NCBI RefSeq assembly: GCF_000730165.1
Contig: NZ_CP022110.1
Location: 798,501 to 862,500, forward strand
Origin: Nitrospirillum viridazoti CBAmc
GTDB taxonomy: Bacteria; Pseudomonadota; Alphaproteobacteria; Azospirillales; Azospirillaceae
Length of the DNA stretch: 64,000 bases
Reading direction: 5' to 3'
In this document: piece after piece, positions 1 to 64,000 of the stretch
Position numbering within the stretch: position 1 is the stretch's first letter
Layout of the letters: every line of letters begins with the position of its first letter
The notes under the pieces: model-generated
Told to the model about the DNA's origin: nothing
Databases searched by the model: none
The model's input: only the letters and a program-made list of their open reading frames with translations
Translations under genes and position numbers: made by a program

Positions 1-661
1 TGTCCACCTCGCCCGTCAGCGACAGGGCGCGGCCCAGGAACAGGTCACGGCCGGTGTCCGTCACCGGCGGGGCGCGGCGGAAGGCGGCGATGAAGGGGGC
101 GATGATCTGTTTGGTGCGTTCCTTGTCGCCCAGGTGGTAATGGGCGACCGCCAGCGACAGCCAATCCCAGCGCGGGGCGGTGATGGGATAGTCCACCGGC
201 TGGATCAGCCCTTCGATACGGTAGAGGAAACAGCCCGTGGACTGGGCATCGTTGCAGGCCAGGCTGCGGATGCGGGACTTGAAGTCGTTGTAGTCGAAGT
301 CGCCCACGAACTGATTGGTGGACAGCTGCACCGCCAGGGGGCTTTCCGGGCTTTGCACCAGGATGTTGGACAGGAGCTTGTCCGCCTGCAGCAGCAGCTT
401 GGTCTGCTCCTGCAAATCATAGCTCTGGTCGGCCTTCTTGATGGACTCCATCGCCTGGACGAACTGGCGGTTGGCCATGGCCTGGGCGTCGGGCAGGGTC
501 TGGTTGCCAGCCAGCCCGGGAATGGGCTGTGCGCCGGCCGGCGCCCCCGGCGTCAGGGCCAGCGCCAGGGCCAGGACGGGAAGAGCCAGGACACGACCCA
601 GGGCCAGGAAGCGACCCAGAGGACCAACAGCACCCACGGCAACACGCTCAACGACGGACAT
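1..661 (-). CDS. exported protein of unknown function, 3' part beyond the window
   Basis: The reading frame starts at the ATG complementary to 659-661 and stays open to base 1, so at least 220 residues are visible and the C-terminus is missing. Residues 1 to about 45 form a long signal peptide: a short charged start, an Ala/Leu-rich core and a likely cleavage after APAGA. The mature part is helical and rich in Ala, Gln and Leu, with an isolated Cys pair near residues 134-142. The phrase with SLAVAHYHLGDKERT suggests a TPR-like helical pair, but I do not recognise the family. The start overlaps the end of the upstream BON lipoprotein gene by 14 bases, which implies co-transcription and a shared envelope role. 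Confidence 0.7.
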   Translation of the reverse strand, partial: MSVVERVAVGAVGPLGRFLALGRVLALPVLALALALTPGAPAGAQPIPGLAGNQTLPDAQAMANRQFVQAMESIKKADQSYDLQEQTKLLLQADKLLSNILVQSPESPLAVQLSTNQFVGDFDYNDFKSRIRSLACNDAQSTGCFLYRIEGLIQPVDYPITAPRWDWLSLAVAHYHLGDKERTKQIIAPFIAAFRRAPPVTDTGRDLFLGRALSLTGEVD

Positions 662-1247
662 AATTCACAACCTGGCGGACGCGGGGCAGTTCGCGGGCGT
701 GCTGCAGCACGGCCTCAAGCTCCACCCCACTACGGGCGACGCCCATGATGTAGACCACCTGGTTGACGGTTTCGATGCTGTAGTTGCTGGATCTGACCTG
801 CCCGTCCAGCAGCAGGGCCGCCCACAGCTTGGTGTTGATCCAGGCATCGGTGGCGCTGTCGGAGAGGCTGCTTTCGTCCGCGATCTTGATTTCATTCAAA
901 ACTTTGCGCACGCCGTCGGCCTGCCAGGCCAGGCGCACCGCGTCCACCCGCATATCAGGGTCGCGGGCGTTGCCGGTCAGCAGCACCTCGCCCCGGTCGA
1001 CCGTGACGTTCAGGCGGCTGTTCATCTCCGGGCTTTTTTCCTTCCAAAGCCGGTGAATCTGCTCATCGATCTGGCCATCGGGCACGGCGGGCGCCTCGGC
1101 GGCGGCCTCCGCCCGCTGGCGCGCCAGTTCGGGCGATTCGCGGCCCGGGGACTGGCACCCGGCCAGAAGCGCGCCCATGCCCGCCAACAGCAGAAGAAGG
1201 GGGCCGGTGACGGGGCGGCGCTGGCCGATGATGGTCGCGGAGGTCAT
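648..1247 (-). CDS. BON-domain lipoprotein
   Basis: A 199-residue protein with a lipoprotein signal: a hydrophobic run of Leu/Gly from about residue 15 followed by the lipobox LLAGC, with Cys31 the likely lipidation site. Residues about 60-125 and 130-198 look like two BON modules, the first with the typical pattern of a short helix then DRGEVLLTGNA, and the second with VNQVVYIMGVARS. This is the arrangement of the OsmY/YraP (DolP) family, which associates with phospholipids in the periplasm or outer membrane. Its stop overlaps the next gene's start by 14 bases, so the two form an operon. The envelope location follows from the lipobox; the specific role is unknown. Confidence 0.85.
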   Translation of the reverse strand: MTSATIIGQRRPVTGPLLLLLAGMGALLAGCQSPGRESPELARQRAEAAAEAPAVPDGQIDEQIHRLWKEKSPEMNSRLNVTVDRGEVLLTGNARDPDMRVDAVRLAWQADGVRKVLNEIKIADESSLSDSATDAWINTKLWAALLLDGQVRSSNYSIETVNQVVYIMGVARSGVELEAVLQHARELPRVRQVVNYVRR

Positions 1248-1304
1248 GAACGATGCCCTGGTCCCTGTTTTTCAGAAATTCGCGGCGGCAGGCTATGGCG
1301 GAAA

Positions 1305-2111
1305 TCAGGCGAAAGTAGGGGAGGCGAGCAGCGTCGCCAATTCCCGCGCGAGGATGCCGGCGATGCGTTTGCGCTGGGTGGGGTCGCGCAGCAGCGCCTC
1401 GTCCTGGCGGTTGGACAGGAATCCGGTCTCCACCAGCACGGACGGGATGTCCGGCGCCTTCAGCACCACGAAGTTGGCGGAGCGCATGGGGTTTTCCAGC
1501 AGACGCAGGTCACGCCCCGCCCCGTGCACGATGCCTTGGCGCGCCGCCAGTGACGCCGCTTTGGTGCGGCGGGTGGCCAGATCCATCAGGATATCGGCCA
1601 CCACCGGCTTGGTGTGCTTCAGGTCCAGGCCCAGGCGGTCGGCGTAGTTTTCCTTGTCGGCCAGCGCCTGGGAAAACGCGTCCGACGCCTTTTCCGACAG
1701 GGTGTAGGCCGACAGGCCGCGCGCGTTGGCGTTGGGGGCGCTGTCGGCGTGGATGGACAGGAACAGGTCGGCCTTGGCCTCACGCGCCACGTCCACCCGC
1801 TCCCCCAACTCCAGGAAATGATCGTCTTCCCGGGTCAGGCCGGCATTCAGGCCCTGGGTCTTACGCAACTGCAGGGCCAGTTCCTTGGCCAGGTCCAGCG
1901 TCACGTCCTTCTCATAGGTGCCTTCGTGGCCGATGGCGCCGGGGTCCTTGCCGCCGTGGCCGGGATCGATCATCACCAACCGGGGGGCCCGCAGCGCGGT
2001 GGGACGCGCGGCCACGTTGATCAGATGCTCGGCCTGTCCCGGGCGGACAAGGCCGCCGACGCCCAGGAACGGTATTCCGACGGCAAGCCGGAGGATGGCC
2101 CTGCGATCCAT
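1305..2111 (-). CDS. N-acetylmuramoyl-L-alanine amidase (Amidase_3)
   Basis: This 268-residue zinc amidase would cut the bond between MurNAc and the stem peptide during cell separation or murein turnover. The zinc ligands are visible as His52 in DPGHGG, Glu67 and His121 in SIHADS, and the catalytic Glu228 lies in VETGFLSN. The N-terminus has an Arg-Arg pair before a hydrophobic segment (DRRAILRLAVG), which fits Tat export, as known for E. coli AmiA and AmiC. I chose the ATG at 2111 because it begins exactly at this signal. The frame continues upstream to 2381, but that extension has no signal character. It sits 57 bases downstream of the BON gene on the same strand and could share its transcript. 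Confidence 0.88.
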   Translation of the reverse strand: MDRRAILRLAVGIPFLGVGGLVRPGQAEHLINVAARPTALRAPRLVMIDPGHGGKDPGAIGHEGTYEKDVTLDLAKELALQLRKTQGLNAGLTREDDHFLELGERVDVAREAKADLFLSIHADSAPNANARGLSAYTLSEKASDAFSQALADKENYADRLGLDLKHTKPVVADILMDLATRRTKAASLAARQGIVHGAGRDLRLLENPMRSANFVVLKAPDIPSVLVETGFLSNRQDEALLRDPTQRKRIAGILARELATLLASPTFA

Positions 2112-2461
2112 GAGACTAAATCCGCCCGAATGAACTGCTTGAGAATCGTGCTTTGGCGTGCGGTGCCGTTCCGCGACGCAACCATGCGATGCATGCGCCG
2201 CGCCCGGAAAGCCCGGACCTTTCCGCATGCGGTATGTTTGACCCGCACTATGCCGTATCGCAACAAAATCTTGGGGGGAGGCTATAGAAACATGGGCAGG
2301 TGTTGCGGCCGGATGACGGCCTTGGCCGGCCCCAAGCCACCGCATGCCCCCCGCCGGCGCCCCGGGGGTGTGCCCCGTCAAAGGGGCGTGCTAGAACCGG
2401 GGAAGGCGCGCCGTCCGTGCGGCGCCGTTTCATCATCGTTCATTGCGGGAGCCTGACTGCC
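2112..2461. other. 350-base divergent intergenic region, no gene seen
   Basis: The region separates the amidase (minus) from yajQ (plus). Both strands have open frames, but none has protein-like composition or a good ribosome site. There is a short hairpin-forming pair GGAAAG/CTTTCC near 2205-2222 and a TATAGA box near 2283 that could serve a plus-strand promoter, without a convincing -35. Both flanking promoters must lie here. Confidence 0.5.
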
Positions 2462-2947
2462 ATGCCGTCCTTCGACATCGTTTCCAAGACCGACAAAGCC
2501 GAGGTGGACAACGCCGTGGCGGGCGTGGTGCGGGAACTTGGCCAGCGCTTCGACTTCAAGGGCGCCAAGTGCACCATCGAGCACAAGGACGACGTCATCA
2601 CCATCGTGGCCGATGACGCGCCCAAGCTGTCCCAGATGCAGGAAATGCTGAAGGTGCATCTGACCCGGCGCAAGCTGGACGTGGGCTGCCTGGACTGGGG
2701 CGACGATCAGCGCGCCGCCGGCGACGCCCGCCGCCAGGAGGTCAAGGTGAAGCAGGGCATCGACAAGGAACTGGCCAAGACCATCGTCAAGGCCATCAAG
2801 GACAGCAAGATGAAGGTCCAGGCCGCCATCCAGGGCGATGAGCTGCGTGTCACCGGCAAGAAGATCGACGACCTTCAGGACGCCATTCGCCTGGTGAAGG
2901 GGCTCAAGATCGAGCAGCCGCTGCAATACGAGAACTTCCGGGACTGA
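2462..2947 (+). CDS. yajQ: YajQ-family nucleotide-binding protein
   Basis: The 161-residue product matches the usual length of YajQ proteins. It begins with the family signature MPSFDIVSK and contains RFDFKG near residue 32. The repeated segments VKQGIDKELAKTIVK and IKDSKMKVQA are typical of the two ferredoxin-like halves. YajQ proteins bind nucleotides or RNA, and some bind cyclic di-GMP (shown for Xanthomonas and Pseudomonas members). Whether this one does is inference. The ATG at 2462 follows a GGGAG-type ribosome site. The last 44 bases overlap the 3' end of the convergent histidine kinase gene. Confidence 0.9.
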   Translation: MPSFDIVSKTDKAEVDNAVAGVVRELGQRFDFKGAKCTIEHKDDVITIVADDAPKLSQMQEMLKVHLTRRKLDVGCLDWGDDQRAAGDARRQEVKVKQGIDKELAKTIVKAIKDSKMKVQAAIQGDELRVTGKKIDDLQDAIRLVKGLKIEQPLQYENFRD

Positions 2948-4769
2948 TCCCGGGGGACGGCGGAGCGGGCGCGCGGCCCTGGCCGGCGCCTGTGCCGTCC
3001 TGCCCCGTGCCGTTCTGAAGGGCGTCCACCACCAGGCGCTGCAGGCGGGGCGGGGCGATGGGCTTGTGCACGACCACGACGCCGGCGGCGGTGGCTTGCT
3101 CCATCAGTTGGGGATCGGTGTCGCCCGTCACCAGCATGCCGCCGACATCCCCGCCATAGCGCTTGCGGATCTCGGCGATGACGTCCATGCCGCGCCGGTT
3201 GCCCGGTAGGCGGTTGTCGGAAATGACCAGGCGCGGGGTCGCGTCCGTCTTGTCCAGCCCTTCGAAAAGCGCTTCGGGCGTGGATGCCGCCAGGGGGACG
3301 CAGCCCCAATCCTCCACCATGGCCTCCAGCGCCGCCAACTGCAGCGGGTCATCTTCCAGCAGGGCCACCAACACGCCGCTGGGCGGCTGGTCCTTCGATG
3401 GCTCCTTCACCGGCGGTTCCGCGGTGCCGGGCTCCTTCACTTCCGGATGCTGGGCCGGGCCGGGCGGGGGTTCCTTGACCGGTTCGGTCGCGGGGCCGGC
3501 CGCCGCCGGACGCACCTCGGTTACCAGGATCGGGCGGGGTGCCGGCGCCCGCACCGTTTCGGCCAGTGGCAGGGTGATGGTGAAGCCGGACCCCCGGTTC
3601 GGGGTGGAGACGACGGTGACCGTCAGGCCCAGCAGGGTGGCCGTCTTCTTGACGATGGCCAGGCCCAGGCCCAGGCCGTGCTGTGCGTCGCGCTTGGCTT
3701 GCCCGCTCTGGGCGGTCGGCGTGCCGGCGGCGGTCTCGCCGCGGTAGAACTCGTCGAAGATGAAGGGCAACTGGTCGGCCGGGATGCCGCAGCCGGTGTC
3801 CCATACCTGCAGCTGCGCCGTGGTGCCCCGGCGCCGGCAGCCGATGAGGATCCCGCCCTTGCGGGTGTGGCGCACGGCATTGACGATCAGGTTGCGCACC
3901 ATGCGGTCCAGCAGGACGGGGTCGCTGTTGACCTGGGCGGTGGTGGGGACATAGCGCAGTTTGACGCCATTGGCGGCCGCCAGCGGCCGGAACTCACCCG
4001 CCAGCCGTTCCATCACCGTTGACAGGGCGAAGCGCGTGGGCGTGGGCGTGACGGTCGCGGCCTCCAGCGCGGAGATCTGCACCAGGGCGTTCAGCAAATC
4101 CTCGGTGGCGTCCAGCGACTCCGTCAGCTTGGTCGCGAGGTCGCGCTGGGGATCGTCGGTGAGGCGCGTTTCCAGCAGATGCAGGAACAGGCGCATGGCC
4201 TGGAAGGGCTGGCGCAGATCGTGGCTGGCGGCGGCCAGGAAGCGCGATTTGGCGCGGTTGGCCCGTTCCGCTTCCGCCTTCACCGCCTGCGCCTCGGCCA
4301 AGGCCACGGCGCCGCGGCGCGCCGTTTCCACCGTGATGTCCAGGCCCAGGCCGACGATGCCGGTGATTCTGCCGTCCGGCTCGCGGTGGGGCTCCAGCAC
4401 CAGGTCGTACAGCCGGCTTTCCGTCTCTCCCGGGATTTCCAGGCGGAACATGTGCCGCTCACCCCGGCCGGTTTCCAGGATGCGGCCTTTGATGGCGTGC
4501 AGGGTGGTGAAACCCTCCGCGCTCTTGCCGCGGCCATTGCGGATGTCCAGATCGGTCAGGCCCAGCACGCCGGGGCCGAAGGCCGCTACGGGCCCCTTGG
4601 CCCAGACGTAGCGAAGATCGTTGTCCTGCACGAACGCCAGCAGGGGGGCAGGGGCCGACAGGCGGTTCAGCAGGGCGTTTTCCGCTTTCAGGGCGGCGTT
4701 TTCCGCGCGCAGGCGGGCCAATTCTTCCCGCTGCTCTCCCTGCTCCCGGCCCAGAATTCTATTTAACAT
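2904..4769 (-). CDS. hybrid sensor histidine kinase with C-terminal receiver
   Basis: A soluble 621-residue kinase with no membrane segment. Residues 5-35 form a coiled coil, 40-145 a PAS-like sensor, and 172-235 the dimerisation and phosphotransfer domain with His183 in ASHDLRQP. Residues 255-402 hold the ATPase domain, with N-box Asn293/Asn297, DTGCGIP at 324-330 and a GLGLGL box at 366-370. A Pro/Glu-rich linker (410-463) leads to a receiver (465-585) with Asp472/Asp473, phospho-acceptor Asp518 and Lys569. The ASHDLRQPL-type H-box is shared with cytosolic hybrid kinases lacking a transmembrane sensor. The last 35 residues are Gly/Pro-rich and lie over the convergent yajQ end, so the true family core ends near residue 586. 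No cognate regulator gene is adjacent. Confidence 0.9.
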   Translation of the reverse strand: MLNRILGREQGEQREELARLRAENAALKAENALLNRLSAPAPLLAFVQDNDLRYVWAKGPVAAFGPGVLGLTDLDIRNGRGKSAEGFTTLHAIKGRILETGRGERHMFRLEIPGETESRLYDLVLEPHREPDGRITGIVGLGLDITVETARRGAVALAEAQAVKAEAERANRAKSRFLAAASHDLRQPFQAMRLFLHLLETRLTDDPQRDLATKLTESLDATEDLLNALVQISALEAATVTPTPTRFALSTVMERLAGEFRPLAAANGVKLRYVPTTAQVNSDPVLLDRMVRNLIVNAVRHTRKGGILIGCRRRGTTAQLQVWDTGCGIPADQLPFIFDEFYRGETAAGTPTAQSGQAKRDAQHGLGLGLAIVKKTATLLGLTVTVVSTPNRGSGFTITLPLAETVRAPAPRPILVTEVRPAAAGPATEPVKEPPPGPAQHPEVKEPGTAEPPVKEPSKDQPPSGVLVALLEDDPLQLAALEAMVEDWGCVPLAASTPEALFEGLDKTDATPRLVISDNRLPGNRRGMDVIAEIRKRYGGDVGGMLVTGDTDPQLMEQATAAGVVVVHKPIAPPRLQRLVVDALQNGTGQDGTGAGQGRAPAPPSPGISPGSSRIAAAARS

Positions 4770-4941
4770 GGCCCCAACCAGACGTTTTACTTGGCAGGCC
4801 CCGAGTTAATCCTCTTTTAGGCCAAAAGCGAAGTGCGCCCTTGGGCGTAGGCCCCCAGGGGGAGGCCGTTCGACAGAGGGGCGGGGACGGCGCCAAAGGG
4901 GAGGGTATCCCCTCATAAGCCATTGGTGCGCATTGCTTTCC

Positions 4942-5943
4942 CTATCCCCATAAGACAGGGGACGGCGGGTCGGCGGTGGCACCCTCGTAGCGAAGGCCGG
5001 GCATTCGGTCGCGGGCCAGGAGCAGGGGCCCGTCCAGGTCGACGAAGGCCGCCCCCTGGGCCAGCAGGTGGGCGGGAGCCATGGACAGCGAGGTCGCCAC
5101 CATGCAGCCCACCATGACGCGCAGGCCCGCCGCCTCGCAGGCCGCTTTCAGGGCCAGCGCCTCGGTCAGGCCGCCGGTCTTGTCCAGCTTGATGTTGGCC
5201 ACCTGGTAGCGGCCGACGAGGGCGCCAAGACTGTCCAGCCCGTGCACCGATTCATCGGCGCCCAGGGGGATGGGGCACTGATACCCCGCCAGGTCGGCAT
5301 CGCGGCCGGCTGGCAGGGGCTGTTCCAGCAGCTCCACCCCCAGGGACGCCAGCGCCGGGGCGTAGCGGTCCAGTTGCTCCAGGCTCCAGCCCTCGTTGGC
5401 GTCCGCGATCAGGCGGGCATGGGGCGCGTTCTCACGAACAGCGGCCACCCGGTCCAGGTCGCCCTCGCCGGTCAGCTTCAGCTTCAGCAAAGGGCAATGG
5501 GCGGCGGCGCGGGCGGCGGCGGCCATGGCTTCCGGCGTGTCCACCGATAGGGTGAAGGCGGTGGCGAGCGGCCCCGGGGCTGCCGCCAGGCCGGCCAGGC
5601 GCCAGGCGGGGATGCCCGTGCGCTTGGCCTCCAGATCCCATAGGGCACAGTCCAGGGCGTTGCGCGCCGCCCCCGGGGGCAGCAGGCGCTGCAGGTCGGC
5701 GCGGGTCAGGCCGGCGGCCACGGCGGGCGCCAGCGCCTCCAGGTCCGCCACCACGCCGGCCACCGTTTCGCCGTAGCGGGCATAGGGCACGCATTCACCC
5801 CGGCCCGTGGCCGCCCCGTCCGTCACCTCCGCCACCACCACGTGCGCCTCGGTCTTGGCGCCGCGCGAGATGCGGAAGGTACCGCGGATGGGGAAGGTCT
5901 CGGCACGGACGGTCAGCAACGAGGGCATTGGGGAAGAGGGCAT
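4942..5943 (-). CDS. L-Ala-D/L-Glu (dipeptide) epimerase, enolase superfamily
   Basis: A 333-residue enolase-superfamily enzyme. The catalytic set is visible: KLK with Lys154 and Lys156, metal ligands Asp181 (IADAN), Glu207 (LLEQPL) and Asp230 (GADES), and Lys252/Lys255 in IKLDK. The C-terminal DLDGP resembles the Asp-x-Asp motif that binds the dipeptide amino group in Ala-Glu epimerases, which points to recycling of murein peptides. I chose the ATG at 5943, with AAGG nine bases upstream, over the internal ATG at 5928. It lies 172 bases downstream of the histidine kinase start on the same strand, and diverges from a membrane protein gene. Confidence 0.87.
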   Translation of the reverse strand: MPSSPMPSLLTVRAETFPIRGTFRISRGAKTEAHVVVAEVTDGAATGRGECVPYARYGETVAGVVADLEALAPAVAAGLTRADLQRLLPPGAARNALDCALWDLEAKRTGIPAWRLAGLAAAPGPLATAFTLSVDTPEAMAAAARAAAHCPLLKLKLTGEGDLDRVAAVRENAPHARLIADANEGWSLEQLDRYAPALASLGVELLEQPLPAGRDADLAGYQCPIPLGADESVHGLDSLGALVGRYQVANIKLDKTGGLTEALALKAACEAAGLRVMVGCMVATSLSMAPAHLLAQGAAFVDLDGPLLLARDRMPGLRYEGATADPPSPVLWG

Positions 5944-6066
5944 TGGGATAGACCTTGAGGAAAAGGCGCCGCCGCCGGCGGGGCGCGGCAACATAACGCT
6001 TCGCCACAACCGGCGCGATCCGGCATTCTCCGGGGCGGCGGGACGGTAGTCGAGGGTTGGCTGGTT

Positions 6067-6891
6067 ATGGAGGACGTGCGGCGCAAGCCGATGGTGTGGC
6101 ATGAGGCGGCGGCCGCGTTCCGCGAGGTGCTGTCCGATCCCGGGCGCACCGTGCGTTTCGCCGGCATGCCGGCCCTGGTGATGATGGTCCTCTATATCAT
6201 CCTGGCGCTGACCCACCCCCGGCCGGTGGACCCCGCGCTGGAGGAGGCGTGGGAGGCGGAGGTCCTGCCCTTCCATCTCATTCCTATGGCCTTCAACGCC
6301 TGGTTCTTCATCCGCATGCAGGTTTGGTGGGCGCGTTGGGTGTTGCAGGCCGATGACGGTGTCGGCTTCCTCAGCCCCAGCCTGGGCCGGCGGGAACTGG
6401 CTTATCTGGGGTGGATGCTGGCGGCCATGGTCAGCGCCCTGCCGGTGCTGGTCTTCCTGCTGCCCTCCTTGCGTCTGCTGGATGGCGCCCTGGTGGCGCT
6501 GGGCATGGAGATGCCGGAATCGGTGGCGGGCGGCCTGTTCGTGCTGGTGGCCCTGCCGCTGGTGCTGATCATGATGGGCATTTTCGGCCGCCTCATGGTG
6601 GGGGTGGTGCCGCTGGCGGTGGGTGGTGCCGCCTCTTTCCGCCTGGGTTGGATCGCCACCCGCGGCCTGTCCGTACGGCTGACGGCACTCAGCCTGCTGA
6701 CGGTGCTGCCCGCCTTCGTGACCCCCCTGTTCAGCCGCCTGACCGATCCGGTGGAGATCGCCGCCAGCTATGTCGTCAGCGTCGGCCTTTATGGCGTGGG
6801 CTGGGGGGCCTACGCTGTAATGCTGGCCCGTTTCTACGGTCTGACCTTGGGCCGCACCCGCCGGCACACCGTCATGGTGCCCTCATCCTAA
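6067..6891 (+). CDS. multi-pass inner-membrane protein of unknown function
   Basis: A 274-residue protein with about six hydrophobic segments, near residues 34-50, 72-90, 115-138, 155-185, 188-205, 213-232 and 240-260 (some may pair). The N-terminal 25 residues and the C-terminal tail are charged, with Arg-rich loops on the presumed cytoplasmic side. I do not recognise a family signature. It resembles the many alphaproteobacterial membrane proteins annotated only as hypothetical. It diverges from the dipeptide epimerase with 123 bases between, and no partner gene suggests a substrate. Confidence 0.75.
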   Translation: MEDVRRKPMVWHEAAAAFREVLSDPGRTVRFAGMPALVMMVLYIILALTHPRPVDPALEEAWEAEVLPFHLIPMAFNAWFFIRMQVWWARWVLQADDGVGFLSPSLGRRELAYLGWMLAAMVSALPVLVFLLPSLRLLDGALVALGMEMPESVAGGLFVLVALPLVLIMMGIFGRLMVGVVPLAVGGAASFRLGWIATRGLSVRLTALSLLTVLPAFVTPLFSRLTDPVEIAASYVVSVGLYGVGWGAYAVMLARFYGLTLGRTRRHTVMVPSS

Positions 6892-6915
6892 GGGGCGGTT
6901 TCTGCCGGGGCGGTA

Positions 6916-6964
6916 TTTCCCATAGGTAGAAAATGCCGGGCATAAATTTCCTATTGCGGGAAAA
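6916..6964 (+). promoter_or_regulatory. two near-identical upstream activator-like sites
   Basis: Two 18-base copies of TTTCCNATNGNNNGAAAA occupy 6916-6933 and 6947-6964 and agree at 13 of 18 positions. Each is an imperfect inverted repeat (TTTCC facing GAAA). Their starts are 31 bases apart, about three helical turns, so bound dimers would sit on the same DNA face. They end 41 bases before the sigma-54 element at 7005, a usual distance for enhancer-binding-protein sites. The activator is not known. The sequence is not the NtrC or NifA consensus. Confidence 0.55.
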
Positions 6965-7004
6965 TTCTGCCCGAAACGCCTGGGTTTGGCAGTTCTGCAA
7001 TCAT

Positions 7005-7020
7005 CGGCACGATGGTTGCG
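7005..7020 (+). promoter_or_regulatory. sigma-54 (RpoN) promoter
   Basis: The bases CGGCACG-ATGG-TTGC fit the -24/-12 consensus TGGCACG-N4-TTGC with one mismatch. The invariant GG (7006-7007) and GC (7018-7019) are separated by exactly ten bases. Transcription would begin near 7030, leaving a short leader to the ATG at 7058. The paired activator-like sites upstream strengthen the call. Confidence 0.7.
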
Positions 7021-7057
7021 TTCGTGCGCACACCTTCTTCTTGGGAGTGCGTCACCC

Positions 7058-7585
7058 ATGTCCATCAGCAACATCAGCAATTCCCCCCTCACGCCCACGC
7101 AGCCCGGCGTGAGCGGCCCGGCCGGGGCCCCGGCCGACCCGTCGGCCAGCTTCAGCAGCCTGCTCGGCGACGGGAACACCGAGACCGATTCCCTGAGCGT
7201 GAGCCTTCCCAATGGCTTCTCTGTCGGAATCGCGCATATCGGCGGCGGTTTCAGCGGGTTCAGCGCCCAAATGCTCAGTTCGCTGGAAGACATGGTGAAG
7301 GCGTTCAGCAAGGTGGACATCCAGGACGGCGCGCAGCCGTCGAAGCAGGCGTCCGCCGATCCGGCCTCGGGTGGTGGCGCACAACAGTCCCGCACGCTCG
7401 ACACCTTCCATGCCGACCTGCCCGACGGCACCTCCATCGAGGTCCGCCATGGCGGGCCTGAGGGGGAGAACAACCCCACCGCCATGGATGCCATGATGGA
7501 GGCCGTTCAGTCCTTGATGAGCGATCTCGCTGGCGCCGCCACCCAGACCAAGGGCGTCGCCCCCTCGCTGCTCAACCAGGCCTAG
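7058..7585 (+). CDS. small Ser/Gly/Pro-rich protein of unknown function
   Basis: A 175-residue protein that I do not recognise. It has no signal peptide. The first 45 residues are Ser/Pro-rich and probably disordered, residues 60-72 contain a beta-like stretch (SVSLPNGFSVGIAHIG), and the end has a Met/Ala-rich helix (MDAMMEAVQSLMSDL). The start at 7058 has GGGAG ten bases upstream; an earlier in-frame ATG at 6986 lies inside the promoter and is rejected. The sigma-54 promoter and twin upstream sites imply expression only under a specific activator, such as nitrogen, motility or stress control. A role as a secreted or flagellum-related protein is possible but unsupported. Confidence 0.75.
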   Translation: MSISNISNSPLTPTQPGVSGPAGAPADPSASFSSLLGDGNTETDSLSVSLPNGFSVGIAHIGGGFSGFSAQMLSSLEDMVKAFSKVDIQDGAQPSKQASADPASGGGAQQSRTLDTFHADLPDGTSIEVRHGGPEGENNPTAMDAMMEAVQSLMSDLAGAATQTKGVAPSLLNQA

Positions 7586-7675
7586 GCCTGGGAGAGGTCA
7601 CCGGCACCCGCTTTCCCGAGCGAAGCGACAATCCCGGGACGGTGGGCGCCGGAACTTTCTGAAAAGCGAGCGATC

Positions 7676-7712
7676 AGCCAGGGCCCCGGAAGGGGCCGCT
7701 GGCGCTTGAAAG
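7676..7712. repeat. dispersed hairpin element, copy 1
   Basis: Reads AGCCAG, then stem GGCCCC, loop GGAA, stem GGGGCC, G, then CTGGCGCTTGA. It is a divergent copy of the element at 19783, 48188 and 52167. The inner six-base stem differs from the other copies but remains fully paired. It lies between convergent genes and ends nine bases from the TAG stop of the minus-strand FG-GAP gene. Confidence 0.6.
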
Positions 7713-7721
7713 CAACGAAAG

Positions 7722-9107
7722 CTAGCACGTCGGCTGCTGCCCCAGGCTGGGATGGTGGACCACCATCAGGCGGCAGAGGTCGGGCTGTTCCACCCGCAGT
7801 GTGGCGCCGTCCGGCCAAGTGATGTCGAGCAGGTCGACCAGTGTCAGTTCACCCAGGCCGAAATGGGCCACGGGCTCGCGCTGGTAGGGGCCCCCGGACC
7901 CGCTGGTGATGCTGCGCAGCTGCCGCCGGCCGCCGGCGGTCAGGCAGACGGTGGCGCCCCGCGCCGGCGCGCCGCCGGCCGTCAGGGGCAGGACGCGCAG
8001 CCAGTTGTTGCCGGTGGGGGAGGCCAGGAACAGCGACAGGGGCTGGGCCTCGCCATCGCCATGGCCCAGCAGCAGTTCCAGCTGGCCGTCGCCGTCGATA
8101 TCGGCCACCACGGCGGCGGTGCCCAGGCCCTCCGGTTCAGCGGCGTCGCCCACGTCGATGGACACCCATCGATCCTCCCGCCAGGCGAACAGGCGGTTGG
8201 GCTGGCCATGCATGTGGAAGAACAGCTCCTCATAGCCGTCGTTGTCGAAGTCGGCGGCGATAACGGCGCGTACCGGAGCCGGCTGCGCCATCTCCGCCGG
8301 CGCCACGTCGACGAAGCCGCCGCCGGCGCGATGCTGGAACAGGCGCTGCGGCCCCTGAACGTTACCCAGCAGCAGGTCGACCAGCCCGTCGCCGTCGGCG
8401 TCCAGGATGGTGGCGGCGCTGGCGTTGGCGAAGGGGTCGTCCAGCCCCACCTCGTCCGCGATCTCCTCATACTGGCCGCCGCCCAGGTTGCGGAACAACA
8501 GGTTGGGGCCGTTGGCGCAGCCGACGAACAGGTCGGGCAGGGAGCCGGTGAGGCAGGATCCCAGCAGCAGCCGGGCGTCGGCCTCAATGTCCAGCCCCGC
8601 CTCCTCCGCCACCTCGTGCAGGCGGCCGCGGCGGTCCAGCTCGAACAGCTGCAGGGGCACGCCCTCGCCCCCGACCACGATGCTGTAGCGGCCGGTGCCG
8701 TGGCGGTCCAGGCAGGCCAGCGACGTGCCGGCCGCGCGGTTGGCGGCGGCGAAGTTCTCCGGCAGGGCGGCCAAGTCGACCCAGCGGTTGCCGAAGCAGG
8801 CGAACAGCCGGTCCGGCGTGGGCAGCGCGCCGGCCGCGACGGGTTCATTCAATATGTAGAGCTCTTCCCGGCCGTCGCCATCCATGTCGGCGAACAGGGC
8901 CGCCCGGGCGCAGGCGCTGGCGTCGGCCAGGGGGCCTGCCGGATGCTCCACCAAGGCGCCGCCGTCCCAGCTCAGCACGCGGTTGGGCGCGTCGGCGCAG
9001 GTGACGACGAAATCAAAGCGTCCATCACCATCTATGTCCCCCACCGCGATGCCGGCACAAGATATAGGGGGGTTGGGAACGATGAGGTTGGAGCACGCGA
9101 TGAACAT
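7722..9107 (-). CDS. FG-GAP/VCBS repeat protein with C-terminal UnbV/ASPIC domain
   Basis: A 461-residue protein. At least five calcium-binding-like repeats of the form DxDGDG or DxDNDG are visible (for example DIDGDGRFDFV, DMDGDGREELY, DADGDGLVDLL, DFDNDGYEELF, DIDGDGQLELL), forming a beta-propeller. The last roughly 110 residues match the ASPIC/UnbV type, with WLRVLPLT, a Gly/Arg segment and ITWPDGATL. This architecture is that of CRTAC1-like proteins, normally exported. Here the start, fixed by GGAGG eight bases before the ATG at 9107, gives no signal peptide, which is odd. An upstream in-frame extension exists but is not signal-like either. It is convergent with the sigma-54 gene. Confidence 0.82.
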   Translation of the reverse strand: MFIACSNLIVPNPPISCAGIAVGDIDGDGRFDFVVTCADAPNRVLSWDGGALVEHPAGPLADASACARAALFADMDGDGREELYILNEPVAAGALPTPDRLFACFGNRWVDLAALPENFAAANRAAGTSLACLDRHGTGRYSIVVGGEGVPLQLFELDRRGRLHEVAEEAGLDIEADARLLLGSCLTGSLPDLFVGCANGPNLLFRNLGGGQYEEIADEVGLDDPFANASAATILDADGDGLVDLLLGNVQGPQRLFQHRAGGGFVDVAPAEMAQPAPVRAVIAADFDNDGYEELFFHMHGQPNRLFAWREDRWVSIDVGDAAEPEGLGTAAVVADIDGDGQLELLLGHGDGEAQPLSLFLASPTGNNWLRVLPLTAGGAPARGATVCLTAGGRRQLRSITSGSGGPYQREPVAHFGLGELTLVDLLDITWPDGATLRVEQPDLCRLMVVHHPSLGQQPTC

Positions 9108-9330
9108 CAGGCGACCCTCCAGGGCATCGGGCGGCCCCCTTTCGGGCAGGTTCCGCACCCTCATTAACCATGGCTGGCGGGCAGGATACCCCATGCCGGC
9201 CGCAGTATCCCTGGGCTTTTCCGACGCAATGGAAAAATGCCCTTCGGAGGTACAAAAAATCCGTTGGCGTACTGTCACGATTTGGTAGGATCAGCGCTCG
9301 TTGCCGCTAGATGTGGTATCCGGTCCTCGG

Positions 9331-9367
9331 TTATCCACAGCGCAATTCATACACAGCCTGGGGATAA
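9331..9367. promoter_or_regulatory. two inverted DnaA boxes before nrdA
   Basis: A perfect DnaA box TTATCCACA lies at 9331-9339. A one-mismatch copy in the opposite orientation (TTATCCCCA read from 9367 down to 9359) lies just before the nrdA start. DnaA is known to bind and regulate nrdAB in E. coli, so this fits transcriptional coupling of dNTP synthesis to initiation. The second box overlaps the nrdA ribosome site. Confidence 0.6.
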
Positions 9368-9370
9368 GTC

Positions 9371-11212
9371 ATGCGGGACGGAGACGTTTTCGGCAGGATT
9401 CAAGTTGCTAACCGTCCGGCGGTCGTTGTGGATCATTCCCGTGACGATTTGCTGACGGCCTTCGGCAAGGCCACCTTGACCGACCGCTACCTGCTGCCCG
9501 GTGAAAGTTTCCAGGATCTGTTCGCGCGCGTGGCCAGCTACTACGCCGACGACGCGGCCCATGCCCAGCGGCTGTATGACTACATTTCCAAGCTGTGGTT
9601 CATGCCGGCCACGCCCGTGCTGTCCAACGGCGGCACCTCGCGCGGCCTGCCCATCAGCTGCTTCCTCAACGAGTGCAACGACAGCCTGAAGGGCATTGTC
9701 GACCTCTGGAACGAGAACGTCTGGCTGGCCTCGCGCGGCGGCGGCATCGGCAGCTACTGGGGTAACCTGCGCTCCATCGGTGAGAAGGTCGGCGGCAACG
9801 GCAAGACCTCCGGCGTCGTGCCCTTCATTCGCGTGATGGACAGCCTGACCCTGGCCATCAGCCAGGGCAGCCTGCGCCGTGGCTCTGCCGCGACTTACCT
9901 GCCGGTGTCGCACCCGGAGATCGAGGAATTCATCGAGATGCGCCGCCCCACCGGCGGCGACCCGAACCGCAAGGCGCTGAACCTGCACCACGGCGTGGTC
10001 ATCCCCGACGCCTTCATGCGCGCGGTCGAGACCGATGGTGAATGGGCGCTGACCAGCCCCAAGGACGGTTCCGTCATTCGCCGCATTTCCGCGCGCAGCC
10101 TGTGGATCCGCATCCTGACCGCCCGCATCGAGACGGGCGAGCCTTACCTGCTGTTCATCGACCACGTGAACCGTGCCATGCCGGAACACCACAAGCTGGC
10201 CGGCCTGTCGGTGAAGATGTCCAATCTGTGCAGCGAGATCACCCTGCCCACCGGCCTGGACCAGCTGGGGCAGCAGCGCACGGCCGTCTGCTGCCTGTCG
10301 TCGCTGAACCTGGAATATTTCCTGGAATGGCAGGACCATCCCACTTTCATCGAGGACACGCTACGCTTCCTCGACAACGTCATGAGCGACTTCATCGAGA
10401 AGGCGCCGGACGACATGGAGCGTGCCCGCTATTCCGCCATGCGCGAGCGCTCGGTGGGCCTGGGCGTCATGGGCTATCACAGCTTCCTGCAGAGCCAGGG
10501 CCTGCCCATCGAGGGCGTGATGGCCAAGGTGTGGAACAAGCGTATGTTCGCCCACATCAAGCGCCAGGCCGACGAGGCCTCGCTGAAGCTGGGCCGGGAG
10601 CGCGGCGCCTGCCCGGACGCCGCCGACTACGGCTATGAGGAGCGCTTCTCCAACAAGATCGCCATCGCGCCCACCGCCAGCATCTCCATCATCTGCGGCG
10701 GCGCCTCGCCGGGCATCGAGCCGGCGGCGGCCAACGCCTTCAACCACAAGACGCTCTCGGGATCGTTCTCGGTACGCAACAAGCACCTGGAGCAGGTGCT
10801 GGCGACATATGGCCGCAACGACGAGGACACCTGGTCGTCCATCACCCTGAACGGTGGATCCGTCCAGCATCTGGACTTCCTGTCGGATCTGGAGCGTGAT
10901 GTCTTCAAGACGGCGTTCGAACTGGATCAGCGCTGGTTGATCGAACACGCGGCCGATCGCACGCCCTTCATCTGCCAGTCGCAGAGCCTGAACATCTTCC
11001 TGCCGGCCGATGTGCATAAGCGCGACCTGCACCAGATCCATTTCCAGGCCTGGAAGAAGGGTGTGAAGAGCCTCTACTATCTCCGCTCCATGTCCATCCA
11101 GCGGGCGGAGGCCGACATTGGCGCCGTCGTGGCCAAGAAGACGGAAGCGAAAGCCAGCGCCCCGGCGGCCGTGGAAACCAACAACTATGAGGAATGCCTG
11201 GCTTGCCAGTGA
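9371..11212 (+). CDS. nrdA: class Ia ribonucleoside-diphosphate reductase, alpha subunit
   Basis: The 613-residue catalytic subunit reduces ribonucleoside diphosphates to deoxy forms. Active-site features are in place: Cys97 (PISCFLNEC), Asn285-Leu-Cys287-Ser-Glu289, Cys307/Cys308, the radical-transfer pair Tyr569-Tyr570, and the C-terminal redox pair in EECLACQ. The N-terminus lacks the roughly 90-residue ATP-cone found in E. coli NrdA. The start cannot be moved upstream because a TAA lies in frame two codons before the ATG, so the absence is real. GGGG seven bases upstream acts as ribosome site. The partner nrdB lies 770 bases downstream, beyond an EF-hand gene on the same strand. Confidence 0.95.
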   Translation: MRDGDVFGRIQVANRPAVVVDHSRDDLLTAFGKATLTDRYLLPGESFQDLFARVASYYADDAAHAQRLYDYISKLWFMPATPVLSNGGTSRGLPISCFLNECNDSLKGIVDLWNENVWLASRGGGIGSYWGNLRSIGEKVGGNGKTSGVVPFIRVMDSLTLAISQGSLRRGSAATYLPVSHPEIEEFIEMRRPTGGDPNRKALNLHHGVVIPDAFMRAVETDGEWALTSPKDGSVIRRISARSLWIRILTARIETGEPYLLFIDHVNRAMPEHHKLAGLSVKMSNLCSEITLPTGLDQLGQQRTAVCCLSSLNLEYFLEWQDHPTFIEDTLRFLDNVMSDFIEKAPDDMERARYSAMRERSVGLGVMGYHSFLQSQGLPIEGVMAKVWNKRMFAHIKRQADEASLKLGRERGACPDAADYGYEERFSNKIAIAPTASISIICGGASPGIEPAAANAFNHKTLSGSFSVRNKHLEQVLATYGRNDEDTWSSITLNGGSVQHLDFLSDLERDVFKTAFELDQRWLIEHAADRTPFICQSQSLNIFLPADVHKRDLHQIHFQAWKKGVKSLYYLRSMSIQRAEADIGAVVAKKTEAKASAPAAVETNNYEECLACQ

Positions 11213-11288
11213 GCCGTTGATCGACGATCGATGGCTCCAGGGGGCCGGTCTTCCTGGATCGGTCCATTGATGCTGGCGGGGAAGTCGC

Positions 11289-11942
11289 ATGCGGGTTGTG
11301 AAGGCACTGGCCAGGGTGGCCTTGGCGGGCGCCCTGGGGTTCGGCCTGGCAGGGTGCGGGGGGCATGACCTGCCGGTGAATCCCTACCTGCAACTGGTGC
11401 CGGTCAGCCCGTCGGGGCAGATCCTGGGGCCCCCCTCGGGCAGCCAACTGCAGTACAAGGCGGTGCTGATGCTCTGGTTTCACCAGACAGACGCCAACCA
11501 CGACGGCGTGCTGACCCGGGATGAGGTGATCGCCGACGCGGACCGGAGTTTCGACCTGTTCGACCTGGACCACGATGGCAGCATCACCTCGGCCGAGCTG
11601 GAGAAGTACCGCCTGACCCAGCCCTTCCGGGCGCAGCCGCATCCGGTGACGCCCCTGTTGGGCGCCCAGGACCGCGCGGTGCAGCCGGACTCGGTGGAGG
11701 CGCTACCTGATGGCGCGAGCTACCAGGGCTCCCGCGTGCGCCTGCAGGTGGGCCTGGATCCGGTGATGTCGGCCGACACCGACAGCGATTTCCGGGTGAC
11801 CCGCGAGGAGTTGCGCGCCCAGTCGCTGCGCAAGTTCGACAAGTGGGACGCCGACCACGACGGCAAAGTGACCGCCGATGAATTCCTGGCGGCGATGATG
11901 GCGCCCTTCGAGGCGCTGACCAAGTCGTCAGGCTGGTTCTGA
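11289..11942 (+). CDS. EF-hand lipoprotein
   Basis: A 217-residue protein with a lipoprotein signal ending in the lipobox GLAGC (Cys23). Four EF-hand-like loops are visible: DANHDGVLTRDE, DLDHDGSITSAE, the weaker DTDSDFRVTREE, and DADHDGKVTADE near the C-terminus. Loops one, two and four have the Asp/Asn ligands and the final Glu, so calcium binding is likely. The third has Phe in place of the usual Gly. The mature protein would be anchored in the envelope. It sits 76 bases after nrdA and 39 before nrdB, in the same direction. A periplasmic calcium sensor within a ribonucleotide reductase operon is unexpected, and I know of no functional link. Confidence 0.85.
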   Translation: MRVVKALARVALAGALGFGLAGCGGHDLPVNPYLQLVPVSPSGQILGPPSGSQLQYKAVLMLWFHQTDANHDGVLTRDEVIADADRSFDLFDLDHDGSITSAELEKYRLTQPFRAQPHPVTPLLGAQDRAVQPDSVEALPDGASYQGSRVRLQVGLDPVMSADTDSDFRVTREELRAQSLRKFDKWDADHDGKVTADEFLAAMMAPFEALTKSSGWF

Positions 11943-11981
11943 TTATTTCACCAACGACGTATAGACGAACGGATTTCGCCC

Positions 11982-12947
11982 GTGCCCAGCCAGCTTTTGA
12001 CCCCGAACCCCGTCTACAAGCCCTTCCGCTATCCGTGGGCCTATGAGGCCTGGCTGACGCAGCAGCGCCTGCACTGGATGCCGGAGGAGGTGCCGCTGGC
12101 CGACGACGTGAAGGACTGGCGCCAGAAGCTGTCGGACGGCGAGCGCAACCTGCTGACCCAGATTTTCCGGTTCTTCACCCAGGCCGACGTCGAGGTGAAC
12201 AACTGCTACATGAAGAAGTACGCGGCGGTGTTCCAGCCGACCGAGGTGCAGATGATGCTCTCGGCCTTTTCCAACATTGAAACCATCCACATCGCGGCCT
12301 ACAGCCACCTGCTGGACACCATCGGCATGCCCGAGGTCGAGTACTCCGCCTTCCTCCATTACAAGGAGATGAAGGACAAGTACGACTACATGCAGGAATT
12401 CACGGTGGACAACCCCGCCAACATCGCCAAGACCTTGGCGGTGTTCGGCGCCTTCACCGAAGGCCTGCAGCTGTTCGCCTCCTTCGCCATCCTCATGAAC
12501 TTCCCGCGTTTCAACAAGATGAAGGGCATGGGGCAGATCGTGACCTGGTCGGTGCGCGACGAGACGCTGCACACGCAGTCCGCCATCCGCCTGTTCCGCA
12601 CCTTCGTCGCCGAGAACCAGGAGATCTGGACGGAAGACTTCCAGAAGGATCTCTACGTCGCCTGCTCCACCATCGTGGCGCATGAGGATGCCTTCATCGA
12701 CTTGGCGTTCGAGATGGGCGGCGTGCAAGGCCTGACGGCCGAGGACGTGAAGCAATACATCCGCTGGATCGCCGACCGCCGCCTGGTGCAGCTGGAGCTG
12801 CAGCCCATCTATCGCGTGGAAAAAAATCCGCTGCCCTGGATGGACGTCATGCTGAACGGCGTGGAACACGCCAATTTCTTCGAAAATCGCGCCACCGAAT
12901 ACAGCAAGGCCGCCACCGGCGGCAGCTGGGACGAGGCGTTCGACTGA
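11982..12947 (+). CDS. nrdB: class Ia ribonucleoside-diphosphate reductase, beta subunit
   Basis: The 321-residue radical-generating subunit. The di-iron ligands can be assigned as Asp69, Glu100, His103 (ETIH), Glu160, Glu194 and His197 (RDETLH). The radical tyrosine is Tyr107, in the spacing ETIHIAAY equivalent to E. coli Glu115/His118/Tyr122. The C-terminal tail (WDEAFD) is the kind that docks onto the alpha subunit. It starts with GTG at 11982 behind a weak ribosome site. No ATP-cone is present here either, so neither subunit has the usual overall-activity regulatory domain. A terminator follows. Confidence 0.95.
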   Translation: MPSQLLTPNPVYKPFRYPWAYEAWLTQQRLHWMPEEVPLADDVKDWRQKLSDGERNLLTQIFRFFTQADVEVNNCYMKKYAAVFQPTEVQMMLSAFSNIETIHIAAYSHLLDTIGMPEVEYSAFLHYKEMKDKYDYMQEFTVDNPANIAKTLAVFGAFTEGLQLFASFAILMNFPRFNKMKGMGQIVTWSVRDETLHTQSAIRLFRTFVAENQEIWTEDFQKDLYVACSTIVAHEDAFIDLAFEMGGVQGLTAEDVKQYIRWIADRRLVQLELQPIYRVEKNPLPWMDVMLNGVEHANFFENRATEYSKAATGGSWDEAFD

Positions 12948-12987
12948 CCCGCCCCGGCATGCGGGCGCGGTTCATTCGGGGGTGAGA

Positions 12988-13022
12988 AGGCGCCGGTGGT
13001 GACATCGGCGCCCTTTTTCGTT
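12988..13022 (+). terminator. rho-independent terminator after nrdB
   Basis: A GGCGCCG/CGGCGCC stem at 12989-13012 is followed by CTTTTTCGTTTT. It closes the nrdA-nrdB transcript and argues against the far-upstream start of the next gene. Confidence 0.75.
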
Positions 13023-13037
13023 TTAGGATGCCGTCCC

Positions 13038-15368
13038 ATGGGGCGGTTTGAGGGAAGTGGGGCGGACGTGAGTGACGACGGCCAGAAACTGATGCTGGAC
13101 GGCCAATGGGCCGAGGCGGCGGCCCACTATAACGCGATCGTGACGGCGGCGCCGGATGACGCCGCCGCCTGGACCCACCTGGGCGTGGCGCTGCTGCAAC
13201 TGGGCTATGCCGAGGCGGCGGTGGATGCCTTCCGGCGGGCCCTGGCCGTGCGGGCGGACTTCATGCCGGCGCTGGCCAATCTGGGCGTGGCCTTGCACCG
13301 CCAGGGCCAGCTGGTCGAGGCCATTGAGGCTTACTGCGCCGCCGTGGCGGCCCAACCGGACAATGCCCAACTGCTCGTCAATCTGGGGAACGCCCTGGCC
13401 GATGCGGGCCGCAAGGACGAGGCCATGGCCGCCCACCGCCGGGCTGCGGAATTGCAGCCGGTCCCGCCGCCGGCCGAGAAGGAGCCGCGCCCGCCTGAGA
13501 CGGACGGGCGGCGGGACCAGGCGGTCGAGTTGAATACCGTCGGCAACGCCCACCTCGCGGCGGGCCGCGCCCAGGCCGCGCTGGATGCCTATGCCCAGGC
13601 CCTGGCCCTCTGGCCCGACTATGCCGACGCCCAGGGCAACCTGGGGAACGCCCTGCGCGGCCTTGGGCGCCTTGGGGAGGCCGTCACCGCCTATCGGCGC
13701 GCGGTGGAGTTGGCGCCCGACGACGCCGGGCACTGGTGCAACCTCGGCATTGCGCTGCAGGCTGATGGCGCGTTGGCGGAGGCGGCGGACATGGCGCGCC
13801 GGGCCCTTGCCCTGCGGCCGGACTTGGCCCTGGCCCACACCTGCCTGGGCGTGGCCCTGCGCGACATGAAGGACCTGGACGCCGCCATCGAATCCCTCCG
13901 GCAGGCCGTGGCGCTGGACCCCGGGCAGTCCGACGCCATCCACGCGCTGTCGGGCTGCCTGGTGGAGCGGCAGCGCTGGGAGGAGGTGGAGGCGCTGGGG
14001 CGCAACGCGCTGGCCCGCGACCCGCAGTCGATCGACGCCCGCGTTTGCCTGGCGGTCGCCTTACAGGGCCAGAACCGCCTGGAGGAGGCGCTGGACATGG
14101 CCCGGCAGGCGCTGGTGCTGCAGCCTGACAGTGAGCTGGCGCTGGGCGTGATGGCCGCCGCCCTGCACGGACTGGACCGTAGCGGAGAGGCGCTCGCCGC
14201 CGCCGCCCGCGGCTTGGCCGTGGCACCCCGTAACGCGGATATGCACAACACCTTGGGAATCGTGCTGCTGGACGCCGGGCGGGTGGCGGAGGCGCAGACT
14301 TCACTGCGCCGGGCCATCGCCCTCAAGCCCAATTTCGTCACGGCCCACGTCAACCTGGGCATGGCCTGCCTGCAGATGGGTCAGCTGGAGGAGGGCTGGG
14401 CGGAATATGAGTGGCGCCTGCAGGACGGGCACGAGACCCGGTTGTGGGACGTGATGCCCGAACGGGCTTGGCGCCCGGGCCAGGACCTGACCGGGCGCAC
14501 CCTGACGCTGCATACCGAACAGGGCATGGGCGACCTGATCCAGTTCAGCCGCTATGCCGACCGGCGCTGGTGGGGCGGACCGGGATGCTCGGGCCCGCCA
14601 GCCCGCATCGTCCTGCGCACGCCGCGCAGCCTGGCGGATTTGGCGGCCAGCGTGCCGGGCGTCGACGCGCTACTGGTGGGTGACGAGGTGCCGACGACCT
14701 GTGATGTGCACGCCCCCTTGCTCAGCCTGCCCTACCTGCTGGGCACCACGCTGGCGACGGTGCCGGCGGTGGTCCCGTATATGACACCGCCGGCCGCAGC
14801 CCTGGCCCGCTGGCGCGCCGGGTTCGCGGCGGAGGACGCGGGCATTCGCGCGCCGGGCCTGCGGGTGGGGCTGGTCTGGGCCGGCAATCCCGGCCACAGG
14901 GGCGACCGCCACCGGTCCATCCACCAGCTGGCGGCGTTGGACCCCCTGTGGGCAGTGCCCGGCGTGCGCTGGTACAGCCTGCAAGTGGGACCGCGCGCGG
15001 CTGACGTGGGGCAAATGTCGGCTGGGAGGGTGACGGACCTGTCCACACGCCTGAGCGACTACGGCGAGACCGCGGCGGCCATCGCCAACCTGGACCTGGT
15101 GATCGCCGTCGACACGTCGGTCGCCCATTTGGCGGGCGCCTTGGGCAAGCCGGTCTGGCTGCTCATTTCCAACCGGCCGGATTGGCGGTGGATGCGCGAT
15201 CGGACCGACAGCCCCTGGTACCCCACCGCCCGGCTGTTCCGCCAGACGCGCATGAACGACTGGTCCGGCCCGATGGCGGCCATGGCGGCGGCCTTGGCCG
15301 AGCTGGCGGCCCGGCATAGCGTGCCAGCGGCGCAAGAGGTGGCGTTCCGCCGCCTGTTCGGGCTTTAG
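13038..15368 (+). CDS. TPR protein with C-terminal glycosyltransferase-like domain
   Basis: About 776 residues. Residues 15-470 are tetratricopeptide repeats with the usual A-x-x-x-L-G and P signature, in two blocks split by a Pro/Glu-rich linker near residues 137-160. Residues about 490-760 form a GT9/GT41-like fold: HTEQGMGDLIQF and, later, GLVWAGNPGHRGDRHRS and VIAVDTSVAHLAGALGKPVW, a typical nucleotide-sugar/heptosyltransferase region. Such fusions are common in Rhodospirillales and are suspected to glycosylate proteins or surface sugars; the substrate is unknown. I chose ATG 13038 (AGGA upstream). GTG 13068 with AGGGAAG is a serious alternative. The ORF opening at 12996 lies inside the terminator. 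Confidence 0.82.
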   Translation: MGRFEGSGADVSDDGQKLMLDGQWAEAAAHYNAIVTAAPDDAAAWTHLGVALLQLGYAEAAVDAFRRALAVRADFMPALANLGVALHRQGQLVEAIEAYCAAVAAQPDNAQLLVNLGNALADAGRKDEAMAAHRRAAELQPVPPPAEKEPRPPETDGRRDQAVELNTVGNAHLAAGRAQAALDAYAQALALWPDYADAQGNLGNALRGLGRLGEAVTAYRRAVELAPDDAGHWCNLGIALQADGALAEAADMARRALALRPDLALAHTCLGVALRDMKDLDAAIESLRQAVALDPGQSDAIHALSGCLVERQRWEEVEALGRNALARDPQSIDARVCLAVALQGQNRLEEALDMARQALVLQPDSELALGVMAAALHGLDRSGEALAAAARGLAVAPRNADMHNTLGIVLLDAGRVAEAQTSLRRAIALKPNFVTAHVNLGMACLQMGQLEEGWAEYEWRLQDGHETRLWDVMPERAWRPGQDLTGRTLTLHTEQGMGDLIQFSRYADRRWWGGPGCSGPPARIVLRTPRSLADLAASVPGVDALLVGDEVPTTCDVHAPLLSLPYLLGTTLATVPAVVPYMTPPAAALARWRAGFAAEDAGIRAPGLRVGLVWAGNPGHRGDRHRSIHQLAALDPLWAVPGVRWYSLQVGPRAADVGQMSAGRVTDLSTRLSDYGETAAAIANLDLVIAVDTSVAHLAGALGKPVWLLISNRPDWRWMRDRTDSPWYPTARLFRQTRMNDWSGPMAAMAAALAELAARHSVPAAQEVAFRRLFGL

Positions 15369-15386
15369 CCCCTTCCGCCGCCGCCC

Positions 15387-16700
15387 TTACCCTGTGACCG
15401 TCTGGACGATCAGCACGCCGTTCAGGATGACGATGACGCCCGCCACCGCCCAGGCGGGGGCCAGCAGCCAGCGGGGCGCCGCCAGGCGTCCCATGACGCT
15501 CCGGTCGCCGCAGAAGCGGACGAGGGGAATGACGGCGAAAGGCAGCTGCAGGCTCAGCACTACCTGGGTGAAGATCAGCAGGGTGGTGGCCGCCGCGTCG
15601 CCGGCGATGGCCAGTACCAGCAGGGTGGGCACCAGCGCCAGCAGGCGGGTGATCAGCCGGCGCCACACCGGCTTCAGCCGCAGGGAGACGAAGCCCTCCA
15701 TCACCACCTGGCCGGCCAGGGTGGCGGTGACGGTGGAGTTCTGGCCCGCGGCCAGCAGCGCCACCGCGAACAGCAGGCTGGCCAGCGGCGCGCCCAGCAT
15801 GGGGGCCAGCAAGCGGTAGGCCTCCTCAATGTCCTCCACCAACGCCTGGCCGTGGAAGGCGGCCGCCGCCAGGATCAGGATGCCGGCGTTGATGAAGAAG
15901 GCGATGAACAGGGCCACCGTGCTGTCCAGCGTGGCGAAGCGGATGGCCTCGCGACGGCCCTCCTCATCCCGGGGAAAGGCGCGGGTGCGCACCACGGCGG
16001 AGTGGAGATAGAGGTTGTGGGGCATGACGGTGGCGCCCAGGATGCCCACCGCCACGTACAGCTTGGCCGGGTCGCCCAGCAGGTCGGCCGTGGGCAGAAA
16101 GCCCGCCAGCACGGCGCCCACACCCGGCCGGCTCAACGCCACCTCCGCCAGGAAGCAGAGGCCGATCAGGGTGATGAGGCCCAGGATGAAGGCCTCCAGC
16201 CGGCGCACGCCCCGGTTCTGCAGGGCCAGGATCAGCAGGCTGTCGAACGCGGTGATGAGGGCGCCCACGATCAAGGGCAGGCCGAACAGCAGCTTCAGCG
16301 CGATGGCGGAGCCAATGACCTCCGCGACGTCGCAGGCGATGATGGCGATTTCGCACAATATCCACAGCAGGACGGCGGTGCGGGGGCCATACCGTTCCCG
16401 GCACAGCTGGGCCAGGTCGCGGCCGCTGGCGATGCCCAGGCGCACCGACAGGGCCTGCAGCAGCATGGCCATCAGGCTGGACAGCAGCACCACGGACAAC
16501 AGCGTGTAGCCGAAGCGGGAACCGCCGGCGATGTCGGTCGCCCAGTTGCCGGGATCCATATAGCCCACGGCCACCAGATAGCCGGGGCCGGAAAAGGCCA
16601 GCAGCTTGCGCCAGAACCCCCCGGAGACGGGTACGCCGGCCGTGGGCTCCGCCGAGGGGCCGGGCCATTTGTCCTTGCTCGCGTCCACCGCCGACTGCAT
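15387..16700 (-). CDS. mntH: NRAMP-family divalent metal transporter
   Basis: A 437-residue, eleven-segment membrane protein that imports Mn2+ (and possibly Fe2+) with protons. The diagnostic metal-site motifs are both present: DPGNWATD in segment 1 and MPHNLYLHS in segment 6. The start at 16700 has AAGG seven bases upstream. A longer form from 16742 lacks a ribosome site. It is convergent with the TPR gene, with 18 bases between stops. A perfect inverted repeat upstream may be its operator, although it is not a recognisable MntR or Mur box. Confidence 0.9.
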
Positions 16701-16733
16701 GCGCCGCCTTTTCTGGTCCTGGCTCTGGTCCGG

Positions 16734-16757
16734 GCCCGCCATCCGTAGTGGGCGGGC
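16734..16757. promoter_or_regulatory. inverted repeat upstream of mntH
   Basis: GCCCGCC at 16734-16740 and GGCGGGC at 16751-16757 form a perfect seven-base inverted repeat with a ten-base spacer, 34-57 bases before the mntH start. It could be an operator or a leader hairpin. No known metal-regulator consensus is matched. Confidence 0.3.
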
Positions 16758-16905
16758 TAAAAGATTAACATAGCGAAGTTCTGGTGACGGAACGAGGGCG
16801 GGAGTGGTGCGCCGGCTGCGACGCGTCGCCATTCATTGGCGCGGCGCGCTGCTTTGGTGTAGGGATGCGGCGCAAAACGTCCTTCCCTTGAGGATCGCCA
16901 CCGGG

Positions 16906-17736
16906 ATGAGCGCTACCACCGCCGTGAAACGCTTGAGCGTTCCTGACATTTCCGCCCGCAAAGGGGCTACCCCCGTGGTGTGCCTCACGGCCTACACAGC
17001 CCCCATGGCCGGCCTGCTGGACCCGCATTGCGACGTGCTGCTGGTGGGGGACAGCCTGGGCATGGTGCTGTACGGCCTGCCCAGCACCCTGGGCGTCACG
17101 GTCGAGATGATGGTGGCCCATGGCGCGGCCGTGGTGCGCGGCTCCAATCACGCCGCCGTGGTGGTGGATCTGCCCTTCGGCAGCTATCAAGAAAGCCCCG
17201 AGCAGGCCTTCCGCGTCGCCGCCCGCATCCTGGCCGAGACCGGCGCCGCCGCCGTGAAGCTGGAAGGGGGGGAGGAGATGGCGGCCACCATTGACTTCCT
17301 GGTGCGCCGGGGCATACCCGTCATGGGCCACGTCGGGCTGACGCCCCAGGCGGTGAACGTGCTGGGCGGCTACCGCGCCCGCGGGCGGAGCGACGCGGAG
17401 CAGGCCAAGATCCTGGGGGACGCCCGGGCCGTGGCCGAGGCCGGCGCCTTCTCCCTGGTGATTGAGGGGGTGGTGGAGCCGTTGGCCCGCCAGGTGACGG
17501 AACTGGTGCCCGTGGTCACCATCGGCATCGGGGCCAGTGCCGCCTGCGACGGCCAGGTGCTGGTGTCGGACGACATGCTGGGCCTGTTCGCCGATTTCAC
17601 GCCCAAGTTCGTGAAGCGCTACGCCGATCTGGCCACCCAGGTGGGCGCCGCCGCCCAGGCCTACGCCGAGGATGTCCGGGCCCGGCGATTCCCCGGGCCC
17701 GAGCACACGTTCGCGGAAAAGCGGCCCAAGGCCTGA
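16906..17736 (+). CDS. panB: 3-methyl-2-oxobutanoate hydroxymethyltransferase
   Basis: The 276-residue enzyme transfers a hydroxymethyl group from methylene-tetrahydrofolate to ketoisovalerate, the first committed step of pantothenate synthesis. Family landmarks are the metal-binding [10 protein letters not shown] and [10 protein letters not shown], then [15 protein letters not shown] and the catalytic region SLVIEGV, plus [14 protein letters not shown] near the end. I start at ATG 16906, which gives the usual length; the ORF extends to 16804 but without protein-like sequence. The pathway partner panC is not adjacent. It is convergent with the LprI-like gene, three bases apart. Confidence 0.93.
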
Positions 17737-17739
17737 CCC

Positions 17740-18648
17740 TTATTTCAGCGGCCTGTAGCCATCGGGCACGGCGTAGACGAAGGGCCGTTCGCCGAAGTTC
17801 AGGCTGATCAGCCCGTCCTTGATCATGTCGGTCATGGACACGCTGGAGGTCAGCCCGATGCGTGTGGGCAGCCGGGGTGGGGTCTGGATGCCGCCCGCTT
17901 GGCCGGGGGCGGCACCGTGCCACTGGCCGTCCGACCGCAGATAGACCCAGCCACTGTCCAGATCCACAGCCAGACCCACCACATGCCGGGGTTCGCCGGC
18001 GCGGTTGTGGCGCAACTGGATCAGGGTGCCATAGCTGCCTTCCCGGCTTTCCGCGCCCAGGAACAGGGCCGTCTCCGCCCGTTTGGCCACGGCGCCCATG
18101 TCGATGGTCGCTTCGATATACCATTTGCCAGTGCTGACCGGCGCCTTGCCCCAGATTTCATAGAGGTCGGTGGAGGCGGCAGCGGCCTCGGCTTCCGGCG
18201 CCTTGCCATTTTGCTCCGCCGCCAGCTGGGCCGAGCGTTCGTTGGTGAAGCGGACGACGCAGACCGTCTTGGCACGGTTGGTCAGGATGGCTTGGAACCA
18301 CTTCTCGCGGTCGCTTTCCTTGTTGTCCAGGCCGCAGGTTTCATCCCGCCGCTTCAGCCAGGCGCGCTGTTCATTGCGCAGGGCCAGCTTGCCGGCGTCC
18401 TCCAGCTTGCCGCGCACCTCGCCATAGACGCGGTTGATTTCGGCATCGGTGCGGCGCAGATCGGCGCCCAGGCACTGCATCTGTTCCTCTTCGGAGGCCG
18501 GCTGGTCGCAATTGGCGGCGCGGGCGGTGCCGGGATGCAGCGCCGCGCCCAGGGCCAGGAACAGAAAGGCGGCGCCCTTCACGACGGGGCGCGGGGCGCC
18601 GGTGAACTTGCTGATCCAGGACAGGCCGGCCACGGCGCGCGCTCCCAT
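17740..18648 (-). CDS. exported protein with N-terminal LprI-like (DUF1311) domain
   Basis: A 302-residue protein with a signal peptide (hydrophobic core near residues 24-40, cleavage after GTARA). Residues about 45-120 carry the four-cysteine, helical LprI/DUF1311 pattern: NCDQPAS, QMQCLG, a long amphipathic helix with RAWLKRRDETCG, and TVCVVRFTNERSAQL. LprI proteins inhibit lysozyme in mycobacteria, and related domains are widespread in the periplasm of proteobacteria. The C-terminal about 150 residues look like a lectin/SPRY-type beta fold (WYIEATIDMG, GWVYLRSDGQW), which I have not seen attached to this domain. Its function is unknown. Confidence 0.75.
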   Translation of the reverse strand: MGARAVAGLSWISKFTGAPRPVVKGAAFLFLALGAALHPGTARAANCDQPASEEEQMQCLGADLRRTDAEINRVYGEVRGKLEDAGKLALRNEQRAWLKRRDETCGLDNKESDREKWFQAILTNRAKTVCVVRFTNERSAQLAAEQNGKAPEAEAAAASTDLYEIWGKAPVSTGKWYIEATIDMGAVAKRAETALFLGAESREGSYGTLIQLRHNRAGEPRHVVGLAVDLDSGWVYLRSDGQWHGAAPGQAGGIQTPPRLPTRIGLTSSVSMTDMIKDGLISLNFGERPFVYAVPDGYRPLK

Positions 18649-18743
18649 ACATTGCAGGTCCGCCCTCTTACCACGACCGGAAGAGGGGCGACGATGCCGC
18701 AAAAGCCGCCTGCCGAAAGGCCAGCGGAATGTGCCGCGCCGGA

Positions 18744-18788
18744 TTGACGGATGGGAACGGGCGTGCCTAGTATGTTCTTGTATTGTTC
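18744..18788 (+). promoter_or_regulatory. sigma-70 promoter with LexA-type SOS operator
   Basis: A -35 TTGACG (18744-18749) and -10 TAGTAT (18768-18773) are 18 bases apart. Directly after the -10 lies GTTCTTGTATTGTTC (18774-18788), which matches the alphaproteobacterial LexA box GTTC-N7-GTTC, including the inner TT and TG of the Caulobacter-type form. LexA bound here would cover the transcription start. The downstream HEAT-repeat gene begins 15 bases later. Confidence 0.6.
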
Positions 18789-18803
18789 GTTCTGGCGGGG
18801 AAG

Positions 18804-19673
18804 ATGATGGCGAAAGTGCGCAAACCCAAGGGGGTGGAATCGACCCTGGACCAGATGGACCTGTTCGGGACCCCCGCGCCGGTGGCCGTGAACCCGCCCA
18901 CGCCTCTGCGTCCCCGCCTGCCTGCCGAACCGGCGCCGGCCGACCTGGATGACGCCGCCCTGCTGGCCCGGCTGCCGGACGCGCCGCTCAGCAAAGCCCT
19001 GCCCCTGATCGCGGAGGTGGGGCGTCGCCGTTTGGGCGCCGCCGTGCCGCTGCTGGGTCTGCGTCTGAGGCGCCTGGCCGGTTATGGGCTTGACGGCCGG
19101 GAACCGGTGGCGGTGCTGGAGGCGCTGGCCGCCATCGGCGGGCCACAGGCGACGGCCATCGTCGCCGGCTTGCTGGGTGGCGTGGGGCTGGCCGGCCCCG
19201 TGGAGGTGGCGGCCCTCACCGCCGCCGTGCGGCTGGAGGTGGCGCTGGACCGCAAGGTGCTGCTGCGCCTGCTGGGCACGGCCGACGCCGCGGCGCGGGC
19301 GGCCGCCTGCCGCTGCGTGCGCCAAGCGGAATTCCCCGTGATCGACGCGCTGGAAAAGCTGCGGGCCGATCCCGACCGGGCGGTGGCCACCGGTGCCGTC
19401 TGCGCCCTGGGCCGGCTGGGCCGCCCCACCGTGCGCGCCGATCTGGCGCAACTGGTGACGGCGGCGCCAACGCGGGAGACGGTGGCCGCCCTGGCCTCGG
19501 TCATGGATCATGTCGGCGTAGATGCCGACAGCCTGGTAGCCTTGCGTCGCGCCGCCCGCCATGCCGACCTGCGCGAGGTGGTGCTGGGGGCGCTGGACGG
19601 CTTCGACGACGCCCAGGCCACGGCGCTGGCCGCCAAGTTGCGTCAGCAAGCGGTGCAGGCGGACGCTGCCTGA
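18804..19673 (+). CDS. HEAT-repeat protein, probably SOS-regulated
   Basis: A 289-residue Ala/Leu/Arg-rich protein made of repeated helix pairs from about residue 55 to the end (for example ALPLIAEVGRRRLGAAVPLL, then PVAVLEALAAIG, AVATGAVCALGRLG and ADLREVVLGALDGF), as in HEAT or PBS-lyase-type repeats. It has no signal peptide or membrane segment. The first 50 residues are basic and Pro-rich and might bind nucleic acid. HEAT repeats occur in the DNA glycosylases AlkC/AlkD, but I see no assignable catalytic residue, so no enzymatic claim is made. The start is 18804 (or 18807) after GGCGGGGAAG. The LexA-type operator just upstream suggests a DNA-damage role. Confidence 0.72.
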   Translation: MMAKVRKPKGVESTLDQMDLFGTPAPVAVNPPTPLRPRLPAEPAPADLDDAALLARLPDAPLSKALPLIAEVGRRRLGAAVPLLGLRLRRLAGYGLDGREPVAVLEALAAIGGPQATAIVAGLLGGVGLAGPVEVAALTAAVRLEVALDRKVLLRLLGTADAAARAAACRCVRQAEFPVIDALEKLRADPDRAVATGAVCALGRLGRPTVRADLAQLVTAAPTRETVAALASVMDHVGVDADSLVALRRAARHADLREVVLGALDGFDDAQATALAAKLRQQAVQADAA

Positions 19674-19681
19674 AACGACAA

Positions 19682-19705
19682 AGGCCGGCCCCCGGGGACC
19701 GGCCT
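19682..19705 (+). terminator. hairpin after the HEAT-repeat gene
   Basis: AGGCCGG (19682-19688) pairs with CCGGCCT (19699-19705), nine bases after the stop codon. The following bases CTGCCG hold no U-run, so it would be a weak intrinsic terminator or an RNA-stabilising hairpin. Confidence 0.4.
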
Positions 19706-19782
19706 CTGCCGAGTTCATATCCGCCCAGCTCTCCTCAGGCCAGTGACCGCTGGCCCTGGAGTGAGCACCGCAGGGCGGAACG

Positions 19783-19825
19783 AGGATAGCCAAGGCCGCG
19801 GATGCGGCCGCCCGGCGCCTGAGGG
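19783..19825. repeat. dispersed hairpin element, copy 2
   Basis: AGGATAGCCAA, stem GGCCGC, loop GGAT, stem GCGGCC, G, CCCGGCGCCTGAGGG. It lies between the HEAT gene and minE. Its CCTGAGG end is seven bases from the minE stop codon, the same relation to a minus-strand stop as copies 1 and 4. Confidence 0.65.
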
Positions 19826-19832
19826 AAAACGA

Positions 19833-20144
19833 TCAGGCGTTCCCGGCTGCCGCGACCTTGCCGCCGGAGGCGGCGCGTGCCGCCCCCTTGGCTGGCGCGG
19901 GCAATTCCACGTTGACCTCCAGCGTGGAATAGCCGCTGGCCCGGTCCAGCTTCACCGCCACCTTGTCGTCGTCGATGGAGACGTACTTCTTGATGACGTC
20001 CAGCAGCTCTTTCTGCAGCTGGGGCAGGAAATCCGGGCTGTCGCGGCCGGCCCGCTCATGGGCCAGGACGATCTGCAGGCGTTCCTTGGCCTGGTCGGCC
20101 GCGGACGCCTTCTTGGGCGTGCGGAAGAAATCGAAGATGCTCAT
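19833..20144 (-). CDS. minE: cell-division topological factor MinE
   Basis: The 103-residue protein drives MinD off the membrane and restricts the MinCD inhibitor to the cell poles. It begins with the membrane-binding helix MSIFDFFRTPKK and then the MinD-contact helix with ERLQIVLAHERAG. The topological domain follows with LQKELLDVIKKYVSID and a beta strand LEVNVELP. About 15 Ala/Gly-rich residues trail at the end. Its start overlaps the minD stop by four bases, indicating translational coupling in minCDE. Confidence 0.95.
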   Translation of the reverse strand: MSIFDFFRTPKKASAADQAKERLQIVLAHERAGRDSPDFLPQLQKELLDVIKKYVSIDDDKVAVKLDRASGYSTLEVNVELPAPAKGAARAASGGKVAAAGNA

Positions 20145-20956
20145 GCGGTCCTCCGCAGCAGCCGGTCGAAGAAGCCCTTCTTCTCCACTTTGACGAAGCG
20201 GTGCTCGATCTTCTCGCCCAGGAAGCGGCCGACGGCGTCGGAGTAGGCCTGGCCGGCGTTGGACTTGTCGTCCAGCACCACGGGCATGCCGACGTTGCTG
20301 GCGCGCAGCACGGCGGGGCTTTCCGGGATGATGCCCAGCAGCGGGATGGCCAGGATCTCCAGCACGTCCTCGACCTTCAGCATTTCACCCTTTTCCACCC
20401 GCTCCGGGTCGTAGCGGGTGACCAGCAGGTGTTCCTGCACCGGGGCCTCGCCCTTCTCGGCGCGACGCGACTTGGCCTGGATGACGCCCAGGATGCGATC
20501 GCTGTCACGCACCGAGGAGACCTCGGGGTTGGTGACGATGATGGCGTGGTCGGCGAAGTACAGCGCCATCAGGGCGCCGCGTTCGATGCCGGCCGGGCTG
20601 TCGCAGATGATGTAGTCGAACTCTTTCTTGAGCTCATTCAGGATCTTCTCGACGCCCTGCTCGGTCAGCGCGTCCTTGTCGCGGGTCTGCGAGGTGGGGA
20701 GGATGTACAGGTTCTCCACCCGCTTGTCCTTGATCAACGCCTGGCTGAGGCGCGCCTCGCCATTGATGACGTTGATGAAGTCGAACACCACGCGGCGCTC
20801 GCACCCCATGATCAGGTCCAGGTTGCGCAGGCCCACGTCGAAATCGATGATGCAGGTCTTGAACCCCCGCAAGGCCAGGCCGGTGCCGAAGGCGGCGGAT
20901 GAGGTGGTCTTGCCGACGCCGCCCTTGCCCGATGTCATGACGATGATCTTGGCCAA
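20141..20956 (-). CDS. minD: septum site-determining ATPase MinD
   Basis: The 271-residue ParA-type ATPase has the deviant Walker A GKGGVGKTTSS at residues 10-20, the switch I/II regions DFDVGLRNLD and CDSPAGIERG, and a C-terminal amphipathic helix rich in Lys, Phe and Arg (VKVEKKGFFDRLLRR) that binds the membrane in its ATP form. It recruits MinC and MinE. It lies between minC (47 bases upstream) and minE in a single operon. Confidence 0.97.
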   Translation of the reverse strand: MAKIIVMTSGKGGVGKTTSSAAFGTGLALRGFKTCIIDFDVGLRNLDLIMGCERRVVFDFINVINGEARLSQALIKDKRVENLYILPTSQTRDKDALTEQGVEKILNELKKEFDYIICDSPAGIERGALMALYFADHAIIVTNPEVSSVRDSDRILGVIQAKSRRAEKGEAPVQEHLLVTRYDPERVEKGEMLKVEDVLEILAIPLLGIIPESPAVLRASNVGMPVVLDDKSNAGQAYSDAVGRFLGEKIEHRFVKVEKKGFFDRLLRRTA

Positions 20957-21003
20957 GAACGTCTCCCTTGGAAAAGAAGGTTACTGGGAAAACCGGCCGT
21001 GCG

Positions 21004-21768
21004 TCAGACGGTGACCGGATCGATGTGCAGGAAACCCTGGTCCAGGTAGATCTGGACCTGGCGGCGCAGGACGGATTTCTCCAGATCCTCGCTCACCCGG
21101 TACAGCCCGGCGATGGAGACCATCTCCGCCTCCAGGCTTTGGCAGAAGATGCGGGCGTTGCGGTCGCCCGCCATTCCCGCCAGCGCACGGCCGCGCAACG
21201 CGCCGTAGACATGGATGTTGCCGTCGGCCACCAGCTCGGCGCCTGGCGAGACCGACCCGATGACCACCAGGTCGCCGCCCTGGGCGTACAGCTGCCGGCC
21301 GGACCGCACGTTCTCCCGCACCAGCAGGGTGGCCTTCTGGTAGGGCAGGTCGTGCGCGGGCGCCGGAGCGGGCGCTGCGGCCGCCGGTGCGTCCGCCACG
21401 GCGACGGGCCGGGGCGCCGCCGGCTGGGCGTCCGCCGCCGCACGCCCTTGCGGGAACACGGCCAGGCCCACGGCCAGTGCCGCCTCCTGCTGTTCACGCG
21501 TGCCGCCCTGCAGGCCCACGGCGATCAGGCCCAACGTGCGCAACAGGTCGCAGAAATTTTCGAAATCAAAGCCTTGCCCCGGGGGAAGATCGTCCAGGTC
21601 CAGCACTACCGGCGCATTGCGGAAAAAATTGGGCGCCTGACGCACCTTGTCCGACAGGGCGAAGAAAAAGTTCTGGGCATGCGGGTCCGAGACCTTCAGC
21701 ACCATCATGGTGAAGTTGCTGCCGCGCAATTGGAACGGCGCGTCCCGAAATGCCACCTGGTTGCTCAT
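21004..21768 (-). CDS. minC: septum site-determining protein MinC
   Basis: The 254-residue FtsZ-assembly inhibitor. The N-terminal domain (residues 1-105) has FQLRGSNFTMMVLKV and the C-terminal beta-helix domain (about 145-254) has the hallmark GDLVVIGSVSPGAELVADG and IHVYGALRGRALAG that binds MinD. An Ala/Pro linker of about 35 residues joins them. It is first in the minCDE operon, and the promoter must lie in the long upstream region 21769-22060. Confidence 0.95.
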   Translation of the reverse strand: MSNQVAFRDAPFQLRGSNFTMMVLKVSDPHAQNFFFALSDKVRQAPNFFRNAPVVLDLDDLPPGQGFDFENFCDLLRTLGLIAVGLQGGTREQQEAALAVGLAVFPQGRAAADAQPAAPRPVAVADAPAAAAPAPAPAHDLPYQKATLLVRENVRSGRQLYAQGGDLVVIGSVSPGAELVADGNIHVYGALRGRALAGMAGDRNARIFCQSLEAEMVSIAGLYRVSEDLEKSVLRRQVQIYLDQGFLHIDPVTV

Positions 21769-22314
21769 CTCGCCCCTGACCCCTTAGTCCCTAATCTGCC
21801 TGACCATCACCCGTCCACGCGTGACCGGAACGTCCCTTGGCGCCCCAGCCGGGGGCAGGGGCCTGCGTCCGATCGCCCGCGGGGGGCAGAGGGTCCTCGA
21901 AATGCGACGGTACATCCTTGCCGGACGGCAGGATGGCGCCCCAGGCCGGACCCATCGAAGGCGCGTTTCAAGACCAGATGGGCGCAGGCGTCAAGGGAAT
22001 CCTCAGATCCACATTTTGAGCGGAAAGCGCCAGCGCACACAATATTTATTGAGTCTTAGTGCACCTTCGGGGTGCTCGCGTCTCTGGTGCGAACCTGGGT
22101 GGCGGGGGGCGGCCAAGGGGCAGCCTCTTGAATCGCGGGGGCGTTTTCGCCGCGGTGCCGAAACCGGCCGGCCGCACCGGCTCACGCCACCTTATCCCGA
22201 AAGGGCAAGGGCGGTCCGACTCGGGAATGTCTTCGCGGTTGGCTGGGTGCGGCGACTCGGGGTCTTCTGGTCACCACATCTGGTATGAATATTTGATGTA
22301 TGCCCCAAGGCCTG

Positions 22315-22343
22315 CTGACAGATGCTCGCAGGTGCGGTAGAGT
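22315..22343 (+). promoter_or_regulatory. candidate sigma-70 promoter of an orphan transcript
   Basis: CTGACA (22315-22320) and TAGAGT (22338-22343) are separated by 17 bases. Transcription from about 22350 would run into the terminator at 22583-22620. Confidence 0.35.
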
Positions 22344-22349
22344 GCATAC

Positions 22350-22620
22350 CAGGGTCGTCACTCAAGAATGACGGGTCGGGGTATTGCCAAACTGTGCGCC
22401 GCTGCCTGTGCTGTCGTGTGCCTGCCGGGGGAACGGACTTCCCCCGATGCCCCCGCCGCCGTTGACCCTTGAGGCCGCCCGCAATCGGCCGCCATCGTCC
22501 CGCCGCATCGCACGGTCCGCGGCATCCGGCTCCGCAAGGGGATGCGGATCGCCCCATCCGGCGCCCCACGATGGCCCTCTCCAAACCGCATGCCCCGCTG
22601 ACCTGGGGATGCGGTTTTTT
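22350..22620 (+). ncRNA. candidate small RNA or attenuated leader
   Basis: This roughly 270-base stretch is bounded by a fair promoter and a strong terminator and has no credible coding frame. An eight-base perfect hairpin, CGGGGGAA-CGGAC-TTCCCCCG, lies at 22426-22446. I do not recognise it as 6S, SRP, RNase P or tmRNA. It could be a free small RNA or a premature-termination leader for the PhoH gene, which begins 126 bases after the terminator. Confidence 0.35.
22583..22620 (+). terminator. strong rho-independent terminator with no gene before it
   Basis: AACCGCAT-G-CCCC (22584-22596) pairs with GGGG-ATGCGGTT (22605-22616), with one bulged G, followed by TTTTTT. The geometry is that of a classical terminator on the plus strand, yet the nearest upstream plus-strand gene ends at 19673. 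Confidence 0.75.
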
Positions 22621-22745
22621 CGTGCCCGGTCTCCGGCGCCCGGGGTCCCAACCCCCGGGGTCGCCCGGCACGCGGTTCCTGCCTGCCTAGTAACCTGGCC
22701 GCGGGCGTTCCCGCGGCTCAATTCGGTGTGACTGAGGAGACAGAC

Positions 22746-23525
22746 ATGGCCAAGCGTCCAGTGAAGGTGACTTCCGGCGGCTCCAGCTCCGACAAGGTGC
22801 GCCCGCTTTTCCCCGATGCGATGCCCGCCCGGGCCGCCAATGGGGCCGCTGGCGGCCCCGTCAGCGGCAGCTGGGACCCCATCGAGGAGCGGCGGGATCA
22901 GAGCTATGTGCGCAAGGTCAAACCGCAAAGCCCCAACCAGAAGGTCCTGATGGAGGCCATCGCCAGCCATAACCTGGCGCTGGCGCTGGGCCCGGCGGGC
23001 ACGGGCAAGACCTACCTGGCCATTTCCAGTGCCGTGGAAGCGCTGGAGGCCAACCGGGTGGACCGCATCATCCTCTCCCGCCCGGCCATCGAGGCGGGTG
23101 AGAGCATCGGTTACCTGCCGGGCGATATGGGGGAGAAGATGGCCCCCTTCCTGCGCCCGCTCTACGACGCGCTGAACGACCGCCTGGGCGGCAAGCGCCT
23201 GCGCACCCTGATGGCGGAAGGCACCATCGAGATCGCGCCAGTGGGTTTCATGCGTGGCCGCACCCTGAACAACGCCTTCGTCGTGATCGACGAGGCGCAG
23301 AACTGCACCTACGGCCAGATCAAGATGCTGCTGACCCGTCTGGGTTGGCACTCCACCATGGTGCTGACCGGCGACCCGGACCAGTCCGACCTGCTGAACG
23401 GGCTGTCCGGCCTGGCCGACATCGCCCGCCGGCTGGAGGCGGTGGAAGGCATCGCCGTGGTCCGCCTGAACGACCGCGACATCGTGCGCCACCCGCTGGT
23501 GGCCAGCATGCTGGGCGTCCTTTAA
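22746..23525 (+). CDS. PhoH-family ATPase
   Basis: A 259-residue P-loop protein with Walker A GPAGTGKT near residue 84, Walker B FVVIDEAQN near 180, and the PhoH signatures LSRPAIEAGESIGYLPGD and TGDPDQSDL. The first 50 residues are low-complexity. Unlike the ybeZ type, there is no adjacent ybeY, so this is the second, stand-alone PhoH form common in alphaproteobacteria. PhoH proteins are linked to RNA metabolism, but their precise role is unsettled. GAGGAG six bases before the ATG fixes the start. Confidence 0.9.
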   Translation: MAKRPVKVTSGGSSSDKVRPLFPDAMPARAANGAAGGPVSGSWDPIEERRDQSYVRKVKPQSPNQKVLMEAIASHNLALALGPAGTGKTYLAISSAVEALEANRVDRIILSRPAIEAGESIGYLPGDMGEKMAPFLRPLYDALNDRLGGKRLRTLMAEGTIEIAPVGFMRGRTLNNAFVVIDEAQNCTYGQIKMLLTRLGWHSTMVLTGDPDQSDLLNGLSGLADIARRLEAVEGIAVVRLNDRDIVRHPLVASMLGVL

Positions 23526-23654
23526 GCGGGTGGCCTAGACTTTAGAACCAGGGGCGGGCGGTGCCGATGGGTGCCGCCCGCCTTTGTTTTCAGGGCCGGG
23601 GCGCGCTAGGGTAAAGGGGACCCATCTTCCCGTCGCACGGGCGCCGCACATCCC

Positions 23655-24326
23655 ATGGCCAAGAAACGTCTGATCCGCCTGCTGGTCACCCTGGTGCCGG
23701 CGCTCGCCTTCGCGGCCCTGGTGGCATGGTGGCTGGGGGCGCCACCGTCCTCCCGCCCCGCGTCCAGCGCCAGCAGCACGGGTGCGGCCCCGGCGTCGGG
23801 TGGCGGCGGCCAGATCGTGCCGGGTGTGGCCGTGGGCGGCCCCTTCACCCTGGTGGACCAGTCCGGCAAGACGGTGACGGAGAAAAGCTACGCCGGGTCC
23901 TGGCGGCTGATGTTCTTCGGCTACACCTTCTGCCCGGACATCTGCCCCACCGAGCTGCAGGTCATGGCCCAGGCCATGGATCAGCTGGGGGTGGAGGGCG
24001 ACAAGGTGCAGCCCATCTTCGTCAGCGTCGATCCCGGCCGCGACACGCCGCAGCAGCTGTCGGATTATGTGGCCCAGTTCCATCCCCGCCTGGTGGGGCT
24101 GACCGGCACGGCCGCCCAGGTCTCCGCCGCCACGCGCGCCTGGCGGGTCTATGCCGCCAAGGTGGCCGGCGACGACCCGGAAAACTACCTCATGGACCAC
24201 TCCACCTACGTCTACCTCATGGACCCGGACAACCGCCTGGCTACTATCTTCGCCCGGGGCACCACCGCGGAGGACATGGTGAAAGGCATCCGCGAGGCCA
24301 TGGCCAAAGGGCCGGTCGGGAAGTAG
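23655..24326 (+). CDS. SCO1/SenC-family copper chaperone
   Basis: A 223-residue membrane-anchored thioredoxin-fold protein. Residues 8-27 form a single transmembrane helix; the Cu-binding CPDICP lies near residue 93 and the distal His ligand is in LMDHSTYVYL. SCO proteins help assemble the CuA site of cytochrome c oxidase. A PCuAC-type chaperone is encoded 111 bases downstream on the same strand, the usual partner in this process. Confidence 0.92.
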   Translation: MAKKRLIRLLVTLVPALAFAALVAWWLGAPPSSRPASSASSTGAAPASGGGGQIVPGVAVGGPFTLVDQSGKTVTEKSYAGSWRLMFFGYTFCPDICPTELQVMAQAMDQLGVEGDKVQPIFVSVDPGRDTPQQLSDYVAQFHPRLVGLTGTAAQVSAATRAWRVYAAKVAGDDPENYLMDHSTYVYLMDPDNRLATIFARGTTAEDMVKGIREAMAKGPVGK

Positions 24327-24437
24327 GAGCCCGGAAGTAGGGCGCCGCCAGGGAGCGCCGCTGGGCGCTTCTGTCCAATTGCGACATCCCGCCCCGATGG
24401 GGCAGAGGGGCCCGTCGCATCCTCAATAGGGGCAAAC

Positions 24438-24950
24438 ATGGTCCGCATCCGCTCCCTTCTCGCGTCGCTGATGATCGCCGCCGCGCCGGTGACGGCCGTC
24501 GCGCCGGCCGTTGCCCAGGAGGCGCCGGCGTCCGCCATCGAGGCCAGCGCCGCCTGGTCGCGGCCCACCATCCGGGGCGCCAGGGCCGGCGTCGCCTTCC
24601 TCACCCTGCACAACAAGGGGCCGGCCGACCGGCTGGTGGGGGTGGAGGCCGACGTGGGCAAGGTGGCCCAGATCCACATGGCGGAGGTGGTGGACGGAAT
24701 CGCCCGCATGCGGCCACTGGCCGATGGCGTGGCGCTGCCGGCGGGGGGCACGGTGACGCTGAAGCCCGAGGGGCCGCACATCATGCTGATGGGCCTGACC
24801 CAGCCCCTACAGGTTGGGCAGCGCGTCCATTTGACCCTGCGCTTCAAGGCCGCGGCGCCGTTGGCGGTCGAGGCGACCGTGCTGGCGCCGGGGGCCGAGC
24901 CGGGCATGGCTGGCGGTGCTACGCAGGGTGGCGCGCGCGGCGGCGGCTGA
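24438..24950 (+). CDS. PCu(A)C periplasmic copper chaperone
   Basis: A 170-residue protein with a signal peptide ending at AVAQ. It carries the diagnostic copper site: IHMAEV, Met some 10 residues later in IARMRPL, and HIMLMGL about 21 residues beyond, i.e. the H-M-X10-M-X21-H-x-M arrangement. It supplies Cu(I) to the CuA centre of the oxidase together with SCO. AGGGG precedes the ATG. About 20 Gly-rich residues trail at the C-terminus. It is followed by the ATP synthase promoter. Confidence 0.92.
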   Translation: MVRIRSLLASLMIAAAPVTAVAPAVAQEAPASAIEASAAWSRPTIRGARAGVAFLTLHNKGPADRLVGVEADVGKVAQIHMAEVVDGIARMRPLADGVALPAGGTVTLKPEGPHIMLMGLTQPLQVGQRVHLTLRFKAAAPLAVEATVLAPGAEPGMAGGATQGGARGGG

Positions 24951-25035
24951 GCTTGTGGCATCACCCCCTTGCATGCCACGCGGGGCGCCAAAATAGTCCT
25001 TTAGAATCATGGGCTTGGCCCCGTACTTTTGCGAC

Positions 25036-25064
25036 TTGACAGGGGGTGTACCGCCCCGTATGGT
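25036..25064 (+). promoter_or_regulatory. sigma-70 promoter of the F0 ATP synthase operon
   Basis: TTGACA (25036-25041) and TATGGT (25059-25064) with a 17-base spacer, about 67 bases before the atpI start. This is one of the best sigma-70 matches in the window. Confidence 0.7.
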
Positions 25065-25130
25065 GCCGCCGCTTTCGCATGGCGACGACTCCATTGCGGC
25101 GGAAGGGGCATACCTCCAGGGGTTTAGACC

Positions 25131-25535
25131 TTGACGGACCAGACACCCCCGCCTTCCTTGGATGAGCTTGAGGCCCGATTGCGGGATGCGCGACGCGGTA
25201 CCGAGTCTTCCTCTTCCTCCCCCACACAGCGGAAGGATGAGGCGGGAAACGGCATGCTGGGCGTCGCGTTTCGTGTCGGTGCCGAGTTGGTCGCGGCGAT
25301 GGTGGTCGGCGTTGGTGGCGGTTTGGTCATCGATCGCTGGCTGGGCACGTCGCCCTGGGGACTGATCGTGATGTTCGTCCTGGGGGCGGCTGCCGCGATG
25401 TTGAATGTATACCGGGCCGTCAACGGCATGGGATACGCGGTGGGATATCGGCGACCGGACACGGGCGCCAACTCAGGGGGCGGAACCAACTCCACCCCCG
25501 ACAAGGATGAAGGTGAGGGGAATCGTGGCCACTGA
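25131..25535 (+). CDS. atpI: ATP synthase protein I
   Basis: A 134-residue small membrane protein with two transmembrane helices near residues 42-63 and 73-92 and the AtpI signature FRVGAELVAAMVVGVGGGLVID (two joined parts). It assists c-ring assembly or Mg2+ supply for the F0 complex. It begins with TTG at 25131 behind CAGGGG. Its final codons overlap the atpB start by 11 bases. It is first in the F0 operon. Confidence 0.88.
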   Translation: MTDQTPPPSLDELEARLRDARRGTESSSSSPTQRKDEAGNGMLGVAFRVGAELVAAMVVGVGGGLVIDRWLGTSPWGLIVMFVLGAAAAMLNVYRAVNGMGYAVGYRRPDTGANSGGGTNSTPDKDEGEGNRGH

Positions 25536-26274
25536 TCCGCTGCATCAGTTTCGCATCGAGCAGATCGTTCCTCTGCATCTCGCCGGGCACGACGTCTCCT
25601 TCACCAACTCCTCCCTCTACATGGTGGTCGCGGCCGTGCTTGTCACGGGCCTGCTGGTCGCCGGCACCGCGTCGCGCGCCCTGGTCCCCGGCCGGCTGCA
25701 GTCGGTGGCGGAGCTGCTCTACGAATTCGTATCGGGCATGGTGCGGGACAACGCCGGCGCCCAGGCGCGCCCCTACTTCCCGCTGGTGTTCTCGATCTTC
25801 GCCTTCGTGCTGTTCGGCAACATGATCGGCATGATCCCCGGCACCTTCACCTTCACCAGCCACATCATCGTGACCTTCACGCTGGCGGCCCTGGTGTTCG
25901 TGTTCGTGACCCTGGTGGCGCTGATCCGCCACGGTTTCCACTTCTTCAGCTTTTTCTTCCCCTCGGGCGCGCCCATCGCGCTGGCGCCCATCCTGATCCC
26001 CATCGAGATCATTTCGTATCTGATGCGGCCGGTCAGCCTGTCCATCCGACTGTTCGCCAACATGATGGCGGGCCACACCATGCTGAAGGTCTTCGCCGGC
26101 TTCACGATCACGATGATCGGTGCCCTGGGCGCCGTCGGCTGGCTGGCCGGCGCCGTGCCGGTGGCGATCAACGTGGCCCTGATCGGCTTCGAGATCATGG
26201 TCGCCTTCCTGCAGGCTTACGTCTTCACCATCCTGACCTGCCTCTACATCCGCGACGCCATCGAGCTGCACTAA
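25525..26274 (+). CDS. atpB: F0F1 ATP synthase subunit a
   Basis: A 249-residue membrane subunit forming the proton half-channels. The essential arginine lies in PVSLSIRLFANMMAGH, and the last helix contains EIMVAFLQAYVFTILT. I start at GTG 25525 after GAGGGG, giving MATDPLHQF, the usual alphaproteobacterial opening. An ATG at 25507 is possible but adds non-conserved residues. It overlaps atpI by 11 bases. Confidence 0.96.
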   Translation: MATDPLHQFRIEQIVPLHLAGHDVSFTNSSLYMVVAAVLVTGLLVAGTASRALVPGRLQSVAELLYEFVSGMVRDNAGAQARPYFPLVFSIFAFVLFGNMIGMIPGTFTFTSHIIVTFTLAALVFVFVTLVALIRHGFHFFSFFFPSGAPIALAPILIPIEIISYLMRPVSLSIRLFANMMAGHTMLKVFAGFTITMIGALGAVGWLAGAVPVAINVALIGFEIMVAFLQAYVFTILTCLYIRDAIELH

Positions 26275-26343
26275 GCCGCGATCGTCCGACCGTAGGGCCT
26301 GTCTTCACCCTTCAACCGTTCCATCACACAGAGGAAGTCTATA

Positions 26344-26568
26344 ATGGATCCGCAAGCCGCTAAGTTCATCGGCGCCGGTCTGGCCATGTTCGCCCTGGCT
26401 GGTGTCGGCATCGGCATCGGCAACATCTTCGCCAACCTGATCGCCTCCGTGGGTCGCAACCCGGCCGCCCGCGCCTCCGTGTTCCCGATCGGCATTCTGG
26501 GCTTCGCGCTGACCGAAGCCGTGGCGCTGTTCGCGCTGCTGATCGCCTTCCTGATCCTGTTCGCCTAA
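26344..26568 (+). CDS. atpE: F0F1 ATP synthase subunit c
   Basis: A 74-residue hairpin proteolipid. Glycine-rich helix 1 (GVGIGIGN) and helix 2 with the proton-carrying Glu58 in [11 protein letters not shown] are clear, and the polar loop is SVGRNPAAR. Multiple copies form the rotor ring. AGAGGAAG lies ahead of the start. A large hairpin follows the gene. Confidence 0.97.
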
Positions 26569-26645
26569 GCCTGACCCTGGGCTTGATGGAACGGCCGCGG
26601 CGGCCAGCCCTTAGGGGAAGACTGCCCGCGTTTGAAGTAGGTTGA

Positions 26646-26681
26646 AGGGGCGGGGCCGGCATCATGCCGGTCGCCGCCCCT
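26646..26681 (+). other. intercistronic hairpin after atpE
   Basis: AGGGGCGG pairs with CCGCCCCT, and an inner CCGGCAT pairs with ATGCCGG, giving a long stem with small internal loops. There is no U-run. In a 280-base gap between atpE and the b' gene this could stabilise the atpE message or lower downstream transcription, matching the higher copy number of subunit c. Confidence 0.5.
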
Positions 26682-26848
26682 GAGCCCATGTTTGGGGCCA
26701 ATGCGGCCGGCCGTATCGTCAACCCGCTTCACAGGTTCCGATCCGATTTCCGGCGATGGCCCGGTGCGGGATGTCTCATGGGCCAACACCCGTGATGCGA
26801 TGTCAGCGCCAGCCCTTTCCGGGCGATCTCGCAAACAAGGTGATCTTC

Positions 26849-27502
26849 ATGGTGAATCCAAGGCTCATGGTGTGGCTGAAGGGCCTTGCCGCCGCCGCCG
26901 TCCTGACGGTGGCCCTAGGCGGCACGCCGTCGTTCGCGCAGACGGGTGAAGAAACCGCCCACGCGACGGACAGCGTGGAGCAGGAAGCTGGCGTGCACGA
27001 GGAAAAGGGCCTGCCCCAGCTGAACACCAAGACGTTCGCGTCTCAGATTTTCTGGCTGGCCATCACCTTCGGCACGCTCTACGTGCTGGTGACCAAGGTC
27101 GGCCTGCCGCGCGTCGGCGCCGTTCTGGAGGCCCGCGAGGCCAAGATTTCCGGCGACCTGGACAAGGCCACGCAGCTAAAGGCCGAGACGGATGCCATCG
27201 TCGCCGCCTATGAGAAGGCGGTGGCCGAGGCCCGCGCCGGCGCCCACAAGCTGCTGAACGAGACCGCCGCCACGGCCGACGCCGCGGCCGCCAAGCGCAC
27301 GGCCGATGTCGTCGCCGGCCTGGCCGCTAAGCAGAAGGAAGCTGAGGCTCGCATCGAGGGCCAGAAGCAGACCGCTCTCGCCAACGTTCGCGCCGTGGCC
27401 GCCGAGGCTGCTGCCGCTGCCGTCGCCAAGCTGGCGGGTGTCTCGCCCGATCAGGCCGGCGTCGATGGCGCCGTGGATGCCGCCCTGAAGGAGCGTGCGT
27501 GA
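26849..27502 (+). CDS. atpF2: F0F1 ATP synthase subunit b'
   Basis: A 217-residue b-type stator subunit. The membrane helix lies near residues 66-86 (SQIFWLAITFGTLYVLVTK), followed by a long charged coiled coil. Residues 1-31 look like a cleavable signal peptide (hydrophobic core, PSFAQ), and about 30 acidic residues precede the membrane helix; that N-terminal part is longer than in E. coli b. AAGG stands eight bases before ATG 26849. Its stop overlaps the atpF start (TGATG). Having b and b' is typical of alphaproteobacteria and phototrophs. Confidence 0.92.
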   Translation: MVNPRLMVWLKGLAAAAVLTVALGGTPSFAQTGEETAHATDSVEQEAGVHEEKGLPQLNTKTFASQIFWLAITFGTLYVLVTKVGLPRVGAVLEAREAKISGDLDKATQLKAETDAIVAAYEKAVAEARAGAHKLLNETAATADAAAAKRTADVVAGLAAKQKEAEARIEGQKQTALANVRAVAAEAAAAAVAKLAGVSPDQAGVDGAVDAALKERA

Positions 27503-27993
27503 TGTTCGATCTGCAGAATCCCACTTTCTGGGTTGGCGTCGCCTTCGTCGTTTTCCTGGCCCTGGTGATCTGGAAGGGCGGCTTCGGTGCTCTGGGCAAG
27601 AGCCTGGACGCTCGCGCCGAGAAGATCCGCCTGGAGATCGAGACCGCGCAGAAGCTGCGCCAGGATGCTGAGGCGGCCCTGACCGCCTACCAGAAGAAGC
27701 AGCGCGACGCGATGAAGGAGGCTGACGCCATCATCGCCGCCGCCCGCGAGGAAGCCGACCGCATCCGCCAGCACGCGGAAGCGGACCTGGAGGCGACCCT
27801 GAAGCGCCGCGAGGCCCAGGCCCTGGAGAAGATCGCCCAGGCCGAGGCCGCCGCCCTGCAGCAGGTGCGCAGCCTGGCCGTGGACGTGGCCCTGTCCGCC
27901 ACCGAATCGCTGCTGACCCAGACCATCGACCAGTCGCGCAGCGACGCCATGGTGGCCTCGGCCATCGAGGAGCTGCCTGGCAAGCTGCACTGA
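27502..27993 (+). CDS. atpF: F0F1 ATP synthase subunit b
   Basis: A 163-residue stator subunit with one N-terminal membrane helix (FWVGVAFVVFLALVIW) and a long Ala/Glu/Arg-rich coiled coil. AAGGAG lies eight bases before ATG 27502; the ATG shares two bases with the b' stop. It is last in the operon and is followed by a terminator. The F1 genes are not in this window. Confidence 0.95.
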   Translation: MFDLQNPTFWVGVAFVVFLALVIWKGGFGALGKSLDARAEKIRLEIETAQKLRQDAEAALTAYQKKQRDAMKEADAIIAAAREEADRIRQHAEADLEATLKRREAQALEKIAQAEAAALQQVRSLAVDVALSATESLLTQTIDQSRSDAMVASAIEELPGKLH

Positions 27994-28021
27994 TCCCTGA
28001 TCAGAAGGCACAGCCGAAATG

Positions 28022-28055
28022 AAAAAGGGCGGTCCCAATGGGGGCCGCCCTTTTT
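28022..28055 (+). terminator. rho-independent terminator of the F0 operon
   Basis: AAAAAGGGCGG (28022-28032) pairs with CCGCCCTTTTT (28045-28055). The A-tract and T-tract make it likely to act on both strands. Confidence 0.85.
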
Positions 28056-28117
28056 GCTTCGGAGATTGGGGCGCGATACGCTGTTGGGTCTATGATGGCG
28101 GCAACTTGGCGGTCCAA

Positions 28118-28531
28118 ATGAGCGGCGGCGGCAATTGGTTTTCAGAAGCGCAGTTGCAAGCGCGCCGCCCGGTTTGGAATGCTTTGTCGTGGATGTACCT
28201 GGACACTGAGGTGTCGGAGGACCGCGATTGGCGAATCAGGGTGCTGTCGGCGTCGCCTTACAGTATCGACGAACTCGACACCATTCACCGGGATGAAGTC
28301 CGTCCCGTATGTCTTCCAAACTTGTTCGACGTGGCTGGTGTCTGGGAGGGCTTCAATGCCGACTGGCTTGAGCAGGCCATCCGCAACCATAAGCGGGGTG
28401 GAGAAAACTGGCCGGCATCACTGATGGCGAGGGTTCATCGAAGTAAGGCCGCTTTCAAGGAGGAGCCCGAATGGATGGCCACACGGCAGGGGATCATTGC
28501 CCTGCGTGCGCAGGCCAGCGAGCCGGCCTAA
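28118..28531 (+). CDS. small soluble protein resembling the DUF7079 family
   Basis: A 137-residue protein with no signal or membrane segment. The order WNALSWMYLDTEV, then VLSASPYSIDELDTIHRDEVRPV, LPNLFDVAGVWEGFNADWL matches my memory of DUF7079, a family often found near polymorphic toxins and suggested to be immunity proteins. Membership is from memory, not a search. The start at 28118 has GGCGG six bases upstream; the longer frame begins inside the terminator. Base composition is visibly less GC-rich than in the neighbours, a sign of recent arrival. No toxin gene is adjacent. Confidence 0.65.
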   Translation: MSGGGNWFSEAQLQARRPVWNALSWMYLDTEVSEDRDWRIRVLSASPYSIDELDTIHRDEVRPVCLPNLFDVAGVWEGFNADWLEQAIRNHKRGGENWPASLMARVHRSKAAFKEEPEWMATRQGIIALRAQASEPA

Positions 28532-28542
28532 AAAATCGGCCC

Positions 28543-29079
28543 TCACTTCGGCTGGTATTCCACCACCGGTGCCACCTTGCGGACGGCCTTGCCGATGCCC
28601 CGGCGCAGGGTGATCTTGGTGTGGCCGGCCTTCCATTCGGCGCTGGCCGATTCGGCGTCCTTTTGCCGGCCGGCGGGGGCGCCCAGCTGCTTCACCAGTT
28701 GCGCGTCGACGCCGTCACCGCATTCTTTGGACGCTTCCTGGCCGTAGAGGGTGACGCGGCGTAGGGCGTTCTTCTTCATCTCGAAGTCGACGGCATAGGC
28801 GCAGCCGCCCAGGCGCACGCTTTCCAGGCCGAACAGGTAGCGGACATGTGCGCCATTCCCCATTTCGAACTCCCGGGCCTTGGGGTAGGCGGCCAGGATC
28901 TGCTTGTGGGTCATGCCCCAGGTGACCTGGCCCCAGCCGTTCAGATCCTTAGCTTTGGCCGGAGGCTTCTTGGCCGCCTCGTGCTTGGGGTGGGCGGCCG
29001 CCAGCGCTGTGCCCGCGACCGCGCTGAAGGCCAAGGCCGCCAACAGGCCAACGCCCAGGCGGGAAATGCGATGATTCAT
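28543..29079 (-). CDS. exported protein of unknown function
   Basis: A 178-residue protein with a clear signal peptide (hydrophobic core at residues 9-26, cleavage after TALAA). A Lys/Ala-rich, His-containing spacer follows, then a compact domain beginning WGQVTWGMTHKQILAAYP. The short WGMT-x3-QIL motif followed by a Tyr-Pro is common in periplasmic proteins of unknown role. Two cysteines (GGCAYAVDF and KECGDG) may form a disulfide. It is convergent with the DUF7079-like gene and in the same direction as pepF, 62 bases away. Confidence 0.75.
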   Translation of the reverse strand: MNHRISRLGVGLLAALAFSAVAGTALAAAHPKHEAAKKPPAKAKDLNGWGQVTWGMTHKQILAAYPKAREFEMGNGAHVRYLFGLESVRLGGCAYAVDFEMKKNALRRVTLYGQEASKECGDGVDAQLVKQLGAPAGRQKDAESASAEWKAGHTKITLRRGIGKAVRKVAPVVEYQPK

Positions 29080-29141
29080 GGTTGTTGTTCTTCGTTCCAC
29101 GAGGAATGCCCCGAATCGGAAATGGACAAGCCGGCGGGCGC

Positions 29142-30962
29142 TCAGCCCAGCGCCTCCAGCTCATCGATGAAGCCCTTCAGCATGCCCAGGCCCTTGTGCC
29201 AGAAGGCCGGGTCGGTGGCGTCCAGGCCGAAGGGCGCCAGCAGTTCCTTATGCCGCTTGGTGCCGCCCGCCGCCAGCATCTCCAGATAGCGGCGCGCGAA
29301 GGCCTCGGACCCGTTGTGGGCCGACGCTTCCTCGAACGCGGCGTAGAGGCTGTTTACCAGGCAGTCGCCGAAGGCGTAGGCGTAGACGTAGAAGGGCGAA
29401 TGGACGAAGTGGGGGATGTAGGACCAGTAGGTGGCATAGCCCGCGTCGAATCGCAGCGCAGGGCCCAGGCTTTCCGTCTGCACCGCCTGCCAGATTTCGC
29501 CCAGCCGCTCTTCCGACAGTTCGCCCTGGCGCCGTTCGCTGTGGACGCGGCGCTCGAAATCATAGAACGCCGTCTGGCGCACCACGGTGTTCAGCATGTC
29601 CTCCACCTTGCCGGCCAGCAGGGCGCGGCGGCGGGCGGGGTCGGTCTCGGCGGCCAGCAGGCCGCGGAAGGTCAGCATCTCCCCGAACACGCTGGCCGTC
29701 TCCGCCAGGGTCAGGGGCGTGTCGGACTGCAGATGGCCCTGGCCGCCCGCCAGCACCTGGTGCACGCCGTGGCCCAGCTCATGGGCCAGCGTCATGACGT
29801 CCCGCGTCTTGCCCATGTAGTTGACCAGCAGATAGGGATGGGCGCTGGGCACCGTGGGGTGGGCGAAGGCGCCGGGGTTCTTCCCCGGCCGCACCGGCGC
29901 GTCGATCCAGGCGTTCTCGAAGAAGCGGCGGCCCACGCCGGCCAGGTCGGGGCTGAAGCGCGCGTAGGAAGACAGCACGATCTCCCGCGCCTCTTCCCAG
30001 GGGATGGTGCGCTCGGCCACGTCGGGCAGGGGGGCGTTGCGGTCCCAATAGTCCAGGGTGTCGCCGCCGAACCACTTGGCCTTCAGCGTGTAATAGCGGT
30101 GCGACAGGGCGGGGTAGCTGTCCTTCACGGCGCCCACCAGCGCCTCCACCACCGCGTCCTCGACGCGGTTGGACAGGTTGCGCGATGACCAGGGCTGGTC
30201 ATAGCGGCGCCACTTGTCCTCGATCTCCTTGTCCTTGGCGAGCGTGTTGGTGATCAGGGCGAACAGCTTGATGTTGCGGCCCAGCACGGCGCCGATTTCG
30301 ATGGCTGCCGCCTTGCGCGTGGCGGCGTCCGGCGCCGACAGGAGGTTCAAGGCCTCCGCCGAAGTCAGATCCTGGCCATCGATACGGAAGCGTAACGACG
30401 CCATGGTCTCATCGAACAGGCGGGTCCAGGCATTGCGTCCCACCACCGCCTTCTCATGCAGGAAGCGCTCCAGCTCGTCCGACAGCTGGTGGGGGCGGAA
30501 GATGCGCACGTCGCGCAGCCAGGCGGCGTAGCGGTGCAACTCCGGCGCCTTCAGCTTGGCGTCGATGTCCTTGTCGGACAGCTGGTTCAGTTCCAGCGTG
30601 AAGAACAGCAGATGGACCGAGACGGCGGTCACCCTCTCCTGCATGGATTGGTAAAAGCGGGCGATGGCGCCGTCGCTCTGGTCCCCGGCGTACAGCAGGC
30701 CGGCGTAGCTCATGATCCGCGTCAGCGTCTCATCCAGCGCCTCGTAGGTGACGACCGCCTGGCCCAGCTCCTTGCCTGACAGACCGGGCAGCTTGCCCGA
30801 ATAGCGGCCATGGAAGGCCTGGGCCTCGCGCTCCACCCGCTCCAGATCCGTCCGCAGCCGTGGGCTGTCCGGCCCGCTGTACAGGTCGGACAGGTCCCAG
30901 TTGGGCAGGGTCCCAAGGGGAAGGGTCCCAAGGGGGGCGGTGGGTTCGGCGGTCGCAGTCAT
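29142..30962 (-). CDS. M3-family oligoendopeptidase (PepF/M3B type)
   Basis: A 606-residue cytosolic zinc peptidase with the HEXXH motif in MTLAHELGHGVHQ and a downstream Glu ligand in LAETASVFGEML. The overall helical layout and C-terminal YSYIPHF/FYVYAYAFGDCL region (two separate stretches) match the M3B oligoendopeptidase F group. It degrades short peptides. I start at ATG 30962 (MTATAEP) where GAGAG precedes; a start at 30995 is possible. An odd feature near the N-terminus is a duplicated LGTLPLGTLP segment. The gene lies downstream of the Rieske gene's region, same strand. Confidence 0.92.
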   Translation of the reverse strand: MTATAEPTAPLGTLPLGTLPNWDLSDLYSGPDSPRLRTDLERVEREAQAFHGRYSGKLPGLSGKELGQAVVTYEALDETLTRIMSYAGLLYAGDQSDGAIARFYQSMQERVTAVSVHLLFFTLELNQLSDKDIDAKLKAPELHRYAAWLRDVRIFRPHQLSDELERFLHEKAVVGRNAWTRLFDETMASLRFRIDGQDLTSAEALNLLSAPDAATRKAAAIEIGAVLGRNIKLFALITNTLAKDKEIEDKWRRYDQPWSSRNLSNRVEDAVVEALVGAVKDSYPALSHRYYTLKAKWFGGDTLDYWDRNAPLPDVAERTIPWEEAREIVLSSYARFSPDLAGVGRRFFENAWIDAPVRPGKNPGAFAHPTVPSAHPYLLVNYMGKTRDVMTLAHELGHGVHQVLAGGQGHLQSDTPLTLAETASVFGEMLTFRGLLAAETDPARRRALLAGKVEDMLNTVVRQTAFYDFERRVHSERRQGELSEERLGEIWQAVQTESLGPALRFDAGYATYWSYIPHFVHSPFYVYAYAFGDCLVNSLYAAFEEASAHNGSEAFARRYLEMLAAGGTKRHKELLAPFGLDATDPAFWHKGLGMLKGFIDELEALG

Positions 30963-31015
30963 GTCCGGTCTCTCATCAGCGAGCGGTTCGGACATGACTA
31001 TAGCGGATCGATCCC

Positions 31016-32050
31016 TCAGCTGCGCCAGCGCAGGACGGTATCGCGCACGGGATTTTCGAAGGGGCGCTTCTCCTCCCGGGCGCGGCGGAACTCGTTCTTC
31101 AGCTGGTAATACCAGCGCGCCTGGGTGTCGGCATCCTTGATCAGCATCAGGGTCGGGTCGTGGCGCAGGCCCTGCTGCTGCATCACCACCACGTCGCGGT
31201 CCTGGCCCAGGAAGCGCTCCGCGATGGGGCGCAGCACCGGCTTCAGCAGGTTGGCCCAGGGCAGGGTCCAGTAGAACAGGTTGGTGATGCGGGTATTGCC
31301 CTCATCCACCGGCGTCACCGCTGTGAGGTTCCAGACGGTGTGCTTGCCGGTCGAGATGGTTTCCGTCCGGATGCCGGGCAGGCGGAAGGCAATCTCCGTC
31401 TCAGGCACGCCGCCCAGGATGGTGTAGGCGCGGGAATTGCTGGACGGCCGGTGCTTCTTCATGACGAAGCCGTAGGGGCCGGGGCCGAAGGCCTTCTCCT
31501 TGGCATGAATGGACTTGGTGGAGCGCCAGAACCAGGACTGGTGGACGAAAGGCCCGTGGGCCGGGTCCATCAGGCCCACCACCGCATGGTCCAGGTGGCA
31601 GGGGAAATCCATGGACATGACCATGTCCGGCTGCTTGTCGGCGGGCAGGCCGGGCGGCTGCGGCGGTTCCTGGTCGGGCTCCCCGGCGCCCATCCAGATC
31701 CAGATGTTGCCACTGATCTCCCGCACCGGATAGTTGCGCACGCGGATGCGGTTCAGGTCGAACTCCTGCCCCTCCACCAGCGAGGGGATGTCGGTGCACT
31801 TGCCCTCCCGGTCGAAGCGCCAGCCGTGGTAGCAGCACTCCACCTCCTTGCCGTCGAATCGGCCGCAGGACAGCGGTATGCCGCGGTGGGGGCAAATGTC
31901 GCGCAGGGCGAAGACGGCGCCCTCCTTGGTGCGGCCGAACAGCACCGGCTGGCCCAGCAGCGTCTGCGCCCGCATGGCGCCCACGGCCAGGGTGCGGCCG
32001 GGCATGGCGTAGTACCAGATGTCGTTCAGGAAAAAGTTCGGCTCGGCCAA
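31016..32050 (-). CDS. Rieske-type oxygenase, alpha subunit-like
   Basis: A 344-residue enzyme. The [2Fe-2S] Rieske site is CPHRGIPLSCG and CCYHGWRFD, with the two Cys and two His ligands. The mononuclear iron site is likely DHAVVGLMDPAHGPFVH. The order is that of aromatic-ring-hydroxylating oxygenases, but single-gene members also demethylate or desaturate other substrates. No ferredoxin, reductase or beta subunit is next to it, so the substrate cannot be named. It is 53 bases upstream of the peptidase gene. Confidence 0.88.
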   Translation of the reverse strand: MAEPNFFLNDIWYYAMPGRTLAVGAMRAQTLLGQPVLFGRTKEGAVFALRDICPHRGIPLSCGRFDGKEVECCYHGWRFDREGKCTDIPSLVEGQEFDLNRIRVRNYPVREISGNIWIWMGAGEPDQEPPQPPGLPADKQPDMVMSMDFPCHLDHAVVGLMDPAHGPFVHQSWFWRSTKSIHAKEKAFGPGPYGFVMKKHRPSSNSRAYTILGGVPETEIAFRLPGIRTETISTGKHTVWNLTAVTPVDEGNTRITNLFYWTLPWANLLKPVLRPIAERFLGQDRDVVVMQQQGLRHDPTLMLIKDADTQARWYYQLKNEFRRAREEKRPFENPVRDTVLRWRS

Positions 32051-32129
32051 GGCGTCGTCACCAGATCAGGAGGGGAAGAATCAGGGGCCGCACTTTACAT
32101 CGCCACCGGTTGGTGGCCAATGAGGCAGG

Positions 32130-33104
32130 TCAAGCGGCGGCGGTGTCGCTCCCGCCGCCCGCGACCCCAGGGACGGGAGGCAGGGACCGGGCGACCTCCG
32201 CCACCCGGCGGCGCAGCCAGGCGTGGGCCGGGTGGCTGTTCAGGCGGCGGTGCCACACCATGGACAGGCGCATGCCGCCCGCTGGCTTGTCACCCACCGG
32301 CATGTCCGCAGGCAGGGGCAGCACCGCCAGGCCGAAGGAGTCGGCCAACGGGTGGGCCACGCGCGCCGGCATGGTGCAGACCAGGTCGCTATCGCGCAGC
32401 ATGGGGGCGGCCGCCAGCAGGTGGGACGCCACCACCGCCAGGGTGCGCTGCCGGCCCACCGTTTCCAGCATGCGGTCCACCGCCCCCACCTTGGACGCGG
32501 TGGCCGAGACCAGCAGGTGGGAGAAGGCGAGGTAGGTCTCCAGGGTCCAGTGGGCATCCAAGGCTGGGTGACCCGGACGCATCAGCACCGCCAGCCCGTC
32601 GCGCACCAGCATCTGCCGCGTCATGTGCGCGGGGGGATCGGGCAGCATGCCCAGCGCCAGGTCCAGCAGGCCCGATTCCAGCCCGGGCAGGGCGTTGTCC
32701 TTATCGGCATGGCGCAGCACCAGGGATAGGCCCGGGGCCTCCGCCCGCAGGGCCGCCACCAGGGGCGGGCCCAGCACGAACTCGGCATGGTCAGACAGGC
32801 CCACGGTGATCGCGTCCCGCGCCTCGCACGGCAGGAAGGGCTGGCGGGCGGCCAGGGCGGCCCGTACCTGGTCCAGGGCGCCTTGCAGGGGGCGGGCCAT
32901 GGTGTCGGCCACGGCGGTGGGCACCATGCCGGTGGGGGTGCGCACGAACAGGTCGTCGCCCATATGCTGGCGCAGGCGGGCCAAAGCGTTGCTGACGGCG
33001 GACTGCGACAGGCCCAGCGCCCGGCCGGCCCGCGTCACCTGCCGTTCCCGGTACAGCGCGTCGAAGACGTGCAGCAGGTTCAGGTCGATCTGGCTGATGT
33101 CCAT
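32130..33104 (-). CDS. LysR-family transcriptional regulator
   Basis: A 324-residue regulator with an N-terminal winged HTH (residues 6-65: LNLLHVFDALYRERQVTRAG, QSAVSNALARLR) followed by a substrate-binding domain. The LHVFDALYRERQVTRAG opening is that of the NodD/LinR-like subgroup. It diverges from the LigB-type dioxygenase gene with 126 bases between, the classical layout in which a LysR protein controls its divergent neighbour. The last 20 residues are Gly/Ala/Pro-rich. Confidence 0.92.
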   Translation of the reverse strand: MDISQIDLNLLHVFDALYRERQVTRAGRALGLSQSAVSNALARLRQHMGDDLFVRTPTGMVPTAVADTMARPLQGALDQVRAALAARQPFLPCEARDAITVGLSDHAEFVLGPPLVAALRAEAPGLSLVLRHADKDNALPGLESGLLDLALGMLPDPPAHMTRQMLVRDGLAVLMRPGHPALDAHWTLETYLAFSHLLVSATASKVGAVDRMLETVGRQRTLAVVASHLLAAAPMLRDSDLVCTMPARVAHPLADSFGLAVLPLPADMPVGDKPAGGMRLSMVWHRRLNSHPAHAWLRRRVAEVARSLPPVPGVAGGGSDTAAA

Positions 33105-33124
33105 GGACGGTCCCTTGGCAATTG

Positions 33125-33147
33125 ACCATCACTATGGTGAATGGTGA
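33125..33147. promoter_or_regulatory. candidate LysR operator in the divergent promoter
   Basis: ACCAT-CACT-ATGGT at 33125-33138 is a perfect inverted repeat, and overlaps a second pairing ATCAC/GTGAT across 33128-33147. The place, 21-43 bases before the lysR start, suits autoregulation and control of the LigB gene. The local AT content is higher than around. Confidence 0.4.
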
Positions 33148-33230
33148 TGTTGATAACCAGTGATTTGGCAAATGGTGTCGATGGGGCCATGTTGGAAGGG
33201 TCAGTCTTTCCAAACCCAAGGTTCCGCCCC

Positions 33231-34067
33231 ATGCCCGCCCTCTCCGCCATGCCCGCCGCCGCCCCGGCCCCTGTCACGGCGGCGCGCCAGCCGGTCTATT
33301 TCATCTCCCACGGCTCCCCCATGCTGGCGCTGCAGGACAGTGACGCGCAGCGCTTCCTGCAGACCCTGGGTTGCGACATCCGGGCGGCGGGCGTCCCCCG
33401 CGCCATCCTGGTGCTTTCGGCGCATTGGGAGACGGCGGCACCGACGGCTTCCCTGGCTGACCAGCCGGAGACCATCCACGATTTCGGCGGCTTTCCCCGC
33501 GCCCTGTTCGAGATGCGCTACCCCGCCCCCGGCGCGCCGGAGGTGGCGCGGGCGGCCCTGGCGGCCCTGGCCGCCGCCGGTATCACCGTCACGGGCGGGG
33601 AAGCGCGCGGCCTGGACCACGGCGCCTGGGTCCCCTTAATCCTGATGTTCCCGGAGGCCGACATTCCGGTCGCCCAGCTGTCCATCCAGCCGCATCTGGG
33701 ACCCGCCCACCACCGCCGCCTGGGCGAGGCGCTGCGGCCCCTGCGCGACCAGGGCGTGCTCATCATCGCCTCGGGTTCACTGACCCACAATCTGCGTGAC
33801 CTGGCGTGGGAGGGCACGGATGAGGTGGCGCCCTGGGCCGCCGCCTTCCAATCCTGGATCCATGACAAGGTCAGCGGCGCCGACGTCGCGGCCCTGGACG
33901 ACTACCGCGCCCGCGCGCCCTTCGCCCGCCAGAACCACCCGCGCGACGAGCACCTGCTACCCCTGTTCGCCGCCGTGGGCGCCGCCAGCCCTGGCCAGCC
34001 CGGCCGCCGTTTGCACGCCAGCGTGCAACTGGGCGCCCTGGCCATGGACGCCTACCGGTTCGATTGA
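33231..34067 (+). CDS. extradiol ring-cleavage dioxygenase (LigB/YgiD family)
   Basis: A 278-residue class III extradiol dioxygenase. Metal ligands are visible as His in FISHGSPM, His in LSAHWE, and His in GLDHGAWVPL, with a further HNLRDL. It resembles YgiD/4,5-DOPA dioxygenase, which opens catechol-type rings, using Zn or Fe. Its true substrate is unknown. ATG 33231 has AAGG nine bases upstream. Probably controlled by the divergent LysR protein. The last codons contain the -35 of the mazEF promoter. Confidence 0.88.
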   Translation: MPALSAMPAAAPAPVTAARQPVYFISHGSPMLALQDSDAQRFLQTLGCDIRAAGVPRAILVLSAHWETAAPTASLADQPETIHDFGGFPRALFEMRYPAPGAPEVARAALAALAAAGITVTGGEARGLDHGAWVPLILMFPEADIPVAQLSIQPHLGPAHHRRLGEALRPLRDQGVLIIASGSLTHNLRDLAWEGTDEVAPWAAAFQSWIHDKVSGADVAALDDYRARAPFARQNHPRDEHLLPLFAAVGAASPGQPGRRLHASVQLGALAMDAYRFD

Positions 34068-34092
34068 CAAGTTTGTATATCCGGCGGATATC
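34064..34092 (+). promoter_or_regulatory. mazEF promoter with palindromic operator
   Basis: TTGACA (34064-34069) overlaps the LigB stop codon. Seven bases later lies the perfect palindrome ATATCC-GGC-GGATAT (34077-34091), covering the -10 position (GATATC at 34087-34092). A MazE dimer bound there would block the polymerase, the usual autoregulation of such pairs. Confidence 0.55.
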
Positions 34093-34122
34093 CTTTGGCC
34101 TGGAAGAAGCCAGGAGGCTATC

Positions 34123-34365
34123 ATGCAGGTTCAGATTTCACGGTGGGGTAACAGCCTGGGCCTGCGGGTCCCCAAGGATATCGCCACTGAAGTGGGTCTG
34201 GCCGAAGGCGACCGCGTGGAGGTGGTGGCCGAGCATGGCCGAATCGTCATCTCGCCGACCCGCCCGCGTTATCAGCTGGCTGATCTGCTCGTGGGCATGA
34301 CTCCCCATGCCATGGGGGCCGCCTTCGACTGGGGTGACGATGTCGGCCGCGAGGTGGTCGAGTGA
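34123..34365 (+). CDS. mazE: MazE-type antitoxin
   Basis: An 80-residue protein with an N-terminal AbrB/MazE swapped-hairpin DNA-binding fold (ISRWGNSLGLRVPKDIA, GDRVEVVAEHGRIVISP). The C-terminal 30 residues are the toxin-binding tail, ending in an acidic DWGDDVG segment. AGGAGG is seven bases before the ATG. Its stop overlaps the toxin start (GTGA), so the two are translationally coupled. Confidence 0.88.
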   Translation: MQVQISRWGNSLGLRVPKDIATEVGLAEGDRVEVVAEHGRIVISPTRPRYQLADLLVGMTPHAMGAAFDWGDDVGREVVE

Positions 34366-34709
34366 CTGAATACCGGCCTGAGGCCGGGGACCTCATCTGG
34401 ACGGATTTTGATCCCAGGTTGGGACGGGAACAGGGCGGCCGCCGACCGGCCGTAGTGGTATCGCCGGCGGTGTTCTGGGATGCCAGCCGCTTCGCCATCG
34501 TCTGCCCCATCACCAGCAAGATTCGACCCTTCGGAACCAGCGTGGTGCTGCCGGAGGGGCTGCCGATCACGGGCGAAATACTGACCAGTCACGTGCGCAG
34601 TATAGATACTTTGGCGCGGCTTATCCGGCCCATGGGGGCTGCGGTTCCGTCGGATGTGCTGGTGGACTTGAGGGCGAAGCTGGGGGCTCTCATCGGGCTT
34701 GGGGGCTGA
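34362..34709 (+). CDS. mazF: MazF/PemK-type toxin endoribonuclease
   Basis: A 115-residue toxin of the MazF/PemK family with GDLIWTDFDPRLGREQGGRRPAVVVS at the start (signature given in two joined parts) and CPITSKI, characteristic of the SH3-like fold. MazF toxins cut mRNA at short sequence motifs; the specificity here is unknown. The GTG start at 34362 overlaps the mazE stop. The pair looks complete. A minus-strand terminator follows. Confidence 0.9.
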   Translation: MTEYRPEAGDLIWTDFDPRLGREQGGRRPAVVVSPAVFWDASRFAIVCPITSKIRPFGTSVVLPEGLPITGEILTSHVRSIDTLARLIRPMGAAVPSDVLVDLRAKLGALIGLGG

Positions 34710-34711
34710 AG

Positions 34712-34745
34712 AAAAAGGCCGGGCGCCCGCTGGCGGCCCGGCCTT
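34712..34745 (-). terminator. terminator of gapR (minus strand)
   Basis: AAGGCCGGG (34715-34723) pairs with CCCGGCCTT (34737-34745). Read on the minus strand the hairpin is followed by a T-run (A12-A16 on plus). It lies 37 bases after the gapR stop and also separates it from mazF. Confidence 0.7.
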
Positions 34746-34782
34746 GATCCTGACGGTGCCGGGCTCGTGCGAGCCCCGCAGC

Positions 34783-35046
34783 TCACTCCATGCCCAGCGC
34801 GGCCTTGTAGAGCTCCAGCAGGGCGTCCTGCTCCTGCCGGTCGTTCTTTTCCATCTTCCGCAGGCGGACGATGGCGCGGATGATCTTGGTCTCGAACCCC
34901 ACGCCCTTGGCTTCGGCGTAGATGTCCTTGATGTCGTCCGCGATGCCCTTCTTGTCCTCTTCCAGGCGTTCGATGCGCTCGATGATGGAGCGCAGGCGGT
35001 CGCCGGCGATGCCGCCAACATCCGTCGCAACAGGGGCGTCCGACAT
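34783..35046 (-). CDS. gapR: GapR-family DNA-binding protein (DUF2312)
   Basis: An 87-residue helical protein with the DUF2312 core: GDRLRSIIERIERLEEDKKGI, IKDIYAEAKGVGFETKIIRAI, then VRLRKMEKNDRQEQDALLELYK (each a part of the fold). In Caulobacter, GapR binds AT-rich, overtwisted DNA and aids replication and transcription. The conserved cluster gapR, DUF1244, formylglutamate hydrolase is retained here. The name is by family; the function is inferred from Caulobacter. Confidence 0.9.
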   Translation of the reverse strand: MSDAPVATDVGGIAGDRLRSIIERIERLEEDKKGIADDIKDIYAEAKGVGFETKIIRAIVRLRKMEKNDRQEQDALLELYKAALGME

Positions 35047-35152
35047 GGGGAATGCCTCTTCGTTCTAAGTGGGTGGTCTGAATGGTGAGGGCGCGACCTT
35101 ACCCGCGCGGCCGGGGATGGGCAAGCGCCGGTAAAGGGGCGCCGCCCCCGTG

Positions 35153-35461
35153 TCAGTCCTTCGGCTTGCTCTGCTCGAACGCCGCCTTCTGCTCCGCCGT
35201 CGCCTCGCGCTGGTGCAGGCGTTTGAAGTCCTCGTACGGCATGCCGTAGACGATCTCGCGCGCGGCCTCATAGTCCAGCGCCACGCCCTTTTCCTCGGCG
35301 GCGGCGCGGTACCATTTGGACAGGCAGTTGCGGCAGAATCCGGCCAGGTTCATCAGGTCGATGTTCTGGACGTCGGTGCGCTCACGCAAATGCGCCACCA
35401 GCCGGCGGAAGGCCGCGGCCTCAAGCTCGACCCGGGTGGTGTCGTCGATCTCGGGAACCAT
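35153..35461 (-). CDS. DUF1244 protein
   Basis: A 102-residue helical protein. The centre holds the family signature NLAGFCRNCLSKWYRAAAEE with a C-x2-C pair, and later YGMPYEDFKRLHQ. DUF1244 is common in alpha- and gammaproteobacteria, where structures show a small helical fold but no function is known. It lies between gapR and the N-formylglutamate amidohydrolase gene, 30 bases from the latter's stop, as in other alphaproteobacteria. Confidence 0.9.
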   Translation of the reverse strand: MVPEIDDTTRVELEAAAFRRLVAHLRERTDVQNIDLMNLAGFCRNCLSKWYRAAAEEKGVALDYEAAREIVYGMPYEDFKRLHQREATAEQKAAFEQSKPKD

Positions 35462-35491
35462 GGAATATCCTTGTGAAGGGGGGCGGCCGGC

Positions 35492-36298
35492 TTAGGCGCC
35501 GGCCAGAACGTGGTGTATATCGGGGCGGCCGATCAGCTGTCCAAGGGCTTGCGCCAGCAGGGCGGACCAGTGCTCCACGCCCACCGCGTCGCCGATCAGA
35601 TCCTGCCGGATTTCGATCAGCACGCCGGGCAGGCCCGGCCGGGTGGAATGGGTCTTCAGGGTGTAGCCGTGGCCGTCGCGCCCCGAGTAGGGAACGTTGT
35701 CGCCCACCACCACGCCCGGCAGGGCCCGCAACAGTTCCAACAAGGGCAGGGGCAGGCGGCCATCCTGGTCCCACAGCACGCCCAGGTGCCAGGGGCGCTG
35801 GAAGCCGTTCATGACCGGCGTGAAGCTGTGGACGGAGATGATGGCCGGCACCTGGCCCGCCGCGCGCTTGGCGTCGACGCAAGTCGCGACGGTGGCGTGG
35901 TAGGGGTGGAACAGGGCGTCCAGCCGCGCCTGGCGGTCGGCATCGGTCAGGGCCTGGTTGGCCAGGATGGGGGTGCCGTCGCTGACCGCCGGCATCAGCG
36001 TGGCGCTGTCCAGCGGGCGGTTCAAATCCACCACCAGGCGGGAATATCCGGCGATTACCGCCGGCGCGTCCAGCCGCCGGGCCAGCGCGCGAGTCACCGC
36101 CTCCGCCCCGATGTCCCAGGCGATGTGCCGCTCCATGTCGGCGGCTGGAACGCCCAGGGTGCCCAGGCGGGCGGGCACGCGGCGTGCGGCATGTTCGCAC
36201 AGCAGCACCACGGGGGCGGGCCCTTGGGGATTCACCACCGTGACGGCGGGTGGCTCGTCAGGGGTGAGCAAGGCGGCGGGAGAGGCAAGCGTGTCCAA
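35492..36298 (-). CDS. N-formylglutamate amidohydrolase family protein
   Basis: A 268-residue hydrolase of the FGase family with VVLLCEHAARRVP, HIAWDIGAEAV, and SRLVVDLNRP early on, then SVHSFTPVMNG and VEIRQDLIGD-like C-terminal parts (here VLIEIRQDLI). These place the zinc ligands and substrate arginines. It would release formate from N-formylglutamate (histidine degradation) or act on a related amide. There is no ATG at a sensible place. TTG at 36298 with TTAGG eight bases upstream gives the normal family length. No other hut genes are near. Confidence 0.87.
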   Translation of the reverse strand: MDTLASPAALLTPDEPPAVTVVNPQGPAPVVLLCEHAARRVPARLGTLGVPAADMERHIAWDIGAEAVTRALARRLDAPAVIAGYSRLVVDLNRPLDSATLMPAVSDGTPILANQALTDADRQARLDALFHPYHATVATCVDAKRAAGQVPAIISVHSFTPVMNGFQRPWHLGVLWDQDGRLPLPLLELLRALPGVVVGDNVPYSGRDGHGYTLKTHSTRPGLPGVLIEIRQDLIGDAVGVEHWSALLAQALGQLIGRPDIHHVLAGA

Positions 36299-36618
36299 GG
36301 GGCGGCCTAATCGCAAGGGATATGCCCTGCCAGGATAGCGGTCCCGGTCGGGGATGGAAGCCCCCGCCGGGCATTCCTGCACCGTTGATGTCGAAACGAT
36401 GAACGGCCGGCTTGCGCGCCGCCCAAATTACCGGGAAAATAGCAATGGGTGCATGCGAGGCATCGCTTTCAGCGTCTTCCCCGTGCATACTTCATCGACG
36501 TGCAGCTTTCCCGCGTTGGGGAGCCGGATGGCGCACGTTTCCTTTGAAATGACCGCGGCTGTTCCAGGTGCTGGACGGGCGCTGCCGAAGCCCCTGGGCG
36601 AGGATAGAATTGGGCGGC
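36299..36618. other. 320-base divergent intergenic region
   Basis: It lies between the formylglutamate hydrolase (minus) and a GNAT gene (plus). The middle (36390-36500) is somewhat AT-richer and probably holds the promoters. No protein-like frame, clear repeat or terminator is visible. Confidence 0.45.
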
Positions 36619-37131
36619 ATGTACCGGTCGAGCATACGCACACCCCCCCTTGATGCCCCAACGCCGGTGATCCGGCCTGGGGAGGCCGACGACGCCGAGG
36701 GCATTCGCCAGGTCCATATCCGCTCCGTCCACGCTTTCTGCGCCGGGCATTACTCGCCCGAACAACTCATCGCCCTTCTGGGCGGGCGTGAGGCCGCGGA
36801 CTACCGCACCGCCATGACGGAATGGGGGGAGCATGTGCTGGTGGCGGAGCAGGCGGGGCGCGTGGTCGGCTTCTCTGCGCTCTACAGCGCCGAGGTCCGG
36901 GCCGTCTATGTCGATCCGGTGGCCGCCAAGGGTACCGGCCGCCGCTTGCTGGAAGAGATCGAGACCCTGGCCCGCGATCGGGGCGCCGGCGCCCTGTACC
37001 TCACCTCCTCCATGAACGCGGTGGGGTTTTATGAGGCCATGGGCTATCAGCGCCAGGGTCCCCGGCTGATGACCATGGGCTGCGGCACCCAGTTGGCCGC
37101 CTGGGGCATGCGCAAGGCGCTCGGCCGTTAA
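36619..37131 (+). CDS. GNAT-family N-acetyltransferase
   Basis: A 170-residue acetyltransferase. The acetyl-CoA site is seen as VRAVYVDPVAAKGTGRRLLEEIE (R/Q-x2-G-x-G/A variant, GTGRRL), and the C-terminal motif MNAVGFYEAMGYQRQG is typical. The substrate cannot be told. The start at 36619 has no strong ribosome site; a start within the first 20 residues is possible. It is followed 71 bases later by an alpha/beta hydrolase gene on the same strand. Confidence 0.87.
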   Translation: MYRSSIRTPPLDAPTPVIRPGEADDAEGIRQVHIRSVHAFCAGHYSPEQLIALLGGREAADYRTAMTEWGEHVLVAEQAGRVVGFSALYSAEVRAVYVDPVAAKGTGRRLLEEIETLARDRGAGALYLTSSMNAVGFYEAMGYQRQGPRLMTMGCGTQLAAWGMRKALGR

Positions 37132-37202
37132 GCGGCGGAAGACTTTTCCAATCCCATGGCCTGACGGTAGCTTTGGGGCAAGGTTTCCCCAACGCCGGAT
37201 GC

Positions 37203-37970
37203 ATGCCCGTGGCCCCCTCCGACATCACCGTTCAGCATTTCTTCGGCCGCGACGGCCAGCGCCTGGCCTACCGCGAACTGGGTCACGGCCGGCCGCTGGT
37301 GCTGATCCACGGCTATTTTTCCACCGCCACGGTCAACTGGCTGAAGTACGGCCACGCCGCCCGCATCGCGGAGCGCGGCTACCGCGTCATCATGCCCGAC
37401 CTGCGGGCCCATGGCGACAGTGCCAAGCCGCATGAGGTGTCGGCCTACCCGCCCGACGTGCTGGCCGATGACGGCCTGGCGCTGGTGGAGCATCTGGGCC
37501 TGACCGACTATGACCTGGGCGGCTATTCCCTGGGCGGGCGCACCACCATGCGCATGCTGGCGCGCGGCGCCACCCCGGCCCGCGCCATCTGCGCCGGCAT
37601 GGGCCTGGCCGGCCTGACCCATACCGCCGGCCGGGGGGAGCATTTCCGCCGCATCCTGACCAACCTGGGTACCTTCGAGCGCGGCACGCCGGAATGGATG
37701 GCGGAGGCCTTCCTGAAGACGGTCGGTGGCGACCCCGTCGCCCTGCTCAACATCCTGGAGACCTTCGTCGACACCCCGCCGGGCGTGCTGGCCGGCCTGG
37801 ACCTGCCCATCCTCATCACGGCCGGCGCGCAGGACCAGGACAACGGGTCCGCGTCCGACCTTGTGGCGGCCTTGCCCGATGCCCGCTACGTCGAAATCCC
37901 CGGCGACCATATGAGCGCCGTGACCAAGCCCGACCTGGGCCGGGCCATCGCGGATTTCCTGGCAGGCTGA
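37203..37970 (+). CDS. alpha/beta hydrolase
   Basis: A 255-residue hydrolase with the oxyanion region LIHGYFSTA, nucleophile Ser in GGYSLGGRT (near residue 108), Asp in the ITAGAQDQDN loop and catalytic His in GDHMSAV. No signal peptide. The family covers esterases, lactonases and others, so the substrate is unknown. I start at ATG 37203. The stop codon lies in the first unit of a 17-base tandem repeat shared with the convergent kinase gene. Confidence 0.87.
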   Translation: MPVAPSDITVQHFFGRDGQRLAYRELGHGRPLVLIHGYFSTATVNWLKYGHAARIAERGYRVIMPDLRAHGDSAKPHEVSAYPPDVLADDGLALVEHLGLTDYDLGGYSLGGRTTMRMLARGATPARAICAGMGLAGLTHTAGRGEHFRRILTNLGTFERGTPEWMAEAFLKTVGGDPVALLNILETFVDTPPGVLAGLDLPILITAGAQDQDNGSASDLVAALPDARYVEIPGDHMSAVTKPDLGRAIADFLAG

Positions 37971-38011
37971 GTTTAGGGGCAGGCTGAGTTTAGGGGCAGG
38001 CTCAGTTTACG
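37961..38011. repeat. three tandem copies of a 17-base unit
   Basis: The unit GGCAGGCTGAGTTTAGG occurs at 37961-37977 and 37978-37994 exactly, and at 37995-38011 with two changes. The first copy supplies the TGA of the hydrolase (37968-37970) and the third supplies the TAA of the convergent kinase (38007-38009). Confidence 0.9.
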
Positions 38012-38495
38012 GGTGGCGTACGATCACGAACCCTTCCGCTTCATCCGGCGGGACAAAGTAGCGGGTGATGGCGTCGAACTCCGCGTCGGTGGCGGCGAAG
38101 TCGTGGCCGGCGGCGGCGTTGCGGGCGCGCAGGCGCTGGCGGCAGACCTCATCGGGCACGTCCAGGTAGTGCAGGGTGTGGGCGGCGCCGGCCTCCTCGA
38201 ACAGGCCGCGCATCCATAGACGCAAGCCGGGCGTGTTGGCGGGGAAGTCCAGCACCACGGACAGCCCGGCCCGCAGCAAGGCCACGGCGTGCGGGCCCAC
38301 GACCTGACGCAAGCGGGCGCTGAGCCGGATGTAGTCGGCGACGCTGGCCAGTTCTTCGGGATACAGGCGGGCCAGCCAGTGATCCTCGCTCAGCAGGATG
38401 GTGCCGGGCGCTGCCGCCTGGGCGGCGGTGAGCGTGGACTTGCCGGCGGCGATCTTGCCGCACACCAGGTGCAGCATGGGTGTGGGGAATGTCAT
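38007..38495 (-). CDS. P-loop kinase-like ATPase (AAA_33 type)
   Basis: A 162-residue protein with Walker A CGKIAAGKST near residue 13, and a zeta-toxin/kinase-like layout: ILLSEDHW, a lid region with Arg, and DVPDEVCRQRLRARN near residue 115. Such proteins phosphorylate small molecules or are of unknown substrate. AAGG precedes the ATG. It is convergent with the hydrolase across the tandem repeat. Confidence 0.82.
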   Translation of the reverse strand: MTFPTPMLHLVCGKIAAGKSTLTAAQAAAPGTILLSEDHWLARLYPEELASVADYIRLSARLRQVVGPHAVALLRAGLSVVLDFPANTPGLRLWMRGLFEEAGAAHTLHYLDVPDEVCRQRLRARNAAAGHDFAATDAEFDAITRYFVPPDEAEGFVIVRHP

Positions 38496-38608
38496 GGGAT
38501 GATGTCCTTGGGAACCGCGAAGGATGGGCGAACGCCAACGGCCCGGCCTGACGATCAGGCCGGGGTGGTAATTCGCCTCACGTGCTTGCGGACCAGGATC
38601 ATCCCGCC

Positions 38609-40012
38609 TTACCCCGCCGCCGCCAGGCGGGCGCTACCCCGTGGGCGGGCGTTGCGCCCGGCGGGGGAGGCGTCGGTGACTTGCCACGGCCGCTGGGCGC
38701 CCAGCGATTCCGCCACAGCGAGACCGGCGGACAGGCCGTCCTCATGGAAGCCATAGCCGCAATAGGCGCCGCAGAACCAGGTGCGGCGGGTGCCCTGGAT
38801 CAGGCCCAATTCCTGCTGTGCCGTCGCGGCGGCCAGGTCGAACAGCGGGTGGTCGTAGATGAACTCCCGCACCTTCAGGGACGGGCGCGGTTCGGTGATG
38901 GGGTTTAGGGTGACGAACAGGGGTACGCGCTTGTCCAGCCCCTGCAGCAAATTCATCCAATAGGTGACGGACACCTTGGCGTCCCGGTCCCGGGTGGAAT
39001 GGGCGCTGTAGTTCCAGCTGGACCAGGCCTTGGCGCGCCGGGGCATCAGCAGCGGGTCGCGGTGCAGCACCGCCCGGTTCATCTGGTAGCGGAAGGCGCC
39101 CAGGATGCGCCGCTCCTCCTCCGACGGGTCCAGCAGCAGGGCCAGGGCCTGGTCGGCGTGGGTGGCCAGCACGACGTGGTCATAGCTGCCGCTCCACCCC
39201 TGGGAGTCCTGGATGTGCACGGCGGTACCGGAACGCCGCAGGGCGACGATGGCGCGGCCGGTGTGCAGGCGGCCTTCCAGCGACCGGGTCAGGCGGGTGA
39301 CATAGGCGCGGCTGCCGCCCGTGACCGTGCGCCACTGCGGCCGTTCCTTCAGCTTCAGCAGGCCGTGGTTGCAGAAGAAGCGCACGAAGCTTTGCACCGG
39401 AAACGACAGCATCTCCCCGATGGTGGAGGACCAGATGGCGGCACCCATGGGCAACAGATGGTCGTAGATGAAGCGATGGCCATAGCGCTGCGCCACCAGG
39501 TATTCGCCCAGCGTCATGGCGGCGGCCGAGGGCTGGTCCAGCAGCGCCGGGGCTGTCTTGTAGAAGCGCAGAATGTCGCGCAGCATCAGGTGGTAGGTGG
39601 GCGACAGCAGGTTGCGCTTTTGCGCGAACATGCCGGCCAGGTTCGTGCCGGAATATTCCAGTTTGCCCCGGTCCAGGGTGACGGCAAAGGACATGTCGGA
39701 CGCCTGGGTGGGTACGTCCAGGTGCTCGAACAACGCCACCAGGTTGGGATAGGTCGCGGCATTGTAGACGATGAAACCGGTGTCCACGGGCATGGGATGG
39801 GCGCCGCGACCGGGCACGTCCACCGTGTTGGAGTGGCCGCCCAGATAGCTGTTCTGCTCGAACAGGGTCACGTCATGGCCTTGCCGCGCCAACAGCCAGG
39901 CGCAGCTCATGCCCGTGATGCCGGCGCCGATGACGGCGATCTTCATACCCGCGCTCCCGCTGCCCGCGTCATTCGTGGGTCCCTGGTCATCCATCTGATC
40001 TCGCATCGGCAT
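38609..40012 (-). CDS. FAD/NAD(P)-binding amine oxidase-like protein (COG2907)
   Basis: A 467-residue flavoprotein. The dinucleotide-binding motif is IAVIGAGITGMSCAWLLA near residue 25, followed by LFEQNSYLGGHSNTV. Later motifs include PVDTGFIVYN and the C-terminal GAYCGYGFHEDGLSAGLAVAE that closes the FAD site. COG2907 proteins are often encoded with a photolyase, a DUF1365 protein and a cyclopropane fatty-acid synthase in a photooxidative-stress group. Here only the photolyase is present, 14 bases upstream. It may act on lipids, but this is inference. Confidence 0.87.
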   Translation of the reverse strand: MPMRDQMDDQGPTNDAGSGSAGMKIAVIGAGITGMSCAWLLARQGHDVTLFEQNSYLGGHSNTVDVPGRGAHPMPVDTGFIVYNAATYPNLVALFEHLDVPTQASDMSFAVTLDRGKLEYSGTNLAGMFAQKRNLLSPTYHLMLRDILRFYKTAPALLDQPSAAAMTLGEYLVAQRYGHRFIYDHLLPMGAAIWSSTIGEMLSFPVQSFVRFFCNHGLLKLKERPQWRTVTGGSRAYVTRLTRSLEGRLHTGRAIVALRRSGTAVHIQDSQGWSGSYDHVVLATHADQALALLLDPSEEERRILGAFRYQMNRAVLHRDPLLMPRRAKAWSSWNYSAHSTRDRDAKVSVTYWMNLLQGLDKRVPLFVTLNPITEPRPSLKVREFIYDHPLFDLAAATAQQELGLIQGTRRTWFCGAYCGYGFHEDGLSAGLAVAESLGAQRPWQVTDASPAGRNARPRGSARLAAAG

Positions 40013-40025
40013 TTAACCCCAGAGG

Positions 40026-41480
40026 TCAATCGTTGTCGTCCCTGATCGCCGCGAAGGTGTCCAGCGCCCGCTGCCGCGCCGCCTTATGCTCCACCACCGG
40101 GTGGGGGTAGTCGTGGCCGAGGCGCACGCCGGCGGTTCGCAGGGTGATGGGATCGGCGGTCCAGGGTTGGTGCAGCACGCGGTCGGGCAGGCCCGCCAGC
40201 TCGGGCACCCAGCGGCGGACATAATCACCCTTGGCGTCGAACTTCTCGCCCTGCAGCACCGGGTTGAACACGCGGAAGTAGGGGGCGGCGTCGGCGCCGC
40301 AGCCGGCGATCCATTGCCAGCTGGCGGTGTTGTTGGCCAGGTCCGCGTCCACCAGCGTGTCCCAGAACCAGGCCTGGCCGGCCGTCCAGGGCAGCAGCAG
40401 GTGCTTCACCAGGAAGGACCCGACCACCATGCGCACCCGGTTGTGCATCCAGCCGGTGGCCCACAGCTCCCGCATCCCGGCGTCGACGATGGGGTAGCCC
40501 GTGAGGCCGCGCTGCCACGCCGCCAGATGGCCGGCGTTGTCATCCCAGGCGAAGGCCTCGAACTTCGGGTTCAAGGGGCGTTCGGACAGGAAGGGGAAGT
40601 GATAGAGCAGGTGGTGGCAAAACTCGCGCCACCCCAGTTCGCGCAGGAACGAGTCCACGCCGTCACTGCCCTGGGTCTTGGCCTGGGCCTGGGCCGCCGC
40701 CCAGATCTGGCGGGGGGAGATCTCTCCGAAGTGCAAATGGGGAGACAGGCGAGATGTCAGCGGCTGTGCCGGGTAGTCGCGCCCCTCGGGGTAGCGTGCC
40801 ACGGCCCGGGCCAGGAAATCCTCCAGGCGCTGTCGCGCGCCCGCTTCGCCGGGTGTCCAGCTGTCGCGCAGGCCCCCCGCCCAGTCGGGCCTGGTGGGCA
40901 GCAGGCCCCAATCCGCCAGCCGGTCGCTGTCGGGCGGCGTGGGCAGGGTGGCCAAGTGCCGGGGCGCGGGCTCGGGCCGCCCCGGGTCCAACCCCTCCCG
41001 CACAGCCTTCCAGAAGGGGGTGAATACCTTGTAGGGACCGCCTGTGCCGGTCTTCACCGTCCACGGTTCCGCCAGCAGGGCGGCATTGAAGCTGTCGACG
41101 GCGATGCCCTCGGCCTTTAGGTCGGCCTTCAGCGTGCTGTCGCGGGCGATGGCGTGCGGCTCATAGCAGCGGTTCCACACCACGGCCTCCGCCCCCGTCT
41201 CCCGTACCAGGGCGCGCAGCGCCACGTCCGCCCGGCCCCGCCGCAGGATGAGGGGGCAGCCCAGGCCGGCCAGCGCTCCGGATAGCGCCGCCAGGCTGTG
41301 GTGCAGCCACCAGCGCGAAGCGCCCCCCGGCGCCCACGGTCCCGGCGTGTGGTCGTCCAGGATGTAGACCGGGACCACCGGCCTGCCGGATTGGGCGGCA
41401 TGGCCCAGCGCGGGGTTGTCGGCCAGGCGCAGATCCTGACGGAACCAGACGATGACGGGTGGCTTCGGGACGGCGAACAT
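40026..41480 (-). CDS. phrB: deoxyribodipyrimidine photolyase
   Basis: A 484-residue class I photolyase. The N-terminal antenna domain begins IVWFRQDLRLADNPAL; the FAD domain holds TSRLSPHLHFGEISPRQ, LRELGWREFCHHLLYH and the signature DAGMRELWATGWMHNR followed by WQWIAGCGADAAPYFR. It uses blue light to split cyclobutane pyrimidine dimers. ATG 41480 has AGGG eight bases before it. It forms an operon with the COG2907 gene. Confidence 0.95.
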   Translation of the reverse strand: MFAVPKPPVIVWFRQDLRLADNPALGHAAQSGRPVVPVYILDDHTPGPWAPGGASRWWLHHSLAALSGALAGLGCPLILRRGRADVALRALVRETGAEAVVWNRCYEPHAIARDSTLKADLKAEGIAVDSFNAALLAEPWTVKTGTGGPYKVFTPFWKAVREGLDPGRPEPAPRHLATLPTPPDSDRLADWGLLPTRPDWAGGLRDSWTPGEAGARQRLEDFLARAVARYPEGRDYPAQPLTSRLSPHLHFGEISPRQIWAAAQAQAKTQGSDGVDSFLRELGWREFCHHLLYHFPFLSERPLNPKFEAFAWDDNAGHLAAWQRGLTGYPIVDAGMRELWATGWMHNRVRMVVGSFLVKHLLLPWTAGQAWFWDTLVDADLANNTASWQWIAGCGADAAPYFRVFNPVLQGEKFDAKGDYVRRWVPELAGLPDRVLHQPWTADPITLRTAGVRLGHDYPHPVVEHKAARQRALDTFAAIRDDND

Positions 41481-41613
41481 CAGGCGAACCCTAGCATTTC
41501 TGCAGATGACAGGCATGCGCCGGTGGGCCGGCGTGGTGTGAGCGCTACAATAGCGGGCAAGAAAAAAGGCGACATTCGGGGCTGACCGTAGGGCTGGCGC
41601 GGGTTTTGACAGG

Positions 41614-41778
41614 ATGTTGGACGGAACGCCGCAGGACGAACCGCATATGACGGAAGATACGTACCCGTCCATCCGGTGGATCACCCCCGGCGAAATCTAT
41701 TCCCCACCCTATACTGATGTATTGGCGTGCTTGTTTTTCCCAGCAGGGATCCTATTTGAAACAGTGTCCGCTCGATGA
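41614..41778 (+). CDS. possible 54-residue small protein
   Basis: The frame ATG 41614 to TGA 41778 (with an alternative ATG at 41647 giving 43 residues) contains an aromatic and Pro-rich middle and a hydrophobic end (VLACLFFPAGILFETV) that could be a short membrane segment. AGG directly precedes the ATG; TTGACA at 41606-41611 is too close to serve as its -35. No family is known. It lies upstream of the orphan terminator, the main reason to mention it. Confidence 0.2.
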   Translation: MLDGTPQDEPHMTEDTYPSIRWITPGEIYSPPYTDVLACLFFPAGILFETVSAR

Positions 41779-41849
41779 TCCAGTGTACCGGTTCCCCCAT
41801 CCCGGCCTGGCTGCGCACCCCCCAAAAGCGCGTTCGGCGGACGACCTAA

Positions 41850-41895
41850 GGGCGGCCCGGGTCCCCCCATCCCCGGGCCGCCCGTTTCCTTTTTG
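41850..41895 (+). terminator. strong plus-strand terminator without an upstream gene
   Basis: GGGCGGCCCGGG (41850-41861) pairs perfectly with CCCGGGCCGCCC (41872-41883), then GTTTCCTTTTT. On the minus strand (the pdeM direction) the hairpin is followed by TTAGG, with no T-run. It lies nine bases after the pdeM stop. Confidence 0.7.
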
Positions 41896-41903
41896 GGGCC
41901 TTG

Positions 41904-42653
41904 TCAATATGTGCCGGTATCCGCCAAATCGGCCCCCAGGATATGGGTCGAGTGGAAGGCATAGCCGCGATCCCGGTGCAGCAGCACGATGCTGAAGGCG
42001 CCCGGGAACAACCGGCGCAGTGCCGCCTCGCGCACGTCCAGGCCACCGGTGTAGGCACCGAAGGCCGGCAGCACCAGGCGGTTGCCGTCGGTGATGAAGC
42101 AACGCCCCCCCACCCGCCGCGCCCGCGTCGGCACGCTGGCCTTGGGATGGTAATGGCCGGAGATTTCACCAGCCGGGGTGAGGTCCCCAGGGGCCGTGTT
42201 CTGGGCCTCGTGCCGGAAAACCAAGGGGCCCTCCACCCAATCGTCCACCACTCGGCCGCCCCAGTCCGGCGGCGGGGCGGGGTCATGGTTGCCCACCACC
42301 CACAGCCATTCATGGGCCTGGATCAGCGCCGCAAGGCGCCGGCCGTCATCGGCCGAGACGCGGGCGCCCGCGCGCCGGTCATGAAAGCTGTCACCCAGGC
42401 ACAGCACGCGCCGCGGCGCCAGGCGGCGGCAGACCGCCTCCAGCCGGGTCAGTGTGGCGGCGGTGTCGTAGGGCGGCAGCAGGGTGCCGCGCCCGGCGAA
42501 GGCCGTGCCCTTTTCCAGGTGCAGGTCGGCCACCACCAGCAGGCCCCGGTCCGGCCAGTACAGGGCGCCGCTGGCATCGGCCAGCACCATGGCTCCGTTG
42601 ACGGTCAGGCTGGTCTGGTCGCCGGTGCTGCCGGTGCCGAAACGGGCGTTCAT
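41904..42653 (-). CDS. pdeM: ligase-associated DNA damage response endonuclease PdeM
   Basis: A 249-residue metallophosphoesterase. The metal motifs are VADLHLEKG, CLGDSFHD, VGNHDP and EISGHYHP in order. The opening and the ALYWPDRGLLVVADLH layout fit PdeM, which is encoded with a DNA ligase, an exonuclease and a DEXH helicase in a bacterial repair group. Here the helicase gene is on the same strand but 2.05 kb upstream, with an unrelated cassette between. The ligase and exonuclease are absent from the window. Confidence 0.9.
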   Translation of the reverse strand: MNARFGTGSTGDQTSLTVNGAMVLADASGALYWPDRGLLVVADLHLEKGTAFAGRGTLLPPYDTAATLTRLEAVCRRLAPRRVLCLGDSFHDRRAGARVSADDGRRLAALIQAHEWLWVVGNHDPAPPPDWGGRVVDDWVEGPLVFRHEAQNTAPGDLTPAGEISGHYHPKASVPTRARRVGGRCFITDGNRLVLPAFGAYTGGLDVREAALRRLFPGAFSIVLLHRDRGYAFHSTHILGADLADTGTY

Positions 42654-42673
42654 GCGAAAGAGGTCCCCATCAG

Positions 42674-43618
42674 TCAGGCGCGCGCCGCGTCCCGGTAGTC
42701 CCCGGGTGCTGCATTGTAATGGCGTTTGAAGGCGCGGCTGAACGCGCTTTCCGATTCATAGCCCACGCGGGCCGCCGTTTCCGCCAGCGACAGGCCCTCG
42801 GCCACCAGATGGCGCACCGCCAGCTGCATGCGCACCTGGGCCAGGAAGGCCAGGGGGGCGGGGGCGCCGGCGGCGCGAAAGGCGCGCACCAGGCTGGCGC
42901 GGGAAAGATGGGCCTGGTCCGCGAGTTGGTCCAGGGTCCAGGGCCGGGCGGGATCCTGCACCAGGGCGGCCACAACACGGGCGGTTGCCGGTCGGGCCAG
43001 CAGTCCCGCCGCCTCCGTGCCCTCGCCGTGATCCTCCAGGTGCCCGCGCAGGATCATGGTGAACAGGGCGCGGGCCAGGTCGGTGGCGATGGCGCGGGCG
43101 CCGGGGCGGGGGGCGGCCACCTCGTCGCGGATGGTTTCCACCAGCCGGGCCAGGCGCGGCCCGCCACCGCGCAGGTGCACCGCCTCCGGCAACAGGGCCA
43201 GCAGCGGGTTGTCAGCCACCCGTTCAAAGGCGAATCGCCCACAGATCAGGTCCAGGGTCGGGGCGGCGAGGGGCCCGCCGGACAGGTCGCTGGTCCGCCG
43301 CACCTCCACCACGCCGTTGTCGTGACGCTCCAGTCTTGTTGTGGCGTCGGCCGGCGCGCCGGCGGTGCGCACCGTGTGCCGCGCGCCGTGGGGCAACAAC
43401 AGGACATCGCCATCGCTCATATCCAGGGTCCGGTCCAGGTCGGGCAGCAGCACCTGGGCCTTGCCCGCCGTGACGATGTGGAAGGGCGCCAGACCGAAGG
43501 GTTCCCGCCCGTGCGGGGCCGACCAGCCGGGGCCGAACAGGCAGTGCTGCTCCACCTGCGGGCGCACCTGGATCAGGGGGGCCAGCGCGCTCAGCACATC
43601 GTTGCGATCGTCGTCCAT
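42674..43618 (-). CDS. AraC-family transcriptional regulator
   Basis: A 314-residue regulator: an N-terminal cupin sensor domain (FGLAPFHIVTAGKAQVLL, DGDVLLLPHGARHTV) of the AraC-cupin_6 type, then two HTH motifs near the end (LADQAHLSRASLVRAFRAA and SLAETAARVGYESESAFSRAFKR). The pairing of this cupin type with a carboxymuconolactone-decarboxylase-family gene, divergent here, is common and suggests that the latter is its target. Confidence 0.92.
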   Translation of the reverse strand: MDDDRNDVLSALAPLIQVRPQVEQHCLFGPGWSAPHGREPFGLAPFHIVTAGKAQVLLPDLDRTLDMSDGDVLLLPHGARHTVRTAGAPADATTRLERHDNGVVEVRRTSDLSGGPLAAPTLDLICGRFAFERVADNPLLALLPEAVHLRGGGPRLARLVETIRDEVAAPRPGARAIATDLARALFTMILRGHLEDHGEGTEAAGLLARPATARVVAALVQDPARPWTLDQLADQAHLSRASLVRAFRAAGAPAPLAFLAQVRMQLAVRHLVAEGLSLAETAARVGYESESAFSRAFKRHYNAAPGDYRDAARA

Positions 43619-43777
43619 CGACTTTGCTTCACCCAGCCAACGTTGATCCTGCCGGTCATGACCTTGATCCGCCCGGGCATTCAGCGGCGGGCGGCCCGGC
43701 GTTACCTTTCACTCATCGAAACGCACACCGGACGGCGCCTTACCCGACGGCGCTCCGCGGATGAAAGGAAGCAGATC

Positions 43778-44128
43778 ATGATGCTCGATTGGAACCAGTA
43801 TCGTCAGCAGATTGGCGCCGGCGTCGGTGCCTATGCCAAGCTCAGCCCCGACACGGTGAAGGGCTACGTCACCATCAGCGGCGCCGGCCAGCACACCAAC
43901 CACCTGGATGCCAAGACCCGCGAGCTGATCGCCCTGGCCGTGGCCGTGAGCGTCAAGTGCGACGGCTGTATCACCGTCCACACCGACGCCGCCATCAAGA
44001 ATGGTGCCACCAAAGAGGAAATCGCCGAGGCCCTGGGCGTGGCTGTGGCCATCGGCGCCGGTGCCGCGCTGGTTTATACCACTCGCGTCATGGACGCCTA
44101 TGGCCAGCACCCGTCCACCCAGGGCTGA
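43778..44128 (+). CDS. carboxymuconolactone decarboxylase / AhpD-like protein
   Basis: A 116-residue helical protein with the AhpD-type redox motif CDGCITVHTDAAIKNGAT (Cys-x2-Cys near residue 63, with the nearby His). Such proteins act as alkylhydroperoxidases or handle reactive aldehydes. ATG 43778 follows AAAGGAAG. It diverges from the AraC regulator, with 159 bases between, and is followed 126 bases later by a VOC protein gene. Confidence 0.9.
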   Translation: MMLDWNQYRQQIGAGVGAYAKLSPDTVKGYVTISGAGQHTNHLDAKTRELIALAVAVSVKCDGCITVHTDAAIKNGATKEEIAEALGVAVAIGAGAALVYTTRVMDAYGQHPSTQG

Positions 44129-44254
44129 GGCCGGGCGCAGTCGAAGCGGTGCGGGGGCGATCCCGCGCCGCCTGCGCCCTGGCCCAGCCGAGTGGAGCGA
44201 TTGCGGCGCCGGTTGGCGGGGATCATAGTGGAGCAGCCTCAGGGAGGATCGCCC

Positions 44255-44668
44255 ATGACCTTTGCCGCACTGGGAATGACGCCTTTGATCAGCGTCTTCG
44301 ACATGCCTGACGCGCTGAGGTTTTACCGGGAGATCCTCGGCTTCGACCTGGTGGCGGCTTCGCCGGAGGTGCAGGCGCGCGAGGGCACCTTTTCCCATTG
44401 GGTCTGGCTTCGGCGCGGACAGGCGCAAATCATGTTGAACACGCAGTTCGATTCGAACGAACGGCCTGCGGAAAACGATCCGGCGCGGGTGGCCGCGCAT
44501 GGAGATACGGTCCTGTACATCGGCTGCGCCGATGTCGACGAAGCCTTCGACGAGCTCACGCGGCGCGGCCTTCATGCCGACGCGCCGACCCTGGCGCCGT
44601 ATGGGCTGAGGCAGTTCAGCACCAAGGACCCCGACGGCTATATTATCGTTTTTCAGGAGGTCCGCTAG
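44255..44668 (+). CDS. glyoxalase/bleomycin resistance/dioxygenase (VOC) protein
   Basis: A 137-residue protein with two beta-alpha-beta-beta-beta modules: PLISVFDMPDALRFYREILGF and TVLYIGCADVDEAFDELTRRG, ending with DPDGYIIVFQE. This last strand carries the usual metal-binding Glu. The function (glyoxalase, resistance, or dioxygenase) cannot be told from sequence. AGGGAGG lies eight bases before ATG 44255. Confidence 0.88.
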   Translation: MTFAALGMTPLISVFDMPDALRFYREILGFDLVAASPEVQAREGTFSHWVWLRRGQAQIMLNTQFDSNERPAENDPARVAAHGDTVLYIGCADVDEAFDELTRRGLHADAPTLAPYGLRQFSTKDPDGYIIVFQEVR

Positions 44669-44704
44669 CGCCGGGGCCGTCCCGGCGGCAGGGGTAGGGC
44701 GGCC

Positions 44705-47212
44705 TTAAAACGGCAACAGGCCCTGGCCCTGGCGCATGGTCTTGGGCAGCAGCGCCTCGGCCGCTAGCTCCTCGGCCGCCTCCTGCAACAGCACCTCGTC
44801 CGCCCGGCCGCCCACCATGACGCGGCCGATCTCCAGCAGCACGGGCACCGCCAGGGGGGAGATGCGGTCCAGCGCCATGTGGCGGATGTGCCCCTTCACG
44901 CGGGCCAGCATGTCAGCCAGGCGGCGCACGTCGGTCAGGCCGGCGGCGGCCTCGGCCCGGGTGGCCTGCAGCAGCAGGTGGCCGGGATCGTGGCGGCGCA
45001 GCACGTCGTAGATCAGGTCGGCGCTGACCGTCATCTGGCGCTTGGTCTTTTCCTCCCCCGGGTGGCGGCGCTCCAGCGTGCCGGCGATGGTGGCCACGGT
45101 CTGGAAGGTCCGGCGCAGCATGCTGGACTCGTCCATCCACTCCTCCAGGTCGTCGCCCAGCATGTCCTCGGCGAACAGGGCATCCATGTCGGTGGCGGTG
45201 CTCAGCGACCAGATGGCCAGCACATAGTCGGTGGCCACGAAGCCCAGCGGGTGCAGGCCCAGCCGTTCCATGCGGCGGGTCAGCAGCATGCCCAGGGTCT
45301 GGTGGGCGTTGCGGCCCTCGAAGGTGTAGGCCACCAGGAACTCCTTGCCGCCGCGCGGGAAGGTTTCCACCAGCAGGCCGGTGCGGTCGGGCAGGGCCGA
45401 GACATAGCGCTGGATGCGCAGCCACTCCGCCACCTCCGCCGGCAGCTCGCGCCATTGGCCGGGGTCGGCCAGCATGGCGCGCACCCGGTCCGCCAGGTGG
45501 GTGGTCAGGGGCAGGCGGCCGCCGGCATAGACCGGCACCTTGGGCTGGCCCTGGCCGCCCTTGACCACGATGGCGGCGTTATCGCGCATGCCGACGAAGC
45601 GCAGTAGCTGGCCGCCGAAGATGAAGGTGTCGCCCGGCACCAGGCCCTGGATGAAATATTCCTCCACATCGCCGATGGAGCCGCCATTGGACATGCGGAC
45701 CTTGACCGTCGGCTCCTCCACGATGGTGCCGACGTTCAGGCGGTACTGTCGCGCTACCTGGTAGTTGGCCAGCTGCCACAGCCCATCCTCCCGCCGGCGC
45801 AGGCGCTGGAAGCGTTCATAGGCGCGCAGGGCATAGCCGCCGGTGGCGACGAAATCCATGACCTGCTCGAACCGCTCCCGAGTCAGATGGGCATAAGGCG
45901 CGCAGCTGGTGACCTCGGCGAACAGGTGGTCGGCGTCGAAGGGCCCGGCGCAGGCGGTGCCCACCACGTGCTGGGCCAGCACCTCCAGCCCGCCGGGGCG
46001 CGGCGGGTCGCCGTCCAGGGTGCCGGCATGGACGGCGTCGATGGCGGCCTTGCACTCCAGCACCTCGAACCGGTTGGCGGGAACGAGCAAAGCGCGGGAG
46101 GTCAGGTCGATGCGGTGGTTGGCGCGGCCGATACGCTGCAGCAGGCGGCTCACGCCCTTGGGTGCGCCGATCTGCACCACCAGGTCCACGGCGGCCCAGT
46201 CGATGCCCAGGTCCAGAGAGCTGGTGGCGACCACGGCGCGCAGGGCGCCACGGGCCATGGCCGCCTCGACCTTGCGGCGCTGCTCAGTCGACAGGCTGCC
46301 GTGGTGCAGGGCGATGGGCAGGGCGTCGGCGTTCACGCGCCACAGCTCCTGGAACACCAGCTCGGCCTGGGCGCGGGTGTTGACGAAGATCAGGGTGGTG
46401 CCGCAGGCCTTCACCTGTTCATAGACGTCCGGCATGGTCTGCAGGGCCATGTGCCCGCCCCAGGGGATCTCCATGGTCAGCAGGATGCCCACCTCCGCCG
46501 GGGCGCCGGGGGCGCCGCGGACGATTTTAACCCCACGTGGACCGACGGGCGTGGTCGGTGCCGCAGGATGGTTGGGCAGGGCCAGGTAATCGGCCAGGGC
46601 CTGGGGATGGGCCACGGTGGCGGACAGGCCGACGCGACGGGCGCTGGGTGCCAGGCTGGCCAGCCGCGCCAGGTGCAGGGCCAGCAGATCGCCGCGCTTC
46701 GACCCGGCCAGGGCGTGCAGCTCATCCACGATGACGGTGCGCAGGGTGCCGAACAGCGTCGCCGCCTCGGGATACGACAGCAGCAGCGCCAGGCTTTCCA
46801 CCGTGGTCATCAGGATCTGCGGCGGGTGGGCGCGCTGGCGGCGGCGCTTGGCCTCCGGCGTATCTCCGGTGCGCGTCTCCACCCGGATGGGCAGGCGCAG
46901 CTCCGCCACCGGCTGTTCCAGGTTGCGGGCGATGTCCACCGCCAGCGCCTTGAGGGGGGAGATGTAGAGGGTGTGCAGCCCCTCGCGCGGGCGTTCCGAC
47001 AGGTCGATCAGGCTGGGCAGGAATCCCGCTAGCGTCTTGCCGCCGCCGGTGGGGGCGATCAGCAGGGTATGGTCCCCCCGCTGGGCGGTGCGCAGCATCT
47101 CCAGCTGATGGGCGTGCGGCGTCCAGCCGCGATGGGCGAACCACCCCGCGATGTTGGCGGGCAACAGCTCTGGATCTGGCCCTGGAACAGAGATTGGCGC
47201 GACAGGCGGCAT
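44705..47212 (-). CDS. ligase-associated DEXH-box helicase (Lhr-like)
   Basis: An 835-residue superfamily 2 helicase. Walker A is APTGGGKT near residue 53, motif II is VDELHALAGSKRG, motif III SATVAHP, and the second RecA domain contains HHGSLSTEQRRKVEAAMARGALRAVVATSSL and a QRIGRANH-type motif VI (given as parts). The C-terminal 350 residues form a winged-helix and Lhr-type core. It matches the helicase of the ligase-associated repair group; pdeM is 2.05 kb downstream on the same strand. The last residues are LLPF. Confidence 0.92.
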   Translation of the reverse strand: MPPVAPISVPGPDPELLPANIAGWFAHRGWTPHAHQLEMLRTAQRGDHTLLIAPTGGGKTLAGFLPSLIDLSERPREGLHTLYISPLKALAVDIARNLEQPVAELRLPIRVETRTGDTPEAKRRRQRAHPPQILMTTVESLALLLSYPEAATLFGTLRTVIVDELHALAGSKRGDLLALHLARLASLAPSARRVGLSATVAHPQALADYLALPNHPAAPTTPVGPRGVKIVRGAPGAPAEVGILLTMEIPWGGHMALQTMPDVYEQVKACGTTLIFVNTRAQAELVFQELWRVNADALPIALHHGSLSTEQRRKVEAAMARGALRAVVATSSLDLGIDWAAVDLVVQIGAPKGVSRLLQRIGRANHRIDLTSRALLVPANRFEVLECKAAIDAVHAGTLDGDPPRPGGLEVLAQHVVGTACAGPFDADHLFAEVTSCAPYAHLTRERFEQVMDFVATGGYALRAYERFQRLRRREDGLWQLANYQVARQYRLNVGTIVEEPTVKVRMSNGGSIGDVEEYFIQGLVPGDTFIFGGQLLRFVGMRDNAAIVVKGGQGQPKVPVYAGGRLPLTTHLADRVRAMLADPGQWRELPAEVAEWLRIQRYVSALPDRTGLLVETFPRGGKEFLVAYTFEGRNAHQTLGMLLTRRMERLGLHPLGFVATDYVLAIWSLSTATDMDALFAEDMLGDDLEEWMDESSMLRRTFQTVATIAGTLERRHPGEEKTKRQMTVSADLIYDVLRRHDPGHLLLQATRAEAAAGLTDVRRLADMLARVKGHIRHMALDRISPLAVPVLLEIGRVMVGGRADEVLLQEAAEELAAEALLPKTMRQGQGLLPF

Positions 47213-47295
47213 GCCCTCAGGATATATGAGGTTCAGGCCCGGCGCCCAATAGGATGCTGCCGGGCTCCAGTGCGAATAATGGGATCAAGTCCGAC

Positions 47296-48069
47296 ATGAC
47301 CGAGCAGAAGGGCGGCCCGCTGGGGCTGATTTGCGCCATTCCCGAGGAAATCGCCCATTTCGGCGCGCATTTCCGGGCGGAGAGCACGCGCGACATCGCC
47401 GGCTTCACCTTCCAGCAGGGCAGCATGGACGGCCGCCAGGTGGTGCTGGTGGAGGCCGGCATCGGCAAGGTCAACGCCGCCGTCGTCTCCACCCTGCTGC
47501 TGCAGGTGTTCGGCGCCCGCGCCCTGCTGTTCTCTGGCGTGGCCGGCGGCGTGGACCCGGCCCTGGCCATCGGCGACGTGGTGGTGGCCACCCGCCTGGT
47601 GCAGCATGACTATGGCGCCCTGGCGGATGGCGAATTGAAAGTTTACCAGCCGGGGGTGCCGCCCCTGCCGGGCTTCGACGAAGCCCACGGCTATGAGCTG
47701 GACAAGGGTCTGGAGGCCAAGGCGCGCGCCGCTTTGTCGGGCCTGACGCTGCCCGCCCTGTCGGCGGAAGCCACGGGCGGGGAGGCGCGGATGCCTGGCA
47801 TCCATTTCGGAACCGTGCTGACGGGCGACCAGTTCCTGAACTGCGAGACCTCGCGCGACCGGCTGTTCCGCACCTTCGCCGCCCAGGCGGTGGAGATGGA
47901 GGGCGCGTCGGTGGCCCAGGTGGCGACGCGCTGGGGCGTGCCCTATCTGGTGGTGCGCAGCCTCAGCGACCTGGCCGGGGCTGATAGCCACATGGACTTC
48001 CCCGCCTTCTGCCAGGCGGCGGCGGCCGGTGCCGCCGAATTGATCCGGCGCCTGGCGGCGGTACTGTAA
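47296..48069 (+). CDS. mtnN: 5'-methylthioadenosine/S-adenosylhomocysteine nucleosidase
   Basis: A 257-residue purine-nucleoside phosphorylase-fold enzyme. The key residues are Glu in CAIPEEIAHF, the GIGKVNAA loop, FSGVAGGVDPALAIGDVVVA, the purine-site VEMEGASVAQVA and the catalytic Asp in RSLSDLAG. It would remove adenine from MTA or SAH, linking to methionine salvage and quorum-signal turnover. There is a weak ribosome site; ATG 47296 gives the standard start. It diverges from the helicase with 83 bases between. Confidence 0.93.
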   Translation: MTEQKGGPLGLICAIPEEIAHFGAHFRAESTRDIAGFTFQQGSMDGRQVVLVEAGIGKVNAAVVSTLLLQVFGARALLFSGVAGGVDPALAIGDVVVATRLVQHDYGALADGELKVYQPGVPPLPGFDEAHGYELDKGLEAKARAALSGLTLPALSAEATGGEARMPGIHFGTVLTGDQFLNCETSRDRLFRTFAAQAVEMEGASVAQVATRWGVPYLVVRSLSDLAGADSHMDFPAFCQAAAAGAAELIRRLAAVL

Positions 48070-48070
48070 C

Positions 48071-48090
48071 GCCCGGCGCTTGAGGGCATC
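48071..48090. repeat. half copy of the dispersed hairpin element
   Basis: The 20 bases GCCCGGCGCTTGAGGGCATC are an exact direct repeat of 48214-48233, the right half of copy 3. They begin one base after the mtnN stop. The two repeats bracket 123 bases. Confidence 0.8.
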
Positions 48091-48187
48091 AAGGCAACTG
48101 CGGCGGCATGAGACTTTTCGCCTGCCGCTGCTAGGATGCGACTGCATCCGCCGGAAGTTTCCGGGGAGCGTAGCGGACTGGAAACTG

Positions 48188-48229
48188 AGGAAGCCAAGCG
48201 GCCGGATGGCCGCGCCCGGCGCTTGAGGG
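48188..48229. repeat. dispersed hairpin element, copy 3
   Basis: AGGAAGCCAA, stem GCGGCC, loop GGAT, stem GGCCGC, G, CCCGGCGCTTGAGGG. The stem is the reverse of copy 2 and still pairs fully. Two more perfect hairpins precede it: GGATGC-GACT-GCATCC (48134-48149) and CCGGAA-GT-TTCCGG (48150-48163). The psuG start lies 21 bases downstream. Confidence 0.65.
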
Positions 48230-48249
48230 CATCGATAAAGGGGGCGGGC

Positions 48250-49209
<960 letters not shown>

Positions 49210-49279
49210 GGATAGCGGCGCATCCGCCCCCGCTTCTCCCGTCCGCTGTGCAGCCTACTCGCGGCGTTCGGGAAACCCA

Positions 49280-50170
49280 TCAGGTTGGAAACAGCAGCGA
49301 GCGGTGCGCGGCGACGCCGGCCATGGCGCCGCTGGCGACCGCAAGGGCCACCGAGGCCATCATGCGCGACACGTCCCCGCAGGCGAACACGCCGGGCACG
49401 CTGGTCTGCTGCAGCTCATCCACCTTCACGAACTGACCTAGGGGGCCATCCTCGATGGCCACGCCCAGTTCCGCTGCCAGCGGGCCGGTGATGCGGGTGG
49501 GGGCCAGGGTGAAGACGCCCGCCAGGGGCACGGTGCGGCCGTCGGCCAGGCGGATATCGGCGGCCTTGCCGAAGAAACCGGCGACGGGGATGCGTTCCAC
49601 CGTCACGCCGCGTCGCTCCAGGTCGGCCAGTTGGTCGGCGTCGGGCTCGAACGCGCCGTTCAGGAACAGGGTGGTCGGGCCCCAGTCGGGCAGCATCTGG
49701 GCGTGGTGCAGGGACATGGGCCCCGTCGCCAGCACCCCAATGGGGCCCTGGTTCAGCTCATAGCCATGGCAGTAAGGGCAGTGGAACACGTGTTTGCCCC
49801 AGCGCTCCGCCAGGCCCGGCACCTCGGGCAGGGTATCGGTCACGCCGCTGGCCAGGATCAGGCGGGCGCCGCTGACGGGACCGGCGGTGGCTTCCACCCT
49901 GAAGACGCCGTCCTCGGTCCGGGCGGCGGCGATGGCGGCCGCCTCGCGGATCTCCACGGTGGCGTAGCGCGCCAGCTGCGCCCGGGCGGTGGCGATGATG
50001 TCGGCGGGCGCCACGCCGTCCTGGCCCAGGAAGCCATGAGAGGCGTGGGCGAAGCGGTTGCGGCGCTGGCCGGCGTCGATCACCAGCACGCGGCGACGGG
50101 CGCGGCCCAGCTGCAGGGCAGCCGACAGGCCGGCATAGCTGCCGCCGATGATCAGGATGTCGTAGGGCAT
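49280..50170 (-). CDS. thioredoxin-reductase-like FAD/NAD(P) oxidoreductase
   Basis: A 296-residue flavoprotein with two Rossmann motifs (IIGGSYAGLSAALQLGRA and a GVLATGPMSLHHAQ region) and the redox-active CPYC in HCPYCHGYEL. The C-terminal FACGDVSRMMASVALAVASGA closes the FAD site. It resembles thioredoxin reductase but is shorter and carries a divergent NADP motif (no GGGNSA), so its electron donor and acceptor may differ. It diverges from an Rrf2 regulator with 136 bases between, and a strong inverted repeat lies 18-43 bases before its start. Confidence 0.87.
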   Translation of the reverse strand: MPYDILIIGGSYAGLSAALQLGRARRRVLVIDAGQRRNRFAHASHGFLGQDGVAPADIIATARAQLARYATVEIREAAAIAAARTEDGVFRVEATAGPVSGARLILASGVTDTLPEVPGLAERWGKHVFHCPYCHGYELNQGPIGVLATGPMSLHHAQMLPDWGPTTLFLNGAFEPDADQLADLERRGVTVERIPVAGFFGKAADIRLADGRTVPLAGVFTLAPTRITGPLAAELGVAIEDGPLGQFVKVDELQQTSVPGVFACGDVSRMMASVALAVASGAMAGVAAHRSLLFPT

Positions 50171-50188
50171 GATGGCCTCCGGTGGATT

Positions 50189-50213
50189 AATCGTAACTTT
50201 GACTATTACGATT
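50189..50213. promoter_or_regulatory. inverted-repeat operator between the reductase and Rrf2 genes
   Basis: AATCGTAA (50189-50196) and TTACGATT (50206-50213) are perfect eight-base inverted repeats with a nine-base spacer, in an AT-rich stretch within a GC-rich region. This is probably the binding site of the adjacent Rrf2 protein. Confidence 0.6.
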
Positions 50214-50306
50214 CAATCGAAGCCGTCAAGGGATTCGCCACTGTCACAGTTGCGAATGACGGCAGGGGCCGTTAAGCTGGGCCGTCACCAGGAAAGGTTA
50301 GGGGCT

Positions 50307-50783
50307 GTGAGCAGGGATTCCCGATTGGCGCGCATGGCGCATGTCCTGGTCCACATGGCCTGCCACGAGGGGGTGGCCACGTCGGAAACCATTGCGCGCA
50401 TGTTGAACACCAACCCCGTGGTGGTGCGTCGGACCATAGCGGGCCTGCGCGACCGGGGCTATGTCGCCTCGGAAAAGGGGCCGCGCGGCGGCTGGCGCCT
50501 GACGCGGCGCTTGGAAGAGCTCACCCTGCTGGATGTGCACCGGGCGCTGGAGACGGCGTCGGTCTTCACCATCGGCCCCAGCGACGACCACGCGGCGTGC
50601 CCGGTGGAGAATTTGGCCAACCAGGCCATCACCGGTGCCCTCGACCAGGCCAGCGCGGCGCTGGAAGCAGCGCTGGGCCAGGTGCGCCTATCCGACATCC
50701 TGGCGGAGGGACAGGCGCTGCGGGCGGCGATGGACCACAGCCGCTCGCAGCATCAATGCCCTAACGCGGTGGCGGCTCAGTAG
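50307..50783 (+). CDS. Rrf2-family transcriptional regulator
   Basis: A 158-residue winged-HTH protein: SRLARMAHVLVHMACHEG, TSETIARMLNTNPVVVRRTIAGLR and the wing VASEKGPRGGWRLTRR. Three cysteines (residues near 19, 93 and 151) do not have the C-x5-C-x5-C spacing of IscR/NsrR, so an iron-sulfur cluster is unlikely. A redox switch is possible. It starts with GTG 50307, preceded by GGAAAGG. It diverges from the reductase gene and overlaps the bactofilin gene's stop by seven bases (convergent). Confidence 0.88.
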   Translation: MSRDSRLARMAHVLVHMACHEGVATSETIARMLNTNPVVVRRTIAGLRDRGYVASEKGPRGGWRLTRRLEELTLLDVHRALETASVFTIGPSDDHAACPVENLANQAITGALDQASAALEAALGQVRLSDILAEGQALRAAMDHSRSQHQCPNAVAAQ

Positions 50784-51940
50784 GCCGCCACCGGCCCCCG
50801 GCGGCGCAGGTGGCTGACCAGGCCGCCCAGGCCCATCATCAGCAGGCCGAACTTCACCAGCCCGCCCACGAAGGGGATCAGCTGCAGCACGGCCAGGATC
50901 AGCACCACCAGGGCATAGCGGCGGATGCGGTCCCCCGGGCTGACCGGCGGGCCGCGCCGCTGGGTCACCATGTCGGCCAGGGCGAAGCCGGCCAGCGGCA
51001 TCGCCACCATCAGCGCCAGGATGTAGGCGAAGCCCAGCACCAGGGCCACGGGGATGCCGATGATGGTGATCAGGCAGAACAGGCTGAACAGCGGCACCAG
51101 GACCAGCAGCACCAGGCCCTTCACCGCCGCCGGGCCGGGGTCGCCGGCGATCCCGGCGGCCACGTTGGTGACGGTCCCGGGGAACAAGATGTAGAGCACA
51201 GCGCCCACCAGCAGCATGCCGACGGCGAAGCTGATCATGCCGATGCCGCCGAACCAGGGCATCCAGATGTGCCAGCCGCTGTGGTGGTGGCCGCGGGTGT
51301 CGTTGCCGCCATCCGTGTCGGCGTCTTCATCCCGGTCCCGGTGGCGGTGGTGTTCCATGCCGTCGCCCTTGTACTGCACCTTGCCTTCGATATGGGCGCC
51401 GGCCGGCAGCTCCAGCGCGTGGCCGCCGCTGAAGGTGACGTCACCCATGATGTGGGCGCCGGGCTGCAGGATCAGCTTGCCGGAGGTGGCGTCGACGTCG
51501 CCCATGATGGTGCCGGCCACGGTCAACTCGCCGCCCTTGACCGCCACGTCGCCGGCCACCGTACCGTTCAGCGTGACCTCACCGCCCAGCAGCGTGGCGT
51601 CGCCGGACACGACGGAACCCTTCTGCATGTCGATGTTGCCGGCCACCAGCACGACGTCCCCGCCCACCTGGCCCGTCAGGGTGGTGCTGCCCGACACCAC
51701 GATCAGGCTGTCGGCCACCGTGCCGCTGACCGTGGCGGTGGAACTGATCAGGATGGCGCTGCCGGCCACCGTGCTGTTGAGCTGGACGTTGCGTCCCAAG
51801 GCGATGACCGTATCGTCGGCTGCCTGGTCCACCGTGACATTGCGCCCCGTGTACCAGGCGGCATCGGCCGGCGCCGGCAGTACCGCCATCAGCCCAGCCA
51901 ACATGAAGGCGGCCAGCGCCGCCCGAAATCCCCGCACCAT
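50777..51940 (-). CDS. bactofilin-like membrane protein
   Basis: A 387-residue protein. A signal peptide (1-26) is followed by a polymer-forming, bactofilin-type beta-helix (about residues 30-185) with repeats such as GTVADSLIVVSGSTTLTG, GDVVLVAGNIDM, GDATLLGGEVTLNG and GDVAVKGGELTVAG. A His/Asp/Arg-rich segment (about 195-225) leads to four or five membrane helices (from MISFAVGMLLVG onward). Unlike cytoplasmic bactofilins, the export signal places the beta-helix outside. Such fusions are known as polymer-forming cytoskeletal proteins, with no fixed role. GGGGATATC lies before ATG 51940. Confidence 0.85.
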   Translation of the reverse strand: MVRGFRAALAAFMLAGLMAVLPAPADAAWYTGRNVTVDQAADDTVIALGRNVQLNSTVAGSAILISSTATVSGTVADSLIVVSGSTTLTGQVGGDVVLVAGNIDMQKGSVVSGDATLLGGEVTLNGTVAGDVAVKGGELTVAGTIMGDVDATSGKLILQPGAHIMGDVTFSGGHALELPAGAHIEGKVQYKGDGMEHHRHRDRDEDADTDGGNDTRGHHHSGWHIWMPWFGGIGMISFAVGMLLVGAVLYILFPGTVTNVAAGIAGDPGPAAVKGLVLLVLVPLFSLFCLITIIGIPVALVLGFAYILALMVAMPLAGFALADMVTQRRGPPVSPGDRIRRYALVVLILAVLQLIPFVGGLVKFGLLMMGLGGLVSHLRRRGPVAAY

Positions 51941-52098
51941 GATATCCCCGCGTTGACTCAATCCCTTCGCTTTCGCGACGGGGCTTCTCCCACCGTCACT
52001 TTCCCTGGAACCTGGCCCAGGGGCAAGGGCCGCCCGCGTGGACGGGAAGGGGGCCATTATGACGGGGGGATGAAAGGGATGGTGCCCTTAGCACCGGC

Positions 52099-52206
52099 AT
52101 GAGACGCGGTCTCTTGCCTGCCACCGCGTCCGGTAGCTTACCGGACCCGGCCTCATTCAAGTTACAAGGATAGCCGAGCCCGCGGATGCGGGCCCGGCGC
52201 TTGAGG
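52099..52206. repeat. dispersed hairpin element, copy 4, with flanking hairpins
   Basis: The conserved core (52167-52206) reads AGGATAGCCGA, stem GCCCGC, loop GGAT, stem GCGGGC, CCGGCGCTTGAGG. It is preceded by GAGAC-GCG-GTCTC (52101-52113) and TCCGGTA-GCT-TACCGGA (52129-52145). The motif GGCATGAGAC at 52097-52106 recurs at 48105-48114 before copy 3, with a similar distance to the core. The core ends nine bases from the stop of the next minus-strand gene. Confidence 0.65.
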
Positions 52207-52215
52207 AGATGTAAA

Positions 52216-53376
52216 TCAGCGCGCGGTCAGCAGCCCGCTGCCTTCTTCCGCCAGGGGGCGGTCGCCGGCGATGCTGGTGATGATGGCGCCGGCGGCGGTG
52301 TAGCGCTGTTCCGCCCGGGCCCAGACGATGCCCGGGGTGCGCGCGCGCGCGGGGTGGCGGGCGCCGGTGGCGGGGTCCACCACCTCCGCGACCGTTTGGC
52401 CCACGGTGACGGTGTCGCCCAGCGCCACCGTGTAGAGGACCACCCCGGCCACGGGGGCCCGCACACGGTCCACCCCGGCCAGCGGCGTCGCCTGGCAGGC
52501 GGGGGCGGGCTGCTCGCTAGCGTCGCCCGCCAGCAGGCCGCGCCGGGTCAGCACGCGCACCAGCGCGTCGGCGTCGGCGGCGGCCAGGGCATCATCCACG
52601 TCGCGGCGGCCGCGCAGCTCGATGGTGGCGGCCAGGCAGGCGGCGGGCAGGGGCGGCACCGCGCCCGACAGGCCGGCGGTCAGGCGGTTGCGCAGGCGCC
52701 ACCACAGGCCGGAACAGGCCTCGTCGAATGGATTGCCGCCCGACTCCAGCGCCAGGAAGACGGCGCGGCAGCCCAGCTCCGCCATCACGTCGGCGGCGTC
52801 GGGCCAGGATTCGGTGCCGGTGTAGGCATGGACCAGGGCTTCGCTGTCGCAATGCAGGTCCAGCACCAGGTCGGCGTCGATGGCCAGACCCATCAGGATC
52901 TTGCGCAGGCTGTCGGCCTCGGTCGCCGTTTCCCATGCCGTGATGGCGGCCAGGGCGGCGCGGCGCACCAGGGCCACGTTGGCGGCGGCGTCAGATCCCA
53001 GACGGCCCAGCACCTGGTCGGCCACCGGGGCGGCCAGGTCGGGGAAGTCGCGGTTGAAGTTGACGCCGCTGCTGAGGGCGAAGCGGCCGATGGCCGTGCC
53101 CAGCACGGCTTGCGACAGGCCAATGGGGTTGGCGTAGGGCACCAGGATGATGTCGCCCCGCACGCGGCCTTCCGCGTCGGCGGCCTTCAGCCGAGCCAGC
53201 AGATGCTGCGCCACCAACAGCCCGGGGATCTCGTCGGCGTGCAGGGCCGCCTGGATGTACGCCTTGGGGCGGGGGGCCGCGTCGGTGCGTGCCGGGCCGA
53301 AGCGATGGACGGTCACGGCCCGGTGGGTGCCCGGAAAGCCATGGTCCAGGATGATCTCTTCGGTAGTTAGCGGCAT
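52216..53376 (-). CDS. succinylglutamate desuccinylase/aspartoacylase family protein
   Basis: A 386-residue zinc carboxypeptidase-fold protein. The zinc site is ALHADEIPG (His, Glu) plus a downstream His in DLDLHCDSEAL (here LVLDLHCD). The catalytic Glu is probably in the TIELRGRRD strand. The C-terminal 90 residues form a biotinyl/lipoyl-like beta fold (VRAPVAGVVLY, GQTVAEVVD), common in this family. The substrate is uncertain (N-acyl amino acid or amide). The hairpin element lies directly after its stop. Confidence 0.85.
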   Translation of the reverse strand: MPLTTEEIILDHGFPGTHRAVTVHRFGPARTDAAPRPKAYIQAALHADEIPGLLVAQHLLARLKAADAEGRVRGDIILVPYANPIGLSQAVLGTAIGRFALSSGVNFNRDFPDLAAPVADQVLGRLGSDAAANVALVRRAALAAITAWETATEADSLRKILMGLAIDADLVLDLHCDSEALVHAYTGTESWPDAADVMAELGCRAVFLALESGGNPFDEACSGLWWRLRNRLTAGLSGAVPPLPAACLAATIELRGRRDVDDALAAADADALVRVLTRRGLLAGDASEQPAPACQATPLAGVDRVRAPVAGVVLYTVALGDTVTVGQTVAEVVDPATGARHPARARTPGIVWARAEQRYTAAGAIITSIAGDRPLAEEGSGLLTAR

Positions 53377-53410
53377 TCCGGCATCCGCGGGTGAGGGGGC
53401 CCAAAAGGCA

Positions 53411-53445
53411 ACCGCCGGATGGGGGCCATCCGGCGGTCGGCACTA
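53411..53445 (-). terminator. perfect hairpin, terminator of the XRE gene
   Basis: ACCGCCGGATGG (53411-53422) and CCATCCGGCGGT (53426-53437) form a 12-base perfect stem with a GGG loop. Read on the minus strand it is followed by TTGCCTTTT, so it probably ends the XRE gene (stop at 53475). Confidence 0.55.
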
Positions 53446-53474
53446 TACCTGAAAAAACGTGACGCTTTCAGGCT

Positions 53475-53939
53475 TTAGGCGTCTTCGGCTTCCCGAACGT
53501 CGCCGCCCAGGGCCTTCAGCAGATCGAAGGCGCGGCGGCGCACGGCGCCGTCCGGCACGCGGTAATAGGCGCGCACCAGCTCCAGCGTCTCACGCCGGGC
53601 CATGGTCTCGCCTTCCTCGCTGCCCAGCGCGATGCGCGTGGCCTGCTCGGTCGCCGGCAGGTCTTCGAAGAAGTACCCGACGGGCACGCCCAGCACCTGG
53701 GAAAGGTTGAACAGCCGGCTGGCGCTGATGCGGTTCATGCCCCGCTCGTACTTTTGCAGCTGCTGGAACGTGATGCCCACGGCCTCACCCAGGATTTCCT
53801 GGCTCAGGCCCAGCAAAGTACGGCGCAAGCGCAAGCGATTGCCGACATGGATATCGATAGGATTGGGACCCTCGCCACGCTTGGAAAGTGAGTACGCGGA
53901 CGCAAGGGTACCGGTCACAGAGCTCTTTTGAGCACCCAT
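53475..53939 (-). CDS. XRE-family regulator, PraR-like
   Basis: A 154-residue repressor-type protein. The HTH is at about residues 30-88 with GNRLRLRRTLLGLSQEILGEAVGITFQQLQKYERGMNRISASRLFNLSQVL (shown for position, see parts LRRTLLGLSQ and YERGMNRISASRL). It closely resembles the PraR/PhrR family of rhizobia, which controls biofilm and quorum-sensing genes, and other alphaproteobacterial regulators opening with PNPIDIHVG. GAGG nine bases before ATG 53939 supports the start. An inverted repeat lies upstream. Confidence 0.9.
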   Translation of the reverse strand: MGAQKSSVTGTLASAYSLSKRGEGPNPIDIHVGNRLRLRRTLLGLSQEILGEAVGITFQQLQKYERGMNRISASRLFNLSQVLGVPVGYFFEDLPATEQATRIALGSEEGETMARRETLELVRAYYRVPDGAVRRRAFDLLKALGGDVREAEDA

Positions 53940-53960
53940 TTGTATTGACCTCGATTTAAC

Positions 53961-54027
53961 AACTGCCGTCCCTCATTTATCGCAGAATCGCCCTTGGCAA
54001 AAGGATTTATCTGAGGATGCGGCAGTT
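53961..54027. promoter_or_regulatory. spaced inverted repeat before the PraR-like gene
   Basis: AACTGCCG (53961-53968) and CGGCAGTT (54020-54027) are perfect inverted repeats 51 bases apart, in a 167-base AT-rich region between the XRE and aguB genes, which run in the same direction. It could be two half-operators for looping or chance. Confidence 0.3.
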
Positions 54028-54107
54028 GAGGCCAATGCATGACATATTTGTAATGGTTATTGTTGGTTAACGCGTCATTTGCCTACCGAATTGGCAATGA
54101 TTTGCCG

Positions 54108-54986
<879 letters not shown>

Positions 54987-55220
54987 CGCGCACTCCCTTC
55001 CTTCAGAAGCCGATCCTGAAACCGGGCCCATCATAGCCGTGTTCGTGACAGGCACTAGCGTGCCGTCGCGTCCTAAATGGTGCGGGTTGGGGCCGGTTCC
55101 AGCGCACGGCCGATTCGCATGGTGGGCGCAGGGCCGGCAGGGCGGCGGCCCGTCACGGCGACGGCCGCGGCTTCACCCCGCCTGTACTACAGCGGTAGGT
55201 CATTGCTCTGAAGGCGGTGC
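54987..55220. other. intergenic region, no gene seen
   Basis: This 234-base gap lies between aguB and the pentapeptide gene, both on the minus strand, so it must hold the aguB promoter and the 3' end of the pentapeptide gene. No clear terminator or repeat is visible. Confidence 0.4.
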
Positions 55221-56522
55221 TTATTCGTCGTCGTCGTCGATCTGGGCCGGCATGGCGGCGCCATCCAGGATGGCGCCCTCCAACTGGGCGCCGCGCAGGT
55301 TGGCGTCGATCAGGTTGGCGCCGGACAAGTCCGCGCCGCGCAGGTCGGCGCCCGACAGGTTGGCGCTGCGCAGGTTGGCGCGCTGCAGGCTGGCCTTCAG
55401 CAACAGGGCGTCGGCCAGGTTGGCGGGCCACAGCCGGCCGATGGGGCGGCCGTCCGGCCCCTTGATGTCGACGGAGCCGATCTCTGCCCCGTCCAGTTTG
55501 GCGCCCGTCAGGTCGGTGCCGCGCAGGCTGACGCCATCCAGGGTGGCGCCCGTCAGGTCGGCGCCGCGCAGGTCGGCCCCGGCGAGGTCCGACATGATGA
55601 ACATGGAATCGCGCAGCTTGGCGCCCACCATCTTGGCGCCCTTGAGGTCGGCGCCGCTGAGGTTCACGCCCTTCAGGTCGATGTGGCTCAGATCCTCGGC
55701 CGCCAGTTCCGCCCGGATGCCCTTGGCGCCGTTGCTGAGTATCCAGGTGCGGTGGTGGCCCAGCGCCTTCTGGATCTTCTCCGAGAAGTTTTCCGACCCG
55801 CGCGCCAGGTTGGCGCCGGTGGTGTCCACACCCGTCAGGTCGACGCCGTCCAGGTTGGCGCCCGTCAGGTCGGCGTTCATCAGGATAGCGCCGGCCAGGC
55901 TGGCGCCGGTCAGGCGGCAGTCCCGCAGCACAGCGCCCGTCAGGTTGCTGCCCGACAGGTTCACGCCGCGCATATCGCAATTGGTGAAGTTGGCCGACTT
56001 CAGCACCGACTTGGCCAGGTTGCAGCCCGACAGCTGTGCGCCCGAGCAGTCGGCACCCACCATGCTGGTCTCGCTGAGGTCGGCGCCGGCTAGGTTGGCG
56101 CTGGACAGCAGGGCGTCATCCATGTCCGCGCCGCGCAGGTCGGATTGCTGCATGCTGACCTGGCCGGGCCCCCGGCGATCCAGCAGCGCGCCGCCGCGCA
56201 AGTCGGCCTCACGCAGGATGGCGCCCTTCAGGCGGGCGCCGCGCATGTGGGCGCCGCGCAGGTCGGCGCGGTACAGGTTGGCGTTGATCAGGACGGCGCG
56301 GGTCAGCTTGGCGGCGAACAGGTCGGCCATGCTGAGGTTGGCGGTGGTGAAGTCGCAGCCGGTGAGGTTGGCGCCGGACAGCTTGGCCGACTGCAGGTTC
56401 ATGCCGACGAAGCTGGCGCCCTGCAGATCGACCAGGGGCAGCATGGCGCGCGCGCCGCCGGTCTTCCGCTTCAGCCAGCGATCGTGCTTTTCCAGTACGG
56501 CGATCAGTTCGTGCGGTGTCAT
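55221..56522 (-). CDS. pentapeptide-repeat protein
   Basis: A 433-residue protein almost wholly of A(D/N)LxG-type repeats in two blocks (about residues 30-232 and 268-420), split by a 30-residue helical piece (SENFSEKIQKALGHHRTWI) and a Pro/Gly segment (GPDGRPIGRLW). The right-handed beta-helix fold is highly likely. The first 25 residues (MTPHELIAVLEKHDRWLKRK) form an amphipathic helix seen in similar alphaproteobacterial proteins. The role is unknown; some pentapeptide proteins mimic DNA and inhibit gyrase, but this one is larger. ATG 56522 has GGGGC upstream; an earlier frame start at 56642 adds unlikely residues. Confidence 0.85.
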   Translation of the reverse strand: MTPHELIAVLEKHDRWLKRKTGGARAMLPLVDLQGASFVGMNLQSAKLSGANLTGCDFTTANLSMADLFAAKLTRAVLINANLYRADLRGAHMRGARLKGAILREADLRGGALLDRRGPGQVSMQQSDLRGADMDDALLSSANLAGADLSETSMVGADCSGAQLSGCNLAKSVLKSANFTNCDMRGVNLSGSNLTGAVLRDCRLTGASLAGAILMNADLTGANLDGVDLTGVDTTGANLARGSENFSEKIQKALGHHRTWILSNGAKGIRAELAAEDLSHIDLKGVNLSGADLKGAKMVGAKLRDSMFIMSDLAGADLRGADLTGATLDGVSLRGTDLTGAKLDGAEIGSVDIKGPDGRPIGRLWPANLADALLLKASLQRANLRSANLSGADLRGADLSGANLIDANLRGAQLEGAILDGAAMPAQIDDDDE

Positions 56523-56820
56523 GCCCCGATTGGGCCCCTCAGCAGCGTTCACAAATTTGCGGGCAGTCTGTATTTCTTTCGGGCTGGTTACAACTAAACA
56601 TCCTATCCCTTTGCTAAGAAAACATTGACGCTGGCGGCACATTGGACAAGCTAGGTCGTGAATCTGCAGCCCGCGCCGCGGGTAAAGGGGGGCGGGACCC
56701 GGGCGGAATCGGGGGCCGTGGTCCTTTAAGGTCCTGGTAAGATCGATCCTGGGCGGCTCCTTCCGGGCATGCCTCGGTTCATCGTTTTCGCCGTCTATCG
56801 CTTTTAAGGAACAAGAGCCA

Positions 56821-57534
56821 ATGTCGACCGGCCATATCGTGGCGTCCTATGACGAGGAACTGGCCCAGCTGCACCGCACCATCACTCATATGGGACGGTT
56901 GGCCTCCACACAGCTGAGCCGGGCGTTGAAGGCGACTCTGGAGCGTGACGGCGACTTGGCTGCGGCGGTCATGGCCGACGATGCCCAGGTCGACGCCCTG
57001 GAACAGCAGATCGAGAACCAGACGCTGAAGCTGCTGGCGCTGCGGGCCCCGGTGGGCCGTGACCTGCGTGAGGTGGTGGCGGCGCTGAAGATCGCCAACA
57101 ACCTGGAACGCATCGGCGATTTCGCCGCCAACGTGGCCAAGCGCTCGCTCGCCCTGAACCAGATGCCGGAGGTGGAACTGACCCGCTCGCTGCGCCGCAT
57201 CGGCGATGCGGCCAACGACATGCTGACCCAGGTGGTGACGGCCTACGCCGATGGCGACGCGGCGGCGGCGCTGGCCGTGCGCGAGGCGGACAACGAGGTG
57301 GACCTGGCCTACACCGCCCTGTTCCGCGAACTGCTGACCTATATGATGGAAGCGCCGCAGCGCATCACTGCCTGCACCCACCTGATGTTCGCTGCCAAGA
57401 ACCTGGAGCGTATCGGCGACCACGCGACCAACATCGCCGAGACGCTGTGCTTCCAGGTCCTGGGCCAGGCCCCCGACGCGGAACGCGCCAAGGGTGACGA
57501 CACCGCGCTGACCATCCTCACGCCCCCGGCGTGA
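56821..57534 (+). CDS. phoU: phosphate signalling protein PhoU
   Basis: A 237-residue protein of two three-helix bundles. Each holds the conserved metal-binding motif: NNLERIGDFAANVAK and KNLERIGDHATNIAE. PhoU represses the PhoR-PhoB response and links to the Pst transporter. It stands alone here, unlike in the common pstSCAB-phoU-phoB operon. AAGGAACAAGAG precedes the ATG at 56821. No pho box is evident. Confidence 0.93.
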   Translation: MSTGHIVASYDEELAQLHRTITHMGRLASTQLSRALKATLERDGDLAAAVMADDAQVDALEQQIENQTLKLLALRAPVGRDLREVVAALKIANNLERIGDFAANVAKRSLALNQMPEVELTRSLRRIGDAANDMLTQVVTAYADGDAAAALAVREADNEVDLAYTALFRELLTYMMEAPQRITACTHLMFAAKNLERIGDHATNIAETLCFQVLGQAPDAERAKGDDTALTILTPPA

Positions 57535-57647
57535 CGGCCCGGGGGGCGCGCAGGAAACCAGGCATAAACCTGGCACGTGGTTTGCTCTTGTGACTGGTGG
57601 GGGACCGTCCGGTGGCGGCTCCTCCCCCAAGAATCGAGACGCCAGAG

Positions 57648-58421
57648 ATGAACCGCCCCATGCCCCGCGCCGCGCTTCGGTCCCGCCTTTCCCCCCACCT
57701 GCGCGCCCTGCCTGCGGCGGCGCTTGGCGGTCTGCTGCTGGCGGGTGGCCTGGTGTCCGGCTGTTCGGAACGGCCCATGGCGGCAGCCTTCCTGACGCCG
57801 CCGCAGTACAAGATGGAAACGGCGGCCCATTGGGTGATCGTGGCCAAGGACGTGGCCTCGGCAGTTTCCGCCTATCTGCAGGAGCAGACGGGGCAAAAAC
57901 CGCCGGTGCAGATCTATCTGACGCGGCACAGCGACACCACTTTCGCCGATGCCTTCCAGCAGGCGCTGACCACGGCCTTCGTCCAGAACGGCCACGCCGT
58001 GGCCATGGAGCCCAAGCCCGACGTGGTGGCGGTGGCCATCGACGCCAACGCCATCGCCCATCCCAAGTTCACCAACGCCAACCACACCGTGCCCGGCCCG
58101 CTGACGGCCCTCGGCGCCGGCGTCGCCGTGGGCAAGCTCATGCTGGACGCCATGCCCTGGGGGATCACGGCGGCAGCGGGCGGCCTGGCGCTGGATACCG
58201 CCCGCGCCACGGTGGAGGAGACCTCGACCGAGCTGATGCTGACCGTCTCCATCAGCCGGGACGGCTACTACATCTACCGCTCGCAGGCGATCTACTACGT
58301 GAACGACGACGCGCTGGCCGAATATGTCGGCGGCCCCGGCACCCGCTACCGCAGCTTCAACGACGTGCCCGAGGGTAATGTCGGGCTGGATCTGGGCCAC
58401 AAGCCGTATGTGATCAGGTGA
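57648..58421 (+). CDS. lipoprotein of unknown function
   Basis: A 257-residue protein with a long signal and lipobox LVSGC (Cys near residue 39). The mature part has a CpaD- or LpoB-like look: AAHWVIVAKDVASAVSAYL, YLTRHSDTTFADAFQQALTTAF and later SISRDGYYIYRSQAIYYVND. The beta-alpha pattern with a conserved Tyr-rich strand recalls lipoproteins tied to envelope assembly, but I do not recognise the family. It starts 114 bases after phoU on the same strand. The stop is followed by the tRNA-Thr gene on the other strand. Confidence 0.75.
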   Translation: MNRPMPRAALRSRLSPHLRALPAAALGGLLLAGGLVSGCSERPMAAAFLTPPQYKMETAAHWVIVAKDVASAVSAYLQEQTGQKPPVQIYLTRHSDTTFADAFQQALTTAFVQNGHAVAMEPKPDVVAVAIDANAIAHPKFTNANHTVPGPLTALGAGVAVGKLMLDAMPWGITAAAGGLALDTARATVEETSTELMLTVSISRDGYYIYRSQAIYYVNDDALAEYVGGPGTRYRSFNDVPEGNVGLDLGHKPYVIR

Positions 58422-58454
58422 CGCCGCTCGCTCCGGCGGCGGGCGGCTGGAAAA

Positions 58455-58530
58455 TGGTGCCGGCTGCGAGACTTGAACTCGCGACCTACCGCTTACAAGG
58501 CGGTTGCTCTACCAACTGAGCTAAGCCGGC
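58455..58530 (-). tRNA. tRNA-Thr (TGT)
   Basis: A 76-base cloverleaf including encoded CCA: acceptor GCCGGCT/AGCCGGC, D arm GCTC-AGTTGGTA-GAGC, anticodon stem ACCGC with loop CTTGTAA (anticodon TGT), T arm GCGAG-TTCAAGT-CTCGC. It follows rlmB on the same strand by 46 bases and is likely co-transcribed. Confidence 0.95.
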
Positions 58531-58576
58531 TCCCAGGACCCCCGGGGTAGCCCGGGGCGTCGAACGCGGGCAGACC

Positions 58577-59602
58577 TTAGCGTCGCCGCGCGACCTCGTA
58601 AAGCGCCACGGCGGCCGCGTTCGACACATTCAGGCTGCCGATGGGGGGCTGGGTCGGCAGATGAGCCAGCGCGTCGCAGCGTTCCATGGTCAGGCGGCGC
58701 AGCCCATCACCCTCCGACCCCATGACCACGGCCACGCGGCCCGGGAAATCCAGCGCGTGCAGGGGCTTCGGCCCCGATTCGGCCAGGCCGACGCAGAAGA
58801 ATCCACTGTCCTGCAATTCGGTCAGGGCCCGGGACAGGTTGGTCACCCGCACCAGGGGGACCACTTCCAGGGCGCCCGAGGCCGTCTTGGCCAGCACGCC
58901 CGTCACCTCCGGCGCGTGCCGGTCCTGGACGATGACGGCCTTGGCGCCGAAGGCGGCGGCGGAGCGCAGGATGGCGCCCACGTTGTGCGGATCGGTCACC
59001 TGGTCCAGCACCACCACCATATCCGTCTCCCCGCAGGCGCGGGCGACGTCGGCGATGTCCAGCTCGGGCAGGGGGCTGGCGTCCAGCACCAGCCCCTGGT
59101 GCACGGCGCCGGCCGGCAGCAGTCGGTCCAGCGCCTCGCGTTCCACCACCGTGGGCTCGGGCCGGGCCAGGCCGGCGGCCTTGGCCTGGGCGAAGGCCTC
59201 GGTCATCAGCTCCAGGCCGGCCGGCGTGGCCAGCAGGGCCTTGCAGCGCCGCTCGGGATTGGTCCAGGCCGCCACGACGGGGTGCTGGCCATAGAGCATG
59301 CCGGGCTTGGGCGTGGCTTTGGGGCCCGTGGGCTTCTTGGCGCCGCCCCGCGGCTCACTTCGCCCCTCGGCCTGTCTCTCGGCGCGCGGCGCGCCGTCCG
59401 CACGGCCATCCTGCGCGCGCGGGCGTTCACCCGAAACGTGGGCACCCTGGCCGTGGCCCCCCTGGACGCGGGCACCCTGGGTGCGCGGCGTGGACGCACC
59501 CGGACGGCCGCCATCGCGGGGCGGGCGGGGCGAATTGGGGGAGGAGGGGCCGTTGCCGCCGGCGCGGGAACCACCCTGGTTGGAAAATCCAGATCGCTTC
59601 AT
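58577..59602 (-). CDS. rlmB: 23S rRNA (guanosine-2'-O) methyltransferase, SpoU/TrmH family
   Basis: A 341-residue SPOUT methyltransferase. The three family motifs are VLDQVTDPHNVGAILRS, MGSEGDGLRRL and IGSLNVSNAAAVALYE, forming the trefoil knot; a substrate-binding N-terminal domain starts at GMLYGQHPVVAAW. The first about 100 residues are Gly/Arg/Pro-rich and disordered, an extension not present in E. coli RlmB, perhaps for RNA binding. AAGG eight bases upstream supports ATG 59602. It is assigned to rlmB by similarity; tRNA methylation (TrmH) is the alternative. Confidence 0.88.
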   Translation of the reverse strand: MKRSGFSNQGGSRAGGNGPSSPNSPRPPRDGGRPGASTPRTQGARVQGGHGQGAHVSGERPRAQDGRADGAPRAERQAEGRSEPRGGAKKPTGPKATPKPGMLYGQHPVVAAWTNPERRCKALLATPAGLELMTEAFAQAKAAGLARPEPTVVEREALDRLLPAGAVHQGLVLDASPLPELDIADVARACGETDMVVVLDQVTDPHNVGAILRSAAAFGAKAVIVQDRHAPEVTGVLAKTASGALEVVPLVRVTNLSRALTELQDSGFFCVGLAESGPKPLHALDFPGRVAVVMGSEGDGLRRLTMERCDALAHLPTQPPIGSLNVSNAAAVALYEVARRR

Positions 59603-59702
59603 GGTGCCATCCTTAGCGCCAAGCGGTGCAGGGTTGCCACTGGTTTCCGCAGGGCATGGCACGGTTGCCGCCAAGTCTTTTCGTCCGACCAACATTTCCC
59701 CG

Positions 59703-59731
59703 TTGACAGGAGGGGGTCGAAACGCCTACCC
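59703..59731 (+). promoter_or_regulatory. promoter of the tRNA-Tyr/Gly/tuf operon
   Basis: TTGACA (59703-59708) with CTACCC (59726-59731) after 17 bases. A perfect -35 combined with a GC-rich -10 is typical of stable-RNA promoters in alphaproteobacteria. The tRNA-Tyr gene begins 41 bases downstream. Confidence 0.55.
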
Positions 59732-59772
59732 ACCTGTCCACCGTTTTCGACCCCGGTCGGACACGCGGCGAC

Positions 59773-59858
59773 GGAAGGGTGGCCGAGTGGTTAAAGGCAG
59801 CAGACTGTAAATCTGCCCGCGTTAGCGTACGTAGGTTCGAATCCTACCCCTTCCACCA
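59773..59858 (+). tRNA. tRNA-Tyr (GTA)
   Basis: An 86-base class II tRNA with a long variable arm. The acceptor GGAAGGG pairs with CCCTTCC, the anticodon loop is ACTGTAAAT (GTA), and the T arm is GTAGG-TTCGAAT-CCTAC. CCA is encoded. Confidence 0.96.
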
Positions 59859-59955
59859 CTTTGCCGGTAAAACCGCCCCCCAGTGATGAGGGGTGGGTTT
59901 ACTGGCTCCCCGCGTGCGCGAAGCAGTTCCGGGGTATGGGGCGGTAGAGACTTAG

Positions 59956-60029
59956 GCGGGTGTAGCTCAATGGTAGAGCAGAAGCCTTCCAAGCTTACGA
60001 CGGGGGTTCGATTCCCCTCACCCGCTCCA
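59956..60029 (+). tRNA. tRNA-Gly (TCC)
   Basis: A 74-base tRNA: acceptor GCGGGTG/CACCCGC, D arm GCTC-AATGGTA-GAGC, anticodon loop CTTCCAA (TCC), T arm GGGGG-TTCGATT-CCCCT with one mismatch, encoded CCA. It lies between tRNA-Tyr and tuf as in many proteobacteria. Confidence 0.95.
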
Positions 60030-60094
60030 GTACAAAGCTCCACGCGAAATCCTAAAGCTTAACTTCAGACTGTCAGGCAAAGGCGGATAAGACC

Positions 60095-61285
<1,191 letters not shown>

Positions 61286-61639
61286 GGGACGTTTGGGTCG
61301 CGCGGGTGGTCTTCCCTGAAGGCCACCCGCACCCATGCGATTTGGTGAGGGGTGCCCCGGTCCGCCGGTGGCGCCCCTTGCCTTTAAGTAGGGGAGGGCC
61401 GTCGGAGGCCCTCCGGCGGCTGCTTGGGATTTCCTGGGCGCCGACGGTCAAACCCCTGAAAACACCATTCTTTTCGGGGCCCTGGGCCTGTCGGGGAAAG
61501 GTGTTGCCGGCCCACCGGCCGCATGCACAGACGCAGATCTGCCCCGCATACGAGGGGTATGCTGTTTTATCTGGACAAGCGGTTCCGAATGGTGAATAAA
61601 CCGGCCCTCCGAGACGCGGGAAACTGCGGCCGGCGACGT
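61286..61639. other. intergenic region between tuf and tRNA-Trp
   Basis: The 354 bases hold several hairpins: GCGGGTGG/CCACCCGC (61302-61330), AGGGGTGCC/GGCGCCCCT (about 61350-61379, followed by TTGCCTTT, the best terminator candidate) and GGAGGGCC/GGCCCTCC (about 61393-61413). An AT-richer stretch at 61560-61605 may carry the promoter of tRNA-Trp-secE. No gene is visible. Confidence 0.5.
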
Positions 61640-61715
61640 AGGAGTGTAGCTCAATTGGTAGAGCACCGGTCTCCAAAACCGGGGGTTGGGGGTTCGATCC
61701 CCTCCACTCCTGCCA
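61640..61715 (+). tRNA. tRNA-Trp (CCA)
   Basis: A 76-base tRNA: acceptor AGGAGTG/CACTCCT, D arm GCTC-AATTGGTA-GAGC, anticodon loop TCTCCAAAA (CCA), T arm GGGGG-TTCGATC-CCCTC, encoded CCA. It stands just before secE as in most proteobacteria. Confidence 0.97.
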
Positions 61716-61819
61716 CGTCGCCCCGCTGAAGATCGCGCCCGGACGGCCAAGCGGGCCGGTGGCGGCAGCGATGCCGAAACAGTATGACGAGTAGCTCTGA
61801 ACGTGGTGGCGTAGCCCTT

Positions 61820-62017
61820 ATGGCGAAGACCAGTCCTGCCCAGTTCGCGCGCGAAGTGCGCCGTGAGATCGCCAAGGTGACGTGGCCGACCCGCAAGGAA
61901 ACGGTCATCTCCACCTGGATGGTGTTCCTCATGGTCATCGTCGCGTCTCTGTTCTTCCTGGCGGTCGATCAGATCATCGCGTTCGCTGTCCGCCTCGTTT
62001 TCGGTATCGGAGGCTAA
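61820..62017 (+). CDS. secE: preprotein translocase subunit SecE
   Basis: A 65-residue subunit of the SecYEG channel. The amphipathic helix [21 protein letters not shown] and the single membrane helix ([19 protein letters not shown]) are standard. I start at ATG 61820, the usual length; a start at 61784 lacks a ribosome site. nusG follows four bases later. Confidence 0.95.
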
Positions 62018-62021
62018 GGTC

Positions 62022-62552
62022 ATGGCCGCGCGTTGGTACGTTGTTCACGTTTATTCCGGATTCGAAAAGAAGGTCTCTCAGTCGATTCGTGAGAAGGCCG
62101 CCCAGAAGGGTCTGGAAGATCAGTTCGAGGAAATCCTGGTCCCGACCGAAGAGGTCGTGGAGGTGCGTCGCGGCGCCAAGGTGAACTCCGAACGCAAGTT
62201 CTTTCCCGGCTATGTGCTGGTGAAGATGGAACTGACGGACGAGAGCTGGCACCTGGTGAAGAACGCACCGAAGGTGACGGGTTTCCTGGGTGGCGGCGGC
62301 AAGCCGCAGCCCATCAGCGAGGCGGAAGCCTTGCGCATCATGAACCAGGTGCAGGAAGGGATCGAGCGGCCCAAGCCCTCCATCCACTTCGAAGTGGGCG
62401 AGAACGTGCGTGTCACCGACGGCCCCTTCACCTCGTTCACCGGCCTCATCGAAGAGGTCGACGAGGACAAGGCGCGGGTCAAGGTGGCGGTGTCCATCTT
62501 CGGCCGTGCGACCCCCGTCGAGCTCGAGTACGCGCAGGTCGAAAAGATTTAA
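62022..62552 (+). CDS. nusG: transcription termination/antitermination factor NusG
   Basis: A 176-residue protein: an NGN domain from [14 protein letters not shown] and the KOW motif near the end ([27 protein letters not shown], given as two parts). It couples RNA polymerase to Rho or the ribosome. GGAGG before the ATG is strong. A terminator-like hairpin follows. Confidence 0.97.
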
Positions 62553-62561
62553 GCGGGACGG

Positions 62562-62595
62562 CGCCCCGGTTCTTCGGAAACCGGGGCGTCTTCCC
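62562..62595 (+). terminator. hairpin after nusG
   Basis: CGCCCCGGTT (62562-62571) pairs with AACCGGGGCG (62579-62588), followed by TCTTCCC. The stem is perfect but the U-run is weak; it could be a partial attenuator before rplK. Confidence 0.55.
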
Positions 62596-62733
62596 ATTCC
62601 CCGCGTGGGAGGCAAGCCCGAAGGTCCCGGCAACGGGGCCAAAGTCCATGGGGCAAGCCGAACCACGCATCCCGCAGATCCGGGTGGCGCCCCTTAATCG
62701 GGGTTCCGTCCGGATTGTTGTTGAGGACGTATC

Positions 62734-63168
62734 ATGGCGAAGAAGATCGTCGGTTATATCAAGTTGCAGGTGCCGGCCGGCAAGGCCAACCCGTCGCCGC
62801 CCATCGGTCCGGCCCTGGGTCAGCGCGGCCTGAACATTATGGAATTCGTGAAGGCCTTCAACGCGAAGACGGCCGACCTGGAGCAGGGCATGCCCATCCC
62901 GGTCGTGATCACCGCCTACGGTGACCGTACCTTCACGTTCGTCACCAAGACCCCGCCGAACACCTACTTCCTGAAGAAGGCCGCCGGCATCACCAAGGGC
63001 GCCGTCCAGGTGGGCAAGGGCGCCGCGGTGGGCAAGGTGAAGATGTCGCAGATCCGCGAAATCGCCAAGACGAAGATGCCGGACCTGAACGCGAACGACA
63101 TCGAGGCGGCTGCCAGCATGCTGGTCGGCTCGGCCCGTTCCATGGGCCTGGAAGTGGTGGAGGATTGA
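62734..63168 (+). CDS. rplK: 50S ribosomal protein L11
   Basis: A 144-residue protein. The N-terminal domain has [24 protein letters not shown] and the C-terminal RNA-binding domain ends with [16 protein letters not shown] (standard landmarks, shown in parts). The 181-base leader before it probably carries the L1-binding autoregulatory site, which I cannot fold with confidence. Confidence 0.98.
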
Positions 63169-63170
63169 TC

Positions 63171-63872
63171 ATGGCCGGCAAGCGTCTCAAGAAGGCTAAC
63201 GCCACCGTCGACCGGAACAAGTTCTACGCCCTGGACGAGGCCGTCCAGTCGGTGAAGGGCAACGCCACCGCCAAGTTCGACGAGACCGTCGAGATCGCCA
63301 TGAACCTGGGCATCGACCCGCGTCATGCCGACCAGATGGTCCGCGGCATGGTCCAGCTGCCCAACGGCACCGGCAAGACCGTTCGCGTCGCCGTCTTCGC
63401 TCGCGGCGCCAAGGCTGACGAAGCCCTGGCCGCCGGCGCCGAGCTGGTGGGTGCGGAAGACCTGGCCGAGAAGATCCAGGCGGGCGAGATGAACTTCGAC
63501 CGCTGCATCGCCACCCCGGACCTGATGGCGCTGGTCGGCCGTCTGGGCAAGGTGCTGGGCCCGCGCGGCCTGATGCCGAACCCGAAGCTGGGCACCGTGA
63601 CGATGAACGTCGGCGAAGCCGTGAAGTCCGCCAAGGGTGGCTCGGTCGAGTTCCGCGCCGAGAAGACCGGTATCGTGCACGCCGGCGTGGGCAAGGCCAG
63701 CTTCAGCCAGGAAGCCCTGGCCGAGAACATCAAGGCCTTCGTTGGTGCCATCAACCGCGCCAAGCCGACGGGTGCTAAGGGCACCTACATCGAGAAGGTC
63801 AGCCTGAGCTCGTCCATGGGCCCGGGCCTGAAGCTCGACGTTGCCGCCCTGGTCGCCTCGATCTCGGCCTAA
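63171..63872 (+). CDS. rplA: 50S ribosomal protein L1
   Basis: A 233-residue protein forming the L1 stalk: [51 protein letters not shown] and the C-terminal [12 protein letters not shown]. The ATG at 63171 follows GGAGG, two bases after the rplK stop. It also acts as translational repressor of this operon in related bacteria. Confidence 0.98.
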
Positions 63873-64000
63873 GGCTGCAGAGAGTTTCCGTCCAAGCCGT
63901 CCGTTTCCGTAAGGGGGCGGACGGTGAGGGCGGCCGGAGGGCCGGAGCGATCCGTCCTTCCAACCCTGTCCAAGACTGCGGGCGCCAAGCCGGAACCGAT
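63873..64000 (+). promoter_or_regulatory. leader region, probably of rplJL
   Basis: After rplA the window ends in 128 non-coding bases with a GTCCG/CGGAC hairpin near 63908-63929. In proteobacteria rplJ (L10) follows, with an L10-binding leader. The gene itself is outside the window, so this rests on synteny. Confidence 0.45.

Follow-up and report, generated by a model that had tools for sequence, protein, structure and literature searches.

Four intergenic sites in a 64,000-nucleotide stretch of the Nitrospirillum viridazoti CBAmc genome (hereafter the window) each carry a short hairpin whose stem differs from site to site, which raises the question of what kind of element these hairpins belong to, and of whether their differing stems are the mark of a selected structure. 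The four sites are just as a first-pass annotation gave them, with perfect stems that all differ and with GGAT or GGAA loops. The hairpin reported there turned out to be the last (P3) in a chain that comprises an optional hairpin A, then P1, P2, the linker AGCCAAG, P3 and CCGGCGNNTGAGG, giving units of about 75-170 nt with three to five hairpins. This longer unit was recognised by reading 30 of the 35 exact copies of CCGGCGCTTGAGG in the genome; with up to one mismatch, CCGGCGCTTGAGG occurs at 178 places in the genome, compared with 100 for the reversed pattern. The span 48071-48233, originally described as a whole, resolves into a 21-base 3'-end relic (48070-48090), hairpin A and one complete core (Table 1).

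A covariance model built from 22 copies, with truncated or odd ones left out (R1), recovers all four sites, with the scores and build-set membership given in Table 1, and finds two further, weaker places in the window, at E-values of 0.043 and 0.93. When up to three mismatches are allowed, CCCGGCGCTTGAGG occurs 33 times in the window against 28 expected, which is not above chance; the signal in the window rests on three exact copies of CCCGGCGCTTGAGG together with the full model, and not on the mismatch-tolerant pattern. For three of the four copies a facing stop codon is indeed 7-9 nt away, as had been claimed for them, and beyond the fourth a start codon follows. Elsewhere in the window, positions 55220-56417 hold a dense 15-bp periodic repeat over about 1.2 kb, a period that pentapeptide-repeat coding sequences also have.

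Table 1 Element copies in the window and the parts of the copy at 48 kb (scores from cmsearch with R1)
Feature	Position	Strand	Basis or remark
Diverged element copy, P3 GGCCCC-GGAA-GGGGCC	7630..7712	+	37.6 bits, not in build set; 9 nt from facing stop codon
Element copy, short P2 form	19737..19825	+	71.6 bits, in build set (row W19783); 3' end 7 nt from facing stop codon
3'-end relic of a former or neighbouring unit, CGCCCGGCGCTTGAGGGCATC	48070..48090	+	Direct repeat of 48213-48233; exact CCCGGCGCTTGAGG at 48072 and 48215; orthologous spacers in full, partial and relic states
Hairpin A (CGGCATGAG..CGCCTGCCG), 5' module	48100..48131	+	Fold; position corresponds to terminal hairpin of complete elements in other genera
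Complete element core	48132..48229	+	103.6 bits, in build set (row L016); start codon 20 nt beyond
P1 hairpin GGATGC-GACT-GCATCC	48134..48149	+	6 of 6 pairs with two-sided changes, own-genome and many-genera sets
P0 closing helix, GCCGG (48150-48154) with CCGGC (48216-48220)	48150..48220	+	Conserved in genus, no covariation
P2 long form, AGTTTCCGG...CTGGAAACT	48156..48186	+	Fold; two-sided changes in 5 of 6 modelled pairs
Linker AGGAAGCCAAG	48188..48198	+	GCCAAG in 57 of 81 own-genome copies
P3 hairpin GCGGCC-GGAT-GGCCGC, the hairpin first reported	48198..48213	+	Two-sided changes in both alignments
3' end CCGGCGCTTGAGG	48216..48228	+	35 exact copies genome-wide
Element copy with eroded P2	52127..52207	+	35.8 bits, not in build set; 8 nt from facing stop codon; site empty in two congeners

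Architecture and pairing of the unit

In the Nitrospirillum form, the optional 5' module is either hairpin A, with ATGAG...CTCAT at its loop, or GGAGCGTAGCGAC, or a pyrimidine tract. TAG often precedes P1, a 6-bp helix with a GACY loop in 64 of 81 own-genome copies, and GCCGG follows it. P2 then occurs in a long (NTTTCYGG...CTGGAAAN) or a short (CGAGCACCGMAGGGCGSAGCG) version, after which come AGGAnAGCCAAG and P3, with 4-6 bp and a loop that is GGAT or GGAC in 71 of 81 copies; the unit ends with (G)CCGGC, the P0 partner of GCCGG, and GCYTGAGG. The compact form, which is that of other genera, is without GCCGG, its P2 loops vary (CCAT, TTAT and ACGT are examples), and its P1 loop is GACY in only 40 of the 95 rows from outside the own genome. 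For 75 of the 95 many-genera rows the contigs had been fetched by a pattern fixing AAGCCAAG, GGAY and CCGGCGNNTGAGG, which makes the constancy of linker and P3 loop there a matter of construction and leaves the stems free; among the 20 rows not fetched by pattern, which were chosen by the compact-form model R2 described below, GCCAAG is present in 19 and GGCGNNTGAGG in 18. Linkers and P3 loops, and usually P1 loops, are largely fixed, and the stems are free provided that they pair.

The pairing itself was evaluated in two alignments. Across 81 own-genome copies (80 distinct rows), 94.9% of the cells hold standard pairs, and 14 of 24 pairs show two-sided changes, in 240 cells. No shuffle in 500 had as many two-sided cells, as high a percentage paired or as high a covariation score, and two of 500 reached the number of pairs, while shifting the partner by one to three columns brought the pairing down to 34-49%. 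The many-genera alignment (95 copies, 94 distinct), for which P3 was defined afresh, also pairs in 94.9% of its cells, with two-sided changes in 17 of 22 pairs and 324 cells (0 of 500 shuffles). Chance palindromes are ruled out by the copy number together with these shuffles. P0 shows no covariation. The additional pairing that the first-pass annotation proposed between AGCC and GGC is possible in the compact form, where 99.6% of the cells are paired, but it hardly varies and has no support from covariation.

The type of change is odd, in that C-G to G-C flips are many and G-U steps few. Counting G-U against A-C in the own genome gives 7 to 6 in P1, 16 to 4 in the long P2 and 0 to 3 in P3 (0 to 7 when its outermost pair is included); the corresponding counts in the many-genera set are 6 to 7, 11 to 11 and 11 to 3 for P1, P2 and P3. 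The strand signal in these numbers is weak and mixed.

Copy number, spread and placement beside genes

The four sites, suggested at the outset as the seed of a covariance-model search, have very many relatives, with significant two-sided change: the own genome holds at least 150 copies, all 150 scored candidates matching R1 at E <= 0.1, and 81 copies match R1 at E <= 0.01 in the 1.264 Mb of its largest contig, window included. Among the matches listed for this genome, at least 150, copies seem denser on C1, which is the largest contig, than they are on C2-C4. Of 59 related genomes, 15 have R1 matches; they include the seven genomes of the genus, in which every scored candidate matched. The same long-P2 form is present in N. 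amazonense.

For the wider surveys we used R2, the model of the compact form, in which P3 was displaced by about one column, such that P1, P2 and sequence scored well and the P3 pairing badly; we think that its counts are likelier to be too low than too high. R2 matches were obtained in 63 of 82 genomes of the family (genus included), in 32 of 385 genomes of the class, four of them from the family, and in 9 of 398 genomes of the phylum sample, all nine within the class. For several genomes in the R1 and R2 surveys the copy counts are lower bounds, to be read as at least the number given. A DNA pattern was found in at least 117 stretches of GTDB contigs, and the 80 titles listed include Azospirillum, Niveispirillum, Nitrospirillum, Oleisolibacter, Telmatospirillum, Paramagnetospirillum and Roseomonas relatives, as well as Erythrobacter relatives, Sphingomonas, Methylobacterium, Jiella, Pleomorphomonas and others; those among the listed titles that name a group below phylum are, we presume, all alphaproteobacterial. 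In 15 named genomes with pattern loci, R2 matches at E <= 0.01 range from 2 to 78 (Paramagnetospirillum kuznetsovii 78, Telmatospirillum siberiense 71, Neoroseomonas eburnea 68, Falsiroseomonas bella 59, Niveispirillum irakense 50, Methylobacterium oryzihabitans 47, Sphingomonas sp. Root710 23, Erythrobacter dokdonensis 6, Jiella avicenniae 2). A BLAST search of plasmids with a window copy gave just 41-42 base matches, in three records. The pattern is also present in 46 stretches of contigs labelled viral (L422-L467), and one 47.9-kb contig, IMGVR_UViG_2708742415_000004, accounts for 16 listed matches over three of them; such contigs are possibly prophage or misassigned host DNA.

Genes were called by a simple codon-usage script trained on the own genome and applied also to the other genera, with exact stops and rough starts. 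On these calls, 79 of the 81 own-genome copies lie between genes and two overlap them. The intergenic copies divide into 32 in convergent spacers, 28 with an upstream stop on the 5' side and a start on the 3' side, 18 with a start on the 5' side and a facing stop on the 3' side, and a single one in a divergent spacer, although divergent spacers make up 77.9 of the 179.1 kb of spacers of at least 110 bp. The tie of the hairpins to stop codons, first seen in the window, is borne out on this scale: with a facing stop on the 3' side (n = 50), the distance is at most 13 nt in 38 cases, compared with 11.3 expected if the copies were spread evenly over the same spacers (at most 23 in 20,000 draws). 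Where a start codon lies on the 3' side, it is 6-20 nt downstream in 11 of 29 cases, and the GAGG of the element may thus act as a ribosome-binding site for such genes. Either strand can face a gene, and this gene context rules out that the plus strand is always the transcript.

Placement in other genera is looser, with a facing stop at the 3' side in 36 of 56 classed copies, at a median of 27.5 nt, and 4 of 56 in divergent spacers. All six annotated copies on Azospirillum plasmids are intergenic, three of them convergent and none divergent according to a gene table that is incomplete; a seventh plasmid copy comes from Niveispirillum, on a record whose annotation is unusable. Two copies (L118:4040-4144 and L116:14886-14992) are followed on their 3' side by TCTGGTCTCGAATGAGTGCGTTGGCGAGGATAATGAGC, a further stretch common to both, which is probably another repeat or the duplicated end of a gene.

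Ends, turnover and candidate explanations

Complete copies were found in three genomes of other genera (G045, G125 and G307), where they measure about 144-169 bp, run from TAC(C/T) to GGTA and have TNA outside both ends. The draft genome G045 holds eleven near-identical copies, each at a site of its own and three truncated by the end of a contig, with a 146-bp unit of the form TAC(C/T)AAG-hairpin A-P1-P2-AAAGCCAAG-P3-CCCGGCGTTTGAGGG-hairpin B-CTGGTA. Its termini are inverted repeats of about 17 bases, TACCAAGCCTCGATGAG and, for the right end in reverse complement, TACCAGGTCTCGATGAT, alike at 14 of 17; the terminal inverted repeats in G125 and G307 share fewer bases. By inspection, the terminal ends and hairpin B are not recognisable in most own-genome copies. 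No autonomous copy or transposase was seen in G045 (77% complete) by its left-end pattern, which returned only short units and a few unpaired ends.

From 79 cores with enough flank, taken from G045, G125, G307, G384 and other genomes of the class, a fixed rule located both ends in 27. The outer triplets are identical in 16 of these, against 6.1 by random pairing; the 11 without matching triplets include some with wrongly assigned ends or missing flank. TNA stands on both sides in 17 cores, all from G045, G125 and G307, and the two triplets agree in 16 of the 17 (TTA 9, TAA 5, TGA 2; permutation p = 1e-5). Since an inverted reading fits only 1 of 17, we regard the triplets as a direct target duplication and not as a further part of the inverted repeat. 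Five of the 16 duplicated triplets serve as the stop of open frames that are 174-378 codons long, counted from the start codon; the remaining 11 consist of one frame of 59 codons at the edge of its stretch and ten short frames. Stop codons abutting the 3' end in the own genome (n = 38) are TAG in 15, TAA in 15 and TGA in 8, to be compared with 148, 288 and 682 among its genes (n = 1118), which is an excess of TAG (Fisher p = 8e-5) and a shortage of TGA; those 11-46 nt before P1 are TGA in 21, TAG in 5 and TAA in 3 of 29. Because TAG is not TNA, a simple stop-codon rule fails to carry over to Nitrospirillum. In the other genera, stops at most 20 nt from the 3' end are TGA in 7, TAG in 5 and TAA in 4 of 16, near background.

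Orthologous sites reveal turnover of the copies. The mtnN-psuG spacer has a full copy in four of the seven genomes of the genus (G000, G002, G005 and G006), only the 3' part in G003, a relic in G001, and in G004 a relic with another palindromic insert. This insert, inside the element relic (L098), is a different palindrome (TTAGAGCAAGATGCGATCAG plus an inverted copy) and looks like a second MITE family. At the 52127 site, two of four genomes examined carry the element (G000 and G004) and two lack it (G002 and G003). Over 400 kb of G002, both flanking genes were located for 37 of 50 copies, two of them at inconsistent places; eight spacers with a length difference comprise missing copies (some in rearranged spacers), two internally deleted copies and one extra copy. 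Many of 19 clean one-to-one orthologous pairs differ at few bases and some by deletions, and in four (L118:8100, L114:14284, L118:18592 and L121:14747) much of the unit has been swapped for a different, equally well paired member, the flank being nearly identical on at least one side. Tandem arrays exist with a period of 119 in the own genome, 108 in G026 and about 115 in G384, and their otherwise near-identical units show two-arm changes. Given the replacement of units at orthologous sites and the two-arm changes between array units, part of the covariation represents exchange between copies and not mutation in place. The original view of covariation as the mark of a selected structure thus holds in that two-sided change is far above shuffles, but not all of it is compensatory mutation in place, since some sites exchanged members; as a general caution, two-sided changes in repeats need not mean such mutation.

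We favour, with moderate confidence, the reading that the four sites belong to a family of non-autonomous mobile DNA repeats that extends across the class and has MITE-like ends and a REP-like habit. Complete copies would be inserted by a putative transposase acting in trans, with duplication of a 3-bp TNA target. Because TAA and TGA are TNA, insertion at a stop codon would restore the stop, and insertions there would therefore be tolerated, which could help to explain the pile-up at gene ends. The Nitrospirillum copies would be older, mostly without hairpin B and recognisable ends, and would now change chiefly through tandem duplication, internal deletion and exchange between copies. Mobility is supported by the near-identical copies of G045, by the matching TNA triplets, by presence and absence at orthologous sites and by the exchange of members between aligned flanks; against the reading stand the search of G045 that met no transposase or autonomous copy, the 11 of 27 cores without matching triplets, the duplications, of which only 5 in 16 fall at the stop of a long frame, and the abutting stops of Nitrospirillum, TAG-rich and TGA-poor. 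For a MITE that moves by its ends the interior need not be conserved, and its class-wide conservation here counts against the MITE reading. The maintained pairing hints at recognition of, or a need for, the folded strand itself, whether for mobility or because it forms an mRNA 3' end that is harmless or protective. One could also speculate, though we consider it unlikely, that this is a class-wide element read by its fold more than by its sequence, whose TNA target includes stop codons, and which rebuilds the stop and adds a structured 3' end to the mRNA, a transposon with a safe harbour.

A quite different explanation, to which we give a minority chance, is that of a host-useful 3'-UTR RNA element (a 3'-end protector, processing site or attenuator) selected copy by copy, with mobility incidental. 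The constancy of the P3 loop (71/81) and P1 loop (64/81) in the own genome is in its favour, as are the position of the copies behind genes, their scarcity in divergent spacers, and the excess of G-U over A-C in the long P2 (16 to 4) and the many-genera P3 (11 to 3). However, P1 and the compact P2 have no strand bias (6 to 7 and 11 to 11), P3 of the own genome leans the opposite way (0 to 3, and 0 to 7 once its outermost pair is counted), copies at orthologous sites disappear or give way to other members, and either strand faces a gene (32 convergent, 28 plus 18 tandem copies), so that there is no single transcript sense. Rather improbable in our view is that the stems vary through hairpin-specific mutation, by template switching within palindromes, and not through selection or exchange: the many C-G to G-C flips with few G-U intermediates would agree with it, as would array neighbours that are near-identical save for one or a few hairpins with both arms changed, but the four differing orthologous sites resemble exchange with another member, and near-identical orthologous pairs have few stem changes.

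The two remaining candidates involve a dedicated protein. CsrA binds GGA loops, and with GGA in its P3 loop and AGGA in its linker the family could be a decoy or an array of binding sites for a CsrA/Rsm-type protein; CsrA (PF02599) is, however, absent from all seven genomes of the genus (three of 14 controls are positive), which rules against such a sink and leaves it scarcely credible. The protein-binding or RNA-processing role entertained in the first-pass annotation is thereby left unsupported, the strand signal being as weak and mixed as described. A classical REP/REPIN moved by a RAYT (HUH tyrosine) transposase would match the extragenic, high-copy, hairpin-forming copies behind genes, as REPs are portrayed in PMC3733652, but is very unlikely, as Y1_Tnp (PF01797) was detected in 0 of 7 genomes of the genus and in 5 of 14 control genomes, as there is no conserved GTAG/CGTC tag, and as complete copies have a target duplication. 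On present evidence, we thus return to a family that is real and widespread, mobile by its marks in three genomes, and a variant of the MITE and REP kinds, not a categorically new system.

Comparison with known systems

Our best reading is that the family is undescribed, as far as Rfam and the open-licence literature searched extend, in agreement with the early remark that no named element has this form. Rfam gave no match at gathering score or credible E-value for the element in the window or in five loci of other genera; it found tRNAs elsewhere in the window, and one microRNA match scored 27.3 bits where the cut-off is 90. Bacterial chromosomes abound in short palindromic repeats that are poorly explained, and the family supplies copies complete with their ends and target duplications, an association with stop codons and member exchange at orthologous sites, with pairing strongly conserved from Azospirillum to Erythrobacter and Methylobacterium. 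Both mobility and a function at the 3' end become directly testable with it.

Bacterial MITEs such as Correia/NEMIS, ERIC and RUP are short, non-autonomous, high-copy elements with terminal inverted repeats and a target duplication, which is TA. The family shares all these traits, the terminal repeats and the duplication being those of G045, G125 and G307, and differs from MITEs by its class-wide interior chain of hairpins and by duplicating TNA rather than TA. E. coli BIMEs and rhizobial ABC/RIME elements combine several different palindromic modules in each intergenic unit. Set beside these by description, the family is likewise a mosaic of palindromic modules, with the difference that the order of modules is fixed in the copies read out. 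A 3-bp direct repeat at 5'-TNA-3', TGA in the described case, is also made by the IS1031 subgroup of IS5, whose inverted repeat starts GAACCTG according to PMC12016507; the likeness is that duplication alone. The inverted repeat of the family starts TACCA, and its units contain no coding sequence.

The idea of a REP-like palindrome, put forward when the hairpins were first noticed, captures the dispersed, intergenic, REP-like habit but not the unit, of which the hairpin is only one part. According to PMC3733652, REPs of the GTAG and CGTC super-families are high-copy, extragenic and palindromic and sit behind genes, often within 20 bp of ORF ends. These traits recur here, together with rarity in divergent spacers, a further REP trait; the CGTC REPs are stated in that paper to be mainly alphaproteobacterial and to have no dedicated transposase. 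By inspection, the GTAG/CGTC tag is not present in the family: TAG precedes P1 in many own-genome copies and not in the compact form, and the 3' end, taken on the other strand, gives CCTC, which the same source accepts as a CGTC variant, but without the stem starting with AT that is described there. Whereas REPs are described there as single palindromes of 20-40 bp, the family here joins three to five hairpins in about 75-170 nt, is accompanied by no RAYT domain in the genus (0 of 7 genomes), and in its complete copies is bordered by a 3-bp TNA duplication.
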